Of a DNA stretch of 64,000 nt, positions 1 to 64,000 are shown in pieces. The notes under the pieces were generated by a model. The model had not been told where the DNA came from. It searched no databases and saw nothing but the letters and a program-made list of their open reading frames with translations. The position numbers and the translations under genes are program-made. The DNA lies in assembly GCA_001768515.1 (NCBI GenBank), contig MEOA01000061.1, positions 62,001 through 126,000 on the forward strand, in the 5' to 3' direction. The first letter of the stretch is position 1; each line of letters starts with the position of its first letter. Source of the stretch: Bacteroidetes bacterium GWE2_42_24. GTDB lineage: Bacteria; Bacteroidota; Bacteroidia; Bacteroidales; TTA-H9.

Positions 1-1
1 A

Positions 2-421
2 AATAGGTATCGGGTTAACATTCAGGAGTTTTTTAGGAAATACGGTGAAGCAACCTTCCGCGTGGTCGAACAACAGATTCTTTATGAAACAGAATCCTTT
101 CATAAAGTGGTCATCAGTACCGGGGGGGGGACGCCCTGCTATGCCGACAACATGGATTGGATGAATCAGCATGGTATCTCAATCTATTTGAAGATGAGTC
201 CTTCATCTCTTTATCACCGGCTTAGTCATAGCCGTAAACCAAGACCGTTGATTAAGGATTACGAACCGGAAGCCTTACGGCAGTTTATCAGGGAACGGCT
301 GGCCATAAGGGAGCCATATTACAACAAAGCCTCGCTCATTGTTCCCGGAGAAAACCTGAACCTGAATCAACTGACCGAAACACTTACCGGGATTATAGAA
401 CCGTCAACTTTTCCGGAGTAA
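2..421 (+). CDS. aroK: Shikimate kinase, C-terminal part (5' end outside window)
   Basis: Shikimate kinase phosphorylates shikimate with ATP in the chorismate pathway, in the cytoplasm. The frame is open from the left edge, so the gene starts outside the window and the Walker A region is missing here. Seen: an upstream stretch reading like the shikimate-binding segment (FRKYGEATFRVVE), then VVISTGGGTPC, the conserved GGG substrate-binding loop, then the lid region with SRKPRPL and RLAIREPYY, which match the kinase LID and C-terminal helix. Its last 18 bases overlap the convergent rlmD gene. The product is clear; only the missing N-terminus limits the call. Confidence 0.9.
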   Translation, partial: NRYRVNIQEFFRKYGEATFRVVEQQILYETESFHKVVISTGGGTPCYADNMDWMNQHGISIYLKMSPSSLYHRLSHSRKPRPLIKDYEPEALRQFIRERLAIREPYYNKASLIVPGENLNLNQLTETLTGIIEPSTFPE

Positions 422-1816
422 TAGTACCACGTTCTCTACATGGTGTGTTTGAGGAAACATATCAACCGGTTGCACTTTGGCGATTGAGTATTGGTCGGCC
501 ATCTGGGCAATGTCGCGGGCTTGCGTGGCTGGGTTGCAACTGATGTAAACCACACGTTCGGGCGACATTTCAACGATACGTTTTACTACATCGGGATGCA
601 TCCCTGCACGGGGAGGATCGGTGATAACTACCTGTGGGCGGCCATGTTTAAGTATAAACCTTTCGTCGAGGGTTTTAGCCATGTCACCTGCTATGAAATC
701 GGTGTTTTCAATTCGGTTGACCGACGAATTGATCCTGGCATCACGTACAGCTGAATCGACATATTCAATGCCTACAACCCTGTGACATCTTCGGGCTACA
801 AAGTTGGCTATGGTGCCTGTCCCGGTATACAGATCGTACACTAGTTCATTGCCAGTGAGGGCGGCAAACTCTCTTGCATATTTGTACAGGGTAAGTGCCT
901 GACGGGCATTAGTCTGGAAGAAAGATACCGGTCCCACCCTGAAAGTGAGGTCTTCCATTTTTTCCCTGATGTATGATTCTCCTTTAAAGAGCTGGATGTC
1001 AAGATCGGCAAATACATCGTTGCGTTTGGTGTTGACAACCCACATGGCCGAAGTGATGGTGGGGAACTGCAGTGTCAGGTTTTCCATAACCTGATGGATA
1101 GCTTCAGGCTGATCTTCTCCGAAGACGATGATGACCATCAGATCGCCTGAATTGGAGGTACGGATGACGAAGTTACGCAGGAGACCTTGCCATATTTTAA
1201 CATCCCAGAAGGTTAGTTCGTTTTCAATGGCGAAGTCACGCATCCATAAGCGCAATTGATTCGATGGTTCTGGCTGCAACATACAGTCTTCCACGTCGAA
1301 TACCCTGTCAAACATACCTGGCAGATGATATCCCAGAGCATTCATGTTGCGGTCGCCGGGGGCTATGTCATCGGGGCCACCTGTGAGCCATTTTCTGTTG
1401 CTGAAGGTGTATTCAAGTTTGTTCCGGTAATAATAGGTTGCGGGTGCGCCGGCGATGGGACTTATTTCAGGTAATTCAAGATGCCCGATACGGGTGAGGG
1501 CATCGGTTACCTGTTTTTGCTTATATTGAAGCTGGGCTTTATAATCAAGGTGTTGCCATCTGCAGCCTCCACACAATCCGTAATGACGACAGGCCGGTTT
1601 GGTACGCACTGTAGACTCTTCATGGATTTTGATGATTTTGGCTTCCATGAAAGTGCTTTTCCGTAAAGTAACCTGAACATCGACAACATCACCTGGGGCT
1701 GCAAAAGGAATAAACACCACACGGTTTTCGAATCGGGCTATGGCTTTACCCTCTGCCCCGGCGTCAATCACCGATAGTTTTTCAAGAATAGGCAGTTCTT
1801 TGTCTTTTCTTCGCAT
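404..1816 (-). CDS. rlmD: 23S rRNA (uracil-C5)-methyltransferase RlmD/RumA family
   Basis: A SAM-dependent methyltransferase that makes 5-methyluridine in 23S rRNA (or tRNA in some relatives). The 470-residue protein has an N-terminal TRAM-like RNA-binding region (about residues 1-66), iron-sulfur cysteines C76, C82 and C85 in CRHYGLCGGC with a probable fourth near residue 178, a SAM-binding motif DLYTGTGTIANF, the DPPRAG motif and the catalytic cysteine C427 in YISCNPATQARD. Length and motif order are typical of the RumA family. A -7 type box (TATTTTTG on the minus strand, 1835-1842) lies just ahead of the start. Bacteroidota often carry several paralogues, so the exact target uridine is inferred. 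Confidence 0.93.
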   Translation of the reverse strand: MRRKDKELPILEKLSVIDAGAEGKAIARFENRVVFIPFAAPGDVVDVQVTLRKSTFMEAKIIKIHEESTVRTKPACRHYGLCGGCRWQHLDYKAQLQYKQKQVTDALTRIGHLELPEISPIAGAPATYYYRNKLEYTFSNRKWLTGGPDDIAPGDRNMNALGYHLPGMFDRVFDVEDCMLQPEPSNQLRLWMRDFAIENELTFWDVKIWQGLLRNFVIRTSNSGDLMVIIVFGEDQPEAIHQVMENLTLQFPTITSAMWVVNTKRNDVFADLDIQLFKGESYIREKMEDLTFRVGPVSFFQTNARQALTLYKYAREFAALTGNELVYDLYTGTGTIANFVARRCHRVVGIEYVDSAVRDARINSSVNRIENTDFIAGDMAKTLDERFILKHGRPQVVITDPPRAGMHPDVVKRIVEMSPERVVYISCNPATQARDIAQMADQYSIAKVQPVDMFPQTHHVENVVLLLRKS

Positions 1817-1982
1817 AATATTTTAATGGAACTGCAAAAATACCGATATCCGTCCAAAGGAGACGAATAATTCAACAAATCATACTAATCCTTTGAAAAG
1901 GGCGTTAAAATGATGCCGGTTAAGTCCCATCCGGAGGTATTTTATACCTTTATGCTTTAAATTGAACTTAGATATTTAACCC

Positions 1983-3041
1983 GTGAGAAAAAGTCTATAC
2001 AACGTATTATTACTGATAATCAGTTTCTTTAGCACACTCAGTATGTCGGCTCAAAGTAGCAGTTCTGGTACCACAGCTTTTGATTTTCTGAATTTTCCAA
2101 GTTCAGCCAGAGTTGCTGCACTGGGGGGGAGTTCATTAGCAATGCCCGATTCTGACATCACCCTTACATTGGCCAATCCATCGCTCATATCTGCCGATAA
2201 CCACAACCAGATCGGTTTAAGTTTTGTGGATTATTACAGCGACGTGAATTATGGATTTGCACAATTCGGACGTACCTTCAATAAATTGGGCAGTTTTGTC
2301 GGTACCATGCAGTTTGTTAATTATGGAACCTTCACTCGAATGACAAGTCAGGAGGTAAACCAGGGTACTTTCGGTGCCAATGAACTAGCTCTAAATATCG
2401 GTTGGGGTCGCCGGCTCGATTCTTCTTTCAGCATTGGGGCAAATGTTAAAGGGATTTATTCCTCATTCGAATCTTATTCAGCTTCAGGACTTGCTGTAGA
2501 TGTCGCAGGAACATGGCATCTTACCGATTATAATTTTATGATGTCGCTTATCGCCCATAACATCGGGATTCAGCTTACCAATTATACTACTGGTACCACC
2601 GAGAAACTCCCCTTTGAACTTCAACTGGCCATGTCGAAAAGACTGGCGCATGTTCCCCTTACATTTTCGGTTGTACTGACCAACCTGCAAAATTGGGATT
2701 TGGCTTACGAAAGCCAATATAGCACTGAAGTGGATCCGTTTACCGGCGAAACGCGTACTACCGGCGGACTATCCGGCTTTGCTGATGAGTTGATGCGTCA
2801 CGTGATAATAGGAGCAGAATTGCAGCCTTTTAAAAGTTTTAGGTTACAGGTGGCTTATAACTACCAAACCCGTCAGGAGATGAAGATCGTCGATAAGGTT
2901 TCGACAGTAGGCTTTTCATGGGGCTTTGGATTCAGGGTGTATGGCTTTTCATTTAGTTATGCCCGTGCTACCAATCATCTGTCCGGTTCGCCCAATTACG
3001 TTACCCTCACTACGAACCTGGGTGAAGCTTTCAAAAAATAA
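1983..3041 (+). CDS. porQ: Type IX secretion system protein PorQ-like
   Basis: A 352-residue secreted, probable outer-membrane beta-barrel protein. Residues 1-24 form a signal peptide ending SMSAQ. The segment FDFLNFPSSARVAALGGSS is the characteristic opening of PorQ/PorV-type proteins, followed by many alternating beta strands ending in NYVTLTTNLGEAF. PorQ belongs to the type IX secretion machinery that exports proteins with C-terminal sorting domains; two likely clients lie in this window (8645 and 26745). The start used is GTG because it gives a complete signal peptide. It is transcribed alone and ends at a strong bidirectional terminator. Confidence 0.87.
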   Translation: MRKSLYNVLLLIISFFSTLSMSAQSSSSGTTAFDFLNFPSSARVAALGGSSLAMPDSDITLTLANPSLISADNHNQIGLSFVDYYSDVNYGFAQFGRTFNKLGSFVGTMQFVNYGTFTRMTSQEVNQGTFGANELALNIGWGRRLDSSFSIGANVKGIYSSFESYSASGLAVDVAGTWHLTDYNFMMSLIAHNIGIQLTNYTTGTTEKLPFELQLAMSKRLAHVPLTFSVVLTNLQNWDLAYESQYSTEVDPFTGETRTTGGLSGFADELMRHVIIGAELQPFKSFRLQVAYNYQTRQEMKIVDKVSTVGFSWGFGFRVYGFSFSYARATNHLSGSPNYVTLTTNLGEAFKK

Positions 3042-3053
3042 TCTCGCCACGAG

Positions 3054-3089
3054 AAAAAAGGGCTGCACCATTTGGTGCAGCCCTTTTTT
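3054..3089. terminator. Bidirectional intrinsic terminator
   Basis: A near-perfect hairpin with stem GGGCTGCACC/GGTGCAGCCC flanked by A6 and T6 runs. It sits between the convergent porQ and GH92 genes and can end both transcripts. Confidence 0.9.
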
Positions 3090-3098
3090 GTTAATGGA

Positions 3099-6086
3099 TT
3101 ATTCAACAATAAATTCATCGGCAAAAAGCCATGACTTTCCACCAGCCCCAAGGTGCCAAGCCGGACAAGGTCCCGGGTTGAAGGCTTTAAACTTAATATA
3201 GCGGGTCTGGACTGATTTTAGGTCTAACGAGAAGTCTTTGGTTACAGCTCCCTCAAGTTTTATATTTACATCGTTGAGTACTTCCCCTGCCTGTTTCCAG
3301 TTTGATTTATCGTTTGAGATATAGAAGGCAACCTTTGAGGGCATAAATACCCAGGCTCCCTGATCCTGAATGAAACCGACTCCGATGCGTTTAACGGGCT
3401 TTATGGAGCCAATATCCATGATTGCTTCAACATCAGTTCCCTGAAATCCCTGCCAGCGACCTGTCCTGAAGTTGTCGCCTCCACGTAAGCCATCGGCAAG
3501 TGCATTGTCGCCACCAGCCGTATACTGTGGTTCGTATTTCGACAAGATCGTAAGGGTGTGGTCGTGCGGGATAAGGAAAAATGCTGCCTCCATGGGCATG
3601 CTTATAGTTCCGTTTTCGTTGATAGATACTGCCTTAACTGTTGCACTGTGGTTAATAACAAAGGGTGAGTTGTACAGAGAGGAGGTTGCTGTGGGTGTAG
3701 AACCATCGATAGTATAGTAGATTCTTCCTTTGGTATTGAGGTCGGCCAGAGAGATGCGTACAGAGTCTTTAAAGGTATGTTCACCAGCAGCAACGAATGG
3801 AACCGGTTCGATGATAAACTCATGTATCTTGCTGATAGGTCGATCGTTTTCATTCTGCCCCCACAAAGGATTTGGCTCGGGTCCCATAGTAAATTCCAGT
3901 TCTCCGCCGCTTTCAATCGAGAAATGACTCAACCAACTCCGTGTATATGATTGACTGTTGAGTTTGACCGATTGGATATAACATCTTTCTGAAGATACTT
4001 GTGGAGCCCTTAGGGTAAAAGCTTTTCCATTTTCCATGTGTATGGTGGCCTCCTCAAACCATGGTGTTCCAAATACATAAACATCTGTTCCCGGCGTTAC
4101 GGAATAGATTCCCAGTGCACTCATCACTATCCAGGCTGACATCTGTCCACAGTCTTCATTACCGATCAGGCCATCGGGACAAGTTGAATACATCTCATCC
4201 ATGATCTGCCTGATGCGCTGCTGCGTTTTCCATGGCTTTCCTGCATAGCTGTAGAGGTAAGCCATGTGATGGCTGGGCTCATTGCCATGGGCGTATTGCC
4301 CGATAAGTCCTGTGATATCAGATTGCTCACGTCCGGTTGTCTGTGAATCGGTGGTAAAAAGATCATCGAGTTTTTTGGTGAATCCATCGTCGCCACCAAG
4401 TAAGGTAATCAATCCATCAACATCCTGAGGTACATAAAAACTGTATTGCCACGCGTTGGCTTCTGTATAGTTGAAATTGACTTCCCGGGGCTCGAAAGGT
4501 GAAAACCAACTATCGTTGTTGCGCGCTCTCATGAAGCCTGTAGATGGATCGAAGAGGTTCTTGTACGATTGTGCCCGTAGGGTGAATTCTTTATAAATAT
4601 CGTTTTCGTTCATCGCTTCTGCCATGGTTGCAATGCACCAGTCATCATACGCGTACTCCAAAGTACGGGAGACTGACTCTCCTTCATCCTCTGAAGGGAT
4701 AAAGCCGCGTTCACGGTAATATTTTAATCCGTATTGATCCTGCCTTGCACTTTTTACCATAGCTTTTAGTGCCAGTTTGGTGTCATATCCTGTAATGTCC
4801 TTCATAAAGGCATCAGCGATAACAGGAACCGCATGATAGCCAATCATACAATTGGTTTCATTGGCAGAGAGTTCCCAGACTGGAAGCAGGCCTCCCTGCT
4901 CATATTGCTTCAGAAAGGTGTTGATGAAGTCGTTGGTCCTTTTTTGCTGAACAAGCGTAAAAAGCGGGTGTTCAGCGCGATAGGTGTCCCATAGGGAGAA
5001 TACGGTGCAATAATTGAAAGAATCGGCTTTGTGTATCTTTAGATCGCGGCCACGGTAATTGCCATCGACATCCATATATAGATTTGGCGCAATAAATGCA
5101 TGATAGAGCGCTGTATAGAAGATCGTTTTCTGGTCGTCAGAAGATCCCTTCACGGTAATGCACGACAGTTCCTTATTCCAGACCGAGTCGGCAAGATGTT
5201 TCACCTGATCAAAGGCAAGTGCATTGCTTTCCTGATCAAGGTTACGGCGGGCTCCTTCAATGCTGACAGCAGAGATACCCACCTGAACCGTTAAGGGTTT
5301 GCCATTCAGTAATCCAAAGTTTAGTAAGATGCGAAGGTTTGTGCCTTCGGCAGCGGTAATATCCTTTATCACCGTGTCGTTTTTGGCTATCTCAGATGAA
5401 GTAACTGGCGCTGAAAAACGGGCCACAAAATAGACATGCTGGTCAGCCGCCCAGTTCATCGATCTGCGGTAACCTGCCACCTCGTAGTCGTTGACTATCT
5501 GAATTGATGAGGCCAGTACTTTATCACGGTGCTTCAGGTCGATCATCAGCGAACTGCTTTTTCGGGCAGGGTAAGTGTAACGATGCCATCCAGTACGAAG
5601 CGTGGCTGTAAGTTCGGCCGCGATGCTGTCGGTTTCAAGCAGTACACTGTAAAAACCCGGGCGGGCAGTTTCTGTTTTGTGTGAGAAGAGAGAGGCATAT
5701 TCTCCAGAAGGTTGATGAACACCATTACGCAGATCGCCGGCAAATGGCATGACCAGAATGTCGCCATAGTCGATGCATCCGGTTCCGCTGAGATGAGTAT
5801 GGGAGAACCCAAAGATAATGGAATCGGAATAGTGGTAGCCTCCACAGCCGTCCCAACCATCAAGGCGGGTATCAGGGCTGAGTTGTACCATCCCGAATGG
5901 CATTGTTGCACCCGGGAATGTGTGCCCATGTCCACCAGTGCCAATAAAGGGATCGACAAAGTCGGTGATGGTAAGTAATGAATCGGGCCGTTGATGATCA
6001 ATACAGCCAGTGGTTTCTGGTGATTTAGTGCTACATGAAGCTATCGTTATAACGACAAATAACGCGGCGATAGATTTCTTAAACAT
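3099..6086 (-). CDS. GH92 family alpha-mannosidase lipoprotein
   Basis: A surface or periplasmic exo-acting alpha-1,2-mannosidase (GH92), expected to trim mannose from glycans. The 995-residue protein has a lipoprotein signal with Cys18 (TIASC). The N-terminal beta-sandwich begins with DPFIGTGGHGHTFPGATMPFGMVQ, typical of GH92. The catalytic (alpha/alpha)6 region shows WELSANETNCMIGYHAVPV, GNEPSHHMAYLYSYAGKPWK and GNEDCGQMSAW, all GH92 hallmarks. Beyond about residue 770 there is a chitobiase-type C-terminal beta domain (YYTIDGSTPT) and a discoidin-like F5/8 type C domain. Many GH92 genes sit in SusCD loci; this one has no SusCD neighbour, so its polysaccharide target is unknown. Confidence 0.93.
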   Translation of the reverse strand: MFKKSIAALFVVITIASCSTKSPETTGCIDHQRPDSLLTITDFVDPFIGTGGHGHTFPGATMPFGMVQLSPDTRLDGWDGCGGYHYSDSIIFGFSHTHLSGTGCIDYGDILVMPFAGDLRNGVHQPSGEYASLFSHKTETARPGFYSVLLETDSIAAELTATLRTGWHRYTYPARKSSSLMIDLKHRDKVLASSIQIVNDYEVAGYRRSMNWAADQHVYFVARFSAPVTSSEIAKNDTVIKDITAAEGTNLRILLNFGLLNGKPLTVQVGISAVSIEGARRNLDQESNALAFDQVKHLADSVWNKELSCITVKGSSDDQKTIFYTALYHAFIAPNLYMDVDGNYRGRDLKIHKADSFNYCTVFSLWDTYRAEHPLFTLVQQKRTNDFINTFLKQYEQGGLLPVWELSANETNCMIGYHAVPVIADAFMKDITGYDTKLALKAMVKSARQDQYGLKYYRERGFIPSEDEGESVSRTLEYAYDDWCIATMAEAMNENDIYKEFTLRAQSYKNLFDPSTGFMRARNNDSWFSPFEPREVNFNYTEANAWQYSFYVPQDVDGLITLLGGDDGFTKKLDDLFTTDSQTTGREQSDITGLIGQYAHGNEPSHHMAYLYSYAGKPWKTQQRIRQIMDEMYSTCPDGLIGNEDCGQMSAWIVMSALGIYSVTPGTDVYVFGTPWFEEATIHMENGKAFTLRAPQVSSERCYIQSVKLNSQSYTRSWLSHFSIESGGELEFTMGPEPNPLWGQNENDRPISKIHEFIIEPVPFVAAGEHTFKDSVRISLADLNTKGRIYYTIDGSTPTATSSLYNSPFVINHSATVKAVSINENGTISMPMEAAFFLIPHDHTLTILSKYEPQYTAGGDNALADGLRGGDNFRTGRWQGFQGTDVEAIMDIGSIKPVKRIGVGFIQDQGAWVFMPSKVAFYISNDKSNWKQAGEVLNDVNIKLEGAVTKDFSLDLKSVQTRYIKFKAFNPGPCPAWHLGAGGKSWLFADEFIVE

Positions 6087-6125
6087 ATGAAAAGCAGTTT
6101 ATAAATTGAAATTGGTTAGGGTATT

Positions 6126-7607
6126 TTACCATTGTGGGGGAGGGTTTTCAAGAATTTTTTGGGTTAATCCGAGCCATCTTCTGACAGCTTGTTCGGTGAT
6201 GTTGTTGAGGCGCCGGGTGGCTTCCCGTTTGTTTTTCTTCCAATCAGACAGTATTCCCAGTTCAAAGGATTCCTGATTGTTGAATTGTTCGCGGTTGAAT
6301 TTCAGGGCTTCTGTGCCAAATTGACGAACCCGCAGAAGATAGTTGCTATCGGCACTATCGGCTATACGGCTGAATTGCCAGTACACATGACCCCGGGTGC
6401 TGTTCTTAATATCTTCGGGTTTGTTGAAATGGTTTTTCAGTGCTTCTTTGTAATCATACATTGAAAAGTCGGATGGAAAGTTTTGTATCCCGCAATAAAC
6501 AGGAATCATAGCCTGAATGCATGGGTGCCTGGGGATCATCCATAATACTGCCCCGACATCGGCTGGCATCCAATTGCGCAATTGGGCAACAAACCCGTAT
6601 TGGGTGTGGGAAGCACAGATGGCTCCGGCATCTTCACCATGCGGATGACCTTTGGTATACCCTTCTGTCAGGTCAAGTGGCGTTCCTTCATAATGTGAAG
6701 AGAGGATATTTGACAACCATTCAACAGAGACTTTTCGTGTTGGCATGATTAGCCATGGGAAATCTGCATCAAGCTCATAGTAGTTGGCGGCGAGTGCATT
6801 TATGGCGCTCCACATCCTCTTGATGTTGACCGGATGATTTAAACTCCGGGGTGAACCATAAGCCTTGCGGAAGCTAAATTTTCCGTCGGTTGGCGGATTG
6901 TACCAGCCCCGCTGAACGGCATAGCTGATCAGGTCAGCGGAGGCAATACAGTTATTGGTGTCGGTTGTGTTTACCGAGGTGATGGTGTAATAATTTGGAA
7001 TGACAGCTACTGCGTCGTCAGGGATTCGAAGCGCAACATAATGCTTTCCGTTGACAACAGATAGCATCCATGCTTCCTCAGGGTCGGCTATGCAATAGGT
7101 ACGTCCGCTGGATGCATACCCATACTGATTTAGTAGATCAACTGCTATTTTTACGGCATGACGTGCCGAATGCGCCCGCTGAGCCATAAGTTGTCTTAAC
7201 TCCCAGGTGAGACCACCATCGGTGAGCCGTGCTGAGTCTTCACGTGAGGGGCAGGCGTTGGAGGCTATGGTTACCCCATATTCATTCAGATAGGAATCGG
7301 AGAACTCCATCCCTGGCATATCAAACCAAATGTAGCGGGCCGTTTCGGTAACTTGCGGAATGGCTGCCCCGTTTCTGGCGCGGATGACCTCCCCGGAATT
7401 ATGCTTTGCAGCCGGAACAACAATCCAGTTAACGATTTGCTCGCCATAATCATCCTCATTGTGGGCCAGGATTACCGATTCATCCATCGTTGCTTTTTTG
7501 CCGGCAAGGATAGAGAAACAATTGAACGGCTTATCAGGTACTGGCTGCGACAGGAGAATTAAAGGAATAAAAGTCAGTAGTATGATTTTCAATAATCTGA
7601 TTGTCAT
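6126..7607 (-). CDS. C69 family dipeptidase
   Basis: An N-terminal nucleophile peptidase of family C69 (dipeptidase A/PepD-like), predicted to hydrolyse dipeptides outside the cytoplasm. The 493-residue precursor has a signal peptide (residues 1-21, ending LLLSQ) followed by NCFSILAGKKAT; Cys30 would become the N-terminal nucleophile after processing. Further family features are AHNEDD, IWFDMPG and a GYTKGHPHGEDAGAICASHTQ block. It lies 39 bp downstream of the GH92 start on the same strand with its own -7-like box (TACATTTG on the minus strand, 7677-7684), so it is probably co-transcribed into GH92. Confidence 0.88.
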   Translation of the reverse strand: MTIRLLKIILLTFIPLILLSQPVPDKPFNCFSILAGKKATMDESVILAHNEDDYGEQIVNWIVVPAAKHNSGEVIRARNGAAIPQVTETARYIWFDMPGMEFSDSYLNEYGVTIASNACPSREDSARLTDGGLTWELRQLMAQRAHSARHAVKIAVDLLNQYGYASSGRTYCIADPEEAWMLSVVNGKHYVALRIPDDAVAVIPNYYTITSVNTTDTNNCIASADLISYAVQRGWYNPPTDGKFSFRKAYGSPRSLNHPVNIKRMWSAINALAANYYELDADFPWLIMPTRKVSVEWLSNILSSHYEGTPLDLTEGYTKGHPHGEDAGAICASHTQYGFVAQLRNWMPADVGAVLWMIPRHPCIQAMIPVYCGIQNFPSDFSMYDYKEALKNHFNKPEDIKNSTRGHVYWQFSRIADSADSNYLLRVRQFGTEALKFNREQFNNQESFELGILSDWKKNKREATRRLNNITEQAVRRWLGLTQKILENPPPQW

Positions 7608-7807
7608 TAAGAATAATTTGGGTTTAACGATTCAGGTCAATGGTAGGTCTATAAATCAATGTATTACCACTAGTGGCAAATGTAGCGAAAATCGTGAAAT
7701 ATGATATTAGTTGTGTGAAATTCTCAATCGGTGCATTCGTTTTATTTGAACAATTTACCGCAATATTCGTTCGTAACCATTAGAATATTAATTAATACCG
7801 TTATAGA

Positions 7808-8482
7808 ATGAATCATAAAATCAAATTGTTTTTCTTTGTTGGTTTTATACTTGCTGCCTTAGTGGCATGCGGCCCTCAGGGCGAAAAGTCTGCTGCCGGT
7901 GAAGCGATGACCGAAGGCCAGACAACTGGTGTGGCTTACAATGCTGATCTTACAACAAGTGTTATTAATTGGGAAGGGACCAAACCCGGTGGAAGTCATT
8001 ACGGAACTATCAGGCTGAAGCAGGGAAACCTCTCTGTTGATGATAATGAAGTAACCGGTGGGGAGTTCGTGATTGATATGAAATCAATCGTCAATATTGA
8101 TCTGACTGATACCGCTTACAATGCCAAGTTAATTGGGCATCTTATGTCGCCGGATTTCTTTGCTGTAGACTCGTTTCCCACGGCGCGCTTCAAAATAACC
8201 AGTGTCAGTAAACTCCAAAATCCTGTGAAGGATGCAGATGGTGTCGGGTATACCCATGCTATTACTGGCAACCTGAGCATAAAGGATGTAACCAAAAGCA
8301 TCAAGTTCGATGCTGCAATTTCTGTAAGCGATGGAAAGGTTGTTGCCTCAACCGGTAAATTCGTCATCGACAGGTCGGCATGGAATATAAAATATGGCAG
8401 CCGCAAATTCTTCGATAACCTGAAGGATAAATTCATCTATGATGAAATAGGCCTGAAGATACAACTGACGGCCGTCAGGTAG
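7808..8482 (+). CDS. YceI-like lipoprotein (lipocalin-fold polyisoprenoid-binding family)
   Basis: A 224-residue lipoprotein with lipobox LVAC (Cys21). The mature part shows the YceI pattern: VINWEGTKPGGSHYGTIRLKQG, GGEFVIDMKSI, LIGHLMSPDFFAVDSFPTARFKITSV, ITGNLSIKDVTKSIKF and FVIDRSAWNIKYGS. YceI proteins form a lipocalin-like barrel that binds isoprenoid lipids such as quinone derivatives. The physiological role here is unknown. Monocistronic, with a clear terminator 25 bp after the stop codon. Confidence 0.9.
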   Translation: MNHKIKLFFFVGFILAALVACGPQGEKSAAGEAMTEGQTTGVAYNADLTTSVINWEGTKPGGSHYGTIRLKQGNLSVDDNEVTGGEFVIDMKSIVNIDLTDTAYNAKLIGHLMSPDFFAVDSFPTARFKITSVSKLQNPVKDADGVGYTHAITGNLSIKDVTKSIKFDAAISVSDGKVVASTGKFVIDRSAWNIKYGSRKFFDNLKDKFIYDEIGLKIQLTAVR

Positions 8483-8506
8483 TTTAAATCACGGATTGAA
8501 GATTAT

Positions 8507-8540
8507 AAGTCTGGTGTATGATCGCATCAGGCTTTTTTTT
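8507..8540 (+). terminator. Intrinsic terminator after the YceI-like gene
   Basis: A 9-bp stem (AGTCTGGTG paired with CATCAGGCT, two G-T wobbles) with an 8-nt loop is followed by a run of eight T residues. Confidence 0.8.
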
Positions 8541-8577
8541 ATAAATTGTTTTTGTTTGCGATTGTTCTGACTGAATG

Positions 8578-8608
8578 TTGGATTTGATGTGATTCGGAAT
8601 TAACTTTG
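8578..8608 (+). promoter_or_regulatory. Promoter of the C10 protease gene
   Basis: TTG at 8578-8580, a 20-nt spacer and TAACTTTG at 8601-8608 fit the Bacteroidota TTG-N19/20-TAnnTTTG pattern. The -7 box overlaps the longest possible reading frame start at 8606, so translation must start downstream, at the ATG at 8645. Confidence 0.7.
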
Positions 8609-8644
8609 ACCCACCTTTGTGTGACTCATCAAACTATTTCTAAT

Positions 8645-10747
8645 ATGCGTTTACCTTACATTGCCTTTTTATTGCTCCTTTCTGTTGCTGTAACCGGCCA
8701 GCAGGTGCAGATCAATGAAATTGAACCTGTTGTCGGGCGATTCATGCAATCACGTCCTGGTCGTAATCACAATGCACCAGTTTTGATAGATGATATTACT
8801 CCTGTTAACGGGGAGCACGGGGTACCTGTATGGTATGCCATCAACCTTATACCGGAGGGATGGGTTGTTGTAGCTGCCCGAAAGGAAGCATTTCCTGTTT
8901 TAGCCTACAGTTACAGCGGCAGGTATACCGGACGTAATTTTCCGGCTGCTTTCACCGCCTGGATGGGGCAATATGCAGGCGCGATCAGTTCCATCCAAAG
9001 AGATGCTGATCACAGGCATCTGCCTGCTCACAAGGCATGGTTGGCTACCCATGATTTTCGTTTAGGAAAAGACCTTACACCGGTCGATCCTTTTGTTAAC
9101 AGTCAGTGGGACCAGGGGTGGCCTTACAATGAAGCTTGCCCTGCCGATGAAGCTTCCGGCGATGGCCGATGCCCTACCGGGTGTGTGCCAACAGCATTGG
9201 CTCAGATCATGTATTACTACCGGTGGCCTGTGACTGGTACCGGGACCTATACATATAATGCCGGAGATTATGGCATCCTTTCGGCAGATTTTAGTACTGA
9301 TGTTTATGACTGGAATTCGATGGGGGCAACGATAAAGCATTCCAGCCCATCGGCCGCCAACCTCCTTTCGCATCTCGGTATTTCCTGCGATCTGGTATAT
9401 GGTCCCAATGGATCTGGAATGTATAACCATAAGGCAGCTTATAGTTTAAAAACCTATTTTAAATATGGTCAGGAGACAGCCTATGTTTTTCGTGATTCCA
9501 CCTCCCTTGACTGGGACAGCCTGCTTATTACACATCTTGACAGGCGAATGCCCGTCTATTATGCCGGATGGTCGGTTCCCAATGTGAACGGGCATGCTTT
9601 CGTTTGTGATGGTTATCAGGATACGGCTTTCTTCCACTTCAACTTTGGTTGGAGCGGTTCCTATGACGGCTATTTTAATATCAATGAACTTTTTGTCGGT
9701 GGAAACAATTTCAACTTGTCACAGGAGGTGATTGTCAATTGTTATCCCGATACGGTTAACTATGATTATCCGATATTATGTTCGGGGGATCATGTACTCA
9801 ACCTGTTTGAAGGTTCGGGTAGTGACGGCAGTGCTCCCCTGGAAAATTATCTTCCTGGTTCATCATGCAACTGGCTGATAGACCCTCAGACTGATGAGGA
9901 TTCTGTCTCTTCAATCAATCTGAGGTTCCATCGTATCGAATCAGGAAGCGAAAGTGATGTGATAACCGTATTTGATGGCCGGACTACTGAAGCGCCGGTA
10001 CTTGCAACCTATAGTGGCCTGCATGACCCAGTTTCCCTTGTGTCAACGGGTAATGCCATGCTTATTACCTTCAGCGCCGGGGGAGAGACCCCGGGAAATG
10101 GTTTTGATTTTAGCTATCAATCGACCTTACCTTCGTGGTGCAGTGGTTCAAAAACTCTTACCGAACCTTCGGGTTTGCTTACGGATGGCAGCGGACGTTT
10201 CAGCTATTATAACGGGAGTCGTTGTATCTGGAAGATTCAGCCTCCCGATGCTGGTAGTGTTACGCTGTTTTTTGACGAATTCAGCACAGAACCCGTGAAC
10301 GACTTCCTAAGGGTACTTGATTTAGGTACAGGTGAGTTATTAGGGGAATACTCGGGAGTATATGACCCCTTATTACCTCCCGCTCCTTTAACTGCTTCCG
10401 GCGGCAAAATGATGATTCTGTTCTCTACGGGAGAAACCGGACGAGGTGCAGGTTTTAAAGCACATTGGGAGACCAATGTTGGTGTGCCTGACCGGATAGC
10501 AGAAAATTTATGGTCGGTATGGCCTAATCCCTGTCATGACGAAGTTAATGTTTCTCCCAGTTTTGGGTTGGGCAAAGTCTCCATTGATTTGTACAACCAG
10601 ACCGGTCAACATGTTGCCTGCTGGATGAAAGAAGCTGATTCAGGTAGTGCTTTGCGGATTAATACGTCGAACCTGACCCCAGGCTGTTATCAACTGATCT
10701 TTCGACAGGGTGACAGAATGGCCCGAAGTCGGTTTGTTAAGCGTTAA
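8645..10747 (+). CDS. Secreted C10 (streptopain-like) cysteine protease with CUB domains and T9SS sorting signal
   Basis: A 700-residue extracellular cysteine protease. The ATG at 8645 starts an ideal signal peptide (residues 1-19, ending VTGQ); a longer frame from 8606 overlaps the promoter. Pro-region to about residue 150, then the C10 catalytic domain with nucleophile Cys180 in PTGCVPTALAQIMYY and catalytic His317 in NVNGHAFVCDGY, followed by FHFNFGWSGSYDGYF. Two CUB-like domains follow (about 375-500 and 510-615). The C-terminus (SVWPNPCHDEVNV to ARSRFVKR) is a type-A type IX sorting domain. Its stop overlaps the convergent zinc-ribbon gene by 11 bp. Confidence 0.92.
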   Translation: MRLPYIAFLLLLSVAVTGQQVQINEIEPVVGRFMQSRPGRNHNAPVLIDDITPVNGEHGVPVWYAINLIPEGWVVVAARKEAFPVLAYSYSGRYTGRNFPAAFTAWMGQYAGAISSIQRDADHRHLPAHKAWLATHDFRLGKDLTPVDPFVNSQWDQGWPYNEACPADEASGDGRCPTGCVPTALAQIMYYYRWPVTGTGTYTYNAGDYGILSADFSTDVYDWNSMGATIKHSSPSAANLLSHLGISCDLVYGPNGSGMYNHKAAYSLKTYFKYGQETAYVFRDSTSLDWDSLLITHLDRRMPVYYAGWSVPNVNGHAFVCDGYQDTAFFHFNFGWSGSYDGYFNINELFVGGNNFNLSQEVIVNCYPDTVNYDYPILCSGDHVLNLFEGSGSDGSAPLENYLPGSSCNWLIDPQTDEDSVSSINLRFHRIESGSESDVITVFDGRTTEAPVLATYSGLHDPVSLVSTGNAMLITFSAGGETPGNGFDFSYQSTLPSWCSGSKTLTEPSGLLTDGSGRFSYYNGSRCIWKIQPPDAGSVTLFFDEFSTEPVNDFLRVLDLGTGELLGEYSGVYDPLLPPAPLTASGGKMMILFSTGETGRGAGFKAHWETNVGVPDRIAENLWSVWPNPCHDEVNVSPSFGLGKVSIDLYNQTGQHVACWMKEADSGSALRINTSNLTPGCYQLIFRQGDRMARSRFVKR

Positions 10748-11186
10748 GATCAGGAGCTTCGAAAATCCGGAGCAACTGGCTCTTAATCTCTGGTGAGACA
10801 TCATTGCGCGATTCGATGCAATCGGCTATTTTTCGTTTAAACTTCCAACACGTCATTTGTCTGATTTGTAGTTCACCCGATAACTCGTAGCTCGAAATGC
10901 CGGGATGATGACATACATGCCAGACAATTTGGAAGGCGAGGGGCAGGGGAATTTTACAGCGGTGAAAGATAGTCTGCGATGTGGCTGATTCTTCGTGCTT
11001 GCAACGTGTACAACGACGGGAAAACGGGGTTTTACCTCTGCAATAATGCGCGTGTCCGCATTTTCTGCAGACATACCCGTTGACCCACTTGGCCTCTGCA
11101 ATGTGTTCGAGACAAGCTTCTTCCGTGCTGAATTTGTTGGTAAATCCGGCATTTGTTATCTCGCTGAAAATTAAACTATCTGCCAT
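10737..11186 (-). CDS. Stand-alone IS1595-type zinc-ribbon protein
   Basis: About 149 residues resembling only the N-terminal part of IS1595/ISXO2-type transposases: a zinc ribbon with CRKCGHAHYCRG and CTRCKHEES, then a helical region LPLAFQIVWHVCHHPGISSYELSGELQI like the family's helix-turn-helix segment. The DDE nuclease domain is absent and no inverted repeats are visible around the gene. The start used is the ATG at 11186, because a TATCTTTG box on the minus strand (11220-11227) overlaps the longer frame start. It may be a domesticated DNA-binding protein or a decayed element; the intact frame with a promoter favours the first. Confidence 0.65.
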   Translation of the reverse strand: MADSLIFSEITNAGFTNKFSTEEACLEHIAEAKWVNGYVCRKCGHAHYCRGKTPFSRRCTRCKHEESATSQTIFHRCKIPLPLAFQIVWHVCHHPGISSYELSGELQIRQMTCWKFKRKIADCIESRNDVSPEIKSQLLRIFEAPDLNA

Positions 11187-11219
11187 ACTGTCACTTTTTT
11201 CAGAAGGGTATACTGTTTG

Positions 11220-11276
11220 CAAAGATACGAAATAGTGATACTAATGCGCTTTAAGTGTAAAAATATATTACTTTTG
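11220..11276. promoter_or_regulatory. Divergent promoters of the zinc-ribbon and thioredoxin genes
   Basis: Minus strand: TATCTTTG (11220-11227). Plus strand: TACTTTTG (11269-11276), with the first thioredoxin ATG 25 bp further on. Both match the TAnnTTTG -7 consensus; the -33 elements are not clear. Confidence 0.55.
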
Positions 11277-11300
11277 CAATGTTGAATTAATTGAGAAATC

Positions 11301-11822
11301 ATGAACAAAACACCACATTTTGTGATTATTATTTTAGTATTTGCCGGACTGAGCCTTGCTTCATGTGGACAAAAGAAACAGACCGACAAAACAACTGCTG
11401 AGGTGGAGGTGACGCCAGGCAAGGTTACTCCCCTCGATATAGATTCCTTCCGTGATCTGGTCTGGGACTTTCAGGCAGAACCCACTAAGTTTATCTATAA
11501 GGGATCGAAACCTTGTGTGATTGATTTTTATGCCGACTGGTGTAAACCCTGTCGTGTAGCTTCACCCGCTATCGAAGAGTTGGCTGCTAAATATAAAGAT
11601 GAAATTATTTTCTATAAAATAAATACTGATAACGAGAAAGAACTGGCTATGCTTTTCAAAGTGAATACCATACCGGCGTTTCTACACATTCCGATGAAAG
11701 GAGAACCAAAGTTCAATTACGGAATTTTACCGACGCCTGAACTGACTTTAAGGATGTTCGATGACAAGATCAGGGAATATATTTACGGAGAAACGCCTGA
11801 TTCAACTACGAATAAATTATAA
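11301..11822 (+). CDS. Thioredoxin-fold lipoprotein (WCKPC)
   Basis: A 173-residue lipoprotein with lipobox LASC (Cys22), followed by a linker and a thioredoxin domain with active site DWCKPC in VIDFYADWCKPCR and the cis-proline segment VNTIPAFLHIP. It is expected to be a membrane-anchored periplasmic thiol-disulfide oxidoreductase. First of three consecutive thioredoxin genes spaced 24-26 bp apart, transcribed together. Substrate unknown. A conserved insertion before the domain (VWDFQAEPTKFIYKGSKP) is shared with the next two genes, showing they arose by duplication. Confidence 0.9.
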   Translation: MNKTPHFVIIILVFAGLSLASCGQKKQTDKTTAEVEVTPGKVTPLDIDSFRDLVWDFQAEPTKFIYKGSKPCVIDFYADWCKPCRVASPAIEELAAKYKDEIIFYKINTDNEKELAMLFKVNTIPAFLHIPMKGEPKFNYGILPTPELTLRMFDDKIREYIYGETPDSTTNKL

Positions 11823-11846
11823 TTAACAAATATCTCACTCTCCCCC

Positions 11847-12290
11847 ATGAAACGTTTTATTTTTGGAATTCTTTTCCTTGCCGGTACCATTGGTTTAGTA
11901 TCAGCACAAAAAAATGACACCTCCGAAGGCAAGGTAATTTATCTGACTACTGCCGAGTTCAAGAAGTTGATCTATGACTATGAGAAAGATGGTGATAACT
12001 GGGTTTATAAAGGAAAAATACCGGCTATCATCGACTTCTATGCCGACTGGTGCCGTCCATGTAAGATGGTAGCACCCATCATGGAAGAATTGGCTAAGGA
12101 ATACAAAGGCCGGGTTGTGATTTATAAGGTGAACACCGATAAAGAGAAAGATTTAGCCTCAATTTTCCAGATACGCAGTATTCCCAGCATCCTTTACATA
12201 CCCAGATCAGGCAAACCCACCATGGATACTGGAGCCAAGTCCAAGGAATCCTATAAACAGGTGATTGAGAAGACATTGCTTAGTAAATAG
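11847..12290 (+). CDS. Periplasmic thioredoxin (WCRPC)
   Basis: A 147-residue thioredoxin with a cleavable signal peptide (residues 1-20, ending LVSAQ), active site DWCRPC and cis-proline segment IRSIPSILYIP. No lipobox, so it should be soluble in the periplasm. It shares the pre-domain pattern IYDYEKDGDNWVYKGKIP with its neighbours. It lies 24 bp after the lipoprotein thioredoxin and 26 bp before the cytoplasmic-type one. The role (cytochrome maturation, disulfide reduction or stress) cannot be read from the sequence. Confidence 0.9.
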   Translation: MKRFIFGILFLAGTIGLVSAQKNDTSEGKVIYLTTAEFKKLIYDYEKDGDNWVYKGKIPAIIDFYADWCRPCKMVAPIMEELAKEYKGRVVIYKVNTDKEKDLASIFQIRSIPSILYIPRSGKPTMDTGAKSKESYKQVIEKTLLSK

Positions 12291-12316
12291 TAAATCAATA
12301 TATTAAATTAAAGACC

Positions 12317-12667
12317 ATGGAAAACTTAACCAAGAAAACTTTTCTCGAGAAAGTTTTTAATTACGAACAAAACCAGGAGTGGAAATTTGAAGGCAAGCTC
12401 CCTTGTATCATCGATTTTTATGCTGACTGGTGTGGTCCCTGCAAAGCAGTAGCCCCCATTTTGGTTGAACTGTCGAAAGAATATGAAGGGAAAATCGATA
12501 TTTATAAGGTAGATACCGAGAAAGAACAGGAGCTGGCCGGTGCCTTTGGCATCCGCAGCATTCCTTCTATGTTGTTCTGCCCGGCAGATGGTCAACCACA
12601 AATGGCTGTTGGTGCTTTACCAAAAGAGGGAATGATTCAGGCTATTAACGACGTGTTGCTCAAATAA
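12317..12667 (+). CDS. Thioredoxin (WCGPC), cytoplasmic type
   Basis: A 116-residue thioredoxin with the canonical active site DWCGPC, no signal peptide, and cis-proline segment IRSIPSMLFCP. It should act in the cytoplasm as a disulfide reductant. N-terminal TFLEKVFNYEQNQEWKFEGKLP is homologous to the linker of the two exported paralogues upstream, which indicates tandem duplication with gain or loss of export signals. It is the last gene before a terminator at 12687. Confidence 0.92.
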   Translation: MENLTKKTFLEKVFNYEQNQEWKFEGKLPCIIDFYADWCGPCKAVAPILVELSKEYEGKIDIYKVDTEKEQELAGAFGIRSIPSMLFCPADGQPQMAVGALPKEGMIQAINDVLLK

Positions 12668-12686
12668 TCTGCTTTTGTTATCATAT

Positions 12687-12714
12687 AAAAACCCTGCCAT
12701 TCCGCAGGGTTTTT
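12687..12714 (+). terminator. Intrinsic terminator of the thioredoxin operon
   Basis: Stem ACCCTGC/GCAGGGT with a 6-nt loop and flanking A and T runs, 20 bp after the last thioredoxin. Confidence 0.88.
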
Positions 12715-12749
12715 GTATTTTCGCCGGTTCCAATTCATTCCTTTATCTG

Positions 12750-13433
12750 GTGCAACCCTCAGTCTTTAAACTCTTGCTCCCAACGGCCTGGCTTCCTTCG
12801 GTCGAATATTTTGCTCTGATTGCAACCGCTGCCCCTGTCACGATTGAGGTGGTTGAGTCATATCCTAAGCAAACCTGCCGAAACCGTTGTTACATTGCTA
12901 CAGCCAATAAAGTGATGCCTCTCTCAGTACCGGTTGTAAAAACCGATGGAAATCATACCCGTACCGATCGGATGGGTATCGCCTATACAGAGCCATGGCA
13001 AAGAAATCACTGGAGGACTATCGAAGCTGCTTATCGTAACTCAGCCTGGTTTATCCACTATGAGGATGATCTGAAGCATGTCTTTTTTGAACGGCACCAA
13101 ACTCTTGTCGCGATGAATGATCTCTTGATTCAACAGTTGGCCCGGTCGATGAAACTTAAAGTTGCGCTTGAAAAGACACGCATCTGGAGTCATTCCGCAG
13201 AAGTATCGATTGACTTGCGGGGAGCCTTTGAAGCAACAAATCCCCTTATCCCTCATGATCCGTCGTTGTTCCCTTCTTACTTTCAGAACTTTGCTGACAG
13301 GTATGGTTTTCAATCAAATCTGAGTGTAATTGATCTGCTTTTTAATTGTGGCCCTGAAGCGGGTGATTATTTAAAAACGCTTGGAGAAAAGTTGTTGAAG
13401 AGGTTGTCGCCGGAAGTGATTAACCAGCCTTAG
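12750..13433 (+). CDS. WbqC-like family protein
   Basis: The protein matches the WbqC-like family found in O-antigen and polysaccharide loci and as a single gene in Bacteroidota: LLPTAWLPSVEYFALIA, VEVVESYPKQTCRNRCYIATAN, AYTEPWQRNHWRTIEAAYRNSAWFIHYEDDL and LIQQLARSMKL. The biochemical function is not established. The longest frame begins at 12675, inside the upstream terminator, so the start must be later; GTG at 12750 is used, with TTG at 12774 as an alternative that begins directly at the conserved domain. There is no polysaccharide cluster next to it. Confidence 0.8.
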   Translation: MQPSVFKLLLPTAWLPSVEYFALIATAAPVTIEVVESYPKQTCRNRCYIATANKVMPLSVPVVKTDGNHTRTDRMGIAYTEPWQRNHWRTIEAAYRNSAWFIHYEDDLKHVFFERHQTLVAMNDLLIQQLARSMKLKVALEKTRIWSHSAEVSIDLRGAFEATNPLIPHDPSLFPSYFQNFADRYGFQSNLSVIDLLFNCGPEAGDYLKTLGEKLLKRLSPEVINQP

Positions 13434-14235
13434 ATTTCCTAAATAAAATGTTCTACCGGGAATTGTGTGAAACAATCCGAAGACCAAAATATGAATGATC
13501 CTGATTCTTTCAGCACATTCTGCATGCCTGAAGTTAGTGATTTTACCTCATTATATAGATAGTCAACGATTTATTTGATAAATTAAAATGCAATCGCGCG
13601 TACAAAAGGACGGCAGAATTTGTCCAAAAAAGTCTTATGCAGAACCAATGACAGCTATATTAATATTACTTTAAAGCCTTGAAACATTAATAATTATGTA
13701 TTAATGATCGTTCAATCCATACCATAGCCAATTTCTCCACCTGGGTTCTGAAACAGATTTTCGCGCTATGAGTTTTCCAAAATCTAAACGTTTCCCAATT
13801 TTAAGACTATATTTTCGTTGATTTTATCCCCCCTTTTGAAAAATTTTCAAGTTTTTTATAAAAATATTGCGTGTATTTAGTTACAAATTATTATTTTATA
13901 AATAATTGATTACATGTTATTTACAACTCAGACTTACCCCAAAGTCGTACCAAAGTTAGGCCAAAGATATGTTTTTCTTATGAAACGCTTATGTTTGCTA
14001 TAACTATGGTGTATAATACATATATAGTAAAAATAAGTATATATTTTTTCTGGCACAATACTTGTTGTGGCCATTTAAGAGGGTTTTAACGCTTATCGTG
14101 AGAGCGGGCAGAATAACATCAAGTCTCTGTGATCACAGAATTCGAGATAATCTTACCATGAGAGAAACAACATGACCCAACACATTATGGTCTCTTTCAT
14201 TTGTCACACAAATACCGGTAGAACCAAATAAAATA
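13434..14235. other. AT-rich intergenic region
   Basis: About 800 bp without a credible gene. It contains one copy of a dispersed repeat on the minus strand (13838-14089) and a perfect 14-bp palindrome TCTGTGATCACAGA at 14126-14139, which could be a regulator site. Near 14155-14205 there is an imperfect inverted pair (ATGAGAGAAAC and GGTCTCTTTCAT). Confidence 0.6.
13838..14089 (-). repeat. Dispersed repeat, copy 1 (inverted relative to 47542-47822)
   Basis: Read on the minus strand, this segment aligns with 47542-47822: both contain TGGCCA-ACAA, GTGCCAGA, CCATAGTTA, CATAAGAAAAAC, four 11-bp iterons and an A/T-rich end with GTTGAA or CTTGAA before a G-run. The iterons occupy 13926-13969 and read TATCTTTGGCC, TAACTTTGGTA, CGACTTTGGGG and TAAGTCTGAGT on the minus strand. 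Confidence 0.75.
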
Positions 14236-14265
14236 TTGTGCAATGTAAAAAGTGTGTTATTTTTG
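14236..14265 (+). promoter_or_regulatory. Promoter of tRNA-Val(CAC)
   Basis: TTG (14236-14238), exactly 19 nt, TATTTTTG (14258-14265), then the tRNA 13 nt downstream. A textbook Bacteroidota housekeeping promoter. Confidence 0.8.
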
Positions 14266-14277
14266 CAGCCTCAATCA

Positions 14278-14353
14278 GGGGATGTTAGCCCAGTCGGTTT
14301 AGAGCGCTGCCTTCACACGGCAGAGGTCACTGGTTCGAGTCCAGTACATCCCA
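14278..14353 (+). tRNA. tRNA-Val, anticodon CAC
   Basis: The cloverleaf folds by eye: acceptor GGGATGT/ACATCCC, D arm GCCC-GAGC with one mismatch, anticodon stem CTGCC/GGCAG with loop TTCACAC (anticodon CAC, codon GUG), T arm ACTGG-TTCGAGT-CCAGT, discriminator A. CCA is not encoded. A promoter lies just upstream and a terminator just downstream, so it is a single-gene unit. Confidence 0.93.
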
Positions 14354-14357
14354 CATC

Positions 14358-14387
14358 AGGCCCTTCAGTATGAAGGGCCTTTTTTAT
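14358..14387 (+). terminator. Intrinsic terminator after tRNA-Val(CAC)
   Basis: Stem AGGCCCTTCA/TGAAGGGCCT with a short loop followed by six T residues. Confidence 0.9.
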
Positions 14388-14419
14388 TGATCGCGGATTT
14401 ATCGGTACCGGGAACGACG

Positions 14420-15508
14420 CTACTCTTCTTTTGAAAAATCAAATCCTATCTCGTCGATTGAAAGCTTTGAACCCTTGGTTTTTAATATAATCTTATAAAA
14501 CCTGAATTCCCTTTGTGGTTCGGGAATTGGGATTATCTGTCGCTGGCAGAAATGTTTTGTTTTCCTTTTGACATGTTTTGCGGTAAGGCATTCCCATTGC
14601 CCATTGTGCGATGAGCCCCATACCTCAACCTCTTTTGGTAATGAGCAATCAGCACCAGGAAGATGCAGAAATCCAACTGACAGGCTCAGAAGCCTGCGAC
14701 TCATCCCGGGGTTAAATAGCAGTTCAATGTTACTGGCATGCCAGGTAACCCATACATTTGAATCGGTGGCCGCGACGGCAGTGTCTCTGTCGTTGAGGTA
14801 AAACATCTGATCAGTTGTTTGAGGGGAGACAGGAAGCGGGTTAGATTTAATCCCTTCAAAATCACGAATTCTGATTAAATTTACTATGACGGGTTGTGAA
14901 GGACCTTTGCCCTGCTCTTTGTTTGAAAACCAGAGAACGCCTGACCGGTTTATCAGTAAAGGATATGTGTAAAGTGCCCATTTCCCGGGCGACCTTTTGC
15001 TCCCAAAGCTATAATAAACCCGCGAGCCTTTCAAACGCAATTCCGTGGTTCGCGAGAATCGCCTGGAGTTAACGATATGCTCCTGCCCGGTATAGCATTC
15101 GGGAACTGAAGACAGTTCGATGCGATCGGCGGCAAATGAAACTTTCAGCGTGTCTTTAGCATTCAGGCTATCCGGAACGAGAATATTCAAGCCGGTAATT
15201 GTATCATACCAGCCAACTGTTTCGGTACAACAACCGGTCAGGTAGGGCGTCCCCTCATGTGGAAACAGACCGGGGATGTTCAGCGTATCGCCTGATAAAT
15301 GATTCCAACTTCTGACAACCCAGAGATTACTTGTTCTGTCGAAGTAGAGCCCCATATTGGCCGCCTTGAGTATCTGGTCAATATGGTACTGTCCGGGAAT
15401 AGTTTCTATATTATCTGGCCTGATCTCCTGACCTGATACCTGATCTGTCACGAAAGATAGTAGAAACAGCAGAATGAGAATGATATGAAAGGGTCGGCTG
15501 GTAATCAT
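14420..15508 (-). CDS. Secreted protein of unknown function with discoidin-like C-terminus
   Basis: A 362-residue protein with a signal peptide (residues 1-26, ending DQVSGQ). The body has two cysteine-containing stretches (TGCCTETVGW, VPECYTGQEH) and no family I recognise. The last ~110 residues (VWVTWHASNIELLFNPGMSRRLLSLSVGFLH to FRFYKIILKTKGSKLSIDEIGFDF) read like the galactose-binding/discoidin-like domain attached to many Bacteroidota glycosidases. No type IX sorting domain. It is encoded between two divergent valine tRNAs with a probable -7 box at 15531-15538 (minus). Possibly a glycan-binding protein; function unproven. Confidence 0.75.
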   Translation of the reverse strand: MITSRPFHIILILLFLLSFVTDQVSGQEIRPDNIETIPGQYHIDQILKAANMGLYFDRTSNLWVVRSWNHLSGDTLNIPGLFPHEGTPYLTGCCTETVGWYDTITGLNILVPDSLNAKDTLKVSFAADRIELSSVPECYTGQEHIVNSRRFSRTTELRLKGSRVYYSFGSKRSPGKWALYTYPLLINRSGVLWFSNKEQGKGPSQPVIVNLIRIRDFEGIKSNPLPVSPQTTDQMFYLNDRDTAVAATDSNVWVTWHASNIELLFNPGMSRRLLSLSVGFLHLPGADCSLPKEVEVWGSSHNGQWECLTAKHVKRKTKHFCQRQIIPIPEPQREFRFYKIILKTKGSKLSIDEIGFDFSKEE

Positions 15509-15564
15509 GTTTGTTCTGATCAGTAAAGGGCAAAAGTACCATTTCCTGACGTATTAAAACAATG

Positions 15565-15593
15565 AAGCCGAAAAGCGTGTTGCTTTCCGGCTT
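15565..15593 (-). terminator. Hairpin after tRNA-Val(GAC)
   Basis: A 12-bp stem AAGCCGGAAAGC/GCTTTTCGGCTT (minus strand, one wobble) directly follows the tRNA. The T-run is weak, so it may act in processing or termination. Confidence 0.65.
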
Positions 15594-15595
15594 TG

Positions 15596-15670
15596 TGGGT
15601 TGTACTGGACTCGAACCAGTGACTTCCACCCTGTCAAGGTGGCACTCTGAACCAACTGAGTTAACAACCC
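15596..15670 (-). tRNA. tRNA-Val, anticodon GAC
   Basis: On the minus strand: acceptor GGGTTGT/ACAACCC, D arm ACTC-GAGT, anticodon stem CCACC/GGTGG with loop TTGACAG (anticodon GAC), T arm ACTGG-TTCGAGT-CCAGT, discriminator A. Loop position 34-36 reads GAC, so it is valine and not aspartate (GTC). Its T arm is identical to that of the CAC tRNA at 14278. CCA is not encoded. Confidence 0.92.
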
Positions 15671-15809
15671 GTTTGGAGGTTGCAAAGATACAAAATCCTG
15701 CGAATTACAAAATCTGTTTTTAGTTTTTACGGCAATATGCTGATTCTTTACATAATTTTTTTTTGGCTGAAAGCCAATCATGATTTCTGAATAAAGATGA
15801 ACTACTATT

Positions 15810-15835
15810 GTAACTTTTATGCATTTAAGCCGTCA
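15810..15835 (+). promoter_or_regulatory. Predicted ECF sigma promoter (GTAAC-N16-CGTCA)
   Basis: GTAAC at 15810-15814 and CGTCA at 15831-15835, 27 bp before the start of the triple-repeat secreted protein. It resembles the two sites flanking the sigma/anti-sigma locus at 20634 and 22294, with a spacer one base shorter. Confidence 0.5.
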
Positions 15836-15861
15836 CAAGTCGAGTTTCCAACCTAATACTT

Positions 15862-17064
15862 ATGCAAATGAAAAACCATACCAAGTCTGCATTTTTGTTT
15901 TTTCTCCTGATGATTCTGGCAACAGGAGCCTCGTTCGCCCAGTTTAATAATAATCAGGACGCCATAGATTACATCAACGACCGCCTTTCGCATTCTATCG
16001 TTCAGAAAATAGATGCTGACGGACTTGTGACCATGAAAGCCCCTTCAGAGCGCATTACTTTTCTTTTAGCCGATGTAATGTTTACCTATAATGACCTGAA
16101 CGGTGACAGCCGTGTACGCGTTGTTTGTAATAATTGTCTGAAGTACTACGAGCAAAGAGAATTGCAGAAACATGAGAGTCGGCAGTCTTTTCTTTGTGAT
16201 ACCGATGAGGATGCCTTTGAAGTAATCAAAGCGTTCGGATATCTGAAAAGCAAGTTTCCTGCCAGTGTCAAAGCGAACGGTATCAGTCAGAAAAAGCTTG
16301 CAATCAGCGACACTACACTGGGATACAGTACGGTTGCTGAAGCAATTGATATGGTTAACAGTGTACTGGTTCATTCGATGATTACAGGAATCGATCAAAA
16401 GGGCATCATGGCCATTAATTCCCCGAGCAATAATTACCTTGTGGATCTGAGAAACGCCGAATTTGCCTTTAATGACCTCTCAGATGATCCAAAGGTGCGT
16501 ATCTATGGTGATTTTTGCCTTCGGGAGACTGACGAAGATGGCGCTAATGACTATATGAGCCGACAATCATTTACTGCCCGTTCAAGATTTAAAGCTTACA
16601 AGGCCATCAAAGCCCTCTATTATATCAAGACAGCTTATTCCGATTTACCGGAATCAAAAGTTCCCATGCTCAGAAATGTAAAACGGAACCGGTTAACCAG
16701 CTACTCGAACATAGTAGATGCTATCAGCTATATTAACGACCGGCTTACCTATTCGGTAATCATGGGTGTTGACAACAATAGCATTATGAGCATCAATGCG
16801 CCAAATGATATCTATAGGGTAAATCTGAAGAATGCCAAATTCAGCTATTCCCAAAACAGCAAAGTGAACGTTGACTGGCTGGGTATCACCTTTGATGGTA
16901 ACCGTATCGATGGTGTCGAGATTATCTGTAATAATTGTCTCGAGAAATTCAATTCTCCGGATGATAAAGAAGTGATCGATAACCAAGCATTCCAATGCGA
17001 AAGCGAAACGCAGGTCAGGGAGGTGCTCAAGGCGATAACCTACATTAAAGAAATGTCAAAATAG
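15862..17064 (+). CDS. Secreted protein with three tandem ~120-residue repeats
   Basis: A 400-residue protein with a signal peptide (to ASFAQ, about residue 28). The mature part is three copies of one unit: each starts with a helix (QDAIDYINDRLSHSIV, AEAIDMVNSVLVHSMI, VDAISYINDRLTYSVI), then a strand pattern I-D--G-M-INAPS, then NDL-DD-KVRI or similar, a Cys-containing segment (VVCNNCLKYYE, GDFCLRE, IICNNCLEKF) and a helix ending in KAF-YLKS, KALYYIKTAY or KAITYIKEM. I do not recognise a family. The CNNCL motif in repeats 1 and 3 is absent in repeat 2. A predicted ECF-type promoter precedes it and a strong terminator follows, so it may be an envelope-stress target. Confidence 0.8.
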   Translation: MQMKNHTKSAFLFFLLMILATGASFAQFNNNQDAIDYINDRLSHSIVQKIDADGLVTMKAPSERITFLLADVMFTYNDLNGDSRVRVVCNNCLKYYEQRELQKHESRQSFLCDTDEDAFEVIKAFGYLKSKFPASVKANGISQKKLAISDTTLGYSTVAEAIDMVNSVLVHSMITGIDQKGIMAINSPSNNYLVDLRNAEFAFNDLSDDPKVRIYGDFCLRETDEDGANDYMSRQSFTARSRFKAYKAIKALYYIKTAYSDLPESKVPMLRNVKRNRLTSYSNIVDAISYINDRLTYSVIMGVDNNSIMSINAPNDIYRVNLKNAKFSYSQNSKVNVDWLGITFDGNRIDGVEIICNNCLEKFNSPDDKEVIDNQAFQCESETQVREVLKAITYIKEMSK

Positions 17065-17078
17065 TCGATCAATAGATC

Positions 17079-17121
17079 ATAAGAAAGGCATAACCAATCT
17101 GATAGGTTATGCCTTTCTTAT
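17079..17121. terminator. Intrinsic terminator, probably bidirectional
   Basis: Long stem AAGAAAGGCATAACC/GGTTATGCCTTTCTT with an 8-nt loop and A/T ends, between the triple-repeat gene and convergent cca. Confidence 0.9.
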
Positions 17122-17174
17122 TTAGAGCGTTGCTGTTACATTGATGAAAATTATCGTCAGGCAGCCGGATGAGA

Positions 17175-18620
17175 TTATTCCTCAGAATTCGGTCCTGGCT
17201 CTTCCATCACGGTAAGCCCCATTTTTTCACCTTCGGAGAGCATCAGCTTTACGGCATCGGAATATGTATTGTTAATACGGCAATCGAGGATGGCGTCCCG
17301 GATAATGGTTTTCAAGTCGCCCACCATACGACTTGGCTTAATTCCGAATGTTTTCATAATCAGAGCTCCTGTAACGGGGGGCTGCCAGTTTCGCAACTTG
17401 TCGCTCTCTTCAACTTCAGCGATCCGTTTCGTGACAAGATCAAAATTGTCTCTGTACCGTTTAATCTTCGCGGGGTTGCGGGAGGTAATATCGGCGCCGC
17501 AGAGGGTCATCAGTTGATCGATTTCATCGCCTGCATCAAACAACAGCCGGCGAATGGCGGAATCGGTGACCCCTTCTTCAACAAGCGCAATGGGACGCAA
17601 ATGGAGTGCTACCAGCTTCTCAACAAATTTCATTTTTTCGTTGAGAGGAAGCTTTAAGCGCTTAAATATCTGGGTAACCATACGGGCTCCTACTACTTCA
17701 TGGCCATGAAAGGTCCACCCTGTCTTCTGATCAAATTTTTTAGTTACAGGTTTAGCGATGTCGTGAAGCAATGCAGCCCAGCGGAGCCACAAGTCATCGC
17801 TTGCTGATGCGGCTTTGTCGAGTACTTCAAGCGTGTGACGGTAATTGTCTTTATGACCACGCCCGTCGATATATTCAGCACCTTTCAGCGCCACAAATTC
17901 AGGCAGAACCATCTGCAGAAGTCCGCACTGATCCATCAGATCGATACCGATGGATGGTTTTACCGAGAGGAGTATCTTGTTTAGTTCGTCGGTAATGCGC
18001 TCTTTCGAAACAATCTTGAGCCGGTGGATATTACGTCCGATGGCATCGAAGGTATCAGGGTGAATATGAAAACCAAGTTGAGATGCAAACCTGACGGCTC
18101 GCATCATTCGCAAGGGGTCGTCGGAGAATGTAATGTCAGGATCGAGGGGCGTACGCAGAATTTTCAGGTTTAGGTCGTCCAGGCCTCCAAAAGGATCGAG
18201 TAGGTTTCCTGTGTCATCTTTATTCAGGCTGATGGCCAGTGCATTTATGGTGAAATCACGGCGGTTCTGGTCGTCTTCAAGATTTCCCGGTTCTACATCT
18301 GGTTTACGGCTGTCGGTGTGATACGATTCCCTGCGGGCTCCGACAAATTCTATCTCGATATCATCGGGTGTATGAATCATGGCCGTTCCATAGGTCTTGA
18401 AAATGCTCACCCTTACACTGGAGCCTAATCTGGCTGCTACACGCCCTGCCAGTTCGATTCCGTCGCCTATTACGACAACATCAATGTCTTTGGAGGTCCG
18501 CCCGATCAGAAAGTCGCGAACAAAACCGCCAATGACCCATGCTTTTGTATTCATTGCTTCAGCCTCACTGCCAATTACTTTAAACAGTTTATCCGAAACC
18601 AATTTCCTGAATTTTTCCAT
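17175..18620 (-). CDS. cca: CCA-adding tRNA nucleotidyltransferase with HD domain
   Basis: A class II tRNA nucleotidyltransferase/poly(A) polymerase family protein (481 residues), expected to add CCA to tRNA 3' ends. This fits with the two tRNAs nearby lacking encoded CCA. Seen: GGFVRDFLIGRTSKDIDVVV (nucleotidyltransferase core), EFVGARRESY, DDQNRRDFTINALA, FSDDPLRMMRAVRFASQLGF, an HD domain with RHTLEVLD and LLHDIAKP, and a C-terminal helical part. Start at 18620 lies only about 4 nt from a TATCTTTG box on the minus strand, so its mRNA may be leaderless. Confidence 0.92.
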   Translation of the reverse strand: MEKFRKLVSDKLFKVIGSEAEAMNTKAWVIGGFVRDFLIGRTSKDIDVVVIGDGIELAGRVAARLGSSVRVSIFKTYGTAMIHTPDDIEIEFVGARRESYHTDSRKPDVEPGNLEDDQNRRDFTINALAISLNKDDTGNLLDPFGGLDDLNLKILRTPLDPDITFSDDPLRMMRAVRFASQLGFHIHPDTFDAIGRNIHRLKIVSKERITDELNKILLSVKPSIGIDLMDQCGLLQMVLPEFVALKGAEYIDGRGHKDNYRHTLEVLDKAASASDDLWLRWAALLHDIAKPVTKKFDQKTGWTFHGHEVVGARMVTQIFKRLKLPLNEKMKFVEKLVALHLRPIALVEEGVTDSAIRRLLFDAGDEIDQLMTLCGADITSRNPAKIKRYRDNFDLVTKRIAEVEESDKLRNWQPPVTGALIMKTFGIKPSRMVGDLKTIIRDAILDCRINNTYSDAVKLMLSEGEKMGLTVMEEPGPNSEE

Positions 18621-18624
18621 TCGG

Positions 18625-18734
18625 CAAAGATAATGAGTTCTGTCGCATTACAGTCAGATGACTGAAAGCTGTGTTATGTTGTGTTCTGTGGTGCTTGCGG
18701 GTCATTTAATCAGACATGAAAATCACTATCTTTG
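18625..18734. promoter_or_regulatory. Divergent promoters of cca and lepA with very short leaders
   Basis: TATCTTTG occurs on the minus strand at 18625-18632 (4 nt before the cca start) and on the plus strand at 18727-18734 (6 nt before the lepA ATG at 18741). If these are the -7 boxes, both mRNAs begin at or next to their start codons. Confidence 0.55.
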
Positions 18735-18740
18735 CCATCT

Positions 18741-20528
18741 ATGAAACATATTCGTAATTTCTGCATTATTGCCCACATCGATCACGGCAAAAGCACTTTG
18801 GCCGACAGACTGTTACAGCTCACTAATACGGTTTCTGAGCGCGATGCACAGGCACAGGTTCTTGATGATATGGACCTTGAACGGGAGCGCGGAATCACGA
18901 TTAAGAGTCATGCCATTCAGATGGCCTATGAGTTTGAAGGCGAGCATTATACTTTGAATCTGATCGATACACCTGGTCATGTCGATTTCAGCTACGAGGT
19001 TTCCAGGTCAATTGCTGCCTGTGAAGGAGCCTTGCTGATTGTTGATGCTACTCAGGGTATTCAGGCTCAGACAATTTCAAACCTATATCTTGCTTTGGAA
19101 CATGATCTGGAGATTATACCAGTGCTCAATAAAATTGACATGGACAATGCAATGATCGAGGAGGTAGCCGACCAGATTGTTGAGCTCATCGGCTGCGACC
19201 ACGACGATATTCTTCAGGTTAGTGCCAAGACAGGCTATGGTGTGGATGACCTACTCGAAAGTATTATAAAAAGAGTTCCAGCTCCCAAAGGCGATCCGAA
19301 AGCACCGCTGCAGGCACTTATTTTTGATTCAGTATTCAATAACTTCAGAGGGATAATTGCTTATTTCAGAATTTTTAACGGAACCATTAAACCAGGCGAC
19401 TTCGTGAAGTTCGTGGCTACTGGTAAGGAATATTATGCTGATGAGATTGGCATTCTGACACTCACCCGCCAGAAACGCGATGTCATGGGCACTGGTGATG
19501 TGGGCTATATTATCTCAGGTATCAAAACGTCGAAGGAGGTAAAGGTTGGGGATACCATTACTCATGTGGCGCGACAGTGCAGTAAAGCCATCGAGGGTTT
19601 TGAAAATGTGAAACCTATGGTGTTCGCGGGTATCTATCCTGTTGATGCCGACGACTACGAGGAGTTGCGTGCTTCGATTGAAAGGCTTCAGTTGAACGAT
19701 GCTTCACTGGTTTTTGAACCTGAATCATCGGCTGCCCTTGGATTTGGATTCCGTTGCGGGTTTCTTGGACTTCTTCACATGGAGATTATTCAGGAACGCC
19801 TCGACAGGGAATTCGACATGGATGTCATTACCACGGTTCCCAACGTCTCGTATAAGGTGCATACCACCGCGGGTGACGTCTACGAAGTGCATAACCCGTC
19901 AGGGTTGCCTGATGAAACCCTGATCGATTACATCGAGGAGCCCTTCATTACTGCCAACATCATCACGAAAGCAGAATATGTGGGGGCAATCATGAAACTT
20001 TGTATCGACAAACGTGGTACGCTAAAGAACCAGACTTACCTGACAACCGATCGTATTGAGATTATCTTTGAACTCCCGCTTGGTGAAATCGTGTTCGATT
20101 TTTACGACAAATTGAAATCGATTTCAAAGGGCTATGCGTCCTTCGATTATCATATTACAGGATACAAGGAAGCCAAACTGGCTAAACTCGATATACTCCT
20201 TAACGGCGATTCTGTTGATGCACTCAGTACGCTGCTTCATCGTGACAATGCCTACACCTTTGGTCGTAAGATGTGTGAGAAGCTTCGTGAACTTATTCCG
20301 CGCCAACAGTTTGATATTGCCATTCAGGCAGCCATCGGTGCGAAGATTATTGCCCGTGAAACCATCAAAGCTGTGCGAAAAGATGTGACCGCCAAGTGTT
20401 ATGGCGGTGATATCACCCGTAAACGAAAACTGCTTGAGAAACAGAAAAAGGGAAAGAAACGGATGCGGCAGATCGGCAACGTGGAGGTGCCACAGAGTGC
20501 CTTCCTGGCCGTGTTGAAGCTTGACTAA
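18741..20528 (+). CDS. lepA: Elongation factor 4 (LepA)
   Basis: A translational GTPase that acts on the ribosome (back-translocation, assembly and stress recovery have been proposed). It shows [17 protein letters not shown] (G1), RGITIKSHA (G2), DTPGHVDF (G3), NKIDM (G4), VSAKTG (G5), then beta-barrel and EF-G-like domains and the LepA-specific C-terminus ending [23 protein letters not shown]. The ATG at 18741 ([16 protein letters not shown]) is the expected start; a frame from 18732 lies inside the promoter. About 595 residues, normal for the family. Confidence 0.97.
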
Positions 20529-20552
20529 CCTTTTCTGCATTAAATATTACCG

Positions 20553-20586
20553 GACTGTCACCCATAACGTGGCAGTCTTTTTTTTA
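20553..20586 (+). terminator. Intrinsic terminator of lepA
   Basis: Stem GACTGTCAC/GTGGCAGTC (one wobble) with a 7-nt loop and a run of eight T residues. Confidence 0.88.
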
Positions 20587-20633
20587 ATTATCCGGAACAT
20601 TGGTAAAATAATCTCCTGAAGGTTTAAATCCGT

Positions 20634-20660
20634 GTAACTTTGAGGTTCTGTTATCCGTCA
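20634..20660 (+). promoter_or_regulatory. Predicted autoregulatory ECF promoter (GTAAC-N17-CGTCA)
   Basis: GTAAC at 20634-20638, 17 nt, CGTCA at 20656-20660, 34 bp before the sigma factor ATG. The same two blocks with the same spacing precede the third gene of the locus (22294). A TAACTTTG box overlaps the first block, so housekeeping transcription is also possible. Confidence 0.55.
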
Positions 20661-20694
20661 CACCCGTGAAGAAAGATAGATTGAAATTGCAGTA

Positions 20695-21180
20695 ATGACT
20701 GTAAAAGAATACAATAAATGTGTTGATCAGCATGCCGACGCTGTATATCGGTTTATACTGAAGAACCTGCACGATTCTGAAAGATCGCGTGATGTTGTTC
20801 AGGAGGCTTTTACCCGTATGTGGGAGAAAGCCGGCGATATTGACGGGAGCAAGGCGAAATCATACCTTTTTACGGCCGCCTATCACATCATGATCGACAC
20901 CATCCGCAAGGAGAGCCGTCAGACCGGGATGGAGGAGGTTCATGAAAGCAGACATTTCACTACACGTCATTACTCCGATCTCAAACGTGTGCTCGATGAG
21001 GGATTGAACCGGTTGCCCGAAATTCAGCGATCCGTGATTATGCTTCGTGATTACGAAGGTTATTCATACGATGAAATCGGAGAAATCTGCGGACTGAATG
21101 AGTCACAGGTGAAAGTGTACATATACCGTGGACGTATAGCATTAAAAAAATATATTGGAAGTATGGAAAATGTTGTTTGA
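20695..21180 (+). CDS. ECF-type RNA polymerase sigma factor
   Basis: A 161-residue sigma-70 family ECF protein. Region 2: YNKCVDQHADAVYRFILKNLHDSERSRDVVQEAFTRMW. Region 4: LNRLPEIQRSVIMLRDYEGYSYDEIGEICGLNESQVKVYIYRGRIALKKYI, a helix-turn-helix that would read the -35 element. No region 1 or 3. The next gene, 23 bp downstream, encodes a single-pass protein that is a plausible anti-sigma factor. Likely autoregulated through the site at 20634-20660. Confidence 0.92.
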   Translation: MTVKEYNKCVDQHADAVYRFILKNLHDSERSRDVVQEAFTRMWEKAGDIDGSKAKSYLFTAAYHIMIDTIRKESRQTGMEEVHESRHFTTRHYSDLKRVLDEGLNRLPEIQRSVIMLRDYEGYSYDEIGEICGLNESQVKVYIYRGRIALKKYIGSMENVV

Positions 21181-21203
21181 TAGCCTTATAACTGAATCTG
21201 AAA

Positions 21204-22262
21204 ATGAAAATCACATTAAATAATTTTGAAGCCTTTTTGCTTGATCACCTCGAAGGGCATCTGGATGCAGCGCAAACTACGTTGCTGATGTCTTTTCTGG
21301 CTGATCATCCTGAGCTTGAGGTTGATTTGGAGCTATCGCCAGTCCTGTCAGATGCAGGTATTACTCACCATTTTGTATCACCCGAAAAGTTAAAGAAGGC
21401 CGACAGTGCCGTCGCAGCTACTTCTTCCTTTAATGCTGAAAACTATGAAAGCTCATTTGCTGCCTTTTATGAAGGGGATTTTAATGCTGAGAGAAAAGCA
21501 GCTTTATATCATTTCCTGAATCAGAACCCTCAATTAAAACCTGAATTTGAAATATATGGTAAGCTACGAACCGAACCCGATCTTTCGGTAGTCTATCCTG
21601 ACAAAAAATCATTAAAGCACCATCGGGTCATTCCAATATACTACACCCGTTGGTTAGCCCCGGGAGCTGTTGCCGCTGTTATAGCGCTGTTCTTGTTGTT
21701 TAATACGAATCCTGCTAATGATAGCTTCAGCCCCATTCAATCCCCGTTGGTAGCCATTGCTGATCAACCTGCCACTTCTGATTCAAAACAACCGATTACG
21801 GTCGCACATCAGCAATCTGTCCAAAGTCAAGTGGTACGCAAGACTGGTGTGCTATCACGGTCAGAAATGAATGCCCAACCCGTTAAGCGTTCACATGAAG
21901 TCATTGCCTTATTAAAGCCTCTCAAGGTAAATAAAATTGAAGTTGCCGGTAATCAGCCATATAAGCTGGATGAGGGTTCGCGCTATTACACCAGCCTTTA
22001 TACCGATATCAGGTTACGTGATCAGATCAGGTTTCAGGAAGAGATCGATGCTCAGGCAAACCAGACGATTTATGGTGATGCCAAAGCCATTGCTGATAAG
22101 AACAAGTTTGATCTTTGGGCTTTGGCCAGGCTTGGTGTGAAAGGGTTTAATTTCCTGACCAATAGTGATGTCGATTTCGTCAAAGCACGCAACGAAAAGG
22201 GTGAGGTGACCGATTATGCCATCGGTGGTGATGCAATCCGCATTGCCCACAGCAGTAATTAG
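21204..22262 (+). CDS. Putative anti-sigma factor, single-pass membrane protein
   Basis: A 352-residue protein without a signal peptide. The N-terminal half has two similar helical segments (FEAFLLDHLEGHLDAAQTTLLMSFLADHPELE and YESSFAAFYEGDFNAERKAALYHFLNQNPQL), like the cytoplasmic part of Bacteroidota anti-sigma factors. A membrane segment follows at about 151-167 (WLAPGAVAAVIALFLLF) and the rest is predicted periplasmic. The position directly after an ECF sigma gene supports an anti-sigma role. No classical zinc-binding HxxxCxxC motif is visible. Confidence 0.65.
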   Translation: MKITLNNFEAFLLDHLEGHLDAAQTTLLMSFLADHPELEVDLELSPVLSDAGITHHFVSPEKLKKADSAVAATSSFNAENYESSFAAFYEGDFNAERKAALYHFLNQNPQLKPEFEIYGKLRTEPDLSVVYPDKKSLKHHRVIPIYYTRWLAPGAVAAVIALFLLFNTNPANDSFSPIQSPLVAIADQPATSDSKQPITVAHQQSVQSQVVRKTGVLSRSEMNAQPVKRSHEVIALLKPLKVNKIEVAGNQPYKLDEGSRYYTSLYTDIRLRDQIRFQEEIDAQANQTIYGDAKAIADKNKFDLWALARLGVKGFNFLTNSDVDFVKARNEKGEVTDYAIGGDAIRIAHSSN

Positions 22263-22293
22263 TTGCTGTCATTAACACTTTTTTACAATCGAT

Positions 22294-22320
22294 GTAACAA
22301 ATTGCCTTAAGAATCCGTCA
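22294..22320 (+). promoter_or_regulatory. Predicted ECF promoter (GTAAC-N17-CGTCA)
   Basis: GTAAC at 22294-22298 and CGTCA at 22316-22320, 37 bp before the head-GIN gene. Same spacing as the site before the sigma gene. Confidence 0.55.
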
Positions 22321-22357
22321 GACGTGAAATGAATAAATCTTATAATCCTACCCGATT

Positions 22358-24010
22358 ATGAAAACAAACACTTATCTCCGCAATCTCAGTCTGCTGCTTC
22401 TTGGAGTTGGCATCAGTCTGACAGCTGCCTCGCAGGATATTGTCGTAGCTGAAGAGAATACCAGTCACTTGACTTCCATCCTTGATAAATCAATCTATTC
22501 CGCCGAACCTGGAAGTGAAGACGTAACCATTCAGGTGCGTGAAACCGGCAGTTTCAGCGGTATCGATGTCGGGGGTGCCTTCAATGTTTATATCTCCATA
22601 GGCGATCCTGTTCAGGTAAAAGTTGAAATTGACGAAGAACTCCAGTCTAAAGTTGGTACCGAAGTCAGAGGCGGTATCTTGTATATCAGTACGCTCGGAA
22701 GCTTACGCAACCCTTCAAAGATGAATGTCTATATTACCGTGCCCACGTTAAACAATGTGAATGCCGGGGGAGCTGCAACTTTGAAGATGGTTGAAGGCCA
22801 GACGATCAGTGGTGAATCGCTTTCTATCACAGCTCATGGTGCGGCCAATATTCGTTTGTTTGTTGATCTGAAGGAAATTGAAGCCGACATTAGTGGTGCC
22901 GCCGACGTTGATCTGGAAGGCAACACCGGGACGCTTCAGACCGAAGTGAGCGGTGCAGCTACGCTGAAAGCCTACAATCTGGTAGCCGAAAATACCGATG
23001 CAGAAGTGTCGGGTGCTGCTGATGCCCGGCTAAATGGTTCAGGTGAAGTATCTGTTGAAACGAGTGGTGCCGGTAGCGTAAAGTTTAAAAATAACCCCCA
23101 ATCACTCGTCAGGAAAGGTCGTTCCGAAACAACAGGCAGTCGCAGCCAACTGGTGATGGTCGACGACGATGAGGATACCGTGAGTGTTAACCTGGGCGCC
23201 TTTAGGGTCGGGGTAAACGAAAGCCGCGGAACAACCGAAGTTCAGGTGGGTAAGCACAGTCTGATTGTCGACGACGATGGTAATGTGAAATGGCGCCGTA
23301 ATAACCGTTATCGTCATTTCGACGGACATTGGGGGGGCTTTGACCTGAGTTTTAACGGCTACGTCAATAGCGATATGAACATGAATTTCAGTAAAGCCGA
23401 TAGCTACCTTGATCTGGATATACCCAAATCAATAGGTGTACACCTGAATATCTATGAACAGAATATCCAGCTTAATCCTTCCGGAACGATCGGTCTGGTT
23501 ACCGGTCTTGGAATCGAATGGCACAACTACCGTTTTGAGGGTAACGTCAGACTCGACCCCGATTCTTCGGTGTTGAAAGGTTACTTCTACAAAGGTGTCA
23601 CACTCGATAAAAGCAAACTGACTGTATCTTACCTTACCTTACCTGTTTTATTCGAGTATCAGAATCAGGCCGACCGTAAACTCAGTCAGTTCCATGTTTC
23701 TGCCGGTGTGCTGTTGGGTGTAAGAATTGGATCGCACTCCAAACTTATCTACAATCAAACCGATACGCCCTACGAATTGATTGACCCCGCAACAGGCAAT
23801 ACTGTTATTGTCAACAAGTCACCGCTCGAGGAGACTTACAAACAATTTGAATCGTTCCACCTGAATCCGTTCAAAGCCGACGCCATGGTGCGAATTGGCT
23901 GGGGTTACATTAATTTGTTCGGGACATACGGAATCACCACATTATTTCGTTCTGAAAAAGGACCTGAACTTTATCCCTTCTCTGTTGGTATAAAGTTAAT
24001 AGGTTGGTAA
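22358..24010 (+). CDS. Head-GIN domain (DUF2807) protein with C-terminal beta-barrel
   Basis: A 550-residue exported protein (signal peptide to about residue 25, ending TAASQ). Residues about 60-250 form a right-handed beta-helix-like DUF2807/GIN domain: GSFSGIDVGGAFNVYISIGDPVQVKVE, then repeated G-A blocks (NAGGAATLKM, SGAADVDLEG, SGAATLKAYN, SGAADARLNG, TSGAGSVKF). The C-terminal ~220 residues have alternating strands and end in a beta-barrel pattern (PELYPFSVGIKLIGW), so it is probably anchored in the outer membrane. It is the third gene of the sigma locus with its own predicted ECF promoter, suggesting it is the regulated effector. Confidence 0.82.
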   Translation: MKTNTYLRNLSLLLLGVGISLTAASQDIVVAEENTSHLTSILDKSIYSAEPGSEDVTIQVRETGSFSGIDVGGAFNVYISIGDPVQVKVEIDEELQSKVGTEVRGGILYISTLGSLRNPSKMNVYITVPTLNNVNAGGAATLKMVEGQTISGESLSITAHGAANIRLFVDLKEIEADISGAADVDLEGNTGTLQTEVSGAATLKAYNLVAENTDAEVSGAADARLNGSGEVSVETSGAGSVKFKNNPQSLVRKGRSETTGSRSQLVMVDDDEDTVSVNLGAFRVGVNESRGTTEVQVGKHSLIVDDDGNVKWRRNNRYRHFDGHWGGFDLSFNGYVNSDMNMNFSKADSYLDLDIPKSIGVHLNIYEQNIQLNPSGTIGLVTGLGIEWHNYRFEGNVRLDPDSSVLKGYFYKGVTLDKSKLTVSYLTLPVLFEYQNQADRKLSQFHVSAGVLLGVRIGSHSKLIYNQTDTPYELIDPATGNTVIVNKSPLEETYKQFESFHLNPFKADAMVRIGWGYINLFGTYGITTLFRSEKGPELYPFSVGIKLIGW

Positions 24011-24098
24011 TCTGTTTTTAAAGTTTTAATTACAAGCGCATCATCTTCAGAAAGGTGGTGCGCTTTGTCATTGGAAGGCAATCGTTATCAATACATTT

Positions 24099-24128
24099 TT
24101 GACCATTTCATCTCTTTTTATACCTTTG
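24099..24128 (+). promoter_or_regulatory. Promoter of yebC
   Basis: TTG (24099-24101), 19 nt, TACCTTTG (24121-24128), 44 bp before the ATG. Confidence 0.7.
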
Positions 24129-24172
24129 CTCTTTGGTTCGAAAGAAGAAACTCAGTAATAAAATCATAGTTT

Positions 24173-24919
24173 ATGTCAGGTCATAATAAGTGGTCAACCA
24201 TTAAGCGCAAGAAAGGCGCCATTGATGCCAAGCGCTCAAAGATTTTCTCGAAAATCATCAAAGAAATAACCATCGCCGTGCGCGAAGGTGGTCCCGATGC
24301 CGACGGTAATCCGCGTCTTCGCGTTGCAATTGCCAATGCCAAGGGTGTTAGTATGCCTAAGGAGAACATCCAGCGTGCCATCGGAAAAGGATCCGATAAA
24401 GACGGATCGACCTTTTCGGAACCAACCTATGAAGGTTATGTGCACGGGATTGCCATCTTCATCGAAAGCACCACTGACAATGTTCAGCGAACAGTGGCCA
24501 ACGTGAGGTCTATTTTCAATAAATATGGCGGTAACCTGGGAACCAATGGCTCGTTATCTCACGTATTCGACCGTAAAGGAATTTTCACCATTCCACTGTC
24601 TAATATAACCGATATGGATACCTTCGAGCTTGAAATTATCGATGCCGGCGCAGAAGATATTGATGTTGATACTGAAAATGGCAGTGTCACGATTACTTCT
24701 GCCATGGAAGATTTTGGCAGTATCATGAAAAAACTGGAGTCCATGAAGATTGAGACCGAGAATGCCCAATTACAGCGTATTCCTGTCACTACGATGGCTG
24801 CAGATACCGAAACCGGCAAGAAGGTGATGCGGGTGATCGACCTGTTTGAAGATGATGATGACGTTCAGAATGTTTATCACAACATGGAAATGACCGATGA
24901 GATGATGGAAGAGATGTAG
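24173..24919 (+). CDS. yebC: YebC/PmpR family protein (translation/transcription factor)
   Basis: A 248-residue YebC/TACO1 family protein: MSGHNKWSTIKRKKGAIDAKRSKIFSKI at the N-terminus, then GGPDADGNPRLRVAIANAKGVSMPKENIQRAIGK, YEGYVHGIAIFIE, NVRSIFNKYGGNLGTNGSLSHVFDRKG and a C-terminal V---L-EDDDDVQNVYHN. Members have been described as transcription regulators and, more recently, as factors that relieve ribosome stalling. It has its own promoter and a strong terminator. Confidence 0.95.
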   Translation: MSGHNKWSTIKRKKGAIDAKRSKIFSKIIKEITIAVREGGPDADGNPRLRVAIANAKGVSMPKENIQRAIGKGSDKDGSTFSEPTYEGYVHGIAIFIESTTDNVQRTVANVRSIFNKYGGNLGTNGSLSHVFDRKGIFTIPLSNITDMDTFELEIIDAGAEDIDVDTENGSVTITSAMEDFGSIMKKLESMKIETENAQLQRIPVTTMAADTETGKKVMRVIDLFEDDDDVQNVYHNMEMTDEMMEEM

Positions 24920-24969
24920 AAAGTCTCTTTGTTGCCTGAATTCTTCGTCCGATCCTGAAGAAATATCTG

Positions 24970-25012
24970 AAAAGCTACGGCCAATCCAATCTGGATTGGC
25001 CGTAGCTTTTTG
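24970..25012. terminator. Strong intrinsic terminator
   Basis: A 19-bp stem spanning AAAAGCTACGGCC and GGCCGTAGCTTTT with a tiny loop, A-rich before and T-rich after. Confidence 0.9.
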
Positions 25013-25123
25013 ATGGATTTGTAGTTTGACTGATCAAAAAATACTCCTTATTAGCAATTGTCTTATGCAAAAATTTTCTGCCCGGTAACGTTTTGATTGT
25101 TAAATATTATTCAAGCAATATTT

Positions 25124-25279
25124 ATGGTTTTGCTATGGTTGGGGGTGATTATTCATTTGTACCTGATAGTTTCGCAGAGATGGTTTCATGTTGAGGCTTC
25201 AAGCAAGGCGTATCCTGAAGATTACAGATGGCAACAAGAAGAGACGATGCCCGGCAGCTTGGTGGAATATTCAGGATGA
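25124..25279 (+). CDS. Possible small membrane protein
   Basis: About 51 residues starting MVLLWLGVIIHLYLIVSQRWFHVEA: one hydrophobic helix followed by a polar tail rich in E, Y and W. No family recognised, no clear promoter, and it borders a long gene-free stretch, so it may be chance. The longer frame would need a TTG start at 25097. Confidence 0.25.
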   Translation: MVLLWLGVIIHLYLIVSQRWFHVEASSKAYPEDYRWQQEETMPGSLVEYSG

Positions 25280-26540
25280 TGCTTCAGCTTGCCTTTATCC
25301 AACAATTCGTAGCTGGTGATATCGTCAGGGCTGTAATTACCTGTTTTTATCCTGTTTTGACAGGTAGCCTCTTTTCAAGTGTTAAACATTGGTAAATAAC
25401 AGGATAAAGGTGCATTTTTTTTAGCAGTAATTTTCTAATGCCTGATTGTTAATTTATTAACAATCAGGCATTAAGTGTTCATTTGGTGGTGGATGTTCGA
25501 ACACTTCAAAGCAAGTGGCGTGACCCGCCCAGGCTCATCTTTCTTTTCAAATTGAAAAGCTGTTCGGCTTTTTTATTACATGAGCCATACCAGAGTCTTA
25601 TTCCATTTGAATCGACTCCATTACCTATTCGTTCTTGTTTCGAAAAAAAACGAAAGGCCTACGAAGCGGCTTCGAAGCTACTTCGAAGCGACGCTATGTT
25701 TGAACCCTGTCTGTCAGTTGTTTGGCGATTTCTCTTTTTGTTTTAGAATAATGTGGGTTATTGGTCGTATTTAGGTTTAAACCGACAACTGATTATAAGT
25801 ATTTATGATCACACCATGGTGCTGCCTGAAGAGTTGATATCAGCAGTGAGTTTTGTTCATCCGGGTGTGGATTGTTTCCATAGCTGGTTCAATCAGAAGT
25901 CGCAGCATCGGTGAAAACCGGCTTGGAAAGAAAATTTTTCCGATCCGGGGCAACCGTTTGGTCATTGGCTGAGTCTGTGTAATTGGTTACAAGTTGTAAT
26001 CTTGTACCCGATCAATCACGGTAAAACAGAAAATTGATTTTAGTTACACGCCAGCATCAATCAAACCCGGTTATGAGACGCGATGATTTCAAGATAGTAA
26101 GCGCACGTTTTACAAGGAGTGGTATATACTACAACCCGAGATTGGTCTCAGTAACTACCGTTTTGATGACATTATGCAAAGAGTTGTACTGTAGAATGGA
26201 ATTAGTAACCGGCTTCACTGACGAAAATGATGACCTTCCCGGCAACTGGTCAGCAGATAATCATCGCAGATTAGCGATAAGCGACTACACCTGTAGTTTG
26301 TATGATTACAACAAGCATATTTTTAAATTGGGGAAAAACGACTTCGAGTTGTTATGCCAGGCAGTAAAATATAGCTCTGGGGTGAGGATAAGACAATAAG
26401 CCTTTTTATAAGTAAAATCGAATTATGGAAAGTAGCATATTTTATTAAAGTAAATAATAGTGAAGTTAAAATAGTATTTATTTTATGAATATGTAAGATG
26501 AGTTACAATAGAACAAATGAATTTATATTTGTACCTGATA
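25280..26540. other. Long region without a convincing gene
   Basis: About 1.26 kb. It contains an inverted pair GCCTGATTGTTAA/TTAACAATCAGGC around 25440-25471 (hairpin), the GAAGC iterons at 25663-25695, and open frames of up to 121 codons (26034-26399) with no recognisable protein and poor start sites. It resembles decayed intergenic DNA. A TATATTTG box near 26525 points at the short gene below. Confidence 0.5.
25663..25695 (+). repeat. 11-bp GAAGC iterons
   Basis: Three consecutive 11-bp units: GAAGCGGCTTC, GAAGCTACTTC and GAAGCGACGCT. The first two are palindromes. A related pair, including GAAGCGGCTTC, occurs at 47295-47316. Confidence 0.6.
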
Positions 26541-26576
26541 TCGTTTGAAATAATAATATAATCAAATAAATATATA

Positions 26577-26678
26577 ATGAAGAAATCGAAAACAGATAGT
26601 AAACTTATTGTCATTTTTCATTCTGTTGGATTGTATTCGGGATTGGAAGAAGTAGAAGCCTCTGCTTATTGGATATAA
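26577..26678 (+). CDS. Possible 33-residue small protein
   Basis: A short frame beginning MKKSKTDSKLIVIFHSVG and ending SAYWI, downstream of a TATATTTG -7-like box and upstream of the secreted T9SS protein. Start and context look like a translated small gene, but no homologue is known to me; it could also be a leader peptide for the next gene, 66 bp away. Confidence 0.3.
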   Translation: MKKSKTDSKLIVIFHSVGLYSGLEEVEASAYWI

Positions 26679-26744
26679 GATCTTATCTTTCACAATTCCC
26701 TTTAGAACCGTTTTATTAAACAATAACCTTAATTCCAATTAACT

Positions 26745-27623
26745 ATGAAACAGCTTTATATACTTACGATTGTGCTTTTCTTTTCGATAGCATTAAATGC
26801 ACAGGAGTTTAAAACAAGATTAGTGTTCAGTAACCCTGCAGGCCAGACTGATACCTTGTGGGTTGGTACCGATGCCAGGGCTACCATGGGTATTGATACG
26901 CAGTTTGGGGAGACTGATATTAAAGGACCCCCACGAAACAGTTTTGATGTGAGGGCATCGGATTACACAGGCCAGGATGAAATGTTTGTTTGTTCCCCAT
27001 ACCCTGATTGGCCAACCACAGCCAACGACCTTACCAATTTCGAGACCAGGTCAATGATTGTCCCTCCCCATTGTTCTGGCGACAATTACACTGAGAATGC
27101 GTTTAAAATAATCATTAAGTCCGGCAGCTTCCCAATTCATGTGGAATGGAACACAAGCGATTTTTCCGGTACCTGTCATAATGGTAGCCGCCTTACCGAC
27201 GCCTACCCACAAACATGGTGGGATGTGATTTATGGCATGTCGCATGGTTGGCAGGATATGGCTGTAGTTGACCATTTCGATTACGATTACACTGCCTGTC
27301 GTTATCTTACCCCTGAAGGGGATACGCTGCATGTGTTGCATCTGGCGTTGGTATATGAGAATGCCTGGATTATAGGTGTAGAAGAAATGGTTGATAACGG
27401 ATTGAAAACTATCATTAATCCTGTCGGACACAGTGTGAGATTTGAATTTACCGATCCCCTGATCGGGCACCCTTTTGTTGAATTGTATGATGTTTCAGGT
27501 CGACTTATCCAAAAACTCCCTGTTAATTCATCTGCAATTGAGTGGCAGAGCAGGGATGGTGGCGTATTTTTTTACCGGGTTCATGGAGTTGAGAAGAGTT
27601 TTTCAGGGAAATTGCTTTTATGA
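26745..27623 (+). CDS. Secreted protein with type IX C-terminal sorting domain
   Basis: A 292-residue protein with signal peptide (residues 1-19, ending ALNAQ). The middle part (about 20-205) is a beta-rich domain with FETRSMIVPPHCSGDNYTENAFKIIIKSG and HVEWNTSDFSGTC, which I do not assign to a family. The last ~75 residues (IINPVGHSVRFEF, VELYDVSGRLIQKLPV, GVFFYRVHGVEKSFSGKLLL) are a typical type-A T9SS sorting domain. It is therefore exported and probably attached to the cell surface by the type IX system. Confidence 0.82.
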   Translation: MKQLYILTIVLFFSIALNAQEFKTRLVFSNPAGQTDTLWVGTDARATMGIDTQFGETDIKGPPRNSFDVRASDYTGQDEMFVCSPYPDWPTTANDLTNFETRSMIVPPHCSGDNYTENAFKIIIKSGSFPIHVEWNTSDFSGTCHNGSRLTDAYPQTWWDVIYGMSHGWQDMAVVDHFDYDYTACRYLTPEGDTLHVLHLALVYENAWIIGVEEMVDNGLKTIINPVGHSVRFEFTDPLIGHPFVELYDVSGRLIQKLPVNSSAIEWQSRDGGVFFYRVHGVEKSFSGKLLL

Positions 27624-27834
27624 TATGCGTGTAGTTTTGCCTGGAAATGATGGCTTTTTCAGGAACTCTTATCAGGAACCCTATTCGGTGTGAAACTTAG
27701 TTAAACCCTTGTTCCTGGTTTTAACCACGAAAGGGGGGCAGCTTATGGTATATATCCCATAAGGCTTTAGTCCGTTGGTTGCTCCGGTTACTGCGCTCAG
27801 TTAATCAGAAAGCTGGAGAGAGGTTCGTGGGGTG

Positions 27835-29478
27835 TTATTGTTTCCTGAAAACTGTTTTGCCATTAATGACTGTAAGTAGTACCGTGGTTTCCGGAATATC
27901 TTTCTCACTGATGGTCATGATATCACGGTCAAGCATGACGAAATCGGCCATTTTCCCGGTTTCAAGGCTGCCATTGATTTTTTCGGTGAAGTTTGCCCTT
28001 GCCGCCCACAATGTCATTCCCCAAAGTGCCTCCTGTCGGGTAAGTGCGTCGGCTGGTTGAAAACCGCCTTCAGGATAACCCTTCAGGTCTTTTCGGGCTA
28101 CGGCAGCATAGAAAGTGAGCATGGGATTAATTTCTTCTATCGGGAAATCGGTACCCAGTGGTATCCATCCGTTTTGCTGCATCAGGCGTTTCAGCGCATA
28201 GGCGTCTCCGACACGGTTGCCAAGTCGTTTGCCCGCCCAGTACATGTCGCTGGTGGCATGGGTTGGCTGCATCGAGGGAATGATGCTATAATGACCAAAT
28301 TTATCCATGTCAGCGTGGTCGACTACCTGAGCGTGTTCGATACGCCAGCGGCGGTCGTTTTTTCTTTTCAGAAAGCGGGCGTATACCGATAGCATGAGCC
28401 GGTTGGCTGCATCACCTATGGCATGGGTACAAAGTTGAAAATTATTCTTAAGAGCCAGATCAGCCCATTTGTTAAAATAAGCTTCGTCGGCTGTAGCAAT
28501 GCCATAATTATGAGGATCGTCGGCATAAGGTGCCGAGAGAAGTGCTCCTCTGGAACCAAGTGCACCGTCAGCATAAAGTTTAATGGCTGTTACCTGAAGC
28601 TGTGGCGTTACCAGAGGTCCTTTCGTTACGAAGTGTTTAATATTTTCTTCACTGGGGTTTAACCACGCGTTGATTCTTATTTTCAGTGAGCCTGCCTTTT
28701 GGTTTGAATCAATTCGTTCAATTTCCTGCCATGTTAACCCGGCATCCGAGAGGGCTGTAAGACCTTTGGCGAGACAGTTCTCCTGCGCCAAAAGGAGCCC
28801 TGCTGTGCGTTGCCTGCTATTCATATCTGGTATGGTCTTATAAACCAATTCCATGGCGTTGTCGAGCAACAGGCCCGTGAGCTTATTTGCCCTGCGAACA
28901 ATCTGTCCGCCGGGTACTATTGTGTTGATATCGATACCGGTCAGACGAAGTGCTGCACTATTGGCGATCATTGCATGACCATCAATGCGGGTTATGGCTA
29001 CCGGTTTATCGCCAAAGAGGCTGTCGAGTAACGTGTTGTCAGGAAATTGTTTTTGATTCCAGTCGTTTTGATCCCAGCCACGCCCTAAAAGCCATTGCGA
29101 GGGATTTTTTTTCTCAAACTGAACTAAACGGTCGGTTACTTCGCGCCAGGAGGAGGTCTTTCGTAAGTCGGCCCACCTGATAAGACCATCTCCGTAGCCT
29201 GTAAAATGGCAATGTGCATCTATAAGTCCGGGCAGTATGGTCTTCCCCTCGGCATCGAGTATTTCGTCAGCCTTGTAAAGTTTCGCGGCCTTATTGCCAA
29301 TATAAATAATTCTACCATCAAGTATTGCCATCGAAGTTGCGGAGGAGAAGCTGCTGTCGGCAGTGTAGATAACAGCATTTACCACCAGAAGGTCGGCTTT
29401 TTGCATATTGTTACATGAAGTGAGTGCGAGGCTTATCATGTTAATCAGGAAAAGGATATTGATGCCTGAAGTTTTCAT
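27835..29478 (-). CDS. Amidohydrolase (YtcJ-like) lipoprotein
   Basis: A metal-dependent amidohydrolase of the YtcJ/Amidohydro_3 type. The ATG at 29478 is chosen because it gives a lipoprotein signal (MKTSGINILFLINMISLALTSC) and leaves 16 bp to the upstream gene; the longest frame would overlap that gene. Seen: ADLLVVNAVIYTADSSF, GKTILPGLIDAHCHFTGYG (metal-binding HxH), KLYADGALGSRGALLSAPYADDP, CTHAIGDAANRL (metal His), WRIEHAQVV, GTDFPIEEINPMLTFYAAVAR and DREIM-like metal-site end. Substrate unknown. Last gene of the operon starting at 34530. Confidence 0.9.
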   Translation of the reverse strand: MKTSGINILFLINMISLALTSCNNMQKADLLVVNAVIYTADSSFSSATSMAILDGRIIYIGNKAAKLYKADEILDAEGKTILPGLIDAHCHFTGYGDGLIRWADLRKTSSWREVTDRLVQFEKKNPSQWLLGRGWDQNDWNQKQFPDNTLLDSLFGDKPVAITRIDGHAMIANSAALRLTGIDINTIVPGGQIVRRANKLTGLLLDNAMELVYKTIPDMNSRQRTAGLLLAQENCLAKGLTALSDAGLTWQEIERIDSNQKAGSLKIRINAWLNPSEENIKHFVTKGPLVTPQLQVTAIKLYADGALGSRGALLSAPYADDPHNYGIATADEAYFNKWADLALKNNFQLCTHAIGDAANRLMLSVYARFLKRKNDRRWRIEHAQVVDHADMDKFGHYSIIPSMQPTHATSDMYWAGKRLGNRVGDAYALKRLMQQNGWIPLGTDFPIEEINPMLTFYAAVARKDLKGYPEGGFQPADALTRQEALWGMTLWAARANFTEKINGSLETGKMADFVMLDRDIMTISEKDIPETTVLLTVINGKTVFRKQ

Positions 29479-29494
29479 TGCTATGGAGAAAAGG

Positions 29495-30955
29495 TTAAAG
29501 AAATGAGATATCTGCGACCCTGGGCAGATGATCGGAGGCAATTTTAGTGTCACTTTTTAAAAGGTGAACCTCCGTCAGCGTTTCATCGGGCATAATCTCG
29601 GTCTGGAGATTAAAAGACTTGAGAATGGCAACACGTTGTCGGGGATAGAGAATATAGTCGAGTCGGCTGGGGGAGAATGTTTTATCAGGATCGCGCCAGG
29701 TATAGGCCATTGCTCGATCGGTAAGAGTTGATACTAAATCAAGAAGACTGGTATTTCCTCCATCCGGAGGGTAATCGGGGCCATAGGTTTCGTTGTCGGA
29801 GATGTTACCTGTCAGCAGTGTGTTAAGCTGTTTAACATCACCGACAAGGTTTAGGTCACCGGCAAGGTAAAAAGGGGTCGTGGGATCAAGTTTAAGATCA
29901 TTTTGACCCGTAAAGGATTGTCGAAGGAATTGAATGAGCGCATCGACTTCATTCTGACGTATGTCGTCAGATTGGCAACATGTTAAATGACAGTTTATGA
30001 CCAGCATCTTTCCCACTGGCGAAAGGGGCTGTTCGATGAGCACGGCCGACATCCGGTGATCTTCCATGATATTGTTGCTCTGTAAAATGGGGAAGCGGCT
30101 ACAGGTAATGTTGCCCTCATCGGTTTTGGTGGTGTACCATCCGTGTTTGTTGTTGACAGGCAGCCATTGATTGAGGAGTTCTGCTGTCTGTTCAGCCGTT
30201 ACACTCCAGCATTCATTCAGTGTGACGATATCGGGTTGCAGTACATTGAAAATACGTTCATAAACAGGAGCGCGTACAGGGTCAGTAAGACCATTGACAA
30301 AGGTGTTCCATGTCATGATACGGATCGATCCGGGATTTTCTCTTGATATACTGATAGGCTTAAAATCATTTGTAAAATCATTATTGATTACATACGAAAA
30401 AGTCTTACCGGCATCGGGCATCAGGTCCCCTCCGGTTCTTCTGTCCCAAAGGACAATTCTGATGGTGTCGTATGTAAATAAGGGGTTGATTCCATCGGGC
30501 AGTACCTTGCGGTTGATAGCCAGTTCAAATTCGCGGCTGGCATAAGTCGGAAGGCTATATAGGTCAATGTTGTTGTGATTTAAAGTCTTCGCATTTTCTG
30601 TCAGATTGTAATACCCGTATCGGGATCCGAAGTTCCAGCCCATTTCAGCACCAATACCGGCTACACGGTATCCCGTCTTTTCATCGTTGTCGGTATCAAT
30701 TTCCAGATAGATGTCATTGTTCAGGTTCAGTATTGTAGGCTCGGCGAATTCAAGCTTGATATAGAGCCAGTCAGCGTCATTTCGCACGCACATGCTTATG
30801 AAATCAATACCCTCTGAATCATGCGCGGCATCCCGATATACCGATTTACAACCAACCCAGTCATCAAAATATCCATCGAGCACAAAGCCTGGCCGGTTTG
30901 ATTTAGCGGGAATGAGGTAGAGAAGCAGGAGAAAGGTTGTGAGAAGTTTCTTCAT
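29495..30955 (-). CDS. Secreted endonuclease/exonuclease/phosphatase family protein
   Basis: A 486-residue protein with signal peptide (to about residue 19). The N-terminal part (FVLDGYFDDWVGCKSVYRDAAHDSEG, ADWLYIKLEF) resembles a CBM9-like or DOMON-like beta domain. The C-terminal half is an EEP-superfamily domain: RIMTWNTFVNGL, DIVTLNECW, INCHLTCCQSDD, FYLAGDLNLVGD and SDHLPRVADISF, with the acidic and histidine residues needed for metal-dependent phosphoester hydrolysis. Its start overlaps the ABC ATPase gene by 4 bp, so they are translationally coupled. Confidence 0.87.
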   Translation of the reverse strand: MKKLLTTFLLLLYLIPAKSNRPGFVLDGYFDDWVGCKSVYRDAAHDSEGIDFISMCVRNDADWLYIKLEFAEPTILNLNNDIYLEIDTDNDEKTGYRVAGIGAEMGWNFGSRYGYYNLTENAKTLNHNNIDLYSLPTYASREFELAINRKVLPDGINPLFTYDTIRIVLWDRRTGGDLMPDAGKTFSYVINNDFTNDFKPISISRENPGSIRIMTWNTFVNGLTDPVRAPVYERIFNVLQPDIVTLNECWSVTAEQTAELLNQWLPVNNKHGWYTTKTDEGNITCSRFPILQSNNIMEDHRMSAVLIEQPLSPVGKMLVINCHLTCCQSDDIRQNEVDALIQFLRQSFTGQNDLKLDPTTPFYLAGDLNLVGDVKQLNTLLTGNISDNETYGPDYPPDGGNTSLLDLVSTLTDRAMAYTWRDPDKTFSPSRLDYILYPRQRVAILKSFNLQTEIMPDETLTEVHLLKSDTKIASDHLPRVADISFL

Positions 30956-31989
30956 GGCATGTTAAACAGCCCAGCGCTAAAATGTTCAAAAAAATCAGAT
31001 TCGTCCGTCCATGTTTTTATTAGTTTTTCTTTTTTAAAAAAACTGATAACATGCCCGGAATGAGTAGCCACAATATGAAACGGTGTTTGTGTGGTTGAGG
31101 TTACATTAATCTGATGTCGGTTCAGTGCATGGGTTAACCAAAAAAGCAAAGGTACCGGAGCTTCGACTGAAACATTGTTAAGCGGCGGCACATCAAGAAG
31201 GAATTTTCCGCTGTTCACGTCAAAATCAACCTGTTGGCCTGTGAAATATTGCTGTAGATTGCCATTAAGGGCGAGGGCTTCAGGAATCCCTTCCAGCAGT
31301 GGTTTATCCTGACTTACCAGCCAAAGCCGATCGGAGTATTGTAGTGCCAGTCCGATGTCATGAGTGGTTATCATGATGGCTTTCTGTTGATTGTGGGCCA
31401 GTTGCCTGAGCAGGTGCATGATTCTTATTCTGCCGGGGAAGTCGAGGAAGGCTGCCGGTTCATCGAGCATGATGATAGGGGTATCTTGTGCAAGCGATTT
31501 GGCGATCAGGGCACGCTGGCGTTCTCCGTCGCTCAACCGGTTGAGGTAGTGGTTATGCATGGATGCTATACCGGTGGAAGTCATTGCAAGACTAATGGCC
31601 CGTCTGTCGGTGCCTGACAGCCTTCCCGAGAAACCCGTGTAAGGACTTCTGCCCGAAGCTACCAGATCGCTGACAGTGAGTTTATCGGCCCCGGGCATCT
31701 CGGTAAGGACGATACTGATGGTGCGGGCCCATTCATTACGGGTGTAAGTTTTTACACCTCGCCCAAGCAACTGAAAATCGCCGGAGAGGGGAGGCTGAAA
31801 TCCCGCCAGTGTTCTGAGCAGGGTGGATTTCCCGGAACCATTTGGTCCGATAAGCGCTACAAGTTCTCCATGTTGCAGGGTTACATTAATCTGTTGTTGA
31901 ACGGATATTTTCTGCCTACCCTGATGATAGCCAATGGTAAGCTCAGAGGTTGAAAGCGCAGCTTTTTTTGAGGTCTGGTTCATCGGCAT
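30952..31989 (-). CDS. ABC transporter ATP-binding protein (FecE/BtuD type)
   Basis: A 345-residue ATPase of the siderophore/haem/cobalamin importer class. Walker A GPNGSGKST, Q-loop, signature LSDGERQRALIAKSLAQ (D in place of the usual second G), Walker B IIMLDEPAAFLDF and H-loop ITTHDIGLAL. Beyond about residue 250 it carries a C-terminal extension of ~95 residues (VDFDVNSGKFLLDVPPL and so on) not needed for the nucleotide-binding domain, perhaps regulatory. It lies 2 bp from the permease gene. Confidence 0.92.
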   Translation of the reverse strand: MPMNQTSKKAALSTSELTIGYHQGRQKISVQQQINVTLQHGELVALIGPNGSGKSTLLRTLAGFQPPLSGDFQLLGRGVKTYTRNEWARTISIVLTEMPGADKLTVSDLVASGRSPYTGFSGRLSGTDRRAISLAMTSTGIASMHNHYLNRLSDGERQRALIAKSLAQDTPIIMLDEPAAFLDFPGRIRIMHLLRQLAHNQQKAIMITTHDIGLALQYSDRLWLVSQDKPLLEGIPEALALNGNLQQYFTGQQVDFDVNSGKFLLDVPPLNNVSVEAPVPLLFWLTHALNRHQINVTSTTQTPFHIVATHSGHVISFFKKEKLIKTWTDESDFFEHFSAGLFNMP

Positions 31990-31991
31990 GT

Positions 31992-33041
31992 TTATTTATT
32001 TCCTTTAAAGATGAGCCAGATGACAACAGGAGCCCCGATAAGTGCGGTCACGGCACTGATGGGCAGGGTGCCATTGAATACCGGCAACCGGGCTGCAAGG
32101 TTGCATAGCAAGGCCAATATCCCGCCCAGTAAGGCCGAGGCCGGTAATAACAATTGATGGGAGGAAGTTTGAAACAGATTTCGTGTCAGGTGGGGTACGG
32201 CAAGTCCCAGAAAGGCTACCGGGCCACAATAGGCAGTGATGACTGCTGTCAGGAAGCCGGAGATGAGTATGATGAAAAGTCTTGCCCGTCGGATATTGAG
32301 CCCAAGGTTTTGGGCATAGTGTTCCCCCAGTAGCATCAGATTTAATGTTTTAGACAACAGGAAGGATGCTGCAAGACCGATGGTCGTCAGGAGAACAAAA
32401 AGCCCCAACCTCGACTGACTAACCTCGCCGAAACTTCCGAGTCCCCAGATAACAAATCGTTGCAGCGCTTCCCTCGGACTGTAATATTTGAGAATCCCAA
32501 CGGCGGAAAAAGTGATATAGCCAACCATAATGCCCAAAATCAATAGGTTGGAATGGCTTTGAATGGTTCTGGCAAATACAATAATGACCATCATCACCAG
32601 AATAGCCCCTGCAAGGGCAGCGATGGTAACGGTAAGATCGCCCAGTATCCCGGAAGTGAGGAAAGCTGTTCCGCTTCCGGCTCCTGCACCCAGTATCAGC
32701 AATGCAACCCCAAGACTTGCCCCGCTGCTGATTCCCAATATAGATGGATCGGCAAGCGGATTGCGGAAGAGTGACTGCATCATAAGACCTGCCACCGATA
32801 AGCCGGCTCCTGCAACAAGAGCTGTAATGGCCTGAGGAAGCCTGAATTTGAAGAGAATGGCGACGATGGTGGTGTCGGCTGGCTCCAGTCCTGTAAGGTT
32901 ATTCAGGAGCTGTGGCAGGCTGATATCAACACTCCCGACCATCAGATTGATCAATAGCAACACCAATGTCAGCATTACACCTGAGATCAACAGGGTGATG
33001 CGGACAGCCGGTCGCTTAAGGGTGTGATGCTTTACGTTCAT
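31992..33041 (-). CDS. ABC transporter permease (FecCD family)
   Basis: A 349-residue polytopic inner-membrane protein of the FecCD/BtuC family with about 9-10 membrane segments. Seen: RLPQAITALVAGAGLSVAGLMMQSLFRNPLADPSILGISSGASLGVAL, the hallmark block, and GPVAFLGLAVPHLTRNLF near the C-terminus, the ATPase-coupling region. The start overlaps the stop of the binding-protein gene (4 bp). The substrate is probably a ferric siderophore, haem or cobalamin; the sequence cannot decide. Confidence 0.94.
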   Translation of the reverse strand: MNVKHHTLKRPAVRITLLISGVMLTLVLLLINLMVGSVDISLPQLLNNLTGLEPADTTIVAILFKFRLPQAITALVAGAGLSVAGLMMQSLFRNPLADPSILGISSGASLGVALLILGAGAGSGTAFLTSGILGDLTVTIAALAGAILVMMVIIVFARTIQSHSNLLILGIMVGYITFSAVGILKYYSPREALQRFVIWGLGSFGEVSQSRLGLFVLLTTIGLAASFLLSKTLNLMLLGEHYAQNLGLNIRRARLFIILISGFLTAVITAYCGPVAFLGLAVPHLTRNLFQTSSHQLLLPASALLGGILALLCNLAARLPVFNGTLPISAVTALIGAPVVIWLIFKGNK

Positions 33042-34153
33042 CTATCCAACCTGAAGTAGTAGCGGGGTTTATATCCGGGCAGCAGAGTGGGGTGGAGGTA
33101 GCATACCAGATCGGAAAGAACAAGGTGAGGTTCAGCTACCCCTTCCTCAAACAATGGGATGGTAGCAGCATTGCTCCAGATGACACCTCCGGTTTTGACT
33201 GCTTTGAATAAGCCATACCTTTCGTCCATTGCCAAAAGCTTTTCTTTTGTCAGGGTACCGGGGATATTCACTACCATACGCCACCATGGGGTTTCTGCTG
33301 CTCCGGCAAAGACTTTTTCGTAAGCCATCACATTGCTGGCTGCCCCTTGTTCACCGGCCCAGATGTAGCTGGCCCCGGCATCACGATACATGGTGGCCAT
33401 GTAACTTTGCCCGCCTGAAACATACCAACTGCCTTCGATGGGTAATCCGTCGAAGATTGCAGGATGCTCATTTGCATTTTTTGCCAAAGAAGCGATTTCC
33501 TGATATTGCGAAACGATGGTATCGAATAAGCGGCTGGTTTTTTCTCCTTCATCAAAGAAAGCCCCCATAAACTTAAGCCATTCGGCTCTTCCCAGTGGTG
33601 TGGTCTCAAGGTAATCGGCGAAAGGAATAACGATAATACCCAGGTCGCGGATACGGTCTAGCTCCTGACCGTCAAACATTGAAACAAATATGGCTTCAGG
33701 CGCCGATTGTGAAAGCTTTTCATACCAGATTTCTGTTCCCTGGGCAACCTCTGTAACATCGCCTGATACCAGACGTGATTTGATAGTCTTGTTGAATACA
33801 AAGTTTGCATCGCTGACACTCACCACGGCATCTATATGACCACATTTACCGGCAAAAGTGATGGCTGTTGATGAAGTACATGATATCCTCTGAAGGGGCA
33901 CCGGGACGGCAGTGTATTCTTCAAACCCTCGTGGAGGATTCGACTGTCGCGGGTAGAGCAGCAGTCGGGCTGAGGGTTGTATTGTGTCGAATGGGTTTCT
34001 GACAGTTATCAGGGTAAGTGAATCTTTCTTTTCAATAGTAAACCAGCGCGCAAATTCCTGCTTGACTTCCAAGTTATCATGAGTGCTGACAGATGTCCTG
34101 TCGCAGGAAGTAAGAACCAGGAGAAGAAATAATGGGAGAAAGAGATTTTTCAT
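33038..34153 (-). CDS. ABC transporter substrate-binding lipoprotein (FecB/BtuF type)
   Basis: A 371-residue lipoprotein (lipobox LTSC, Cys17) of the class III binding-protein fold: two lobes linked by a helix, with RISCTSSTAITFAGKCGHIDAVVSVSD, EAIFVSMFDGQELDRIRDLGIIVIPFADYLETTPLGRAEWLKFMGAFF and GGQSYMATMYRDAGASYIWAGEQG. It captures the substrate in the periplasm and delivers it to the FecCD permease. No cobalamin riboswitch motif is seen upstream, which weakly favours iron-chelate transport. Confidence 0.9.
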   Translation of the reverse strand: MKNLFLPLFLLLVLTSCDRTSVSTHDNLEVKQEFARWFTIEKKDSLTLITVRNPFDTIQPSARLLLYPRQSNPPRGFEEYTAVPVPLQRISCTSSTAITFAGKCGHIDAVVSVSDANFVFNKTIKSRLVSGDVTEVAQGTEIWYEKLSQSAPEAIFVSMFDGQELDRIRDLGIIVIPFADYLETTPLGRAEWLKFMGAFFDEGEKTSRLFDTIVSQYQEIASLAKNANEHPAIFDGLPIEGSWYVSGGQSYMATMYRDAGASYIWAGEQGAASNVMAYEKVFAGAAETPWWRMVVNIPGTLTKEKLLAMDERYGLFKAVKTGGVIWSNAATIPLFEEGVAEPHLVLSDLVCYLHPTLLPGYKPRYYFRLDR

Positions 34154-34530
34154 CAGGCAAAGAGTTCGGGGTCACGTTCAAGAATCAGAATGGCAGCATG
34201 CGATATCACGTAGTATTTCTCTCCTTCGATGGTGATTTCAATTGCATTCTTCCAGAGAAAGGCTGCCAGATCACCCTCTTTGGCCTGAAGAGGCATATAG
34301 CTGGAAGATTCATCCTGTCGCTTCCAGGGTTCATCATGGTTTTCAGATGGCAACGGGATAGGGTAACCCGGGCCGGTTTTTATAACATAACCGTACCTGA
34401 TTTCTTCCTTTGTGGAGTATCCGGGTGGTAGTAACAACCCCCCGGGTGTAGCGGTATTTTGGGTGCGGGCTTTAATCAGCACACGATCACCAACCACGAT
34501 TAGATTTTTTAGTTTTTCACCATTCATCAT
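34153..34530 (-). CDS. GroES-like co-chaperone family protein
   Basis: A 125-residue GroES/Cpn10-fold protein: LIVVGDRVLIKARTQNTATPGGLLLPPG, YGYVIKTGPGYPIPL, LQAKEGDLAAFLWKNAIEITIEGEKYYVISHAAILIL. The chaperonin mobile loop region is altered and a proline-rich insert (PLPSENHDEPWKRQDESS) is present, so it is probably not the housekeeping GroES, which normally sits beside groEL. First gene of the six-gene operon down to 27835, ending one base into the next gene. Why such a protein heads an importer operon is unclear. Confidence 0.82.
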   Translation of the reverse strand: MMNGEKLKNLIVVGDRVLIKARTQNTATPGGLLLPPGYSTKEEIRYGYVIKTGPGYPIPLPSENHDEPWKRQDESSSYMPLQAKEGDLAAFLWKNAIEITIEGEKYYVISHAAILILERDPELFA

Positions 34531-34557
34531 GCCTCAAATCAGTCGTAAACCAAGATG

Positions 34558-34638
34558 CAAAGGTACCAAAAAACATCATGGAGCCATAGAAAGAGGGGAG
34601 ACAGTCGCCCTATCTGACTTTAAATATTGGTATCTTTG
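34558..34638. promoter_or_regulatory. Divergent promoters of the GroES-like operon and the mutL operon
   Basis: Minus-strand TACCTTTG (34558-34565) points to the GroES-like gene. Plus-strand TATCTTTG (34631-34638) points to the small membrane protein and mutL. -33 elements are not clear. Confidence 0.55.
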
Positions 34639-34679
34639 TACCCATAAATCGATGATTGCATTAAAAATTACCTGATGTC

Positions 34680-34940
34680 ATGCGGATAACATTCCTCAAA
34701 TTAAACAAGCCCCGTCACTATGACTACAAGCCCGTCTTCTATGATCCCAAAAAGGAGGAGATGGAAGAAAGACTGCGTGAGATGGGAGCCAGAGAGACGT
34801 CAACGGCTACAATCAGAGAGAAAATCAGGACGAAGTGGCATGCTGATGCCGATACCACCAAGAAACAGAAGTCTCGGAGTGGCATGATGATTTACCTGTT
34901 GATTGTGCTGATGTTGCTCTATATCATTTTTCTTACCTGA
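34680..34940 (+). CDS. Small conserved-type membrane protein upstream of mutL
   Basis: An 86-residue protein: basic N-terminus MRITFLKLNKPRHYDYKPVFYDPKKEEMEERLREMGA, charged middle, and one C-terminal membrane helix (MMIYLLIVLMLLYIIFL). This arrangement (RF--YDYKPRYYDP at the start, tail anchor at the end) is common for a small protein that precedes mutL in Bacteroidota. Function unknown. 10 bp before mutL, same operon. Confidence 0.75.
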   Translation: MRITFLKLNKPRHYDYKPVFYDPKKEEMEERLREMGARETSTATIREKIRTKWHADADTTKKQKSRSGMMIYLLIVLMLLYIIFLT

Positions 34941-34950
34941 TTTTTGTTAA

Positions 34951-36804
34951 ATGGCCGATATTATTCGTCTCCTGCCCGACCATGTTGCCAATCAGATAGC
35001 CGCCGGTGAAGTCGTTCAACGACCTGCATCGGTAGTAAAAGAGTTGCTTGAAAATGCAATTGACGCGGGTGCATCTGCAATTCAGCTTGTACTGAAAGAT
35101 GCCGGGCGTACCCTGATTCAGGTGACCGACAATGGAAGTGGTATGTCAGAGACTGACGCCCGCTTAAGCTTTGAACGGCACGCAACCTCCAAGATAGGAT
35201 CGGCTGAAGACCTGTTTTCAATTCATACGTTGGGTTTCAGGGGAGAGGCGCTGGCATCCATTGCTTCTGTTGCGCAGGTTGAAGTGCGCACACGCCGGGA
35301 AGCCGATGAGTTGGGTGTTGCTATACTTATTGAGGGAAGTAGGTTTATTAGCCAGACGCCGGTAAATTTAGCCACAGGTACCACATTTTCTATCAAGAAT
35401 TTATTCTTTAACATCCCGGCACGTCGTAACTTTCTGAAAAACGATGCAGTTGAAATGCGCCATTGCATCGAGGAATTTGAAAGGGTTGTGCTGGTTCATC
35501 CCCAGATCGAGTTTTCTCTGGAGCATAACGGGAAGGTGGTGTTTCATCTGCCTGCCTCTTCATTGCGCCATCGGATTGTGAATGTATTCGGGGCAGCGTT
35601 GCACCCGCGTCTTGTCCCTATAGGGCAGGAAAGTGATATAGTGGTCGTAAGTGGTTTTGTCGGAAAGCCGGAGTTTGCACGTAAGACGCGGGGTGAACAA
35701 TACTTTTTCGTGAATGACCGCTATGTGAAAATCCCTTATTTGGCGCATGCAGTCGAGTCGGCCTATCAGGAGCTGATACCGGAGAAATCATTTCCCTCTT
35801 ACTTTATATATCTTCAGGTTGATCCGGCATCGCTGGATGTTAACATCCACCCGACAAAGACAGAGGTGAAGATGCTTGATGAAGGTCACATCTATGCGAT
35901 ACTGAAAGCCACGGTTCGGAAATCACTGGGAGAATTTAACCTGATGCCATCGCTTGATTTTGACAGGGAAGCTATCTTTGATATTCCCGAACCTGATCCC
36001 AATAATCCGCCTCCTCAGCCTACCATCAGGGTTAATCCCGACTATAATCCCTTTACCAATCCTAACCCGGGATCAATACCCTCACAGCATGTTAGTTTTC
36101 CAAGGGGGTCTTCGCCCGCTGGTTGGGAAAAATTATTTCCTTCACGCGAATTCGACAGACCTTCAGGTGATGTTTCTCCGACCGGTGAATTGCTACCTGC
36201 CGAACCTTCGGCCGAAAATAAGGTTTACCTTCCAGAAGGGAGCGAAAAGCCGCTGGTTCAACTGATGGGGCGTTACCTGTTGACTACCTTGCGCAATGGT
36301 TTGTTGTTGGTTGATCAGCAACGTGCGCATGAAAGGATTCTTTATGAACGATTTTTATCTCAATTGCAGGGCAATCAGGCATCTTCACAACAATTGCTGT
36401 TCCCGCTGACATTCTATTTCCAGCCATCCGATGCAGAGCTTCTTAAAAATCTGATGCCTGAATTGCGGAAAATAGGGTTCGACATTGAAATTGCCGGACA
36501 AAATAACTTTGCATTAAACGGACTGCCGGCAGGATTCCGCGAAACAGATGCCGAAGGATTGCTTGAACAATTGGTCAACGATATTCGTCAATCGCCGGGA
36601 GCTTCTCCCGAAAGCCATCTTATTGAAATGGCAGCGGCTCTTGCACGTAATCAGGCGGTCAGAAATGGTACGCTGCTCTCGGCCGATGAAATCAAAAATA
36701 TTTTTGATTCCCTCTTCGCATGCAATATGCCACATGTTTCTCCTGACGGACGGCTGACATTGAAAATTCTTACCGCCGAAGATCTCGATAAACTTTTAAA
36801 ATAA
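34951..36804 (+). CDS. mutL: DNA mismatch repair protein MutL
   Basis: A GHKL ATPase that links MutS mismatch recognition to repair. N-terminus: LPDHVANQIAAGEVVQRPASVVKELLENAIDAGA, VTDNGSGM, ERHATSKI, TLGFRGEALASI, and LDVNIHPTKTEVKM at the end of the ATPase region. A proline-rich linker (about 340-410) leads to the C-terminal dimerisation domain with LLVDQQRAHERILYERF. This replaces the classic DQHAxxExxxxE endonuclease motif by DQQRAHERILYE, so nuclease activity is uncertain. 617 residues, normal length. Confidence 0.95.
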   Translation: MADIIRLLPDHVANQIAAGEVVQRPASVVKELLENAIDAGASAIQLVLKDAGRTLIQVTDNGSGMSETDARLSFERHATSKIGSAEDLFSIHTLGFRGEALASIASVAQVEVRTRREADELGVAILIEGSRFISQTPVNLATGTTFSIKNLFFNIPARRNFLKNDAVEMRHCIEEFERVVLVHPQIEFSLEHNGKVVFHLPASSLRHRIVNVFGAALHPRLVPIGQESDIVVVSGFVGKPEFARKTRGEQYFFVNDRYVKIPYLAHAVESAYQELIPEKSFPSYFIYLQVDPASLDVNIHPTKTEVKMLDEGHIYAILKATVRKSLGEFNLMPSLDFDREAIFDIPEPDPNNPPPQPTIRVNPDYNPFTNPNPGSIPSQHVSFPRGSSPAGWEKLFPSREFDRPSGDVSPTGELLPAEPSAENKVYLPEGSEKPLVQLMGRYLLTTLRNGLLLVDQQRAHERILYERFLSQLQGNQASSQQLLFPLTFYFQPSDAELLKNLMPELRKIGFDIEIAGQNNFALNGLPAGFRETDAEGLLEQLVNDIRQSPGASPESHLIEMAAALARNQAVRNGTLLSADEIKNIFDSLFACNMPHVSPDGRLTLKILTAEDLDKLLK

Positions 36805-36859
36805 GCACTGAACATACCTCTTACTTCGTTAGTTGTATAATGAATACTAAACCCGCACA

Positions 36860-37693
36860 ATGAGCTTTAATCAATACCGGCCTTCAGGTTTCATGGGGTT
36901 AACCCCCATCGTTAAAAACCTGATCATTATTAATGTCCTCTTTTTCCTCGCCATGATGGGCGTAGAAAATATCACCCGGGGAGGTACCGACCTGAATGAT
37001 GTTTTGGGGCTTCATTATTGGGGCTCTGATAAATTTGAGCCGTACCAGTTTGTGACCTATATGTTTATGCATGGTGGATTTTCGCATATTTTTTTCAATA
37101 TGTTTGCGGTCTGGATGTTCGGGAATGTGCTGGAGCAGGTATGGGGTCCCAAAAGGTTCCTGATTTATTATCTGGTGACAGGGATCGGTGCAGGCGTACT
37201 GCACATGCTTATCATGTGGTTTCAATTCAGTGGAATACAGGCTGAGATTAACACTTTTATGCTTCAACCTACACCTGTTGATTTTGAAGCATTGGTTCAG
37301 CGAAGCTTTGACGGACACTACAACCCTGAGGCACTTGCTCAACTTGTTCATAACTGGACTTTAGCTCCTGCCGATCCGGTGTGGATTTCTGAGGCTTCAA
37401 AAGCCCTTCAGTCGCTTCTTTCTGCTCAGATGGATATACCTACCGTTGGAGCTTCCGGGGCTATTTTCGGGATACTTTTGGCTTTTGGAATGTTGTTTCC
37501 TAATTCGTTAATTTACCTGTATTTTGCGATACCCATTAAGGCCAAGTGGTTTGTGATCCTTTACGGAGGGTTTGAATTGTATTCAGGGATTGCCAATAAC
37601 CCCGGTGATAATGTAGCCCATTTTGCCCATCTGGGAGGGATGCTTTTTGGATTTATTCTTATACGTTTTTGGAAAACCAGGAGATACCAATGA
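36860..37693 (+). CDS. Rhomboid family intramembrane serine protease
   Basis: A 277-residue polytopic membrane protein. The catalytic dyad is Ser199 in VGASGAIFG and His257 in VAHFAHLGGMLFG; the HGGFSHIFFNMFAVWMFG block of rhomboids is also present (70-88). An insert of about 60 residues (125-190) separates membrane segments. It cleaves membrane-anchored substrates within the bilayer. The stop codon overlaps the start of a second rhomboid (ATGA), so the two are co-translated. Confidence 0.92.
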   Translation: MSFNQYRPSGFMGLTPIVKNLIIINVLFFLAMMGVENITRGGTDLNDVLGLHYWGSDKFEPYQFVTYMFMHGGFSHIFFNMFAVWMFGNVLEQVWGPKRFLIYYLVTGIGAGVLHMLIMWFQFSGIQAEINTFMLQPTPVDFEALVQRSFDGHYNPEALAQLVHNWTLAPADPVWISEASKALQSLLSAQMDIPTVGASGAIFGILLAFGMLFPNSLIYLYFAIPIKAKWFVILYGGFELYSGIANNPGDNVAHFAHLGGMLFGFILIRFWKTRRYQ

Positions 37694-38610
37694 GTGACAT
37701 GTATGGGAATTTTGGTGGTACAGGTTACCGCCCTCAGCCAGGAGCCGAGTTGAAAGCTTTCTTTAAAAGGAAGGACGCCTTTGCCCGACTGTTGATCATC
37801 AACATCGTGGTGATGCTTTTAGTTTCGGTTGTCAGGCTTATCGCGCGGCTTTACCAGTTGCCCGACGATCTGGTTATAGATGGTTATCTGCTCGAATATC
37901 TCGCCGTTCCTGCTGACCCATCGCATCTGCCATTCCGCTTCTGGACTGTGATCACGTATATGTTTCTGCATGTTGAGTTTTTCCATATCCTGTTTAACCT
38001 GCTTTGGTTTTATTGGTTTGGGAAGATTTTCCTCGAATATTTCGATCAGCGGTATTTATTAATCAATTACATCCTGGGCGGGTTAGCAGGTGCTGTGATG
38101 TATATTGTATTTTACAACAGTTTCCCTTTGTTCGAATCGGAGGTTCCCGTTAGCAAACTTATGGGTGCTTCTGCGGCTGTGATGGCCGTGGTAGCTGCTG
38201 TTGCCTTTTATGTCCCGAATTACACTATTCAGCTTTTTCTTTTCGGACGTATAAAGGTGTTCTACATTGCTGTGGCTCTCTTTATCATGGACTTTTTCAT
38301 GATTGCGGGCGACAATGCCGGTGGTCATCTGGCTCATATCGGGGGTGCCCTGTGGGGTTATATCTTTGTTCTGCTCTACAGTAAGGGATATCGGTTCAGG
38401 TTGAAGAACGGTTTTAAAAACCCGTTTGTAAAGCCGAAGATGAAAAAATCATACTCTTCCGGACGGCCTGTCTCGGACGAAGAGTACCGGCGCCGTAAGA
38501 TTGATGAACAGGAGCAGATTGATTCCATTCTTGATAAGATTAAACTCTCGGGATACAATAGCCTGACTGCTTCAGAAAAGGAATTACTCTTCAGGGCCAG
38601 TAAGAAATAG
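37690..38610 (+). CDS. Rhomboid family protein, second copy
   Basis: With the ATG at 37690 (overlapping the previous stop), 306 residues. Rhomboid features: MFLHVEFFHILFNLLWFYWFGKIF, nucleophile Ser161 in LMGASAAVMAV and His216 in GGHLAHIGGALWG. The usual GxSG is GASA here. A soluble C-terminal tail (YSSGRPVSDEEYRRRKIDEQEQIDSILDKIKLSGYNSLTASEKELLFRASKK) resembles a domain attached to Bacteroidota rhomboids. Probably an active protease with different specificity from its partner. Confidence 0.88.
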   Translation: MSDMYGNFGGTGYRPQPGAELKAFFKRKDAFARLLIINIVVMLLVSVVRLIARLYQLPDDLVIDGYLLEYLAVPADPSHLPFRFWTVITYMFLHVEFFHILFNLLWFYWFGKIFLEYFDQRYLLINYILGGLAGAVMYIVFYNSFPLFESEVPVSKLMGASAAVMAVVAAVAFYVPNYTIQLFLFGRIKVFYIAVALFIMDFFMIAGDNAGGHLAHIGGALWGYIFVLLYSKGYRFRLKNGFKNPFVKPKMKKSYSSGRPVSDEEYRRRKIDEQEQIDSILDKIKLSGYNSLTASEKELLFRASKK

Positions 38611-38623
38611 CTTATTTTAAAAT

Positions 38624-39772
38624 ATGTCTGACACTAAAGCCAGAAAGAAGAAATCGGGTAAAGGCTTTGCCGGTGCCATGCGGACAGTCGTCCGGCTTGG
38701 AAATATTGTTGCAGTTGTGTTGCTGCTGCTGAGCTATAGTGCCGCCTATGTTAATCCTTCAAAGTTCTGGTGGCTTGCTTTCCTTGGACTTGGTTATCCG
38801 GTTCTGTTGCTGATTAATCTGGGTTTTGTTGTTTATTGGGCCGTCCTGAGAAGAAAGTTTGCTTTCATCTCGCTGATCTCTATCCTGCTTGGCTGGAATA
38901 TGTTATGGTCACATTTTCAGTTCTCCGGTAAAAGCGATGAAGTGTACAGCCCACATGCGATCAGGGTTTTAACTTATAATGTGAGACATCTGTCAGGATC
39001 AGTAAGCGAAACGACCAATGGTAAGGCAGGGGATGTTGCAAAGCTGGTAGGGGGCCGTAAAGCAGATGTTGTAGTGATGCAGGAATTCTACTCAGGTGCT
39101 GCGACATTTGAATCCAAAATAGCCATGTTCCTTAAATCTACAGGATTGACGTATTACACCTGGCGTAATTATTTTCCATCCCGTAGCAAGAATCGCGGGA
39201 GTTTCTGCATGGTTACCCTTAGTCGCTTCCCAATTGTTTCATCTTCGGAAGTAGATTATGGTAACCGACGTGTTGCCCTGATCACCGATCTTTTGGTGTC
39301 AGGTGATACCATCCGCCTCATTAATGTTCATCTGAAAAGTAATCAGCTTAACCAGGACGAATTGAATCTTGTTGATTTTGATCTTCAGCACAATTCCGAC
39401 AGCGAGTCGGTGAAGAAGGGATCAAAAAAGATATATTGGAAATTGCGTAAAGCATTTATCGACAGAGCCCGGGATGCCGGGGAGGTAGCACGTGCCATAA
39501 AGTCATCACGGTATCCTGTGATCGTATCAGGCGATTTTAACGATACGCCTGCCTCTTATACTGCCCGGACAATCCTTAAGGGTTTGAATGATGCATTTGT
39601 AGAGGCCGGGAGTGGTTATGGAAACACCTACGCCGGAAATCTTCCTCCGATCAGAATTGATTATCTGGCAGCTTCTCCGGAATTTGAGATAGAACAATAT
39701 GCTGTAATCCGTGAGAAGCACTCCGATCATTATCCGGTGACGGCTACCTTTGTGCTGCTTCATGAGCGGTAA
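38624..39772 (+). CDS. Membrane-anchored endonuclease/exonuclease/phosphatase family protein
   Basis: A 382-residue protein with three N-terminal membrane segments (about 25-45, 50-72, 77-95) followed by an EEP domain: IRVLTYNVRHLSG, ADVVVMQEFYSG, IRLINVHLKSNQL, PVIVSGDFNDTPASYTARTI and REKHSDHYPVTATF. The metal-binding and catalytic Asp, Asn and His positions are present. The substrate could be a nucleic acid, phospholipid or phosphoester. Part of the mutL/rhomboid gene string; its last 11 bp overlap the next gene. Confidence 0.9.
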   Translation: MSDTKARKKKSGKGFAGAMRTVVRLGNIVAVVLLLLSYSAAYVNPSKFWWLAFLGLGYPVLLLINLGFVVYWAVLRRKFAFISLISILLGWNMLWSHFQFSGKSDEVYSPHAIRVLTYNVRHLSGSVSETTNGKAGDVAKLVGGRKADVVVMQEFYSGAATFESKIAMFLKSTGLTYYTWRNYFPSRSKNRGSFCMVTLSRFPIVSSSEVDYGNRRVALITDLLVSGDTIRLINVHLKSNQLNQDELNLVDFDLQHNSDSESVKKGSKKIYWKLRKAFIDRARDAGEVARAIKSSRYPVIVSGDFNDTPASYTARTILKGLNDAFVEAGSGYGNTYAGNLPPIRIDYLAASPEFEIEQYAVIREKHSDHYPVTATFVLLHER

Positions 39773-40547
39773 TCATCAAGCAGGGCAATGGACCGATTTT
39801 CTGGAGCAGCGCTACAAACGTTACGCCCAGCCCGGTTTTATTGCCGACGATCCTGTTTCTATTCCTCATCGTTTTACCCGAAAGACAGATATAGAGGTAT
39901 CAGGTTTCCTGACGGCTACTATCAGTTGGGGAAACCGTAAAGCTATCCTTAAAGGTGCTGCCGGCCTGATGCAACGGATGGACAATGCCCCCGGCGATTT
40001 CATTCTAAATGCTGTTGATGCTGACTTCCGAAATCTTGAAGGTTTTGTGTACCGTACTTTTCAGACCACCGATGTGCTCTATTTTTGCAGAGCCCTGCAA
40101 AGGTTTCTGTTGCAATACGGAGGTCTGGAAAAGGTCTTCACCGGCGGCTTTAATTCAGATGAGGAGTTTGGTATGGTGGACGCCATCGCCCATTTCCGCA
40201 AAATGTTTTTCGATGATGAGTGGGTTCCTCCCCGCACATTGAAGCATGTTTCGGATGTGACCAGGGGGGCCGCCGCTAAACGGATCAACATGTTTCTTCG
40301 TTGGATGGTCAGAACCGATCCTGAAGGTATTGACTTCGGTCTTTGGCACCTTCCCGCCAGCTCATTGCTATGCCCCCTGGATGTTCATTCAGGCGCCGTT
40401 GCCCGAAGAATTGGCATCCTTACGCGGAAACAGAATGACCTCAAGGCAGTAAAGGAACTTACATCCAATCTGAGGATGATCGATCCTGTTGATCCCGTCA
40501 GGTTTGACTTTGCCCTTTTTGGCGAAGGGGTGACCGGGGGAAGATAA
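39762..40547 (+). CDS. TIGR02757 family protein
   Basis: About 261 residues from the ATG at 39762 (MSGNHQAGQWTDFLEQRYKRY). Seen: DDPVSIPHRFTRKTDIEVSGFLTATISWGNRKAI, YRTFQTTDVLYF, RGAAAKRINMFLRWMVRTDPEGIDFGLWHLPASSLLCPLDVHSGAVARRIGIL and DPVRFDFALFGEGV. This matches TIGR02757, a Bacteroidota-enriched family of unknown function with some resemblance to HhH-GPD DNA glycosylases. The neighbourhood of mutL and EEP genes would fit nucleic-acid metabolism. Confidence 0.88.
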   Translation: MSGNHQAGQWTDFLEQRYKRYAQPGFIADDPVSIPHRFTRKTDIEVSGFLTATISWGNRKAILKGAAGLMQRMDNAPGDFILNAVDADFRNLEGFVYRTFQTTDVLYFCRALQRFLLQYGGLEKVFTGGFNSDEEFGMVDAIAHFRKMFFDDEWVPPRTLKHVSDVTRGAAAKRINMFLRWMVRTDPEGIDFGLWHLPASSLLCPLDVHSGAVARRIGILTRKQNDLKAVKELTSNLRMIDPVDPVRFDFALFGEGVTGGR

Positions 40548-40608
40548 GCATAACCTGATTATAGTCTGGTTAATAGTGCTTCGCTGTCAACCAATATTTT
40601 ACGCGATT

Positions 40609-43005
40609 TTAAAATACCTTCCATTCCAGAATACCACAGGCATCCCCGGGTTGAAATACCGCATTGATCCTGATGGCCTTTGTCATAACCGGAGCAAACT
40701 CAACCGTGTTATACTGGTCGGCCTTAATTCCGCAAGGTGTTAAAGGTGCAATGTCTTTCCATTGCCCAAGGGAGTTCTTGTACTGAATCGACCACGATTC
40801 CGGAACGCTGTAATTGCCTTCATAGTGATTCATGATGAGCCAGTACACCATGGTTTTGGACAGGGAGACGGCCTGTTTGAAATCATATTGTACCCGGTTT
40901 TCTTTAGCTTCTTTATCCCACCAGCAGAAGAAATGCTTGTCGATATCTCCGGAGTTGACGGGTTCAAAACCATCATTGAGTCCTGAAGCCCAACCCGAAG
41001 AGGAGGTTGCTGTGGCCTGCATTTCCTTCCCCCGGGTAGTTTTGTCGTGAATATACGTCCTGCTGCATGGTATCCAGATCAGCATGTTGGCCGCCCCCCG
41101 GTTATTCCACGCAAAATAGGGGATGGCCTTTAGTGCAACTTTTTCGGGAACTTGTGAAGACTCTTTGCTTTGTAGTTGATAACCTGTCAGCGATAACGTT
41201 TCAAGGCCTCCAAGAAGATTCTTGTCGAATTCGGCAGTGATGTCTGCATTTTCATCAATAAAGGTATCGAACAACCAACTGTCGTTGTTGTCTTTATCCT
41301 CCAGACAATATACCAGCGGTCCCCGTTGTAGGGCGATGCGTCCCCTGTCAGCCATCACCAGTTCATTTGCTTTTATTTTCCTTGCTGCCATCGGGAACTC
41401 TATGGCTATTTTGTCGCCTTCTTTCCACTGACGTGCGAAAAAGGCATATCCATTTTTAACGCGTGGTTTTGTCGTTTTTCCGTTCAGTTTCCATTCAACA
41501 GGTTGTTCTTTATTATCCGTAAAACGATACAAATCTGATGGTACTACCTCCTGATTTACCCAGCCGGGTATGCGAACCAGCAGGTTAACCCTTGATTTCA
41601 CATCCTTCCTTATTTCAATGGTTACATTTCCATCCCAGGGATAATTGGTCGTTTGGGTAAGGCTAACGGTGTCGTGCGCTACCGGAATGCGCGCCTCACT
41701 TCCAATGAACAGGTTTACCATGATGCTGCTGCCACCTGATGTGTAAACATATCCGGGAATGGATGCCATGAAGCGGGTCACATTACCCGGACAACAGGCG
41801 CAACCAAACCAGGGTGCCCTTTCATGGGTGTGATCTGATTCGAGTGGGTTGTCATAGAAGAATTTATCGCCACTTAACGAAACCCCCGAAATCACACCGT
41901 TATAGAGTGTGCGTTCCAAAACATCGTAAAAGGCAGATTTGGGTTCATTCAGAAACAACCTATAGTTCCAGTAAACATTCGAGATAGCAGCACAGGTCTC
42001 GCAATAGGCGGTCATGTTGTTGAGTTCATAGTTATCACCAAACCCTTCACCCTGTGAACGTGACCCTATGCCCCCCGTGATGTAAAGCTTCTTTGATACC
42101 ACATTCTCCCATACTTTCATGGAGGCTTTCATAAGCGCTGAATCTTCAAGCAATGAGGCTACATCGGTGACACCTGAGTAGAGGTAGCCCAACCTTACGG
42201 CATGCCCCATTGCCTCGTCCTGATCAACAATGGGTTTATGATCCTGGCTGTATGGGCTCAACTGATGCCCGTCGGTTCCTTTGCCGGTTTCTTCGATGAA
42301 GAAGTGTGCCAGTTTAAGGTAGCGGTTCTCCCCTGTTGCACGCCATAGTTTTACCAAAGCCATTTCGATGATGGGATGCCCTGAAGGCACCTTCTTCTGA
42401 CTGTCAGCAGGACCAAATACGCTATCTATCAGGTCGGCATTTTTGATAGCAACCTCAAGCAGGTTTCTTTTTCCGGTGGCCTGGTAATGCGCGACGGCTG
42501 CTTCGTATAAATGACCGCAATTGTATAGTTCATGACTGTTGATTCTGTCCCACCTCCCTTTACCGTACCAGGGTCTGAGTCTTTCACATTTGTTGGTGAT
42601 ACAGGTATAAAGATAACCATCGGGTTCCTGGGCGGCTGCGATGAGGGTTATCAGACTATCGAGATACTTGTCAAGTTGTTGGTCGTATTTCACAGCAAGC
42701 GTATAGGAGGCTCCCTCGATTATCTTATACACATCCGTGTCATCAAAGGGGAAATCACCCTTGTGCTGTCCTTTAATGGCCTTTCCTGCCAGCGCAAAGT
42801 TGTCGATCCTTCCATTGATTTCACATTGGTGAAAGGCGGAAGGAATCGAAACCGTGCGGTTGATTTCGATCTTTGGCGCCCAGAAGCCATCATTGATATG
42901 TACAGCCGTAAAAGAAACAGGCTCCTGCTTTTCAATGGTAATTTTGGTGGTACAACTGATCAGCAGTACGATAGATGAGATGAGGATAAGATTTGTTGAT
43001 TTCAT
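40609..43005 (-). CDS. GH127 family (beta-L-arabinofuranosidase-like) lipoprotein
   Basis: A ~798-residue lipoprotein; the ATG at 43005 gives the signal MKSTNLILISSIVLLISC. The catalytic (alpha/alpha)6 region matches GH127/DUF1680: VHINDGFWAPKIEINR, DTDVYKIIEGASYTLAV, GKRNLLEVAIKNADLI, ENMTAYCETC-type segment (NNMTAYCETCAAISNVYWNYRLF) and APWFGCACCPGNVTRFMASIPGY, which supply the zinc-coordinating cysteines and nucleophile known from HypBA1. The C-terminal ~110 residues look like a discoidin-type carbohydrate-binding domain (ESWSIQYKNSLGQWKDI, KAIRINAVFQPG). Expected substrate: beta-L-arabinofuranosides or related sugars. Confidence 0.93.
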   Translation of the reverse strand: MKSTNLILISSIVLLISCTTKITIEKQEPVSFTAVHINDGFWAPKIEINRTVSIPSAFHQCEINGRIDNFALAGKAIKGQHKGDFPFDDTDVYKIIEGASYTLAVKYDQQLDKYLDSLITLIAAAQEPDGYLYTCITNKCERLRPWYGKGRWDRINSHELYNCGHLYEAAVAHYQATGKRNLLEVAIKNADLIDSVFGPADSQKKVPSGHPIIEMALVKLWRATGENRYLKLAHFFIEETGKGTDGHQLSPYSQDHKPIVDQDEAMGHAVRLGYLYSGVTDVASLLEDSALMKASMKVWENVVSKKLYITGGIGSRSQGEGFGDNYELNNMTAYCETCAAISNVYWNYRLFLNEPKSAFYDVLERTLYNGVISGVSLSGDKFFYDNPLESDHTHERAPWFGCACCPGNVTRFMASIPGYVYTSGGSSIMVNLFIGSEARIPVAHDTVSLTQTTNYPWDGNVTIEIRKDVKSRVNLLVRIPGWVNQEVVPSDLYRFTDNKEQPVEWKLNGKTTKPRVKNGYAFFARQWKEGDKIAIEFPMAARKIKANELVMADRGRIALQRGPLVYCLEDKDNNDSWLFDTFIDENADITAEFDKNLLGGLETLSLTGYQLQSKESSQVPEKVALKAIPYFAWNNRGAANMLIWIPCSRTYIHDKTTRGKEMQATATSSSGWASGLNDGFEPVNSGDIDKHFFCWWDKEAKENRVQYDFKQAVSLSKTMVYWLIMNHYEGNYSVPESWSIQYKNSLGQWKDIAPLTPCGIKADQYNTVEFAPVMTKAIRINAVFQPGDACGILEWKVF

Positions 43006-43197
43006 GTCGGCGATCTTTTTCTTGGTCATAATGATTGTTGTCCGTCAGGGCTTCTTCTGATCCCGGAGGTTTTTCCCTTCCCGGCAAGTCTTTGAACACT
43101 ACAATAGGTACAATTCATATAAAGGCTCCTGCTTAATAATTCTTGAAACAAAGGATGTTCCGCCGTTTATGCTAAAATAATGTTGGTTCCCGATGGA

Positions 43198-43569
43198 TTA
43201 TATTGATGTATCCGGTTGTTTATTATGCTCTCTTTTCCGGCGGCGCATGATGAGCAGGACGATGGCCATAATCCATCCTGCAGGATAGGGGAGGATGAGG
43301 GTTCCCCACCACCATGATAATGTCGAAGAACCGCCAAAACCACCCAGAGAGGAGAGGTAGAAGAGGGAGAAGACCCCTGCCGTAATCATGATGAAAGAGA
43401 TCAGGAATGGTTTCCATTGGGGATCATGAGTAAGGTATGTGGCCAGGGCGATTAGAAAACTACCCGTCAAAATGACTACTGACCCTTCCAGAGGATCCAC
43501 GATGCCGATGATCAATGCGATGACCCCTGCGAGATAGGTGATACGTGTCCATTTTGCTTTACCTTCCAT
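43198..43569 (-). CDS. Small integral membrane protein
   Basis: A 123-residue protein with four probable membrane helices (about 10-28, 31-47, 52-72, 85-107) and a basic C-terminal tail (RRRKREHNKQ). No known family. The gene lies 19 bp downstream of the mscS stop in the same direction, so it is likely co-transcribed with the channel. Confidence 0.7.
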   Translation of the reverse strand: MEGKAKWTRITYLAGVIALIIGIVDPLEGSVVILTGSFLIALATYLTHDPQWKPFLISFIMITAGVFSLFYLSSLGGFGGSSTLSWWWGTLILPYPAGWIMAIVLLIMRRRKREHNKQPDTSI

Positions 43570-43588
43570 AAAGATTCATTATTATGTG

Positions 43589-44419
43589 CTACTGTTTGTT
43601 ATGAAGATGAACATCCATCTGGGGAAATGGAATGTTGATGTTATAGTCCCCTGCTTTTTTGTAGAATTTTTCATTCATATCAAAAAATACGTTCCAATAG
43701 TCTTCACTCTTAACCCAAGCTCTGACTGTGAAATTAACAGAGCTGTCACCAAGTTCAGAAAGCCCGATAAAGCTTTCCGGTTCCGGCAATATTCTGGCGT
43801 CGTCGGCAATCAATTCACCCATGGCCCTCCTGAAATCTTCAACCCGGTCGCCGTATGCTATTCCAAATGTCCAGTCTACCCTTCGTTGAGGTTCAGTTGA
43901 ATAGTTGGTGAGCGAGCCGTTGGATAATGGGCCATTGGGGATAATAATTAATTTTTTATCAATCGTGTTCAGCATGGTTGTGAAAATGCCAATTTCCTTT
44001 ACGGTACCTAAAAAACCTTGAGCTTCAATGAAATCACCAAGTTTAAAAGGCTTGAAAATTAAAATAATTACCCCTCCTGCAAAATTCTGAAGCGTTCCCG
44101 ATAAGGCCATCCCTATGGCTAATCCTGCGGCACCAAGAAGGGCTATAAAGGAGGTCATTTGAATTCCAATCATCCCCATGACGGTAATGACCACCAGAAT
44201 TTTTAGCATGATGTTTGTCAAACTCTTTAAAAAGGGGATAAGCGACTGATCTATATGGGTTTTTGCCAATGATCTGCCAATACCGTTTGTAATGAATTTT
44301 GTAGCCCACAAACCAATTATTAGTACTAACAGGCCTCCAATTAGTTTCGGACCATAATCGAAGCCAAAATCTGTTAATTTGTTAAGATAATCGTTTACAG
44401 CTGTTATATTCTCCGCCAT
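43589..44419 (-). CDS. mscS: Small-conductance mechanosensitive channel (MscS family)
   Basis: A 276-residue MscS-type channel. Three membrane segments at about 20-40, 62-85 and 88-115. The pore helix TM3 reads ALLGAAGLAIGMALSGTLQNFAGGVIILIFKPFKLGDFIEAQGFLGTVKEIGIFTTMLNT, and is followed by the cytoplasmic beta domain (IIPNGPLSNGSLTNYS) and alpha/beta domain ending FPQMDVHLHN. It opens on membrane tension and releases solutes during hypo-osmotic shock. Confidence 0.95.
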   Translation of the reverse strand: MAENITAVNDYLNKLTDFGFDYGPKLIGGLLVLIIGLWATKFITNGIGRSLAKTHIDQSLIPFLKSLTNIMLKILVVITVMGMIGIQMTSFIALLGAAGLAIGMALSGTLQNFAGGVIILIFKPFKLGDFIEAQGFLGTVKEIGIFTTMLNTIDKKLIIIPNGPLSNGSLTNYSTEPQRRVDWTFGIAYGDRVEDFRRAMGELIADDARILPEPESFIGLSELGDSSVNFTVRAWVKSEDYWNVFFDMNEKFYKKAGDYNINIPFPQMDVHLHNKQ

Positions 44420-44842
44420 GTAATGCTATTTTTTATGATTCTTCTACTCATCAGGCTTTTCGATATCGCCCCGTTTGTTTGAGTGGTTGCCGGACTCCAC
44501 TTCTAATGGCTAAATGTACAGATTATAACAGGGATTACCAAATTGTTGTCTGAAAAAGCTCCGGCCTTTTCTTGAACTTGTCTGTCATTTTCACCACAAA
44601 AGCTCATATAGTAACCGCTCAAAATCATGGTTATAGTATCCTGGTATCAATTCATTTTGACTATCCATGGCATCGGAACCTCTTTCTATTCGAATAATTA
44701 CTTGCGGGTGCAATGTTTATGTCAGTCTGCCTTTTAGCATGTCATTGCAATGCGGCTGGAATCAGCCTCAGCACCGATGGTTGACTTAAGTCTGGATTTA
44801 ATAAGAAACGCCTGATCTGCTCTTTTTCTGCCAGCCTCCCGG
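44420..44842. other. Intergenic stretch
   Basis: About 420 bp between the convergent-free mscS start and the downstream end of the GT39 gene. I see no gene, tRNA or strong terminator hairpin. Confidence 0.5.
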
Positions 44843-46402
44843 TCATTGTATCCCGATGATATCTTTTCTCATTTTAATATATTCGGGCAATGTCCCATTA
44901 TCTCTGATGGCAATTTTATAGTTCTTAGCCTTAACCTGCAGTAGCTGATCTTCAGAAGGAATGAAATTATAGGCGACATAATCGGTAAAGAACATAACGG
45001 CAATATGCCCGTTTACCCTTACGTCTGCATTGAAAACAACATAATGTTCATTACCGAGCCTGCTTTTTAGCCTGCTTATAAACGCCATCTGCTCCATATC
45101 AGCTTTCCGGCCCATGTTATCATGAGGTTTCCAATCGGTGTGATAGTTTTGGATTTTATCGGTGTTCAGCAGGAAGTAGCAAATAGCCATCAGCATAACG
45201 GGGGTTAATGATAGTTTTAAGACCCTGTAGTCGAACTTCAGACAGATGTATCTCAGGGCTCCATCGGTTAGGGCAGCAAGTCCTAAGAAGAGGATTGGAG
45301 CAACGATCAAACAAAAGGATGTCATCTTTGTAGCTGCAATCGAATAGAATATATAAACTATCAGAACCGAAGAGATCATGACGGTTCGATAGGTGTTAAG
45401 CCGGGTCTTCACCATCAGGATTATCAGGCCTAAAAGGAGGATATAGGGTACCGCCTCGCCTGAACCATATAAATCTCTTAAGGCATGTAAGTGAAACCAG
45501 ACATTGCCACCATGATCCTCAATCGGTTCAAAGAAGTGCTTCGTGTTTAAGGCAAATTCATAGTTCGCTTCTATTGGAAATTTTCGTAAAATGTAGATTT
45601 GCCATGGGACAAATACGATAAACGTGACGAGCAACGAAAGAAACATTGGGGTATAGGACTTTATCCTTACCCAATTTCGTTTGTCATTCACGCCAATAGT
45701 AAGGAACCATGAAGCATAAATCAGAAGCCCCGGAAGCCACTTTACAAGCACTGCACAACCTGAAAACAGACCAATGAAAAACAGAAAGTATTTTCGTTTC
45801 GAATCGTAATACTCAAACCATGCCCAAAAACTTGCAGTTACGTAAAACAGAAATGATATATCGTTGTGGTCGGTGGCAAAGCGGCCGGCGATTAACTCCA
45901 GCGGATAGTAGGCAACCGTGAAAAATAGTGCGCCATAAAATCCAACCCTTTCAGAAACTGAAATTTTCCCGATCCTGAATACCATCAGGCTGGTAATGGC
46001 ATGCAGGATAATACTGGGTAACCTCACAGCTATTGTATTGTACCCAAAGATTTTTAAGCTCAGGGCTATTTGCCATAAAAAAAGAGGTTGTTTGTGAAGC
46101 CAGATATGGTTTGCAGTCCAGTTTTGATAATCGTAATCTAATATCGGAGTCTTGAAAAGTGTTGGCATCAACGGTTCGATCGTCATGTTCCTGGCGACGA
46201 GGGCATGGTATTGCTCATCCCAGATGACAAGAAAGGGATCAAGATTCGCCATAAAATACCCCATGGCTAATGAACCCAGGAACAAAAGAGCTACACCTGC
46301 ACGTGGCTTTTTCCCGTTAAAAATGAAAATAGAACAAAGCAAAATGATTATGCTTGTCACCAGTGGAACCAGTTGGTTATCTGTAAAATGTTGGAAGGGC
46401 AT
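44843..46402 (-). CDS. Glycosyltransferase family 39/ArnT-like membrane protein
   Basis: A 519-residue polytopic protein with about 11-12 membrane helices. After the first helix pair it has FLVIWDEQYHALVARNM with the acidic DE motif of the first periplasmic loop, then the long loop with NWTANHIWLHKQPLFLWQIALSLKIFGYN, the pattern of ArnT/PMT-type (GT-C fold) transferases that use lipid-linked sugars. The C-terminal ~100 residues form a soluble domain (HYVVFNADVRVNGHIAVMFFTDYVAYNF). Acceptor unknown; the gene stands alone. Confidence 0.87.
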   Translation of the reverse strand: MPFQHFTDNQLVPLVTSIIILLCSIFIFNGKKPRAGVALLFLGSLAMGYFMANLDPFLVIWDEQYHALVARNMTIEPLMPTLFKTPILDYDYQNWTANHIWLHKQPLFLWQIALSLKIFGYNTIAVRLPSIILHAITSLMVFRIGKISVSERVGFYGALFFTVAYYPLELIAGRFATDHNDISFLFYVTASFWAWFEYYDSKRKYFLFFIGLFSGCAVLVKWLPGLLIYASWFLTIGVNDKRNWVRIKSYTPMFLSLLVTFIVFVPWQIYILRKFPIEANYEFALNTKHFFEPIEDHGGNVWFHLHALRDLYGSGEAVPYILLLGLIILMVKTRLNTYRTVMISSVLIVYIFYSIAATKMTSFCLIVAPILFLGLAALTDGALRYICLKFDYRVLKLSLTPVMLMAICYFLLNTDKIQNYHTDWKPHDNMGRKADMEQMAFISRLKSRLGNEHYVVFNADVRVNGHIAVMFFTDYVAYNFIPSEDQLLQVKAKNYKIAIRDNGTLPEYIKMRKDIIGIQ

Positions 46403-46795
46403 TTTGATGTTTTATAGGTTTAAGATATGATGCTATACCACGGGGTAACGTTTTCTTCCGTTTTTTTAATCGGATGAAAGCAGTACGCTACTTTATAATT
46501 TGTACTCCCCATAATTTAGAACCTTAGCTACTGTCTGAAAAAATAATTAAGGTTTATACAGTGAAAAAATATCAGAAAAAATAAAATATAAACTGACTAT
46601 CCGTTTTGAGATTGGCAGATATTTTGTATCTTCATGGAATTCAAGCACATAATAATATACAGACAAATATCAAACCAACCCAATCAATCGTCACTGGCAT
46701 GCAATATTAGACATTATAAAGAATATATGGAAACGAAAATATCGTTTACAAGAAAAATATGATGAAATCTCATATTCGTTTAATACTGACTGTCA

Positions 46796-47029
46796 GTGAA
46801 GTATGCTGCAAGCAACTATTCTGTCTTAATTGCTTTTTTTTACTATTTTATCATATTACCCAGAGATGGAACAATCGAATTTATACCTGAATTTATAAGA
46901 GACCTTACCCGAAAGATTGCCGGAATGGATGAGTCCCCCAAAGTAGCCTGCATTGAGAATCAATTTGTTAAAACTACCCGTATGCCAGACAGCTCCCTGC
47001 CGACCCTGGCTGCAATACCTTGCCAATAG
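46796..47029 (+). pseudogene. Remnant of an IS5-like transposase
   Basis: The frame contains FFYYFIILPRDGTIEFIPEFIRDLTRKIAG and SPKVACIENQFVKTTRM, which line up with the DGTWEQI-L---VR---GR and PSAAIIDSQSVKTTE segments of IS5-family transposases. The catalytic core Asp (DSQS to ENQF) is lost and both ends are missing, so it is a decayed insertion sequence. Confidence 0.6.
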
Positions 47030-47294
47030 GCTGATTAGATTTCCCGATCACCGGATACCCCGTTATGGATATCCCCGACTGATTTTGCCATCCGCGCAGC
47101 CGGTGAGGGCTGCCTGACGACAGGGTTCCACTAATGGTGCCGGCAACACCCCGGCGTGATGTTTTTTATTCCGAAAAGGCAGCCGTGATAAGCACAAAAA
47201 CACCTAAAATCCCACATTATTCTACAACATAAGGTGGAAATGCCAAACTACTGATAAACAGTGGTCAAACATAACATCGCTTCGTTGTCGCTGC

Positions 47295-47316
47295 GAAGCA
47301 GCTCCGAAGCGGCTTC
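47295..47316 (+). repeat. 11-bp GAAGC iterons, second site
   Basis: GAAGCAGCTCC followed by GAAGCGGCTTC; the second unit is identical to the first unit at 25663. A further GAAGCCG follows 35 bp on. Confidence 0.55.
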
Positions 47317-47541
47317 GTATTTTCACGAACCCAAAACGAAGCCGTTTCGAATGCACCCTGACTATGGTATGACACAGGCATAAAAGGATCCTTTCTGATT
47401 ATGGCTGAAAAACCATCATCAGTACAGGTAATGATCGTGTGGCGGGTGAAAGGGAAACCTATAACACCTGGATTCTGTGTTAGCGGATGAGTCGTTGGAG
47501 AAGTTTCCGGTGACCGGGAGGGGTTTTACCCCTAAATTCCC

Positions 47542-47822
47542 GTTGGAATAATTGCTGTAGAATGGCCATAACAAAGACTGTGCCAGATATTTTTAATAGT
47601 TAAGCTTTCCACATATAAAAATTACTCCATAGTTACTACAGCTTTATGCGATACATAAGAAAAACCTATCTTTGACCTAACTTTGGTGTATCTTTAGGGT
47701 AGCTCAGTTGTATTTCCGATTCATAGATAACATATAATCAATTGATTAAATAATGTACTTTTGTGATAGCGCGTTACTAAAAAAGTTTAAAAAAAAGTTG
47801 AATTTTTTTTTCGGGAGGGTGA
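47542..47822 (+). repeat. Dispersed repeat, copy 2
   Basis: Aligns with the reverse complement of 13838-14089. Core iterons at 47667-47710 are four 11-bp units: TATCTTTGACC, TAACTTTGGTG, TATCTTTAGGG, TAGCTCAGTTG. A TACTTTTG box (47756-47763) follows about 45 bp later, as if the iterons were an operator before a promoter, but no gene begins within 800 bp. Confidence 0.75.
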
Positions 47823-48207
47823 AACAAGCATCAAAACGTGTCCAAAATTTAGAATTGACTCCAATAGAAAGACGGTAAAAAATCGGACATCCTTTCCTGA
47901 TTCATTTTTTAAAATGGTTTAGATGAAGGTTGGATGAACAGGTAAGTTTAAATGAGAATGGCAGGCTGCATGATAGCCCAAAAGAAGCATGGCCATTCAA
48001 ATTCTGTGGTTTATCCACAATCATGGTGTTAGTGGCCATTCATTGAACCCCGAGCATGTTGCTTGATCGTGCAACATGGTGGACGCGATAAGCAGGAAAC
48101 CGGGAAATGCTACGCCTGCCGATGACACACCCTGTCAGGAAGTTAACCTGCAAAAAAAATATTCATTTTTATTCGATTTTTCGACAAGATTTTCTACTTT
48201 TGGCTGC

Positions 48208-48308
48208 AGGGAGTGCCGGTAGTTCACCAACCGTCAGCAAGGCTCATCGGGTGCCCTACCCCCGGGAGAGGGGGGACAGCCCGGGTAAGTGGTAAAATGC
48301 CACTTTTT
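48208..48308 (+). ncRNA. Candidate structured non-coding RNA
   Basis: A G/C-rich island in A/T-rich DNA. It is preceded by TACTTTTG (48195-48202) with TTCG 19 nt upstream, and followed by a terminator-like hairpin AAGTGG/CCACTT plus T5. Inside, GGT-N-ACC hairpin around 48218-48234 and CCCCC/GGGGG nested in CGGGT/GCCCG (about 48248-48284) can pair. No open frame of note. No Rfam family recognised: it lacks SRP, tmRNA, RNase P and riboswitch signatures that I know. Confidence 0.45.
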
Positions 48309-48578
48309 CCATAAAAAGTCCTGCACGCGTTTTTGCTCATACCGACCTCACGACCAAAAAGTTAGTACAATTATGATGTAACTGACGTGGCGAAGCTGTG
48401 GAAATGAGGAGAGAGGGGAGAGTGGGTGAGAGATGTGAGAGATAAAGAGGTGATGGTGGTGGAGAAGCCAGCCCTTTTTAAAAAAAATTGCGCATGCGCC
48501 AACGCCCTCCAACCCCTTACAGTCTGATAAAGAACCACCTTACCATATCTCGCGAATGTGAAAAAAATAATTCAAAAA

Positions 48579-48609
48579 TTGTGATTTTAATTCAAAAAGT
48601 TTATTTTTG
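48579..48609 (+). promoter_or_regulatory. Promoter ahead of the recombinase tail
   Basis: TTG (48579-48581), 20 nt, TATTTTTG (48602-48609), 43 bp before the ATG at 48653. Confidence 0.65.
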
Positions 48610-48652
48610 CGATAACAGTTTACCCTCAGGTTATCGTAAATACAGTTTTAAA

Positions 48653-48832
48653 ATGAGCTACGACGAAGCAGACATCGAAACCGACCTACACTATATTCAG
48701 GAACTGCCTAAACATAGCAGTGTAAAACCCACAGTGGTTTATACACACATCACACCAAAAGCTACCCGAAGAATTGTAAGTCCACTAGATCGGATTGTAA
48801 ATCAGTGGAGTGATAATCTGTGCTATCATTAA
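48653..48832 (+). pseudogene. C-terminal remnant of a tyrosine recombinase (integrase)
   Basis: A 59-residue frame, MSYDEADIETDLHYIQELPKHSSV and VVYTHITPKATRRIVSPLDRI, matches the end of tyrosine recombinases (TDLRYIQELLGHSSSKTTEIYTHV). The catalytic Tyr in VYTHI and the last His of the HSS segment are kept, but the Arg and His of the RHxxH region and the N-terminal domain are gone. It has its own promoter and start codon, so a short peptide could still be made. It lies directly before the attI-like end at 48862, in the same direction as the cassettes. Confidence 0.7.
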
Positions 48833-48864
48833 ATGGGATATATTTATGATGAAATATACTAGTT
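48786..48864 (+). repeat. Recombinase tail plus attI-like direct repeat, copy A
   Basis: 79 bp that match 63215-63293 at about 65 positions by hand count. It covers the last codons of the recombinase (DRIVNQ) and continues into ATATATTTATGATG and ATACTAGTT. The GTTAGCG at 48862-48868 looks like an integron R' core, where the first cassette joins. Confidence 0.7.
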
Positions 48865-48893
48865 AGCGGTAATGCTAAAAAATCCGAGCACCT

Positions 48894-49265
48894 ATGAAAA
48901 TATTTTTGAAATTTAAACATTGGCAACTCTTTCTAATCTGGATTTTTGCTGAGATAATTTTCATTACAACTTCGAACACTCCAATATGGTTTTTGACAAC
49001 TGGATTGTTTGGATTTACAATGATCGGTTGGATTTATTCGATTGGTAAAGTGATTAATAATTTGAATGAAAAAAATAGGATTGAAAATTACAAAGAAGAC
49101 TTGTGGTTCATTCTTTACCTAGTTTCAATGATTCCATTTGGATTCACCTTCAGAAATATGAATTCACCGGAGCCTTTGAATGGATTTTTGTTCCCTATTG
49201 TGGGAATAGTGGGTTTTATCTCAATGATTAGACTAGTTAATTTTTCAGCGAAAGCTTTTAAGTAA
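48894..49265 (+). CDS. Cassette-borne small membrane protein
   Basis: A 123-residue protein with four predicted membrane helices (about 10-27, 31-50, 69-86, 97-117) and a lysine/asparagine-rich cytoplasmic loop. No named family. It is the only substantial gene of the first cassette, running from the attI-like core at 48862 to the attC-like site ending at 49528. Codon use is very rich in A/T compared with genes before 46 kb. Small membrane proteins of unknown role are common cassette cargo. Confidence 0.7.
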   Translation: MKIFLKFKHWQLFLIWIFAEIIFITTSNTPIWFLTTGLFGFTMIGWIYSIGKVINNLNEKNRIENYKEDLWFILYLVSMIPFGFTFRNMNSPEPLNGFLFPIVGIVGFISMIRLVNFSAKAFK

Positions 49266-49283
49266 TATTAAAGCAAAAGAGAC

Positions 49284-49379
49284 TTGAAATTTGCTGACTA
49301 TTCGAATGGTTTTTTTCTAATCCTAATTTTGATTGTTGGAATTTGGGTCATTCAACCAATGATTAAACAAGATAATTGA
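49284..49379 (+). CDS. Possible 31-residue membrane peptide
   Basis: A TTG-started frame KFADYSNGFFLILILIVG then IWVIQPMIKQDN, one hydrophobic helix, 18 bp after the cassette membrane protein. It could be a real small protein or the tail of a decayed one. Confidence 0.25.
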   Translation: MKFADYSNGFFLILILIVGIWVIQPMIKQDN

Positions 49380-49396
49380 TAAAAAATAAAGCACAT

Positions 49397-49528
49397 ACCG
49401 CCAACACAGTATATGCTCCATAGGGGTTTCAGAGGTGTGCAGAGCGCATCACTCGCTGGCAAGGTTCTTACCGGTGGATAGGGAAGTGTACACGAAATCC
49501 CCTAGGTAGCATATACTAAACGTTAGCA
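49397..49528 (+). repeat. attC-like recombination site closing cassette 1
   Basis: R'' ACCGCCAAC (49397-49405) is complementary, with one transition, to the cassette's own start GTTAGCGGT at 48862. R' GTTAGCA lies at 49522-49528. Between them AGTATATGCTCCATAGGGG (from 49408) and the reverse complement of CCCCTAGGTAGCATATACT (to 49518) form a long imperfect stem with extrahelical bases, the feature by which integrases recognise folded attC. About 132 bp, similar in size to VCR sites. Confidence 0.75.
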
Positions 49529-49699
49529 CCAAGCATAATCGCCTCTACTACACTGAGGTGAAACCTTGAAAAGACAAATTAAACTGACAAAATGAATATT
49601 ACGAGTGTGAGCATTAGAGCAAGGGGTTTTAATTTTTTCTCCCCACGCACTTTGCGCCTGATGGGCGCATTGGGAAACCAACAGCCCCCGTACAAAAAA

Positions 49700-49785
49700 G
49701 CACATTTACAAACTTGCCAATCGCGTCAAAAACCCAAGTTTGCAAAAGAGCTATTTTTTTGCTCTCGCACCAGTGCTTCGTATCA
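49700..49785 (+). repeat. Cassette-end repeat, type GCAAAAGAGCT, copy 1
   Basis: Contains GCACA-TT, TTGCCAAT, TTTGCAAAAGAGCTATTTTTTTGC and CACCAGTGC. The same ordered blocks occur at 56500-56595. Likely part of a long attC-like palindrome or a remnant of one. Confidence 0.55.
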
Positions 49786-49829
49786 TGGTAATAACTAATT
49801 TTGAAATTATCCTAAAACTTAAAATATTA

Positions 49830-50114
49830 ATGGATAAAATTCTGCAATATATTGCTAAAGAAACTAAAGGTGATTGTTATTCTTCTTATATGTACTGTCA
49901 TGATGGAATTGCAATTCCTATTCTTGACAATGAAGACAAAACCAAAGTTAGTTTAATGGAGTACAGAGAAACCGACCATAATGAGAATGTCAGAGATTTG
50001 TCTCAACTAGCAAAAAAGATTCAGTCATCAAAACCACTATTTAAATTCTTTCTCGATGGTAAGAGAAGGACACGCAAAATTGACTGCATTGGATACAAAA
50101 AAAAATCCTTCTGA
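49830..50114 (+). CDS. Small unknown protein, possibly truncated by a frameshift
   Basis: 94 residues from ATG 49830: MDKILQYIAKETKGDCYSSYMYCHDGIAIPILD and ending FKFFLDGKRRTRKIDCIGYKKKSF. The FFLDG-RR---ID--GY end looks like the N-terminal part of a longer protein. The stop follows a run of nine A residues (50097-50105); a -1 shift there would continue in frame with the next gene, which starts 30 bp later. It could therefore be an independent small protein, a pseudogene, or the front of a frameshifted product. Confidence 0.5.
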   Translation: MDKILQYIAKETKGDCYSSYMYCHDGIAIPILDNEDKTKVSLMEYRETDHNENVRDLSQLAKKIQSSKPLFKFFLDGKRRTRKIDCIGYKKKSF

Positions 50115-50143
50115 TTTTGGCAAATTTGCATAAACTGATAAAT

Positions 50144-51424
50144 ATGAAAATTAGTAAAGCGACATTAACCTTCATTTACTCCTTCCTTCCTATCATTGAC
50201 GAAATGACCTATGATCCAAACATTCTAAAAATGTTTGTCGAATCAAAAATTGCGGATAAAAAAAATGAAGGGACAAAGCCAAGTGGTGAGGGTAAGATAA
50301 TAAATAGAAGAGGTCTTTCTTCATACCTTGCCTTGAATATTGAAATGGGTTATGATATTGATTATGAATTTAAAGCTTTTTTGAGCAACGATCCATCTAT
50401 TAAATTGACAATTCAACCCCTTTTTAGATTTTACACTTTTGGTTGTTCTCTTACCTTTCATGTAACATGTTTCAGAGAAAACGGATTAATTAATCATGAA
50501 GATGTGTATAAAGTGTTACAGATTATTAGTACAGAGGAAAATAACAATGCTTCCCAAACTTTTATTCTTGATGATGAAATTATAAATAATCGAACCCATG
50601 AGTATTCATTGTATAAATTCTTTAAATATCGTTTAAAGGAAAAGATTGAAAGAGTAAACAGAGAAAATAATGTTGACATCAAACTATTATGTTTAAGCGA
50701 AAATATTATTACTGAAAGCTCGCTTTATGAATCAAGTGTTCCTTGGGTGATTACAACAATTGAAACAGAAGATAAAGATATATTGGATTCAGTTTGTTTT
50801 TCTTCAAATGACTTTAAAAGGTCAGAGGCTGTTCATGAGAAACTGAATAGAATTGCAAAGTACGAAAAATTTATTGCACCATTACTTTATAGGGCTATAG
50901 ATCAGAATTTTGATTCATATAAAATAGAACCTTCTTATGATTCATTTTCATTAGATCCTATTTCAACAGGATTATACAATATGTATATAGATGCCCGATT
51001 TTATCTACACATGTCAAGGAGGTCTATTTTTACCTTATGTAATTCTTTAAATGAAAAGCCAGCAAGTTACTTATTACCTACATTATTTGATATTAATGAA
51101 ATATGTCATACAAGATGGCAATCATTAATTGTGCTAAATATGATCCTTGATAAATACATTAGAAAATTTTCAAATCATGTAATTGATACTTTTACTCCTA
51201 AAGAAAAACTTACTATAATAATAAAGTTAATGAAAAAGACCCTTGCAGGGCTAGATGATCCTATGAGTTATGTTATTAGCGGAGATTCATTAAGAGAATT
51301 TTATGAAAGACTAGTTGAGTCATACAAGCTTAAGATTATTGAGGATAATGCTATTAAAAAGGTAAATATGCTAAATTCATTATACAGGCTTGGTCTCGAG
51401 TTGGATATAAGTGATTTGTATTAA
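50144..51424 (+). CDS. Unknown protein, first gene of the ABC/radical-SAM operon
   Basis: About 426 residues from ATG 50144 (a TTG at 50117 in the same frame is less likely). Soluble, mixed alpha/beta at the N-terminus (LFRFYTFGCSLTFHVTCFRENG, NASQTFILDDEIINN) and mostly helical after residue 250 (ARFYLHMSRRSIFTLCNSLN, TRWQSLIVLNMILDKYIRKF). No signal peptide, membrane helix or known catalytic motif is visible. Two bp before the next gene, so tightly co-transcribed. Function unknown; being carried with a transporter and radical SAM enzyme, it may sense or modify the same ligand. Confidence 0.75.
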   Translation: MKISKATLTFIYSFLPIIDEMTYDPNILKMFVESKIADKKNEGTKPSGEGKIINRRGLSSYLALNIEMGYDIDYEFKAFLSNDPSIKLTIQPLFRFYTFGCSLTFHVTCFRENGLINHEDVYKVLQIISTEENNNASQTFILDDEIINNRTHEYSLYKFFKYRLKEKIERVNRENNVDIKLLCLSENIITESSLYESSVPWVITTIETEDKDILDSVCFSSNDFKRSEAVHEKLNRIAKYEKFIAPLLYRAIDQNFDSYKIEPSYDSFSLDPISTGLYNMYIDARFYLHMSRRSIFTLCNSLNEKPASYLLPTLFDINEICHTRWQSLIVLNMILDKYIRKFSNHVIDTFTPKEKLTIIIKLMKKTLAGLDDPMSYVISGDSLREFYERLVESYKLKIIEDNAIKKVNMLNSLYRLGLELDISDLY

Positions 51425-51426
51425 TT

Positions 51427-52455
51427 ATGATAACACTTCAAACATACATTGAAGATATTCTAAATGAGGCTTTAGAAAATAGTAATTATATCGATAGGGC
51501 TTTTCTATCAAGCAATATAAAACAAAGTGTTGCAAAATTATTATCCACTATTCAAAAAATTAGTAATGTTATTGTTGAAGAAAATCGAAAACTTTTCATT
51601 TACGAATCTGACTTAGAAAAAATTAGTAAACTTTTACAATGTGTAAATATTGAAAAATTTCTTTATCAGAGTTTTTGTATAGCACTTGATAATAAGGAAA
51701 TTCATATGGGTAATCAAGAATTAAATTTCTATAATGCACTTGTTTTTCATGTAGATTTAAAAGGTAAAGAATTAAAAAAGGTCTGTACAAGTGTTTTGCC
51801 AACAACTAAATATCAATTTGAAGAACTAATAGAATGGCATTCCATTTTATTTGAATTATTATCAACCAAATACAATGAGTATATTCCTGATGATGATTGG
51901 TTCGATTATGCAAATATCTTTTTAAATTATAAGCCCGTTTTGTTTGATTCTAGAATAACCAGTAAATTCAATAACAAAAAAGGAAGTAATATGAAGTACG
52001 AAAACGAAAAACAAATTCCTATTGAAACAAGGATAAATGTCGCATTGTCATTATTGCAAGAAATACAAGATAACGTAAATCTTACTGATTCAAGTGAATA
52101 TAACTACAGCGATAGATTTGGGAATATTAGTAAAACGCTATCAAGTTTAAATTCACAATTAAGTGCTGAATGGATAATATTTAACAGGTTTCAGGATTTG
52201 GGATTATCACCAGGAAATGACCAATATAAGATAGCTCTTATAAACCTGGAAAATACTTTAGAAAAATTTAAGGAATTTTATATAAAAGAATTATATACCT
52301 TTTATAAGCAAATTGAGAATAATAAAATTCAATATGGAATTGACAATAATGGATCAAAACGAAATCAATTAGATACAATTGGCAAAGTATTAGCAATTGG
52401 TAATACTGCATCTTCAATTTTAATAAACATGTATAACACCTTTAAAAAAGATTGA
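51427..52455 (+). CDS. Unknown helical protein, second gene of the ABC/radical-SAM operon
   Basis: 342 residues, no signal peptide or membrane span, predicted mostly alpha-helical and rich in N, K, E and S. Segments such as IKQSVAKLLSTIQKISNVIVEENRKL and LENTLEKFKEFYIKELYTFYKQIE suggest coiled coils. No recognised domain. The stop is 1 bp before the lipoprotein start. I cannot assign a function; the neighbour relationship to 50144 (similar length, similar composition) suggests they work as a pair. Confidence 0.75.
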   Translation: MITLQTYIEDILNEALENSNYIDRAFLSSNIKQSVAKLLSTIQKISNVIVEENRKLFIYESDLEKISKLLQCVNIEKFLYQSFCIALDNKEIHMGNQELNFYNALVFHVDLKGKELKKVCTSVLPTTKYQFEELIEWHSILFELLSTKYNEYIPDDDWFDYANIFLNYKPVLFDSRITSKFNNKKGSNMKYENEKQIPIETRINVALSLLQEIQDNVNLTDSSEYNYSDRFGNISKTLSSLNSQLSAEWIIFNRFQDLGLSPGNDQYKIALINLENTLEKFKEFYIKELYTFYKQIENNKIQYGIDNNGSKRNQLDTIGKVLAIGNTASSILINMYNTFKKD

Positions 52456-52456
52456 A

Positions 52457-53428
52457 ATGAAAACTGCACAATCAATAATTACAATTTGTTTGTTGATTAC
52501 ATTGTTAATCAGCTGTAATCAACAAAAAAAACAAAATACTGTAACATTTGCTACTTCCAAGAACATGTGGTGTGGTTTAGGCTTAATTGCATATGATAAA
52601 GGCTACTTTAAAGAAGAGGGGCTCGACGCTAAAATATCATATCTTGAATCAGGTAGGTATTGTCTTGATGCATTGGTTTCAAATTCAACTGATTTTGCAA
52701 CCATTGTTGAAGTAAATATTTCATATTTTGGTTTTACTGGTAATAAATCAGTAATTGATATTGCTTCATTAGTCAGTTCAACAAGTAGTGGCATAATTGC
52801 TCTAAAAAGCAGAGGGATAAATAAACCAGAAGATTTAAAGGGCAAAAAATTAGCATTCTGCCCAGGTACAACTTCCGACATTTTTGCAAATCGATTTATT
52901 GAAAAACATGGCATAAAAGCTACAGAAGTTAACTTACAGAAAATACAACCATTGGCAATTAGCAGTGCTGTTATCTCGGGAAGTGTTGATGCTGCTTCAA
53001 CTTGGGATCCGCATATCTTCAACATTAGTAAAACTCTTGGCGAGGATGCCATCGTTTTTAGAGACCCAGATGCCTATACAGGCTACCTTACATTAGCTGT
53101 TCGCAAAGATTGGGCTTATGCTAATAATGAAACTGTAATCTCATTTCTTAAAGCACTGAAAAAAGCTGATTTATTTGCAAAAGCACATAAAGAAGAAGCT
53201 CAACTCATTGTTTCAAAAATGATTAATCTTGACATTGATGTTGTTAAAGCTACTTGGGATTTACACAATATGGAATTAAAACTTGATAAAGCAGAAATGT
53301 TGAAGGCTGTTAATTCACAAGGAATTTGGATAAATCAAACAATGGAGGAATATACTGATAAAGCAATTCCAAATTATTCAGAATATTTTGATTCGAAATT
53401 TTTAGATGAACTTAATAGTTCAAAATAA
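52457..53428 (+). CDS. ABC transporter substrate-binding lipoprotein (NMT1/TauA/SsuA type)
   Basis: A 323-residue lipoprotein (MKTAQSIITICLLITLLISC, Cys20). The mature part shows the type II binding-protein pattern of the nitrate/taurine/sulfonate/thiamine-precursor class: MWCGLGLIAYDKGYFKEEGLDAKISYLESG, DFATIVEVNI, INKPEDLKGKKLAFCPGTTSDIFANRFIEKHGI, VSGSVDAASTWDPHI, RKDWAYANNETVISFLKAL. Ligand not predictable. First of three transporter genes. Confidence 0.88.
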   Translation: MKTAQSIITICLLITLLISCNQQKKQNTVTFATSKNMWCGLGLIAYDKGYFKEEGLDAKISYLESGRYCLDALVSNSTDFATIVEVNISYFGFTGNKSVIDIASLVSSTSSGIIALKSRGINKPEDLKGKKLAFCPGTTSDIFANRFIEKHGIKATEVNLQKIQPLAISSAVISGSVDAASTWDPHIFNISKTLGEDAIVFRDPDAYTGYLTLAVRKDWAYANNETVISFLKALKKADLFAKAHKEEAQLIVSKMINLDIDVVKATWDLHNMELKLDKAEMLKAVNSQGIWINQTMEEYTDKAIPNYSEYFDSKFLDELNSSK

Positions 53429-53431
53429 TAT

Positions 53432-54208
53432 ATGACTAATGATATTAAAAAATGGTTTTTGAAAGTTGTCAAAACGCTTGGTGGTTTTGTTGTTGTTCTA
53501 ATAATATGGCAATTTGTACATAGTCTTTCTCTACTAGAACCAACCTTGTTCCCTTCTCCTAAAAGGACTTTTGAAACCCTATTTAATATTATTGCAGCCG
53601 GTAATATTTTGCTCGATTTATCTGTTACTATTATTCGTATGCTTGCCGGTTTAGGCTTAGCCGTAATTTTCGGAGTTATATTTGGCCTTTCAATTGGCCT
53701 AATAAAACCACTCTACGAATCGGCAGAAGGCGTAATAGATTTTTTTCGTTCAATTCCCGTCACAACACTATATCCAATTTTTGTTTTGCTATTTGGCATT
53801 GGGCATTCCTCAAAGATAGCAATGGTATTTTGGGCATCATTTTTTGTTATTGCATTAAATACAGCCTATGGCGTAATTCAATCAACAAAAGTTAGAAGAA
53901 AAGTTGCGAAATTATATGGTGCATCAAATATACAGATATTCAAATGGATTACTTTTTTTGATGCCTTGCCGCAAACCTTGATTGGAATAAGAGTCGCAAT
54001 TTCTTTTTCTTTAATAGTAGAGATCCTATGCGAAATGTTTATGGGTAGTGAATATGGAATCGGTCAACGAATAACAGAATCATTTACTACTTATGCAATT
54101 CCAGAATTATACGCATTAATTCTTTTATCTGGGATTTTAGGATTTTCCTTCAATAGATTATTTGTTGTTTTTGAAAAAAAACTAGTCCCATGGGTAGGTA
54201 AGCTATGA
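53432..54208 (+). CDS. ABC transporter permease (NitT/TauT, SsuC type)
   Basis: 258 residues, about six membrane helices. The coupling-helix region reads VRRKVAKLYGASNIQIFKWITFFDALPQTLIGIRVAISFSLIVEILCEMFMGSEYGIG, matching the EAA-type motif of SsuC/TauC/ThiX permeases. LPSPKRTFETL-like FPSPKRTFETLFNI near the N-terminus is also typical. It forms the channel with the preceding binding protein and following ATPase, whose gene it overlaps by 4 bp. Confidence 0.92.
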   Translation: MTNDIKKWFLKVVKTLGGFVVVLIIWQFVHSLSLLEPTLFPSPKRTFETLFNIIAAGNILLDLSVTIIRMLAGLGLAVIFGVIFGLSIGLIKPLYESAEGVIDFFRSIPVTTLYPIFVLLFGIGHSSKIAMVFWASFFVIALNTAYGVIQSTKVRRKVAKLYGASNIQIFKWITFFDALPQTLIGIRVAISFSLIVEILCEMFMGSEYGIGQRITESFTTYAIPELYALILLSGILGFSFNRLFVVFEKKLVPWVGKL

Positions 54209-54990
54209 TAAAATTAAAAAACATATACAAGTCCTTTAGCGATGATAATGGGAACATTAAAAATGTTCTTTCGGATTTTTCATTTGAAGTTGAAGATTCA
54301 AAGTTCTATACAATAGTAGGTCCAAATGGTTGCGGTAAATCAACTGTACTGAACCTTTTTGCAGGGGTAATATTGCCAGATACAGGTGAGGTAGTAGTCA
54401 ATTCAAAATTAAGTGAATCCATTCACATTGGGTATGTTTGGCAAGATTACCGTTCTTCCCTGTTGCCGTGGTATAATGTTGCTGAAAATATTACCCTACC
54501 ATTAAGAATTAAGGGTGTGATTAAGTCCCAAAGAATGAAGATTGCAAACGAGTTACTGAACAGCTTTAATACAGACTTAACCGCCTCACAACTAACATAT
54601 GAGTTAAGTGGTGGTCAGCAGCAATTAATTAACTTATTGAGAAATATGGTTATAGAACCAGATATTTTGTTGCTTGACGAACCATTTTCTGCCCTAGACC
54701 AGTCGAATCGTTGGTCGATGGCATTTCGTTTTGAACAAATGTGGCTTGACCTTAAGATTCCAGTACTATTTGTTTCTCATGATATTGATGAAGCCGTTTT
54801 ACTTGGAGATGAGATAATACTTCTTAATAAAAATGGTCAAATTGAAAAACGCATTAAGAATGAATCTCCTCGTCCAAGGTCTGTTGATATGCTTTCAACT
54901 GAAAGGCATATTAATTGCCGTAAAGAAGTTATTGAATTTCTATTTGAACAAGGGGCAATTAAAAATGGTCAAAGGAGGACACAGAAATGA
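54205..54990 (+). CDS. ABC transporter ATP-binding protein (NitT/TauT, SsuB type)
   Basis: 261 residues with Walker A VGPNGCGKST, Q-loop VWQDYRSSLLPWYNVAENI, signature YELSGGQQQLINLLRNM, Walker B ILLLDEPFSALD and H-loop VSHDIDEAVLLGDEI. All catalytic positions look intact. It overlaps the permease and the radical SAM genes by 4 bp each, which ties transport and the enzyme to one transcript. Confidence 0.93.
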   Translation: MIKLKNIYKSFSDDNGNIKNVLSDFSFEVEDSKFYTIVGPNGCGKSTVLNLFAGVILPDTGEVVVNSKLSESIHIGYVWQDYRSSLLPWYNVAENITLPLRIKGVIKSQRMKIANELLNSFNTDLTASQLTYELSGGQQQLINLLRNMVIEPDILLLDEPFSALDQSNRWSMAFRFEQMWLDLKIPVLFVSHDIDEAVLLGDEIILLNKNGQIEKRIKNESPRPRSVDMLSTERHINCRKEVIEFLFEQGAIKNGQRRTQK

Positions 54991-56603
54991 AGATACAGTT
55001 TATACATCCCTCTAATGATGAAAAGCATTTAAACTTACAAAATGGATATAAGAGTTTTCCACCACCAGTTGGTCTTGAAATATTGGCAAACTATTTAAAT
55101 TCCAAAAATAAAGGATTGGATATTGAAATATTTGATGGTAATTCTACCGATAATGACACTATTGTTTCAAATATTAATGGTGATATTATTGGAATATCTG
55201 ATTGGTTTTCAAACCACAATACTGTAATAAAAATTGCAAGAACAATTAAAAGAACCAATCCCAAGGCTAAAATTATAATAGGTGGGCCTAATGCCAGTAA
55301 TTTGGGAGAAAGAATCCTACTCAATCACATGTTTATTGACTACGTTGTTTATGGTGATGGTGAAGAAGCAATAGATGGAATTGTAAAGGGTTTATTGTTA
55401 GACAAAATACCTAATCTATGGTATAAAACAGAAGAAGGTTCTATTAAATTCACTTTTAAAAAATCTTTCAACATAAATTCTACGCTTTCATATAATTTGG
55501 ATCATTTATTCGAATATAATATCGAGAAATACGATAGTAGATTATATTCATATTCAAATAGTGTTTCTTTAACTCCAATGCCTATTTCATCTATAAGAGG
55601 CTGCATTAAAGCACAAAAATATGGAGCTTGTTCTTTTTGTTCAATAAATTCAGATTCCAAAATTAAAATAAAATCAGCTGAGAAATTTTGGCAGCAAATT
55701 ATTGCGTTAAATTCTAATTATGGAATAAATAAATTCTTTGAAACAGGTGATAGTTTTGTTATTGGAGACTATCCAGAACAGTTACTAAAAACAAAGCCAG
55801 ATAATTTGAACATTCACTTAAGGATTTATGCAAACATTGAAACTCTTAATAGTGCAAAAATAGATACACTTGCAAAGATTGGCGTGAAAGAAATTTTTAT
55901 TGGTATTGAAAATATTGATAATGAAGTTTTGTCAATTTCTAATAAATCTAACAATTGCAATAAAATTCTTTGTACACTGGATGAAATTGAAAAGCATGGA
56001 ATCAGTCCTTTCCTTTCATTTATTTTTGGATTACCTGGTGAAACGGAGTCTTCTATGTATAGGAATCATTCTTTTGCAAAATATATAAGCAATAGATTTC
56101 TTAAAATGAACCATATATCATTCAATGCTGGCATTCCATTAATTGGTTCAGAATGGTTTAAAAAATTATCGTCAGAGTTCTATGTAATAAATAAATATAA
56201 ATCATTTACAGGTAAATCGTTAATTTCAGATGATAATTTGGATTATGAACTTCTTTTTCTTTTATCATTAAAATTATATACATCCGTAGATTTTATTAAT
56301 GTATTGCGTGTTTTAAATACTCCATTACATCCTCGGCTAACCAACCAAGTTGCTGGTTTTGGGAATATCACAGATAATATATTAAAATCGAAAAAGCATT
56401 TGGACTTTGCATTTGAATTATGGCCAGACATGGATATATCTGATATTAAAAGTGAATTCAAATTTTACATCATTAAATCAATCAACCCCGCAAAATTTAG
56501 CACAATTGCAATTAGCACAAGCCAATACTCAGACCAGAAACTGCAAAAGAGCTGTTTTTTTCCCCACACACCAGTGCCGATACTTGACGAGAAGCCGATT
56601 TAA
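54987..56603 (+). CDS. B12-binding domain radical SAM protein
   Basis: A 538-residue radical SAM enzyme. Residues ~1-140 are a cobalamin-binding-like Rossmann domain (IQFIHPSND, PPVGLEILANYLNS, GDIIGISDWFSN, AKIIIGGPNASNLGE, VVYGDGEEAI). The cluster cysteines are C206, C215 and C218 (RGCIKAQKYGACSFC), spacing CX8CX2C rather than CX3CX2C; a similar wide spacing occurs in some peptide-maturation radical SAM proteins. IGIENIDNEVL and FIFGLPGETESS complete the barrel. The last ~35 residues are encoded by a cassette-end repeat and are probably not part of the original protein. No precursor peptide gene is evident. Confidence 0.88.
   Translation: MKIQFIHPSNDEKHLNLQNGYKSFPPPVGLEILANYLNSKNKGLDIEIFDGNSTDNDTIVSNINGDIIGISDWFSNHNTVIKIARTIKRTNPKAKIIIGGPNASNLGERILLNHMFIDYVVYGDGEEAIDGIVKGLLLDKIPNLWYKTEEGSIKFTFKKSFNINSTLSYNLDHLFEYNIEKYDSRLYSYSNSVSLTPMPISSIRGCIKAQKYGACSFCSINSDSKIKIKSAEKFWQQIIALNSNYGINKFFETGDSFVIGDYPEQLLKTKPDNLNIHLRIYANIETLNSAKIDTLAKIGVKEIFIGIENIDNEVLSISNKSNNCNKILCTLDEIEKHGISPFLSFIFGLPGETESSMYRNHSFAKYISNRFLKMNHISFNAGIPLIGSEWFKKLSSEFYVINKYKSFTGKSLISDDNLDYELLFLLSLKLYTSVDFINVLRVLNTPLHPRLTNQVAGFGNITDNILKSKKHLDFAFELWPDMDISDIKSEFKFYIIKSINPAKFSTIAISTSQYSDQKLQKSCFFPHTPVPILDEKPI
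56500..56595 (+). repeat. Cassette-end repeat, type GCAAAAGAGCT, copy 2
   Basis: Shares GCACAATT, AAGCCAAT, CTGCAAAAGAGCTGTTTTTTTC and CACCAGTGC with 49700-49785. It overlaps the 3' end of the radical SAM gene. Confidence 0.55.
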
Positions 56604-56666
56604 TTGTTGTACGACATTCTAATTGTATTGCTTTATGGATATAATTTCAACAAATAGAAACTAATT

Positions 56667-59072
56667 ATGATTAAGGACAAAGAAACTTTTTTAAGGCAAG
56701 TAGCTCTTATGCCGGAGTTAAAGGGGAATAAACTTTCACTTGTTTTTGCGTTACATCCTTCCATAGATATTTCAAAAAAAGAGAAGTTTGTTGATAATAT
56801 TAGTCACCATTTTGTTCGAATAAAAGAGGAAGAAAGAGGTGAAATAGTTTCGGAAAGAGATAGAAAGTCCAATGATATAGAAAGCTGGATAGGAAAAGAT
56901 TTGAGAATAAATAAAATCAAACTTAAATCGGTTAGAGGTTTTCCAGACTCAACCATGCCATTTGGAATAAATTTTAAGAATGAGGACGGGAAACCAGAAA
57001 GTATGATAATACTTGGTTCAAATGGTTCAGGCAAATCTTCAATTTACAATTCTATTGAATACAATTATTGTAAAAAAATTGGCGAAGCTCAATTAAGAAC
57101 ATCGGCCAATCTTGAAGATGAAGATTCCGAGTTCAAAAGTTATCTGAGTCATTTTGACAATGGCTTTGGCAATAGCATGTGCGATATTGAAACAGTAGAT
57201 GAAATATTTAAGTTGCAAAGCACAAATATTCCTAAAGAGGTTAGAAAAAGAATAAATCCAAACACACATTTCATAAGTGATTATGATATTTATTACAATG
57301 GTCAATTAAGCTATTTAAAGGGCAATACTGGTTCTTTTCATAACCTAATTGCAGAAAGTTTAGGGCTAAGTGAGCTATTGCAATTTGAAAGAAATCTTAG
57401 AGCATTTACATCTTATAGAAGAGCAACAGAATCTACAAGAATTAATTCATTGGAAAAGAGCAGCAAAGAGGAAAACGCTTTAATTGTTAGTGCTCAGAAA
57501 TCTTTAGAAGAAAAAAAACAAAAACTTGTTCAATTTTCCGAAACAGAGAAAAAGCAACCATTAGATAGTAAAGTTCAAGAATTGCAGAAATTAGTAGCAC
57601 AATTAAAATTTGCCAACTATAATTTTCAATTTGATTTTCAAATATTAGATGAAAACATTGTAAAGTATGAGCTGAAGTATAAAGAATTTGAAGCACTGGA
57701 GTTTAAGACAGGTAATATTTCTCAAATCCAATTTTTAAATTTGGGCTTAGAGTTATTAAAGGATGCTACTGATTGTCCATTATGCAATAGTTCTAAAAAG
57801 TCGACCACAGAAATAAGTGCTTTCGTTTTAGATAGAATTAAACAAATAGAATCATTCAACACAATAAACCAAGAACTCACCAAGGCATTTAATTATGCCA
57901 CGGAGAATTTAGATAATTTCTTTAATCAAATTGCTTTATTAAAAGGGAAAGTTACACAGGAGCTTTACACTATAAAATCATATAGTGAATTTTCGGAGTT
58001 AATATCAGGTGAAAATAGTTTCATTACTTTTATTGAAACTACGCAGGCAAGTGAATTTTATTCAGTAGGCTCAACTATGAATGATAGTGATTTATTTAAG
58101 CTAAATAAGAATCAATTCTTATTTTCTTTTTTTGAAACAAATAAAGAATACATAAACAATGAATTAAAATCTATCATTGACAATATTTCTATGTTTGCCA
58201 GTCAGCGAAATGAAATAATAACAAACATTGAAAAACAGCTTGCAACTAACCTTCAAAGTAGAACTTTATTTGAACAAATTGTTACAGTTAAGAATGAGAT
58301 CACTGGTTTAGAGCAGCAGTTAATTGTATCAAGAAAGAAGATACAAAGTAATGATGTGGAATTGAAAAATTATAGAGAGCAACAAGCATTGTTTAAGTCA
58401 ATTAAAGATGATACAAGGATTTTTTCTATACATTTTCATACATTACTAAGTAAAGAAGTTTTGCAAGCATTTGCTCCAATTAAATTAATTGTTGAAGAAG
58501 TTCTGGAAAAATATATAAAGCAAGAAGAAAGAGAAGTCGAGCTTGAAATAAAAATGAAAGAAGAGGAAATCGATAGCGAAACTGGTGAAGTTCTTTCGGA
58601 AATTATAACAGCATTAATTGTACCTAAAGACAAATCACTACAACCACTTCCAGTAAACAAGTATTTCAACACTTTCCATTACCGGCTTTTTTCAACAATG
58701 GTTGGGATCAGTATTGCTATGGCATCAAGAATAAATACAAGAATAAACTTGCCCTTGGTTCTTGATGATATCTTTTATGCAAGTGATTTTGAAAATAGGG
58801 CAACGATAGAACGATTTATTAAAGAGTTATTTAAAGTTTTTGAGGAATACACCCCAGAATTAGAGCTTCAATTAATTCTTTTTACACACGACCAATTAAT
58901 TTTTGAAAGCGCAGTGAGAGCTATAGCTGAAACGAAAGTAAAGAATATTGCTTTTGCAAAACTTTTCCCTCACAATAATGCCAAAGACAAAGGAGACTAC
59001 AAAGAATTAGCATATCGGATGCCAAGCTACTTGCCTTACACTATTATGCAAAACACACTTACAAAAGTATGA
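56667..59072 (+). CDS. Rad50/SMC-like AAA ATPase with CxxC hook
   Basis: An 801-residue ATPase. Walker A GSNGSGKSS at 117-125, then coiled-coil-rich arms (about 255-345 and 385-600), a CPLC zinc-hook-like apex at C370/C373, and the C-terminal half of the ATPase with Walker B LPLVLDD (695-701) and LFTHDQ (His741) as switch. The usual LSGG signature is degenerate (YRLFSTMVG). An extra ~80-residue N-terminal region precedes the P-loop. Relatives include RloC, Lamassu and other defence ATPases, but no nuclease domain is visible here. Overlaps the next gene by 4 bp. Confidence 0.85.
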   Translation: MIKDKETFLRQVALMPELKGNKLSLVFALHPSIDISKKEKFVDNISHHFVRIKEEERGEIVSERDRKSNDIESWIGKDLRINKIKLKSVRGFPDSTMPFGINFKNEDGKPESMIILGSNGSGKSSIYNSIEYNYCKKIGEAQLRTSANLEDEDSEFKSYLSHFDNGFGNSMCDIETVDEIFKLQSTNIPKEVRKRINPNTHFISDYDIYYNGQLSYLKGNTGSFHNLIAESLGLSELLQFERNLRAFTSYRRATESTRINSLEKSSKEENALIVSAQKSLEEKKQKLVQFSETEKKQPLDSKVQELQKLVAQLKFANYNFQFDFQILDENIVKYELKYKEFEALEFKTGNISQIQFLNLGLELLKDATDCPLCNSSKKSTTEISAFVLDRIKQIESFNTINQELTKAFNYATENLDNFFNQIALLKGKVTQELYTIKSYSEFSELISGENSFITFIETTQASEFYSVGSTMNDSDLFKLNKNQFLFSFFETNKEYINNELKSIIDNISMFASQRNEIITNIEKQLATNLQSRTLFEQIVTVKNEITGLEQQLIVSRKKIQSNDVELKNYREQQALFKSIKDDTRIFSIHFHTLLSKEVLQAFAPIKLIVEEVLEKYIKQEEREVELEIKMKEEEIDSETGEVLSEIITALIVPKDKSLQPLPVNKYFNTFHYRLFSTMVGISIAMASRINTRINLPLVLDDIFYASDFENRATIERFIKELFKVFEEYTPELELQLILFTHDQLIFESAVRAIAETKVKNIAFAKLFPHNNAKDKGDYKELAYRMPSYLPYTIMQNTLTKV

Positions 59073-60253
59073 GTACAACAGAAAATACCACAATTAGTAT
59101 ATCAAAAAAACTAGCCGCTAAAATTGGTTATTTTCTTTTGATTGTTATCCTAATAATTCTATTTTGGGTTTTGAGAGATAAAAAGGTTGATAGAATGATT
59201 AGCGAACAACAAATTCTAGTTAGCCAGACAATTATTAATACAATTAATGAACAGGCTAAACTTGATTTATTCAAGCCTGACTTAGTCTTAATTGACATGG
59301 AGTCATCTCAAAAAGAACAGATGAATGATTCTCTTTATAAACGATTATCAGCAGTACTAATCAGCAAATATTTGGATAATAACAAAATAAATACAGATGA
59401 TTCTAAGTTTCAACCTTTTTGTGTTTTGCAAGACTCCATAGATAAAAATGGCAACTATAATCTTACTAAGAAACAATTAGAAGAGTTGAGAAATCATATT
59501 CAATTTTTAACATCCCAAGTTGAGAAAGCTGTCGTTAGCGTAAAAGATGAAATTGGTAAAGACATAGACAGATTAAACACTTGGGTTAGTATTTGGATTG
59601 GAATAATTGGATTCTTGGGAATTTTCATTCCTATTGTACTCAACTATAGGAATAGTGAAGAATTAAAAGAGATAAGTATAAAGGCTGATGTTGCTGCAAA
59701 TAAGGTAAATAAAGTTGATGATTACATTGCTAAGAACGAAAAGCATATTGAAGAATTAAAATCGTTACCACCAGAACTTAAAGTTCTAAAACAGACATTT
59801 GATGGTTTTAAAGGAGAAGTCACAACTGCTAAAGAAACATCAAAAAAAGCATTGCAAAAGGCAGAGACAGCCAATACTACAGCCAATAAAGTAGAAATGT
59901 TGGTCACAACTTTAAATAATATTAGCAAAATTAAAGATATTGATGCAACCTTCCTTTTATATAATAATAAGCCATTTGAAACATTATCAAGCTATTTGAT
60001 TGAAATTCATTTAACACTTTCAAATTGTTCTGAATTATTCGCAGAACCAATAATCAAAGATGTATTTCGTCAACTTGCCTTAAAACTACATTTAATTGCT
60101 CCAATTGGATTTATTGGACCTGAAAACTTTGATTTACTAAATCAGTTTGCATTAGACGTTTCAAGAATTATATCAAAGGAGATATTAAAAGAAAACTATG
60201 ATCAACTAATTGGTTTACTTGGACAGTTAAATTCAAGTATAGTAAAGACATGA
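59069..60253 (+). CDS. Two-span membrane protein with cytoplasmic coiled coil
   Basis: 394 residues. Membrane segments at 19-36 (IGYFLLIVILIILFWVL) and 172-191 (WVSIWIGIIGFLGIFIPIV), a ~130-residue periplasmic loop between them, then a cytoplasmic coiled coil (195-290, with KADVAANKVNKVDD and KKALQKAETANTTANKVEM) and a helical C-terminal domain. No known enzyme motif. Translational coupling with the SMC-like ATPase suggests the two proteins form one complex, for example a sensor or mover plus a membrane-acting effector. Confidence 0.78.
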   Translation: MSTTENTTISISKKLAAKIGYFLLIVILIILFWVLRDKKVDRMISEQQILVSQTIINTINEQAKLDLFKPDLVLIDMESSQKEQMNDSLYKRLSAVLISKYLDNNKINTDDSKFQPFCVLQDSIDKNGNYNLTKKQLEELRNHIQFLTSQVEKAVVSVKDEIGKDIDRLNTWVSIWIGIIGFLGIFIPIVLNYRNSEELKEISIKADVAANKVNKVDDYIAKNEKHIEELKSLPPELKVLKQTFDGFKGEVTTAKETSKKALQKAETANTTANKVEMLVTTLNNISKIKDIDATFLLYNNKPFETLSSYLIEIHLTLSNCSELFAEPIIKDVFRQLALKLHLIAPIGFIGPENFDLLNQFALDVSRIISKEILKENYDQLIGLLGQLNSSIVKT

Positions 60254-60345
60254 AAAAAGAGAACGAACGCACATCTTCAGCTACCCGTCAAATGCGGCAG
60301 CGGTGGTTTTCGGGGTGTATCTTTCCGCTCGGGCTGCTTCTCTGC

Positions 60346-60400
60346 TTGACAGGAAATCGCCAGCAAACAGCCCCTTCGTGTAGCTTCTTATGTTATGGGC
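60346..60400 (+). repeat. Cassette-end repeat, type TTGACAGGAAAT, with GTTATGGGC core
   Basis: TTGACAGGAAAT (60346-60357), CCTTCGTGTAG (60373-60383) and GTTATGGGC (60392-60400). The last block is complementary, with one transition, to GCCCATAGC at 60906, as expected for the two ends of one cassette carrying the gene at 60479. Confidence 0.55.
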
Positions 60401-60478
60401 AAGTGTATTTGCCTTACAAGCTAGGCACAGGTACTAAATATTAAGGACACTTTAAACTGACAGAGTAATATAGAAAGT

Positions 60479-60895
60479 ATGTGTATTTTAAAAGTTTATA
60501 GCGACACTGATTCATTTAAGTCATTTGAAAAAACGACCAAAGTTCCTGTTTACAGCAGTTACGACAAAGGTGAATCAAAAGGAAAAAGTCAAGTTAGAGC
60601 GGATTACAAAATTTCATTTGACATTTCGGGTAAAGACTGGGATGATTTTGAAGGACAAGTTGAGGACTCTATTAACTTTTTAGCGAAATACTATGACGAC
60701 ATCGAACAACTATTTAAGACTCACAGTATCACAACAGCATACCTTGACTTTCCTTTATACTCACGATTATATGGTGACATTGTAAATCAAAACAACCATT
60801 TACCAAAGGAGTTAATCGTATTAGCAGGTAAACTATCATTGGGTATTGAAATGGCAATTTATTCTAAAGACGCATTTGATAGAGATATTGACTAA
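60479..60895 (+). CDS. Cassette-borne small unknown protein
   Basis: 138 residues beginning MCILKVYSDTDSFKSFEKTTKVPVYSSYDKGE, then VRADYKISFDISGKDWDDFEGQVEDSINFLAKYYDDIEQLF and a helical end with PKELIVLAGKLSLGIEMAIYS. Soluble, acidic, no signal peptide. Its overall layout resembles small DUF4279-like or immunity-type proteins, but I cannot assign it. It is the single gene of a cassette bounded by GTTATGGGC (60392) and GCCCATAGC (60906). Confidence 0.68.
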   Translation: MCILKVYSDTDSFKSFEKTTKVPVYSSYDKGESKGKSQVRADYKISFDISGKDWDDFEGQVEDSINFLAKYYDDIEQLFKTHSITTAYLDFPLYSRLYGDIVNQNNHLPKELIVLAGKLSLGIEMAIYSKDAFDRDID

Positions 60896-60905
60896 AGAAC
60901 ACCTA

Positions 60906-61040
60906 GCCCATAGCATCAGATACCCGCAAGCTGGGTTTCGGTGCTTCGTTGACAGGAAATTAGTAAATTGAAAGGCAGTTCTTCGCAGGCAGTTTATCGG
61001 GTAAATCCCGTCCTTCGTGTAGTGTGCCGAGAAGCAGAAC
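60906..61040 (+). repeat. Cassette-end repeat with GCCCATAGC and TTGACAGGAAAT
   Basis: R''-like GCCCATAGC (60906-60914), TTGACAGGAAAT (60949-60960), direct GGCAGTT repeats and CCTTCGTGTAG near 61012-61022. No clear R' follows; the site seems interrupted before the transposase remnant. Confidence 0.5.
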
Positions 61041-61162
61041 ATCGGTAGTATATTAGGGTTCCCTGAATAATAACTAATGTTAAGATAGTTAATAACTTGT
61101 TGATAAATAATAGAAAATAAGTGTATGAAAAATAGTAACTTTGGTCTATTATTTATGCAGAT

Positions 61163-61690
61163 ATGGTAAAAGGACGTAGTACAAAACAGTTGAGTTTTTC
61201 AGAATTTAATCATCCGTTTATCGGGTGTGGGCTTTCAACTGAGAACAGATGCGTAAAACTGGCCAGGATTTTACCATGGGATAAGATCGAGCAGGATTAT
61301 CTCGGGTCTCTGAGTGCTGAAACGGGAGCACCTTCCATTTCAAGTAGGATTGTTATAGTGGCACTGATCATTAAGCATATTGAAAGCTATAGCGATGAGC
61401 GCATGATAGAGATGATCCGGGAGAACCCTTATATGCAGTACTTCTTTGGGTTAAAGGAATTTACCGAACTTCCTTTATTTGACCCGTCATTATTTGTAAC
61501 CTTGCGAAAGAGAATTGGACGTGAAGATTACAAACGATGGTTGAAATATACACTTGACAATGCTGGCATCGGAAGTACTGATAGTCGGGATGATGACAGG
61601 TGGTTGTTGTCGTTTTATTACAGCCTCAATAGGTTGTTCCACAATAGTAAAACCCGATTTCTTTCTCATGTCAGGAGTTTTTTGTGGTGA
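61163..61690 (+). pseudogene. Truncated IS5/IS1182-type transposase (DUF772 N-terminal part)
   Basis: The first ~135 residues match the N-terminal domain of DUF772-type transposases: NRCVKLARILPWDKIEQDYL, GAPSISSRIVIVALIIKHIESYSDERMIEMIRENPYMQYFFGLKEF and PLFDPSLFVTLRKRI. After about residue 140 the reading frame no longer resembles a transposase and ends early; the DDE core is absent. A TAACTTTG box lies upstream at about 61136. An internal deletion product. Confidence 0.75.
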
Positions 61691-61832
61691 ATAATTCATG
61701 AATAAAAGAAAGAAACGTGTGTTTTTGATAAAGTTATTCTGGGCAGGCGGGAGTTGGTTAAGCACAGGGTATAGTTAATTGCCGTCTCAGAGCCAGTTTC
61801 AAAGCTTTCTCTCTTATCATGTTCCTTGCATT

Positions 61833-61887
61833 TTGATAGGAAATCGCTTCGAACTCGGCAACTAACCATACCACCATCGTTGGTACC
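61833..61887 (+). repeat. Cassette-end repeat, third TTGAYAGGAAAT copy, with GTTGGTACC core
   Basis: TTGATAGGAAAT (61833-61844), then CGGCAACTAACC and GTTGGTACC (61879-61887). The next gene starts 21 bp on. This would be the left end of the phosphatase cassette. Confidence 0.5.
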
Positions 61888-61907
61888 TATTTTAAAAACC
61901 GTCCACT

Positions 61908-62252
61908 ATGACAGAACGACCTAATATACTTGTAGTTTGCGGAAGAAATAAAAAGCGAAGCAGGACTGCGGAATATATTTTCAAAAACGATAATCGTTTT
62001 AATATTAGGTCTGCTGGACTAAGTCCCAAAAGCGATAGAAAGATTTCAGAAAATGATTTGAATTGGGCTGACTTAATTTTTGTTATGGAAACCGGACACA
62101 GAGCAAAAATATCAGGACTTTATAGACACATGGATTTGCCAGCAATAGAGATTTTAAACATAGCCGACGATTACGAATTCATGGACGAAGAACTTGTAGA
62201 AATGCTCAGGGATAGAATTAATGACACATTAAGAATAATTTATAATCTTTGA
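61908..62252 (+). CDS. Low-molecular-weight protein-tyrosine-phosphatase-like protein
   Basis: 114 residues of the LMW phosphatase/arsenate reductase fold: NILVVCGRNKKRSRTAEYIF holds the P-loop (C-G-R-N-K-K-R-S), then FNIRSAGLSP, DLNWADLIFVMETGHRAKI with the usual aspartate region, and a helical end. The P-loop departs from the usual CxGNxCRSP, as in a compact subfamily annotated as protein tyrosine phosphatase in many Bacteroidota. Target unknown. It shares a cassette with the next gene, 7 bp away. Confidence 0.82.
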   Translation: MTERPNILVVCGRNKKRSRTAEYIFKNDNRFNIRSAGLSPKSDRKISENDLNWADLIFVMETGHRAKISGLYRHMDLPAIEILNIADDYEFMDEELVEMLRDRINDTLRIIYNL

Positions 62253-62259
62253 TTTCAAA

Positions 62260-62697
62260 ATGATTAGTCATAAACCATTAAAAAGTGTTTCTCATAATTT
62301 TGGGCATTCATTTATAAGTTTTATGAACTACATAAATGACGATTACTTTTTAGGTCATTTGTTAAAACAAGCAAGGATTACAAATATTAATCGACTGGAG
62401 GTTGATATTTTGAAAAATACAGCCGAACCTAAGGAATTGTTAACAAGTCCCATTCTTGACTCAATTGGATATTGGAATAAATGGTTTCCGAGTTTAGTTC
62501 AAAATAGTGGCTCGACGATGGACTATGTAAGTTCGGCAAAAATGATTATAGAATTTGATTTAAAAAAGACAAGACCTTATCTTAGTGACAATAAATATTG
62601 GGAAAACCCATTCATCTGTGAAATAACGATAATTGATGATAGGGGAAAATTATATAAACATAAACATGAAGGATGGTGGTTCCCAGAGACAAAATAA
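62260..62697 (+). CDS. Unknown cassette protein, partner of the phosphatase-like gene
   Basis: 145 residues: HKPLKSVSHNFGHSFISFMNYINDDYFLGHLLKQA, VDILKNTAEPKELLTSPILDSIGYWNKWFPSLV and FICEITIIDDRGKLYKHKHEGWWFPET. No signal peptide or membrane helix. I have seen no named domain with these motifs. Immediately downstream of the phosphatase-like gene, likely one transcript. Confidence 0.65.
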   Translation: MISHKPLKSVSHNFGHSFISFMNYINDDYFLGHLLKQARITNINRLEVDILKNTAEPKELLTSPILDSIGYWNKWFPSLVQNSGSTMDYVSSAKMIIEFDLKKTRPYLSDNKYWENPFICEITIIDDRGKLYKHKHEGWWFPETK

Positions 62698-63214
62698 AAT
62701 AGGTGCTAATAAATAGGACTCTGAGCGGTCTGCAAGACCCGGCGATGAGTACATGTTGAACTACATCCCTTAACAGGCGATGTACTTACGGGCAGTTATT
62801 GATGTAATCCAGCGGAAAATGGGCTGTTGTGGTTGGAGGTATTAATGAATTTGAGGTAACTAAAGTTATCTAATTCTTATAGAATAGTGCTGTAAATGAA
62901 GGGTTTTGATCTTTTCTAGTGATCTGATGGTATAGTTTTCCCTCTTCGCGCAAAACAGGCGGCATTTTAGAAAGGCATTAAGCAATGGTATGGGTTTGGC
63001 TTTGGATGGTCCGACCTGTGGAACATATTTAGGGCAATACTTTTACGGTGACCATCCTTTCTTTTTATATTTGTAACCTGATAACATATAAACCGAAAGC
63101 ATTTTTGTTTGATGCAATATGTTCCTATAGTACCCGGGCAGTATAAGGGCGAAGCACTGAGCGGAAACGGTAGGCAACGAGGGATGAAAGGCGCAGGACA
63201 TGTTGTATGTTCGA
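62698..63214. other. Gene-free end of the phosphatase cassette
   Basis: About 500 bp. It begins with AGGTGCTAAT (62700-62709), an R''-like block complementary in 8 of 9 positions to GTTAGCACC at 49522 and less well to GTTGGTACC at 61879. A smaller inverted pair AGTACAT/ATGTACT lies at about 62749-62786. The rest shows no gene. Confidence 0.45.
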
Positions 63215-63293
63215 TAGATCGGATTGTGAATCAATGAAATAATAATTCAGGTCATCATTAAAAGTGATATATTTATGATGATATATACTAGTT
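63215..63293 (+). repeat. Recombinase tail plus attI-like direct repeat, copy B
   Basis: 79 bp matching 48786-48864 (about 65 identities). It encodes the recombinase end D-R-I-V-N-Q followed by a stop and ends ATACTAGTT; GTTGTGTGC at 63291 would be the core where the next cassette joins. Confidence 0.7.
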
Positions 63294-63599
63294 GTGTGCA
63301 ACCCTAAGAAATGACAGTCAATAGTTTCTGATATGAATGCAAAAGACAAAAGCTGACAAGAATGCACAGCAAGAATAAATAGAGTGATGGTTACCCATAT
63401 GAGTTATATTACAATTCGTCGGATGAAAACTCTATACTCAGATTTGTCTTGGATATAGGTATTCCAATGAAAACGTTGTAGTTTTCGTTCGAGGAATAAA
63501 TTAAGCAATAGAGTTGGGATTTTATCTATTGCTCTATTAGGCTTAAAAATAAATGGTGAAGTAAGCCTAAGAATAAAACAGAAAGAAATTAACATATAT

Positions 63600-64000
63600 A
63601 TGGAGATACTTATTCAAAGAACAAAACCAAATGATTTTCTGATAACAGAAAACATTACTCGCGAAACATTTTGGAATTTGTTTAAACCGGGTTGCGATGA
63701 ACATTTAGTGTTACATAACCTAAGAAAAAGAAATTGTTATTTACCCGACCTTGATATGGTTGCCTTATCGAAAGACAGAATAATAGGACATATTATAACT
63801 ACAAAAGCGAACGTAGTAGATACACAAAACAATGAACACCAAGTCTTATGTGTCGGGCCAATTTCTGTGCTTCCCGAATTTCAAAAAAAAGGTATAGGAG
63901 CCAAACTCTTAAATGAATCAGTAATTATTGCTAAAGAATTAGGATATCAGGGAATGTTACTATTTGGACACCCTGATTATTATCGCCGTTTTGGATTTGT
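63600..64000 (+). CDS. GNAT family N-acetyltransferase, 5' part (3' end outside window)
   Basis: The frame from ATG 63600 stays open to the right edge (133 codons). MEILIQRTKPNDFLITENITRETFWNLFKPG, then DMVALSKDRIIGHIITTKA, and the acetyl-CoA-binding motif VGPISVLPEFQKKGIGAKLLNESVIIAKELGYQGMLLFGHPDYYRRFGF, typical of GNAT proteins of the YjgM/YhbS type. Upstream are two small inverted pairs (AGCAATAGA/TCTATTGCT and TAGGCTTA/TAAGCCTA). First gene after the second attI-like site, so probably a cassette gene. Confidence 0.85.
   Translation, partial: MEILIQRTKPNDFLITENITRETFWNLFKPGCDEHLVLHNLRKRNCYLPDLDMVALSKDRIIGHIITTKANVVDTQNNEHQVLCVGPISVLPEFQKKGIGAKLLNESVIIAKELGYQGMLLFGHPDYYRRFGF

Follow-up and report, generated by a model that had tools for sequence, protein, structure and literature searches.

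The window, as we call the whole 64,000-nucleotide stretch of DNA analysed here (G000:C61:62001-126000, from an assembly of 67 contigs and 4.3 Mb), carries at 50144-56603 six open reading frames. They encode two undescribed proteins, P1 and P2, a substrate-binding lipoprotein (SBP), permease and ATPase of an ABC importer, and a B12-binding radical SAM enzyme (Table 1). All six frames were confirmed, with intergenic gaps of 2, 1, 3, -4 and -4 nt, so the view of the first-pass annotation that these tightly packed genes form one unit holds in coordinates, in the three short gaps and in the two 4-nt overlaps. Its assignment of an importer and a B12-binding radical SAM enzyme is likewise borne out by Pfam (NMT1, BPD_transp_1, ABC ATPase, B12-binding and Radical_SAM domains). 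At the local frequency of 0.0835 stops per codon, the probability of an open frame arising by chance in this composition is about 7e-17 for 426 codons, 1e-13 for 342 codons and 4e-21 for 538 codons. An in-frame TTG at 50117 is a possible alternative start for P1.

Table 1. Features of the operon and its immediate flanks (positions within the window)
Feature	Position	Strand	Details
attC-like imperfect inverted repeat, upstream of operon	49401..49527	+	arms 86% complementary; DNA fold z -2.6
36-nt direct repeat, left copy	49741..49776	+	86% match to right copy
Decayed N-terminal fragment of a 386-396 aa protein family, outside operon	49788..50114	+	
P1, 426 aa, undescribed family, first core gene	50144..51424	+	ATG start; G867 homologue
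P2, 342 aa, undescribed, variable second slot	51427..52455	+	no library match
Substrate-binding lipoprotein (SBP), NMT1/SsuA-TauA type, lipobox LISC	52457..53428	+	PF09084 1.4e-27; 36% identity to G867
Importer permease	53432..54208	+	PF00528 7e-14; 45% identity to G867
Importer ATPase	54205..54990	+	PF00005 6.6e-27; 39% identity to G867
B12-binding radical SAM enzyme	54987..56603	+	PF02310 1.2e-13, PF04055 5.9e-14
36-nt direct repeat, right copy	56542..56577	+	inside last codons of radical SAM ORF

The stretch that holds the operon is foreign in composition, because its genes have a GC content of 26-35% compared with about 45% in most of the window's first 44 kb. The first-pass annotation had placed the operon within a cassette array, a setting that finds partial support in a candidate attC-like stem upstream and a 36-nt repeat on either side. 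The arms of the stem lie at 49408-49429 and 49496-49517, and an 88% copy of it is present on the same contig (G000:C61:7610-7757). The direct repeat brackets the operon, and the number of such pairs expected by chance, estimated from shuffled sequence, is 0. The neighbours of the operon include defence-like genes. On the 3' side lie a gene for an SMC-type ATPase with a weak match to the Lamassu protein LmuB (5.5e-8) and an overlapping membrane coiled-coil gene. The decayed fragment upstream of P1 is 43% identical over 92 aa to a protein at locus L009 and 31% identical to one at L010. We rejected a frameshift in an A9 run that would fuse ORF 49830 to P1, since these homologues of the fragment stop before P1.

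The importer core in a related genome

Neither P1 nor P2 matched Pfam, NCBIfam, PADLOC, PHROGs (none below E 0.1) or PDB sequences, and single-sequence AlphaFold models were unusable (pLDDT 38 for P1 and 41 for P2). P2 is predicted to be mostly helical and has no effector domain, TIR included, recognisable with Pfam or PADLOC. Across about 300 genomes sampled from the phylum, every match to P1 or P2 was spurious; P1 matches at L004 (rsmH), L005 and L181 (PatB-type aminotransferase) were set aside as spurious by gene context. Among 159 genomes of the order, we identified a sole true homologue, at G867:C3:25940-27361 (phmmer 1.4e-51). It is approximately 30-35% identical to P1 along its length, with invariant blocks that include LTI.PLFRF, PWVIT, SRRSI and RWQSL. 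P1 is rare, with one homologue in roughly 450 sampled genomes of the phylum and order, and no copy of P1, P2 or the G867 homologue was found in IMG/VR, plasmids or phages.

In G867, a distant relative within the same order, the P1 homologue is followed by a gene for a 509-aa protein in the second slot and then by SBP, permease and ATPase genes, in the same order as in the window. The genes are separated by approximately -8, 19, 12 and -16 nt, the last value varying with the start codon chosen. Matches between the two loci were strong for all core proteins (P1 1.4e-51, SBP 2.5e-66, permease 7e-68 and ATPase 8e-61), and the SBP and permease of G867 scored 217 and 222 bits compared with 103 and 116 bits for the next best among about 200 sampled genomes. 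The identities of SBP, permease and ATPase to their G867 counterparts (36, 45 and 39%) clearly exceeded those of every other Bacteroidota importer in the sample. In trees, the window and G867 proteins were sisters both for the SBP (96/95) and for the permease (96/93). Genes resembling RhuM and Bro-N (named by eye) precede P1 in G867, and convergent genes on that contig code for an arginase-family protein, a protein without assignment and a NodU-type carbamoyltransferase.

The second gene differs between the two loci. The G867 protein contains a TIR domain at about residues 194-337 (Pfam TIR_2 2.4e-15; Thoeris ThsB profile 1.4e-36) with long N- and C-terminal stretches on either side, and P2 showed no similarity to it in shuffled local alignment, either whole or by domain. 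The second slot is therefore exchangeable. Retention of the first gene with replacement of the second is the pattern of a sensor with a swappable effector, and from this pattern we infer such roles for the two proteins. An exchanged slot that holds a TIR domain is the usual pattern for effectors of conflict systems. Because the second gene of a related bacterium encodes a TIR domain of immunity type, the module may sense and respond rather than merely feed.

The first-pass annotation regarded the six genes as a selected set and named, as grounds for abandoning this view, a failure of the two unknown genes ever to accompany the transporter and radical SAM genes elsewhere. P1 does travel with the transporter, as its homologue stands ahead of the corresponding importer genes in G867. 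The slot of P2 is retained there too, but it is filled by a gene for a TIR protein unlike P2. The radical SAM gene drops out of the conserved set, being absent from the 37.5-kb G867 contig and having archaeal relatives that adjoin other genes.

The radical SAM enzyme and related importer loci

The last gene of the operon encodes a radical SAM enzyme that probably adds methyl groups. It shares B12-binding and radical SAM domains with B12-dependent radical SAM methyltransferases (TIGR03975, HpnJ and the Streptomyces enzyme at L055). Its cluster motif is RGC-x8-C-x2-C rather than the canonical Cx3Cx2C; most close relatives also have widened spacing, and a widened Cx7-8Cx2C motif is common to it and the Streptomyces enzyme. 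Unlike these methyltransferases, however, it groups with DPANN archaeal enzymes in a subfamily distinct from theirs (99/97 for the 13-sequence set), and it scored 113.2 bits against the TIGR03975 model (RiPP C-methyltransferase) compared with a cutoff of 281.85.

The closest relatives of the enzyme are from DPANN archaea (L169, 38% over 440 aa; L170, 35%; L072, 30%), and a tree placed it inside a DPANN set (97/92 and 99/97). Relatives in sampled Bacteroidota and on plasmids were none closer than about 25-30%; other phyla were covered by a pattern-limited scan only. Because of this DPANN affinity, the radical SAM gene looks like an acquired accessory. It also seems to record an exchange of genes in which DPANN archaea and Bacteroidota took part. 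The open frames of the archaeal relatives span 438-523 codons, and the window enzyme has about 100 extra C-terminal residues compared with its closest relatives (about 440 aa), the last 20 of them encoded by the repeat. At L072 the neighbouring genes encode a cyclodipeptide synthase (PF16715 8.2e-14) and a TrmB-type regulator. By eye, we named PanD-like and AsnB-like genes beside the relative at L172, and secreted proteins and TrmB- or Lrp-type regulators beside other archaeal relatives. Bacteroidota radical SAM neighbourhoods (L056-L063) contained no importer SBP or permease, no P1 and no P2.

The SBP aligns with SsuA and TauA through a GTTS loop (GSSSH in SsuA, STTH in TauA) and a W-D-P motif (W-x-P), which suggests that its ligand is small and bears an anionic group. 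Scores of the importer against substrate equivalogs in NCBIfam (taurine, sulfonate, nitrate and SAO) were all far below cutoff, and SBP matches on plasmids reached at most 31% identity.

Related importers occur in other loci. In G139 (L027), consecutive overlapping genes encode unknown proteins of 418 aa and 271 aa, a small membrane protein, an SBP, an ATPase, a permease and a SAM methyltransferase. The first protein is colinear with P1, with a semi-global z of 5.7 against P1 and 1.0 against the G867 homologue. This suggests homology, and the gene is a marginal P1 relative at best; we withheld a firmer claim since the alignment to the G867 homologue fails. In G082 (L026), genes for an SBP, an ATPase, a permease and a membrane protein with a methyltransferase domain follow immediately after an HsdR gene of type I restriction, with a retron-type reverse transcriptase nearby. 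This permease is the next closest after that of G867 and groups as sister of the window/G867 pair (97/97). A methyl-transferring enzyme that closes an importer operon thus recurs in the window, G139 and G082, and the enzymes are non-homologous. No comparable layout was found among the neighbourhoods examined at four further importer loci (L023, L024, L025 and L028), two of which adjoin probable sensor kinases.

A possible import, sensing and response module

In parts, the operon resembles several described systems. Like NitT/TauT importers, it has an NMT1/SsuA-type SBP, a single BPD_transp_1 permease and an ABC ATPase in one operon; unlike them, it includes P1 and a variable second gene, which encodes a TIR domain in one version. 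The closest NCBIfam scores of the ATPase and permease were to SaoA and SaoP of the Sec-assisted organometallic (SAO) importer, but they reached 170 of the 360 bits needed and 130 of 295, respectively, and no SaoB, SaoC, SaoT or SaoL genes were seen. PADLOC mad3 and mad8 matches of the ATPase were discarded as generic ABC-domain similarity, weaker than those to importer models. Thoeris shares with the G867 second-slot protein its ThsB-like TIR (1.4e-36), whereas P2 of the window has no TIR match and an importer is present; for a ThsA partner (SIR2/SLOG or Macro), P1 and its G867 homologue matched no family library. A radical SAM enzyme is also teamed with TIR or other effectors in FxSxx and FtsH-type ternary conflict systems (PMC7159879); the likeness is that such an enzyme and a TIR-type effector are both encoded among the related operons described here. 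However, genes for vWA, MoxR or AP-ATPase proteins were not seen, the B12-type enzyme has no SPASM match, and the text of that paper on ternary conflict systems is without any mention of ABC. No published example of such an importer coupled to TIR effectors turned up in the open-access literature. The unit combines parts of familiar kinds in a new arrangement, centred on a new protein family.

Our preferred reading, held tentatively at a probability of roughly 0.4, is that the unit is a horizontally mobile module that imports, senses and responds through an exchangeable effector, most likely in conflict, immunity or kin signalling. The SBP lipoprotein and importer would bring in a small anionic molecule through the SsuA/TauA-type pocket; P1, alone among the conserved proteins in having no part in transport, would detect the molecule or its product in the cytoplasm and control the effector encoded in the second slot. 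In the TIR version, this effector would act by cleaving NAD+ or by producing a signal derived from NAD, and the radical SAM enzyme might C-methylate the ligand or a partner and so set whether the response fires. The module reading draws on the conserved core, the exchanged TIR slot, the island settings of the window, G867 and G082, and the layout of G139. Against it stand the single certain second P1, the absence from P2 of an effector domain, the lack of phage, plasmid or viral copies, the absence of the radical SAM gene from the G867 contig and the marginal similarity of the first gene in G139. Because we know of no described immune system that uses a binding-protein-dependent importer, the purpose of the module rests on association. 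The first-pass annotation had offered either uptake and conversion of one molecule or sensing; of these, sensing fits better, and conversion by the terminal enzyme is still plausible since the importer operons of G139 and G082 also end with a methyltransferase.

ABC importers are usually treated as nutrient uptake systems, and a doubtful but serious alternative is that this is an ordinary operon for acquiring a sulfonate-, taurine- or vitamin-precursor-like compound that is methylated or rearranged after import, P1 and P2 being accessory or regulatory. In its favour, the importer is a member of a nutrient-uptake family (TIGR01728 7.5e-29), a 4-nt overlap joins the ATPase gene to the radical SAM gene, and other sampled importer operons end in a methyltransferase gene; yet the radical SAM enzyme is not conserved with the core, a TIR domain in the second slot is odd for nutrient uptake, and P1 is rare and the setting island-like, which likewise speaks against acquisition.

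Two further explanations concern the terminal gene. That a module running from P1 to the ATPase was joined by chance to a radical SAM gene with an unrelated job, which arrived separately by cassette-like recombination, would account for the DPANN affinity of that gene, its absence from the G867 contig and its end inside the repeat. We consider this unlikely given the translational overlap with the ATPase gene, the uniform GC content of 26-35% and the methyltransferases that occupy the corresponding last position in two other importer loci. Very improbable, in our view, is a natural-product pathway in which a compound derived from a peptide or amino acid is tailored by the radical SAM enzyme and then re-imported. 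The best named models for the enzyme are indeed RiPP C-methyltransferases (TIGR03975, 113 bits), and an archaeal relative adjoins the cyclodipeptide synthase, but none of the NCBIfam scores comes near its cutoff, the flanks of the operon showed no gene for a precursor peptide or synthetase, and the core occurs without the radical SAM enzyme.

A more specific form of the import, sensing and response module, which we regard as rather doubtful, is a new class of bacterial conflict or immune module in which the binding-protein-dependent importer hands an outside molecule to P1 as sensor, the exchangeable effector fires, and terminal methylation makes treated molecules tolerated. If the conserved importer core is indeed wired to exchangeable effectors such as TIR, bacteria would possess a form of immunity or kin recognition that imported small molecules set off, and P1 would provide a sequence handle for finding and testing such systems.

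Repeats and genes around the operon

Two copies of a 110-nt direct repeat, 14.4 kb apart, enclose the low-GC block. The attC-like stem has an 88% copy elsewhere on the same contig (G000:C61:7610-7757) and partial copies on two further contigs, and therefore belongs to a repeat family of the organism's own genome. Ahead of P1, the undescribed first gene of the operon, lies a decayed gene: an N-terminal fragment that ends in a run of nine A and whose family has full-length members at two other loci (L009 and L010).

Downstream, the SMC-type ATPase (801 aa; weak LmuB/Lamassu match, 5.5e-8) and the membrane coiled-coil protein (394 aa) are encoded by genes overlapping by 4 nt, possibly a separate defence pair. 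Elsewhere, the RNA motif lies immediately upstream of an MscS-like gene (43589-44419, also minus strand).

Features of the window
Feature	Position	Strand	Detail
DUF805 RNA motif (RF03081)	44437-44505	minus	71.8 bits
110-nt direct repeat	48774-48883 and 63203-63312		copies 76% identical
attC-like stem	49401-49527
N-terminal fragment of 386-396 aa protein family	49788-50114
SMC-type ATPase and membrane coiled-coil genes	56667-60253
Truncated transposase gene, DUF772-type	61163-61690

Importer loci and archaeal relatives

A locus from another family of the phylum (L027:5431-11085) has the same layout as the operon, with seven overlapping genes encoding two unknown proteins, a small membrane protein, substrate-binding protein, ATPase, permease and a SAM methyltransferase. 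At L026:3416-11093, a NitT/TauT-type importer accompanies a membrane methyltransferase protein, with HsdR directly ahead of the importer genes and a type VI retron-like RT nearby.

In a Nanoarchaeota MAG (L072:6184-8244), the gene immediately after that of a B12-radical SAM enzyme of the same subfamily as the operon's encodes a cyclodipeptide synthase (PF16715, 8.2e-14); the two may be an archaeal pair for tailoring cyclodipeptides. At three other DPANN loci (L169, L170 and L171), relatives of the enzyme are preceded by divergent TrmB-like regulators and by secreted-looking proteins of ~210-250 aa that apparently share no mutual likeness.
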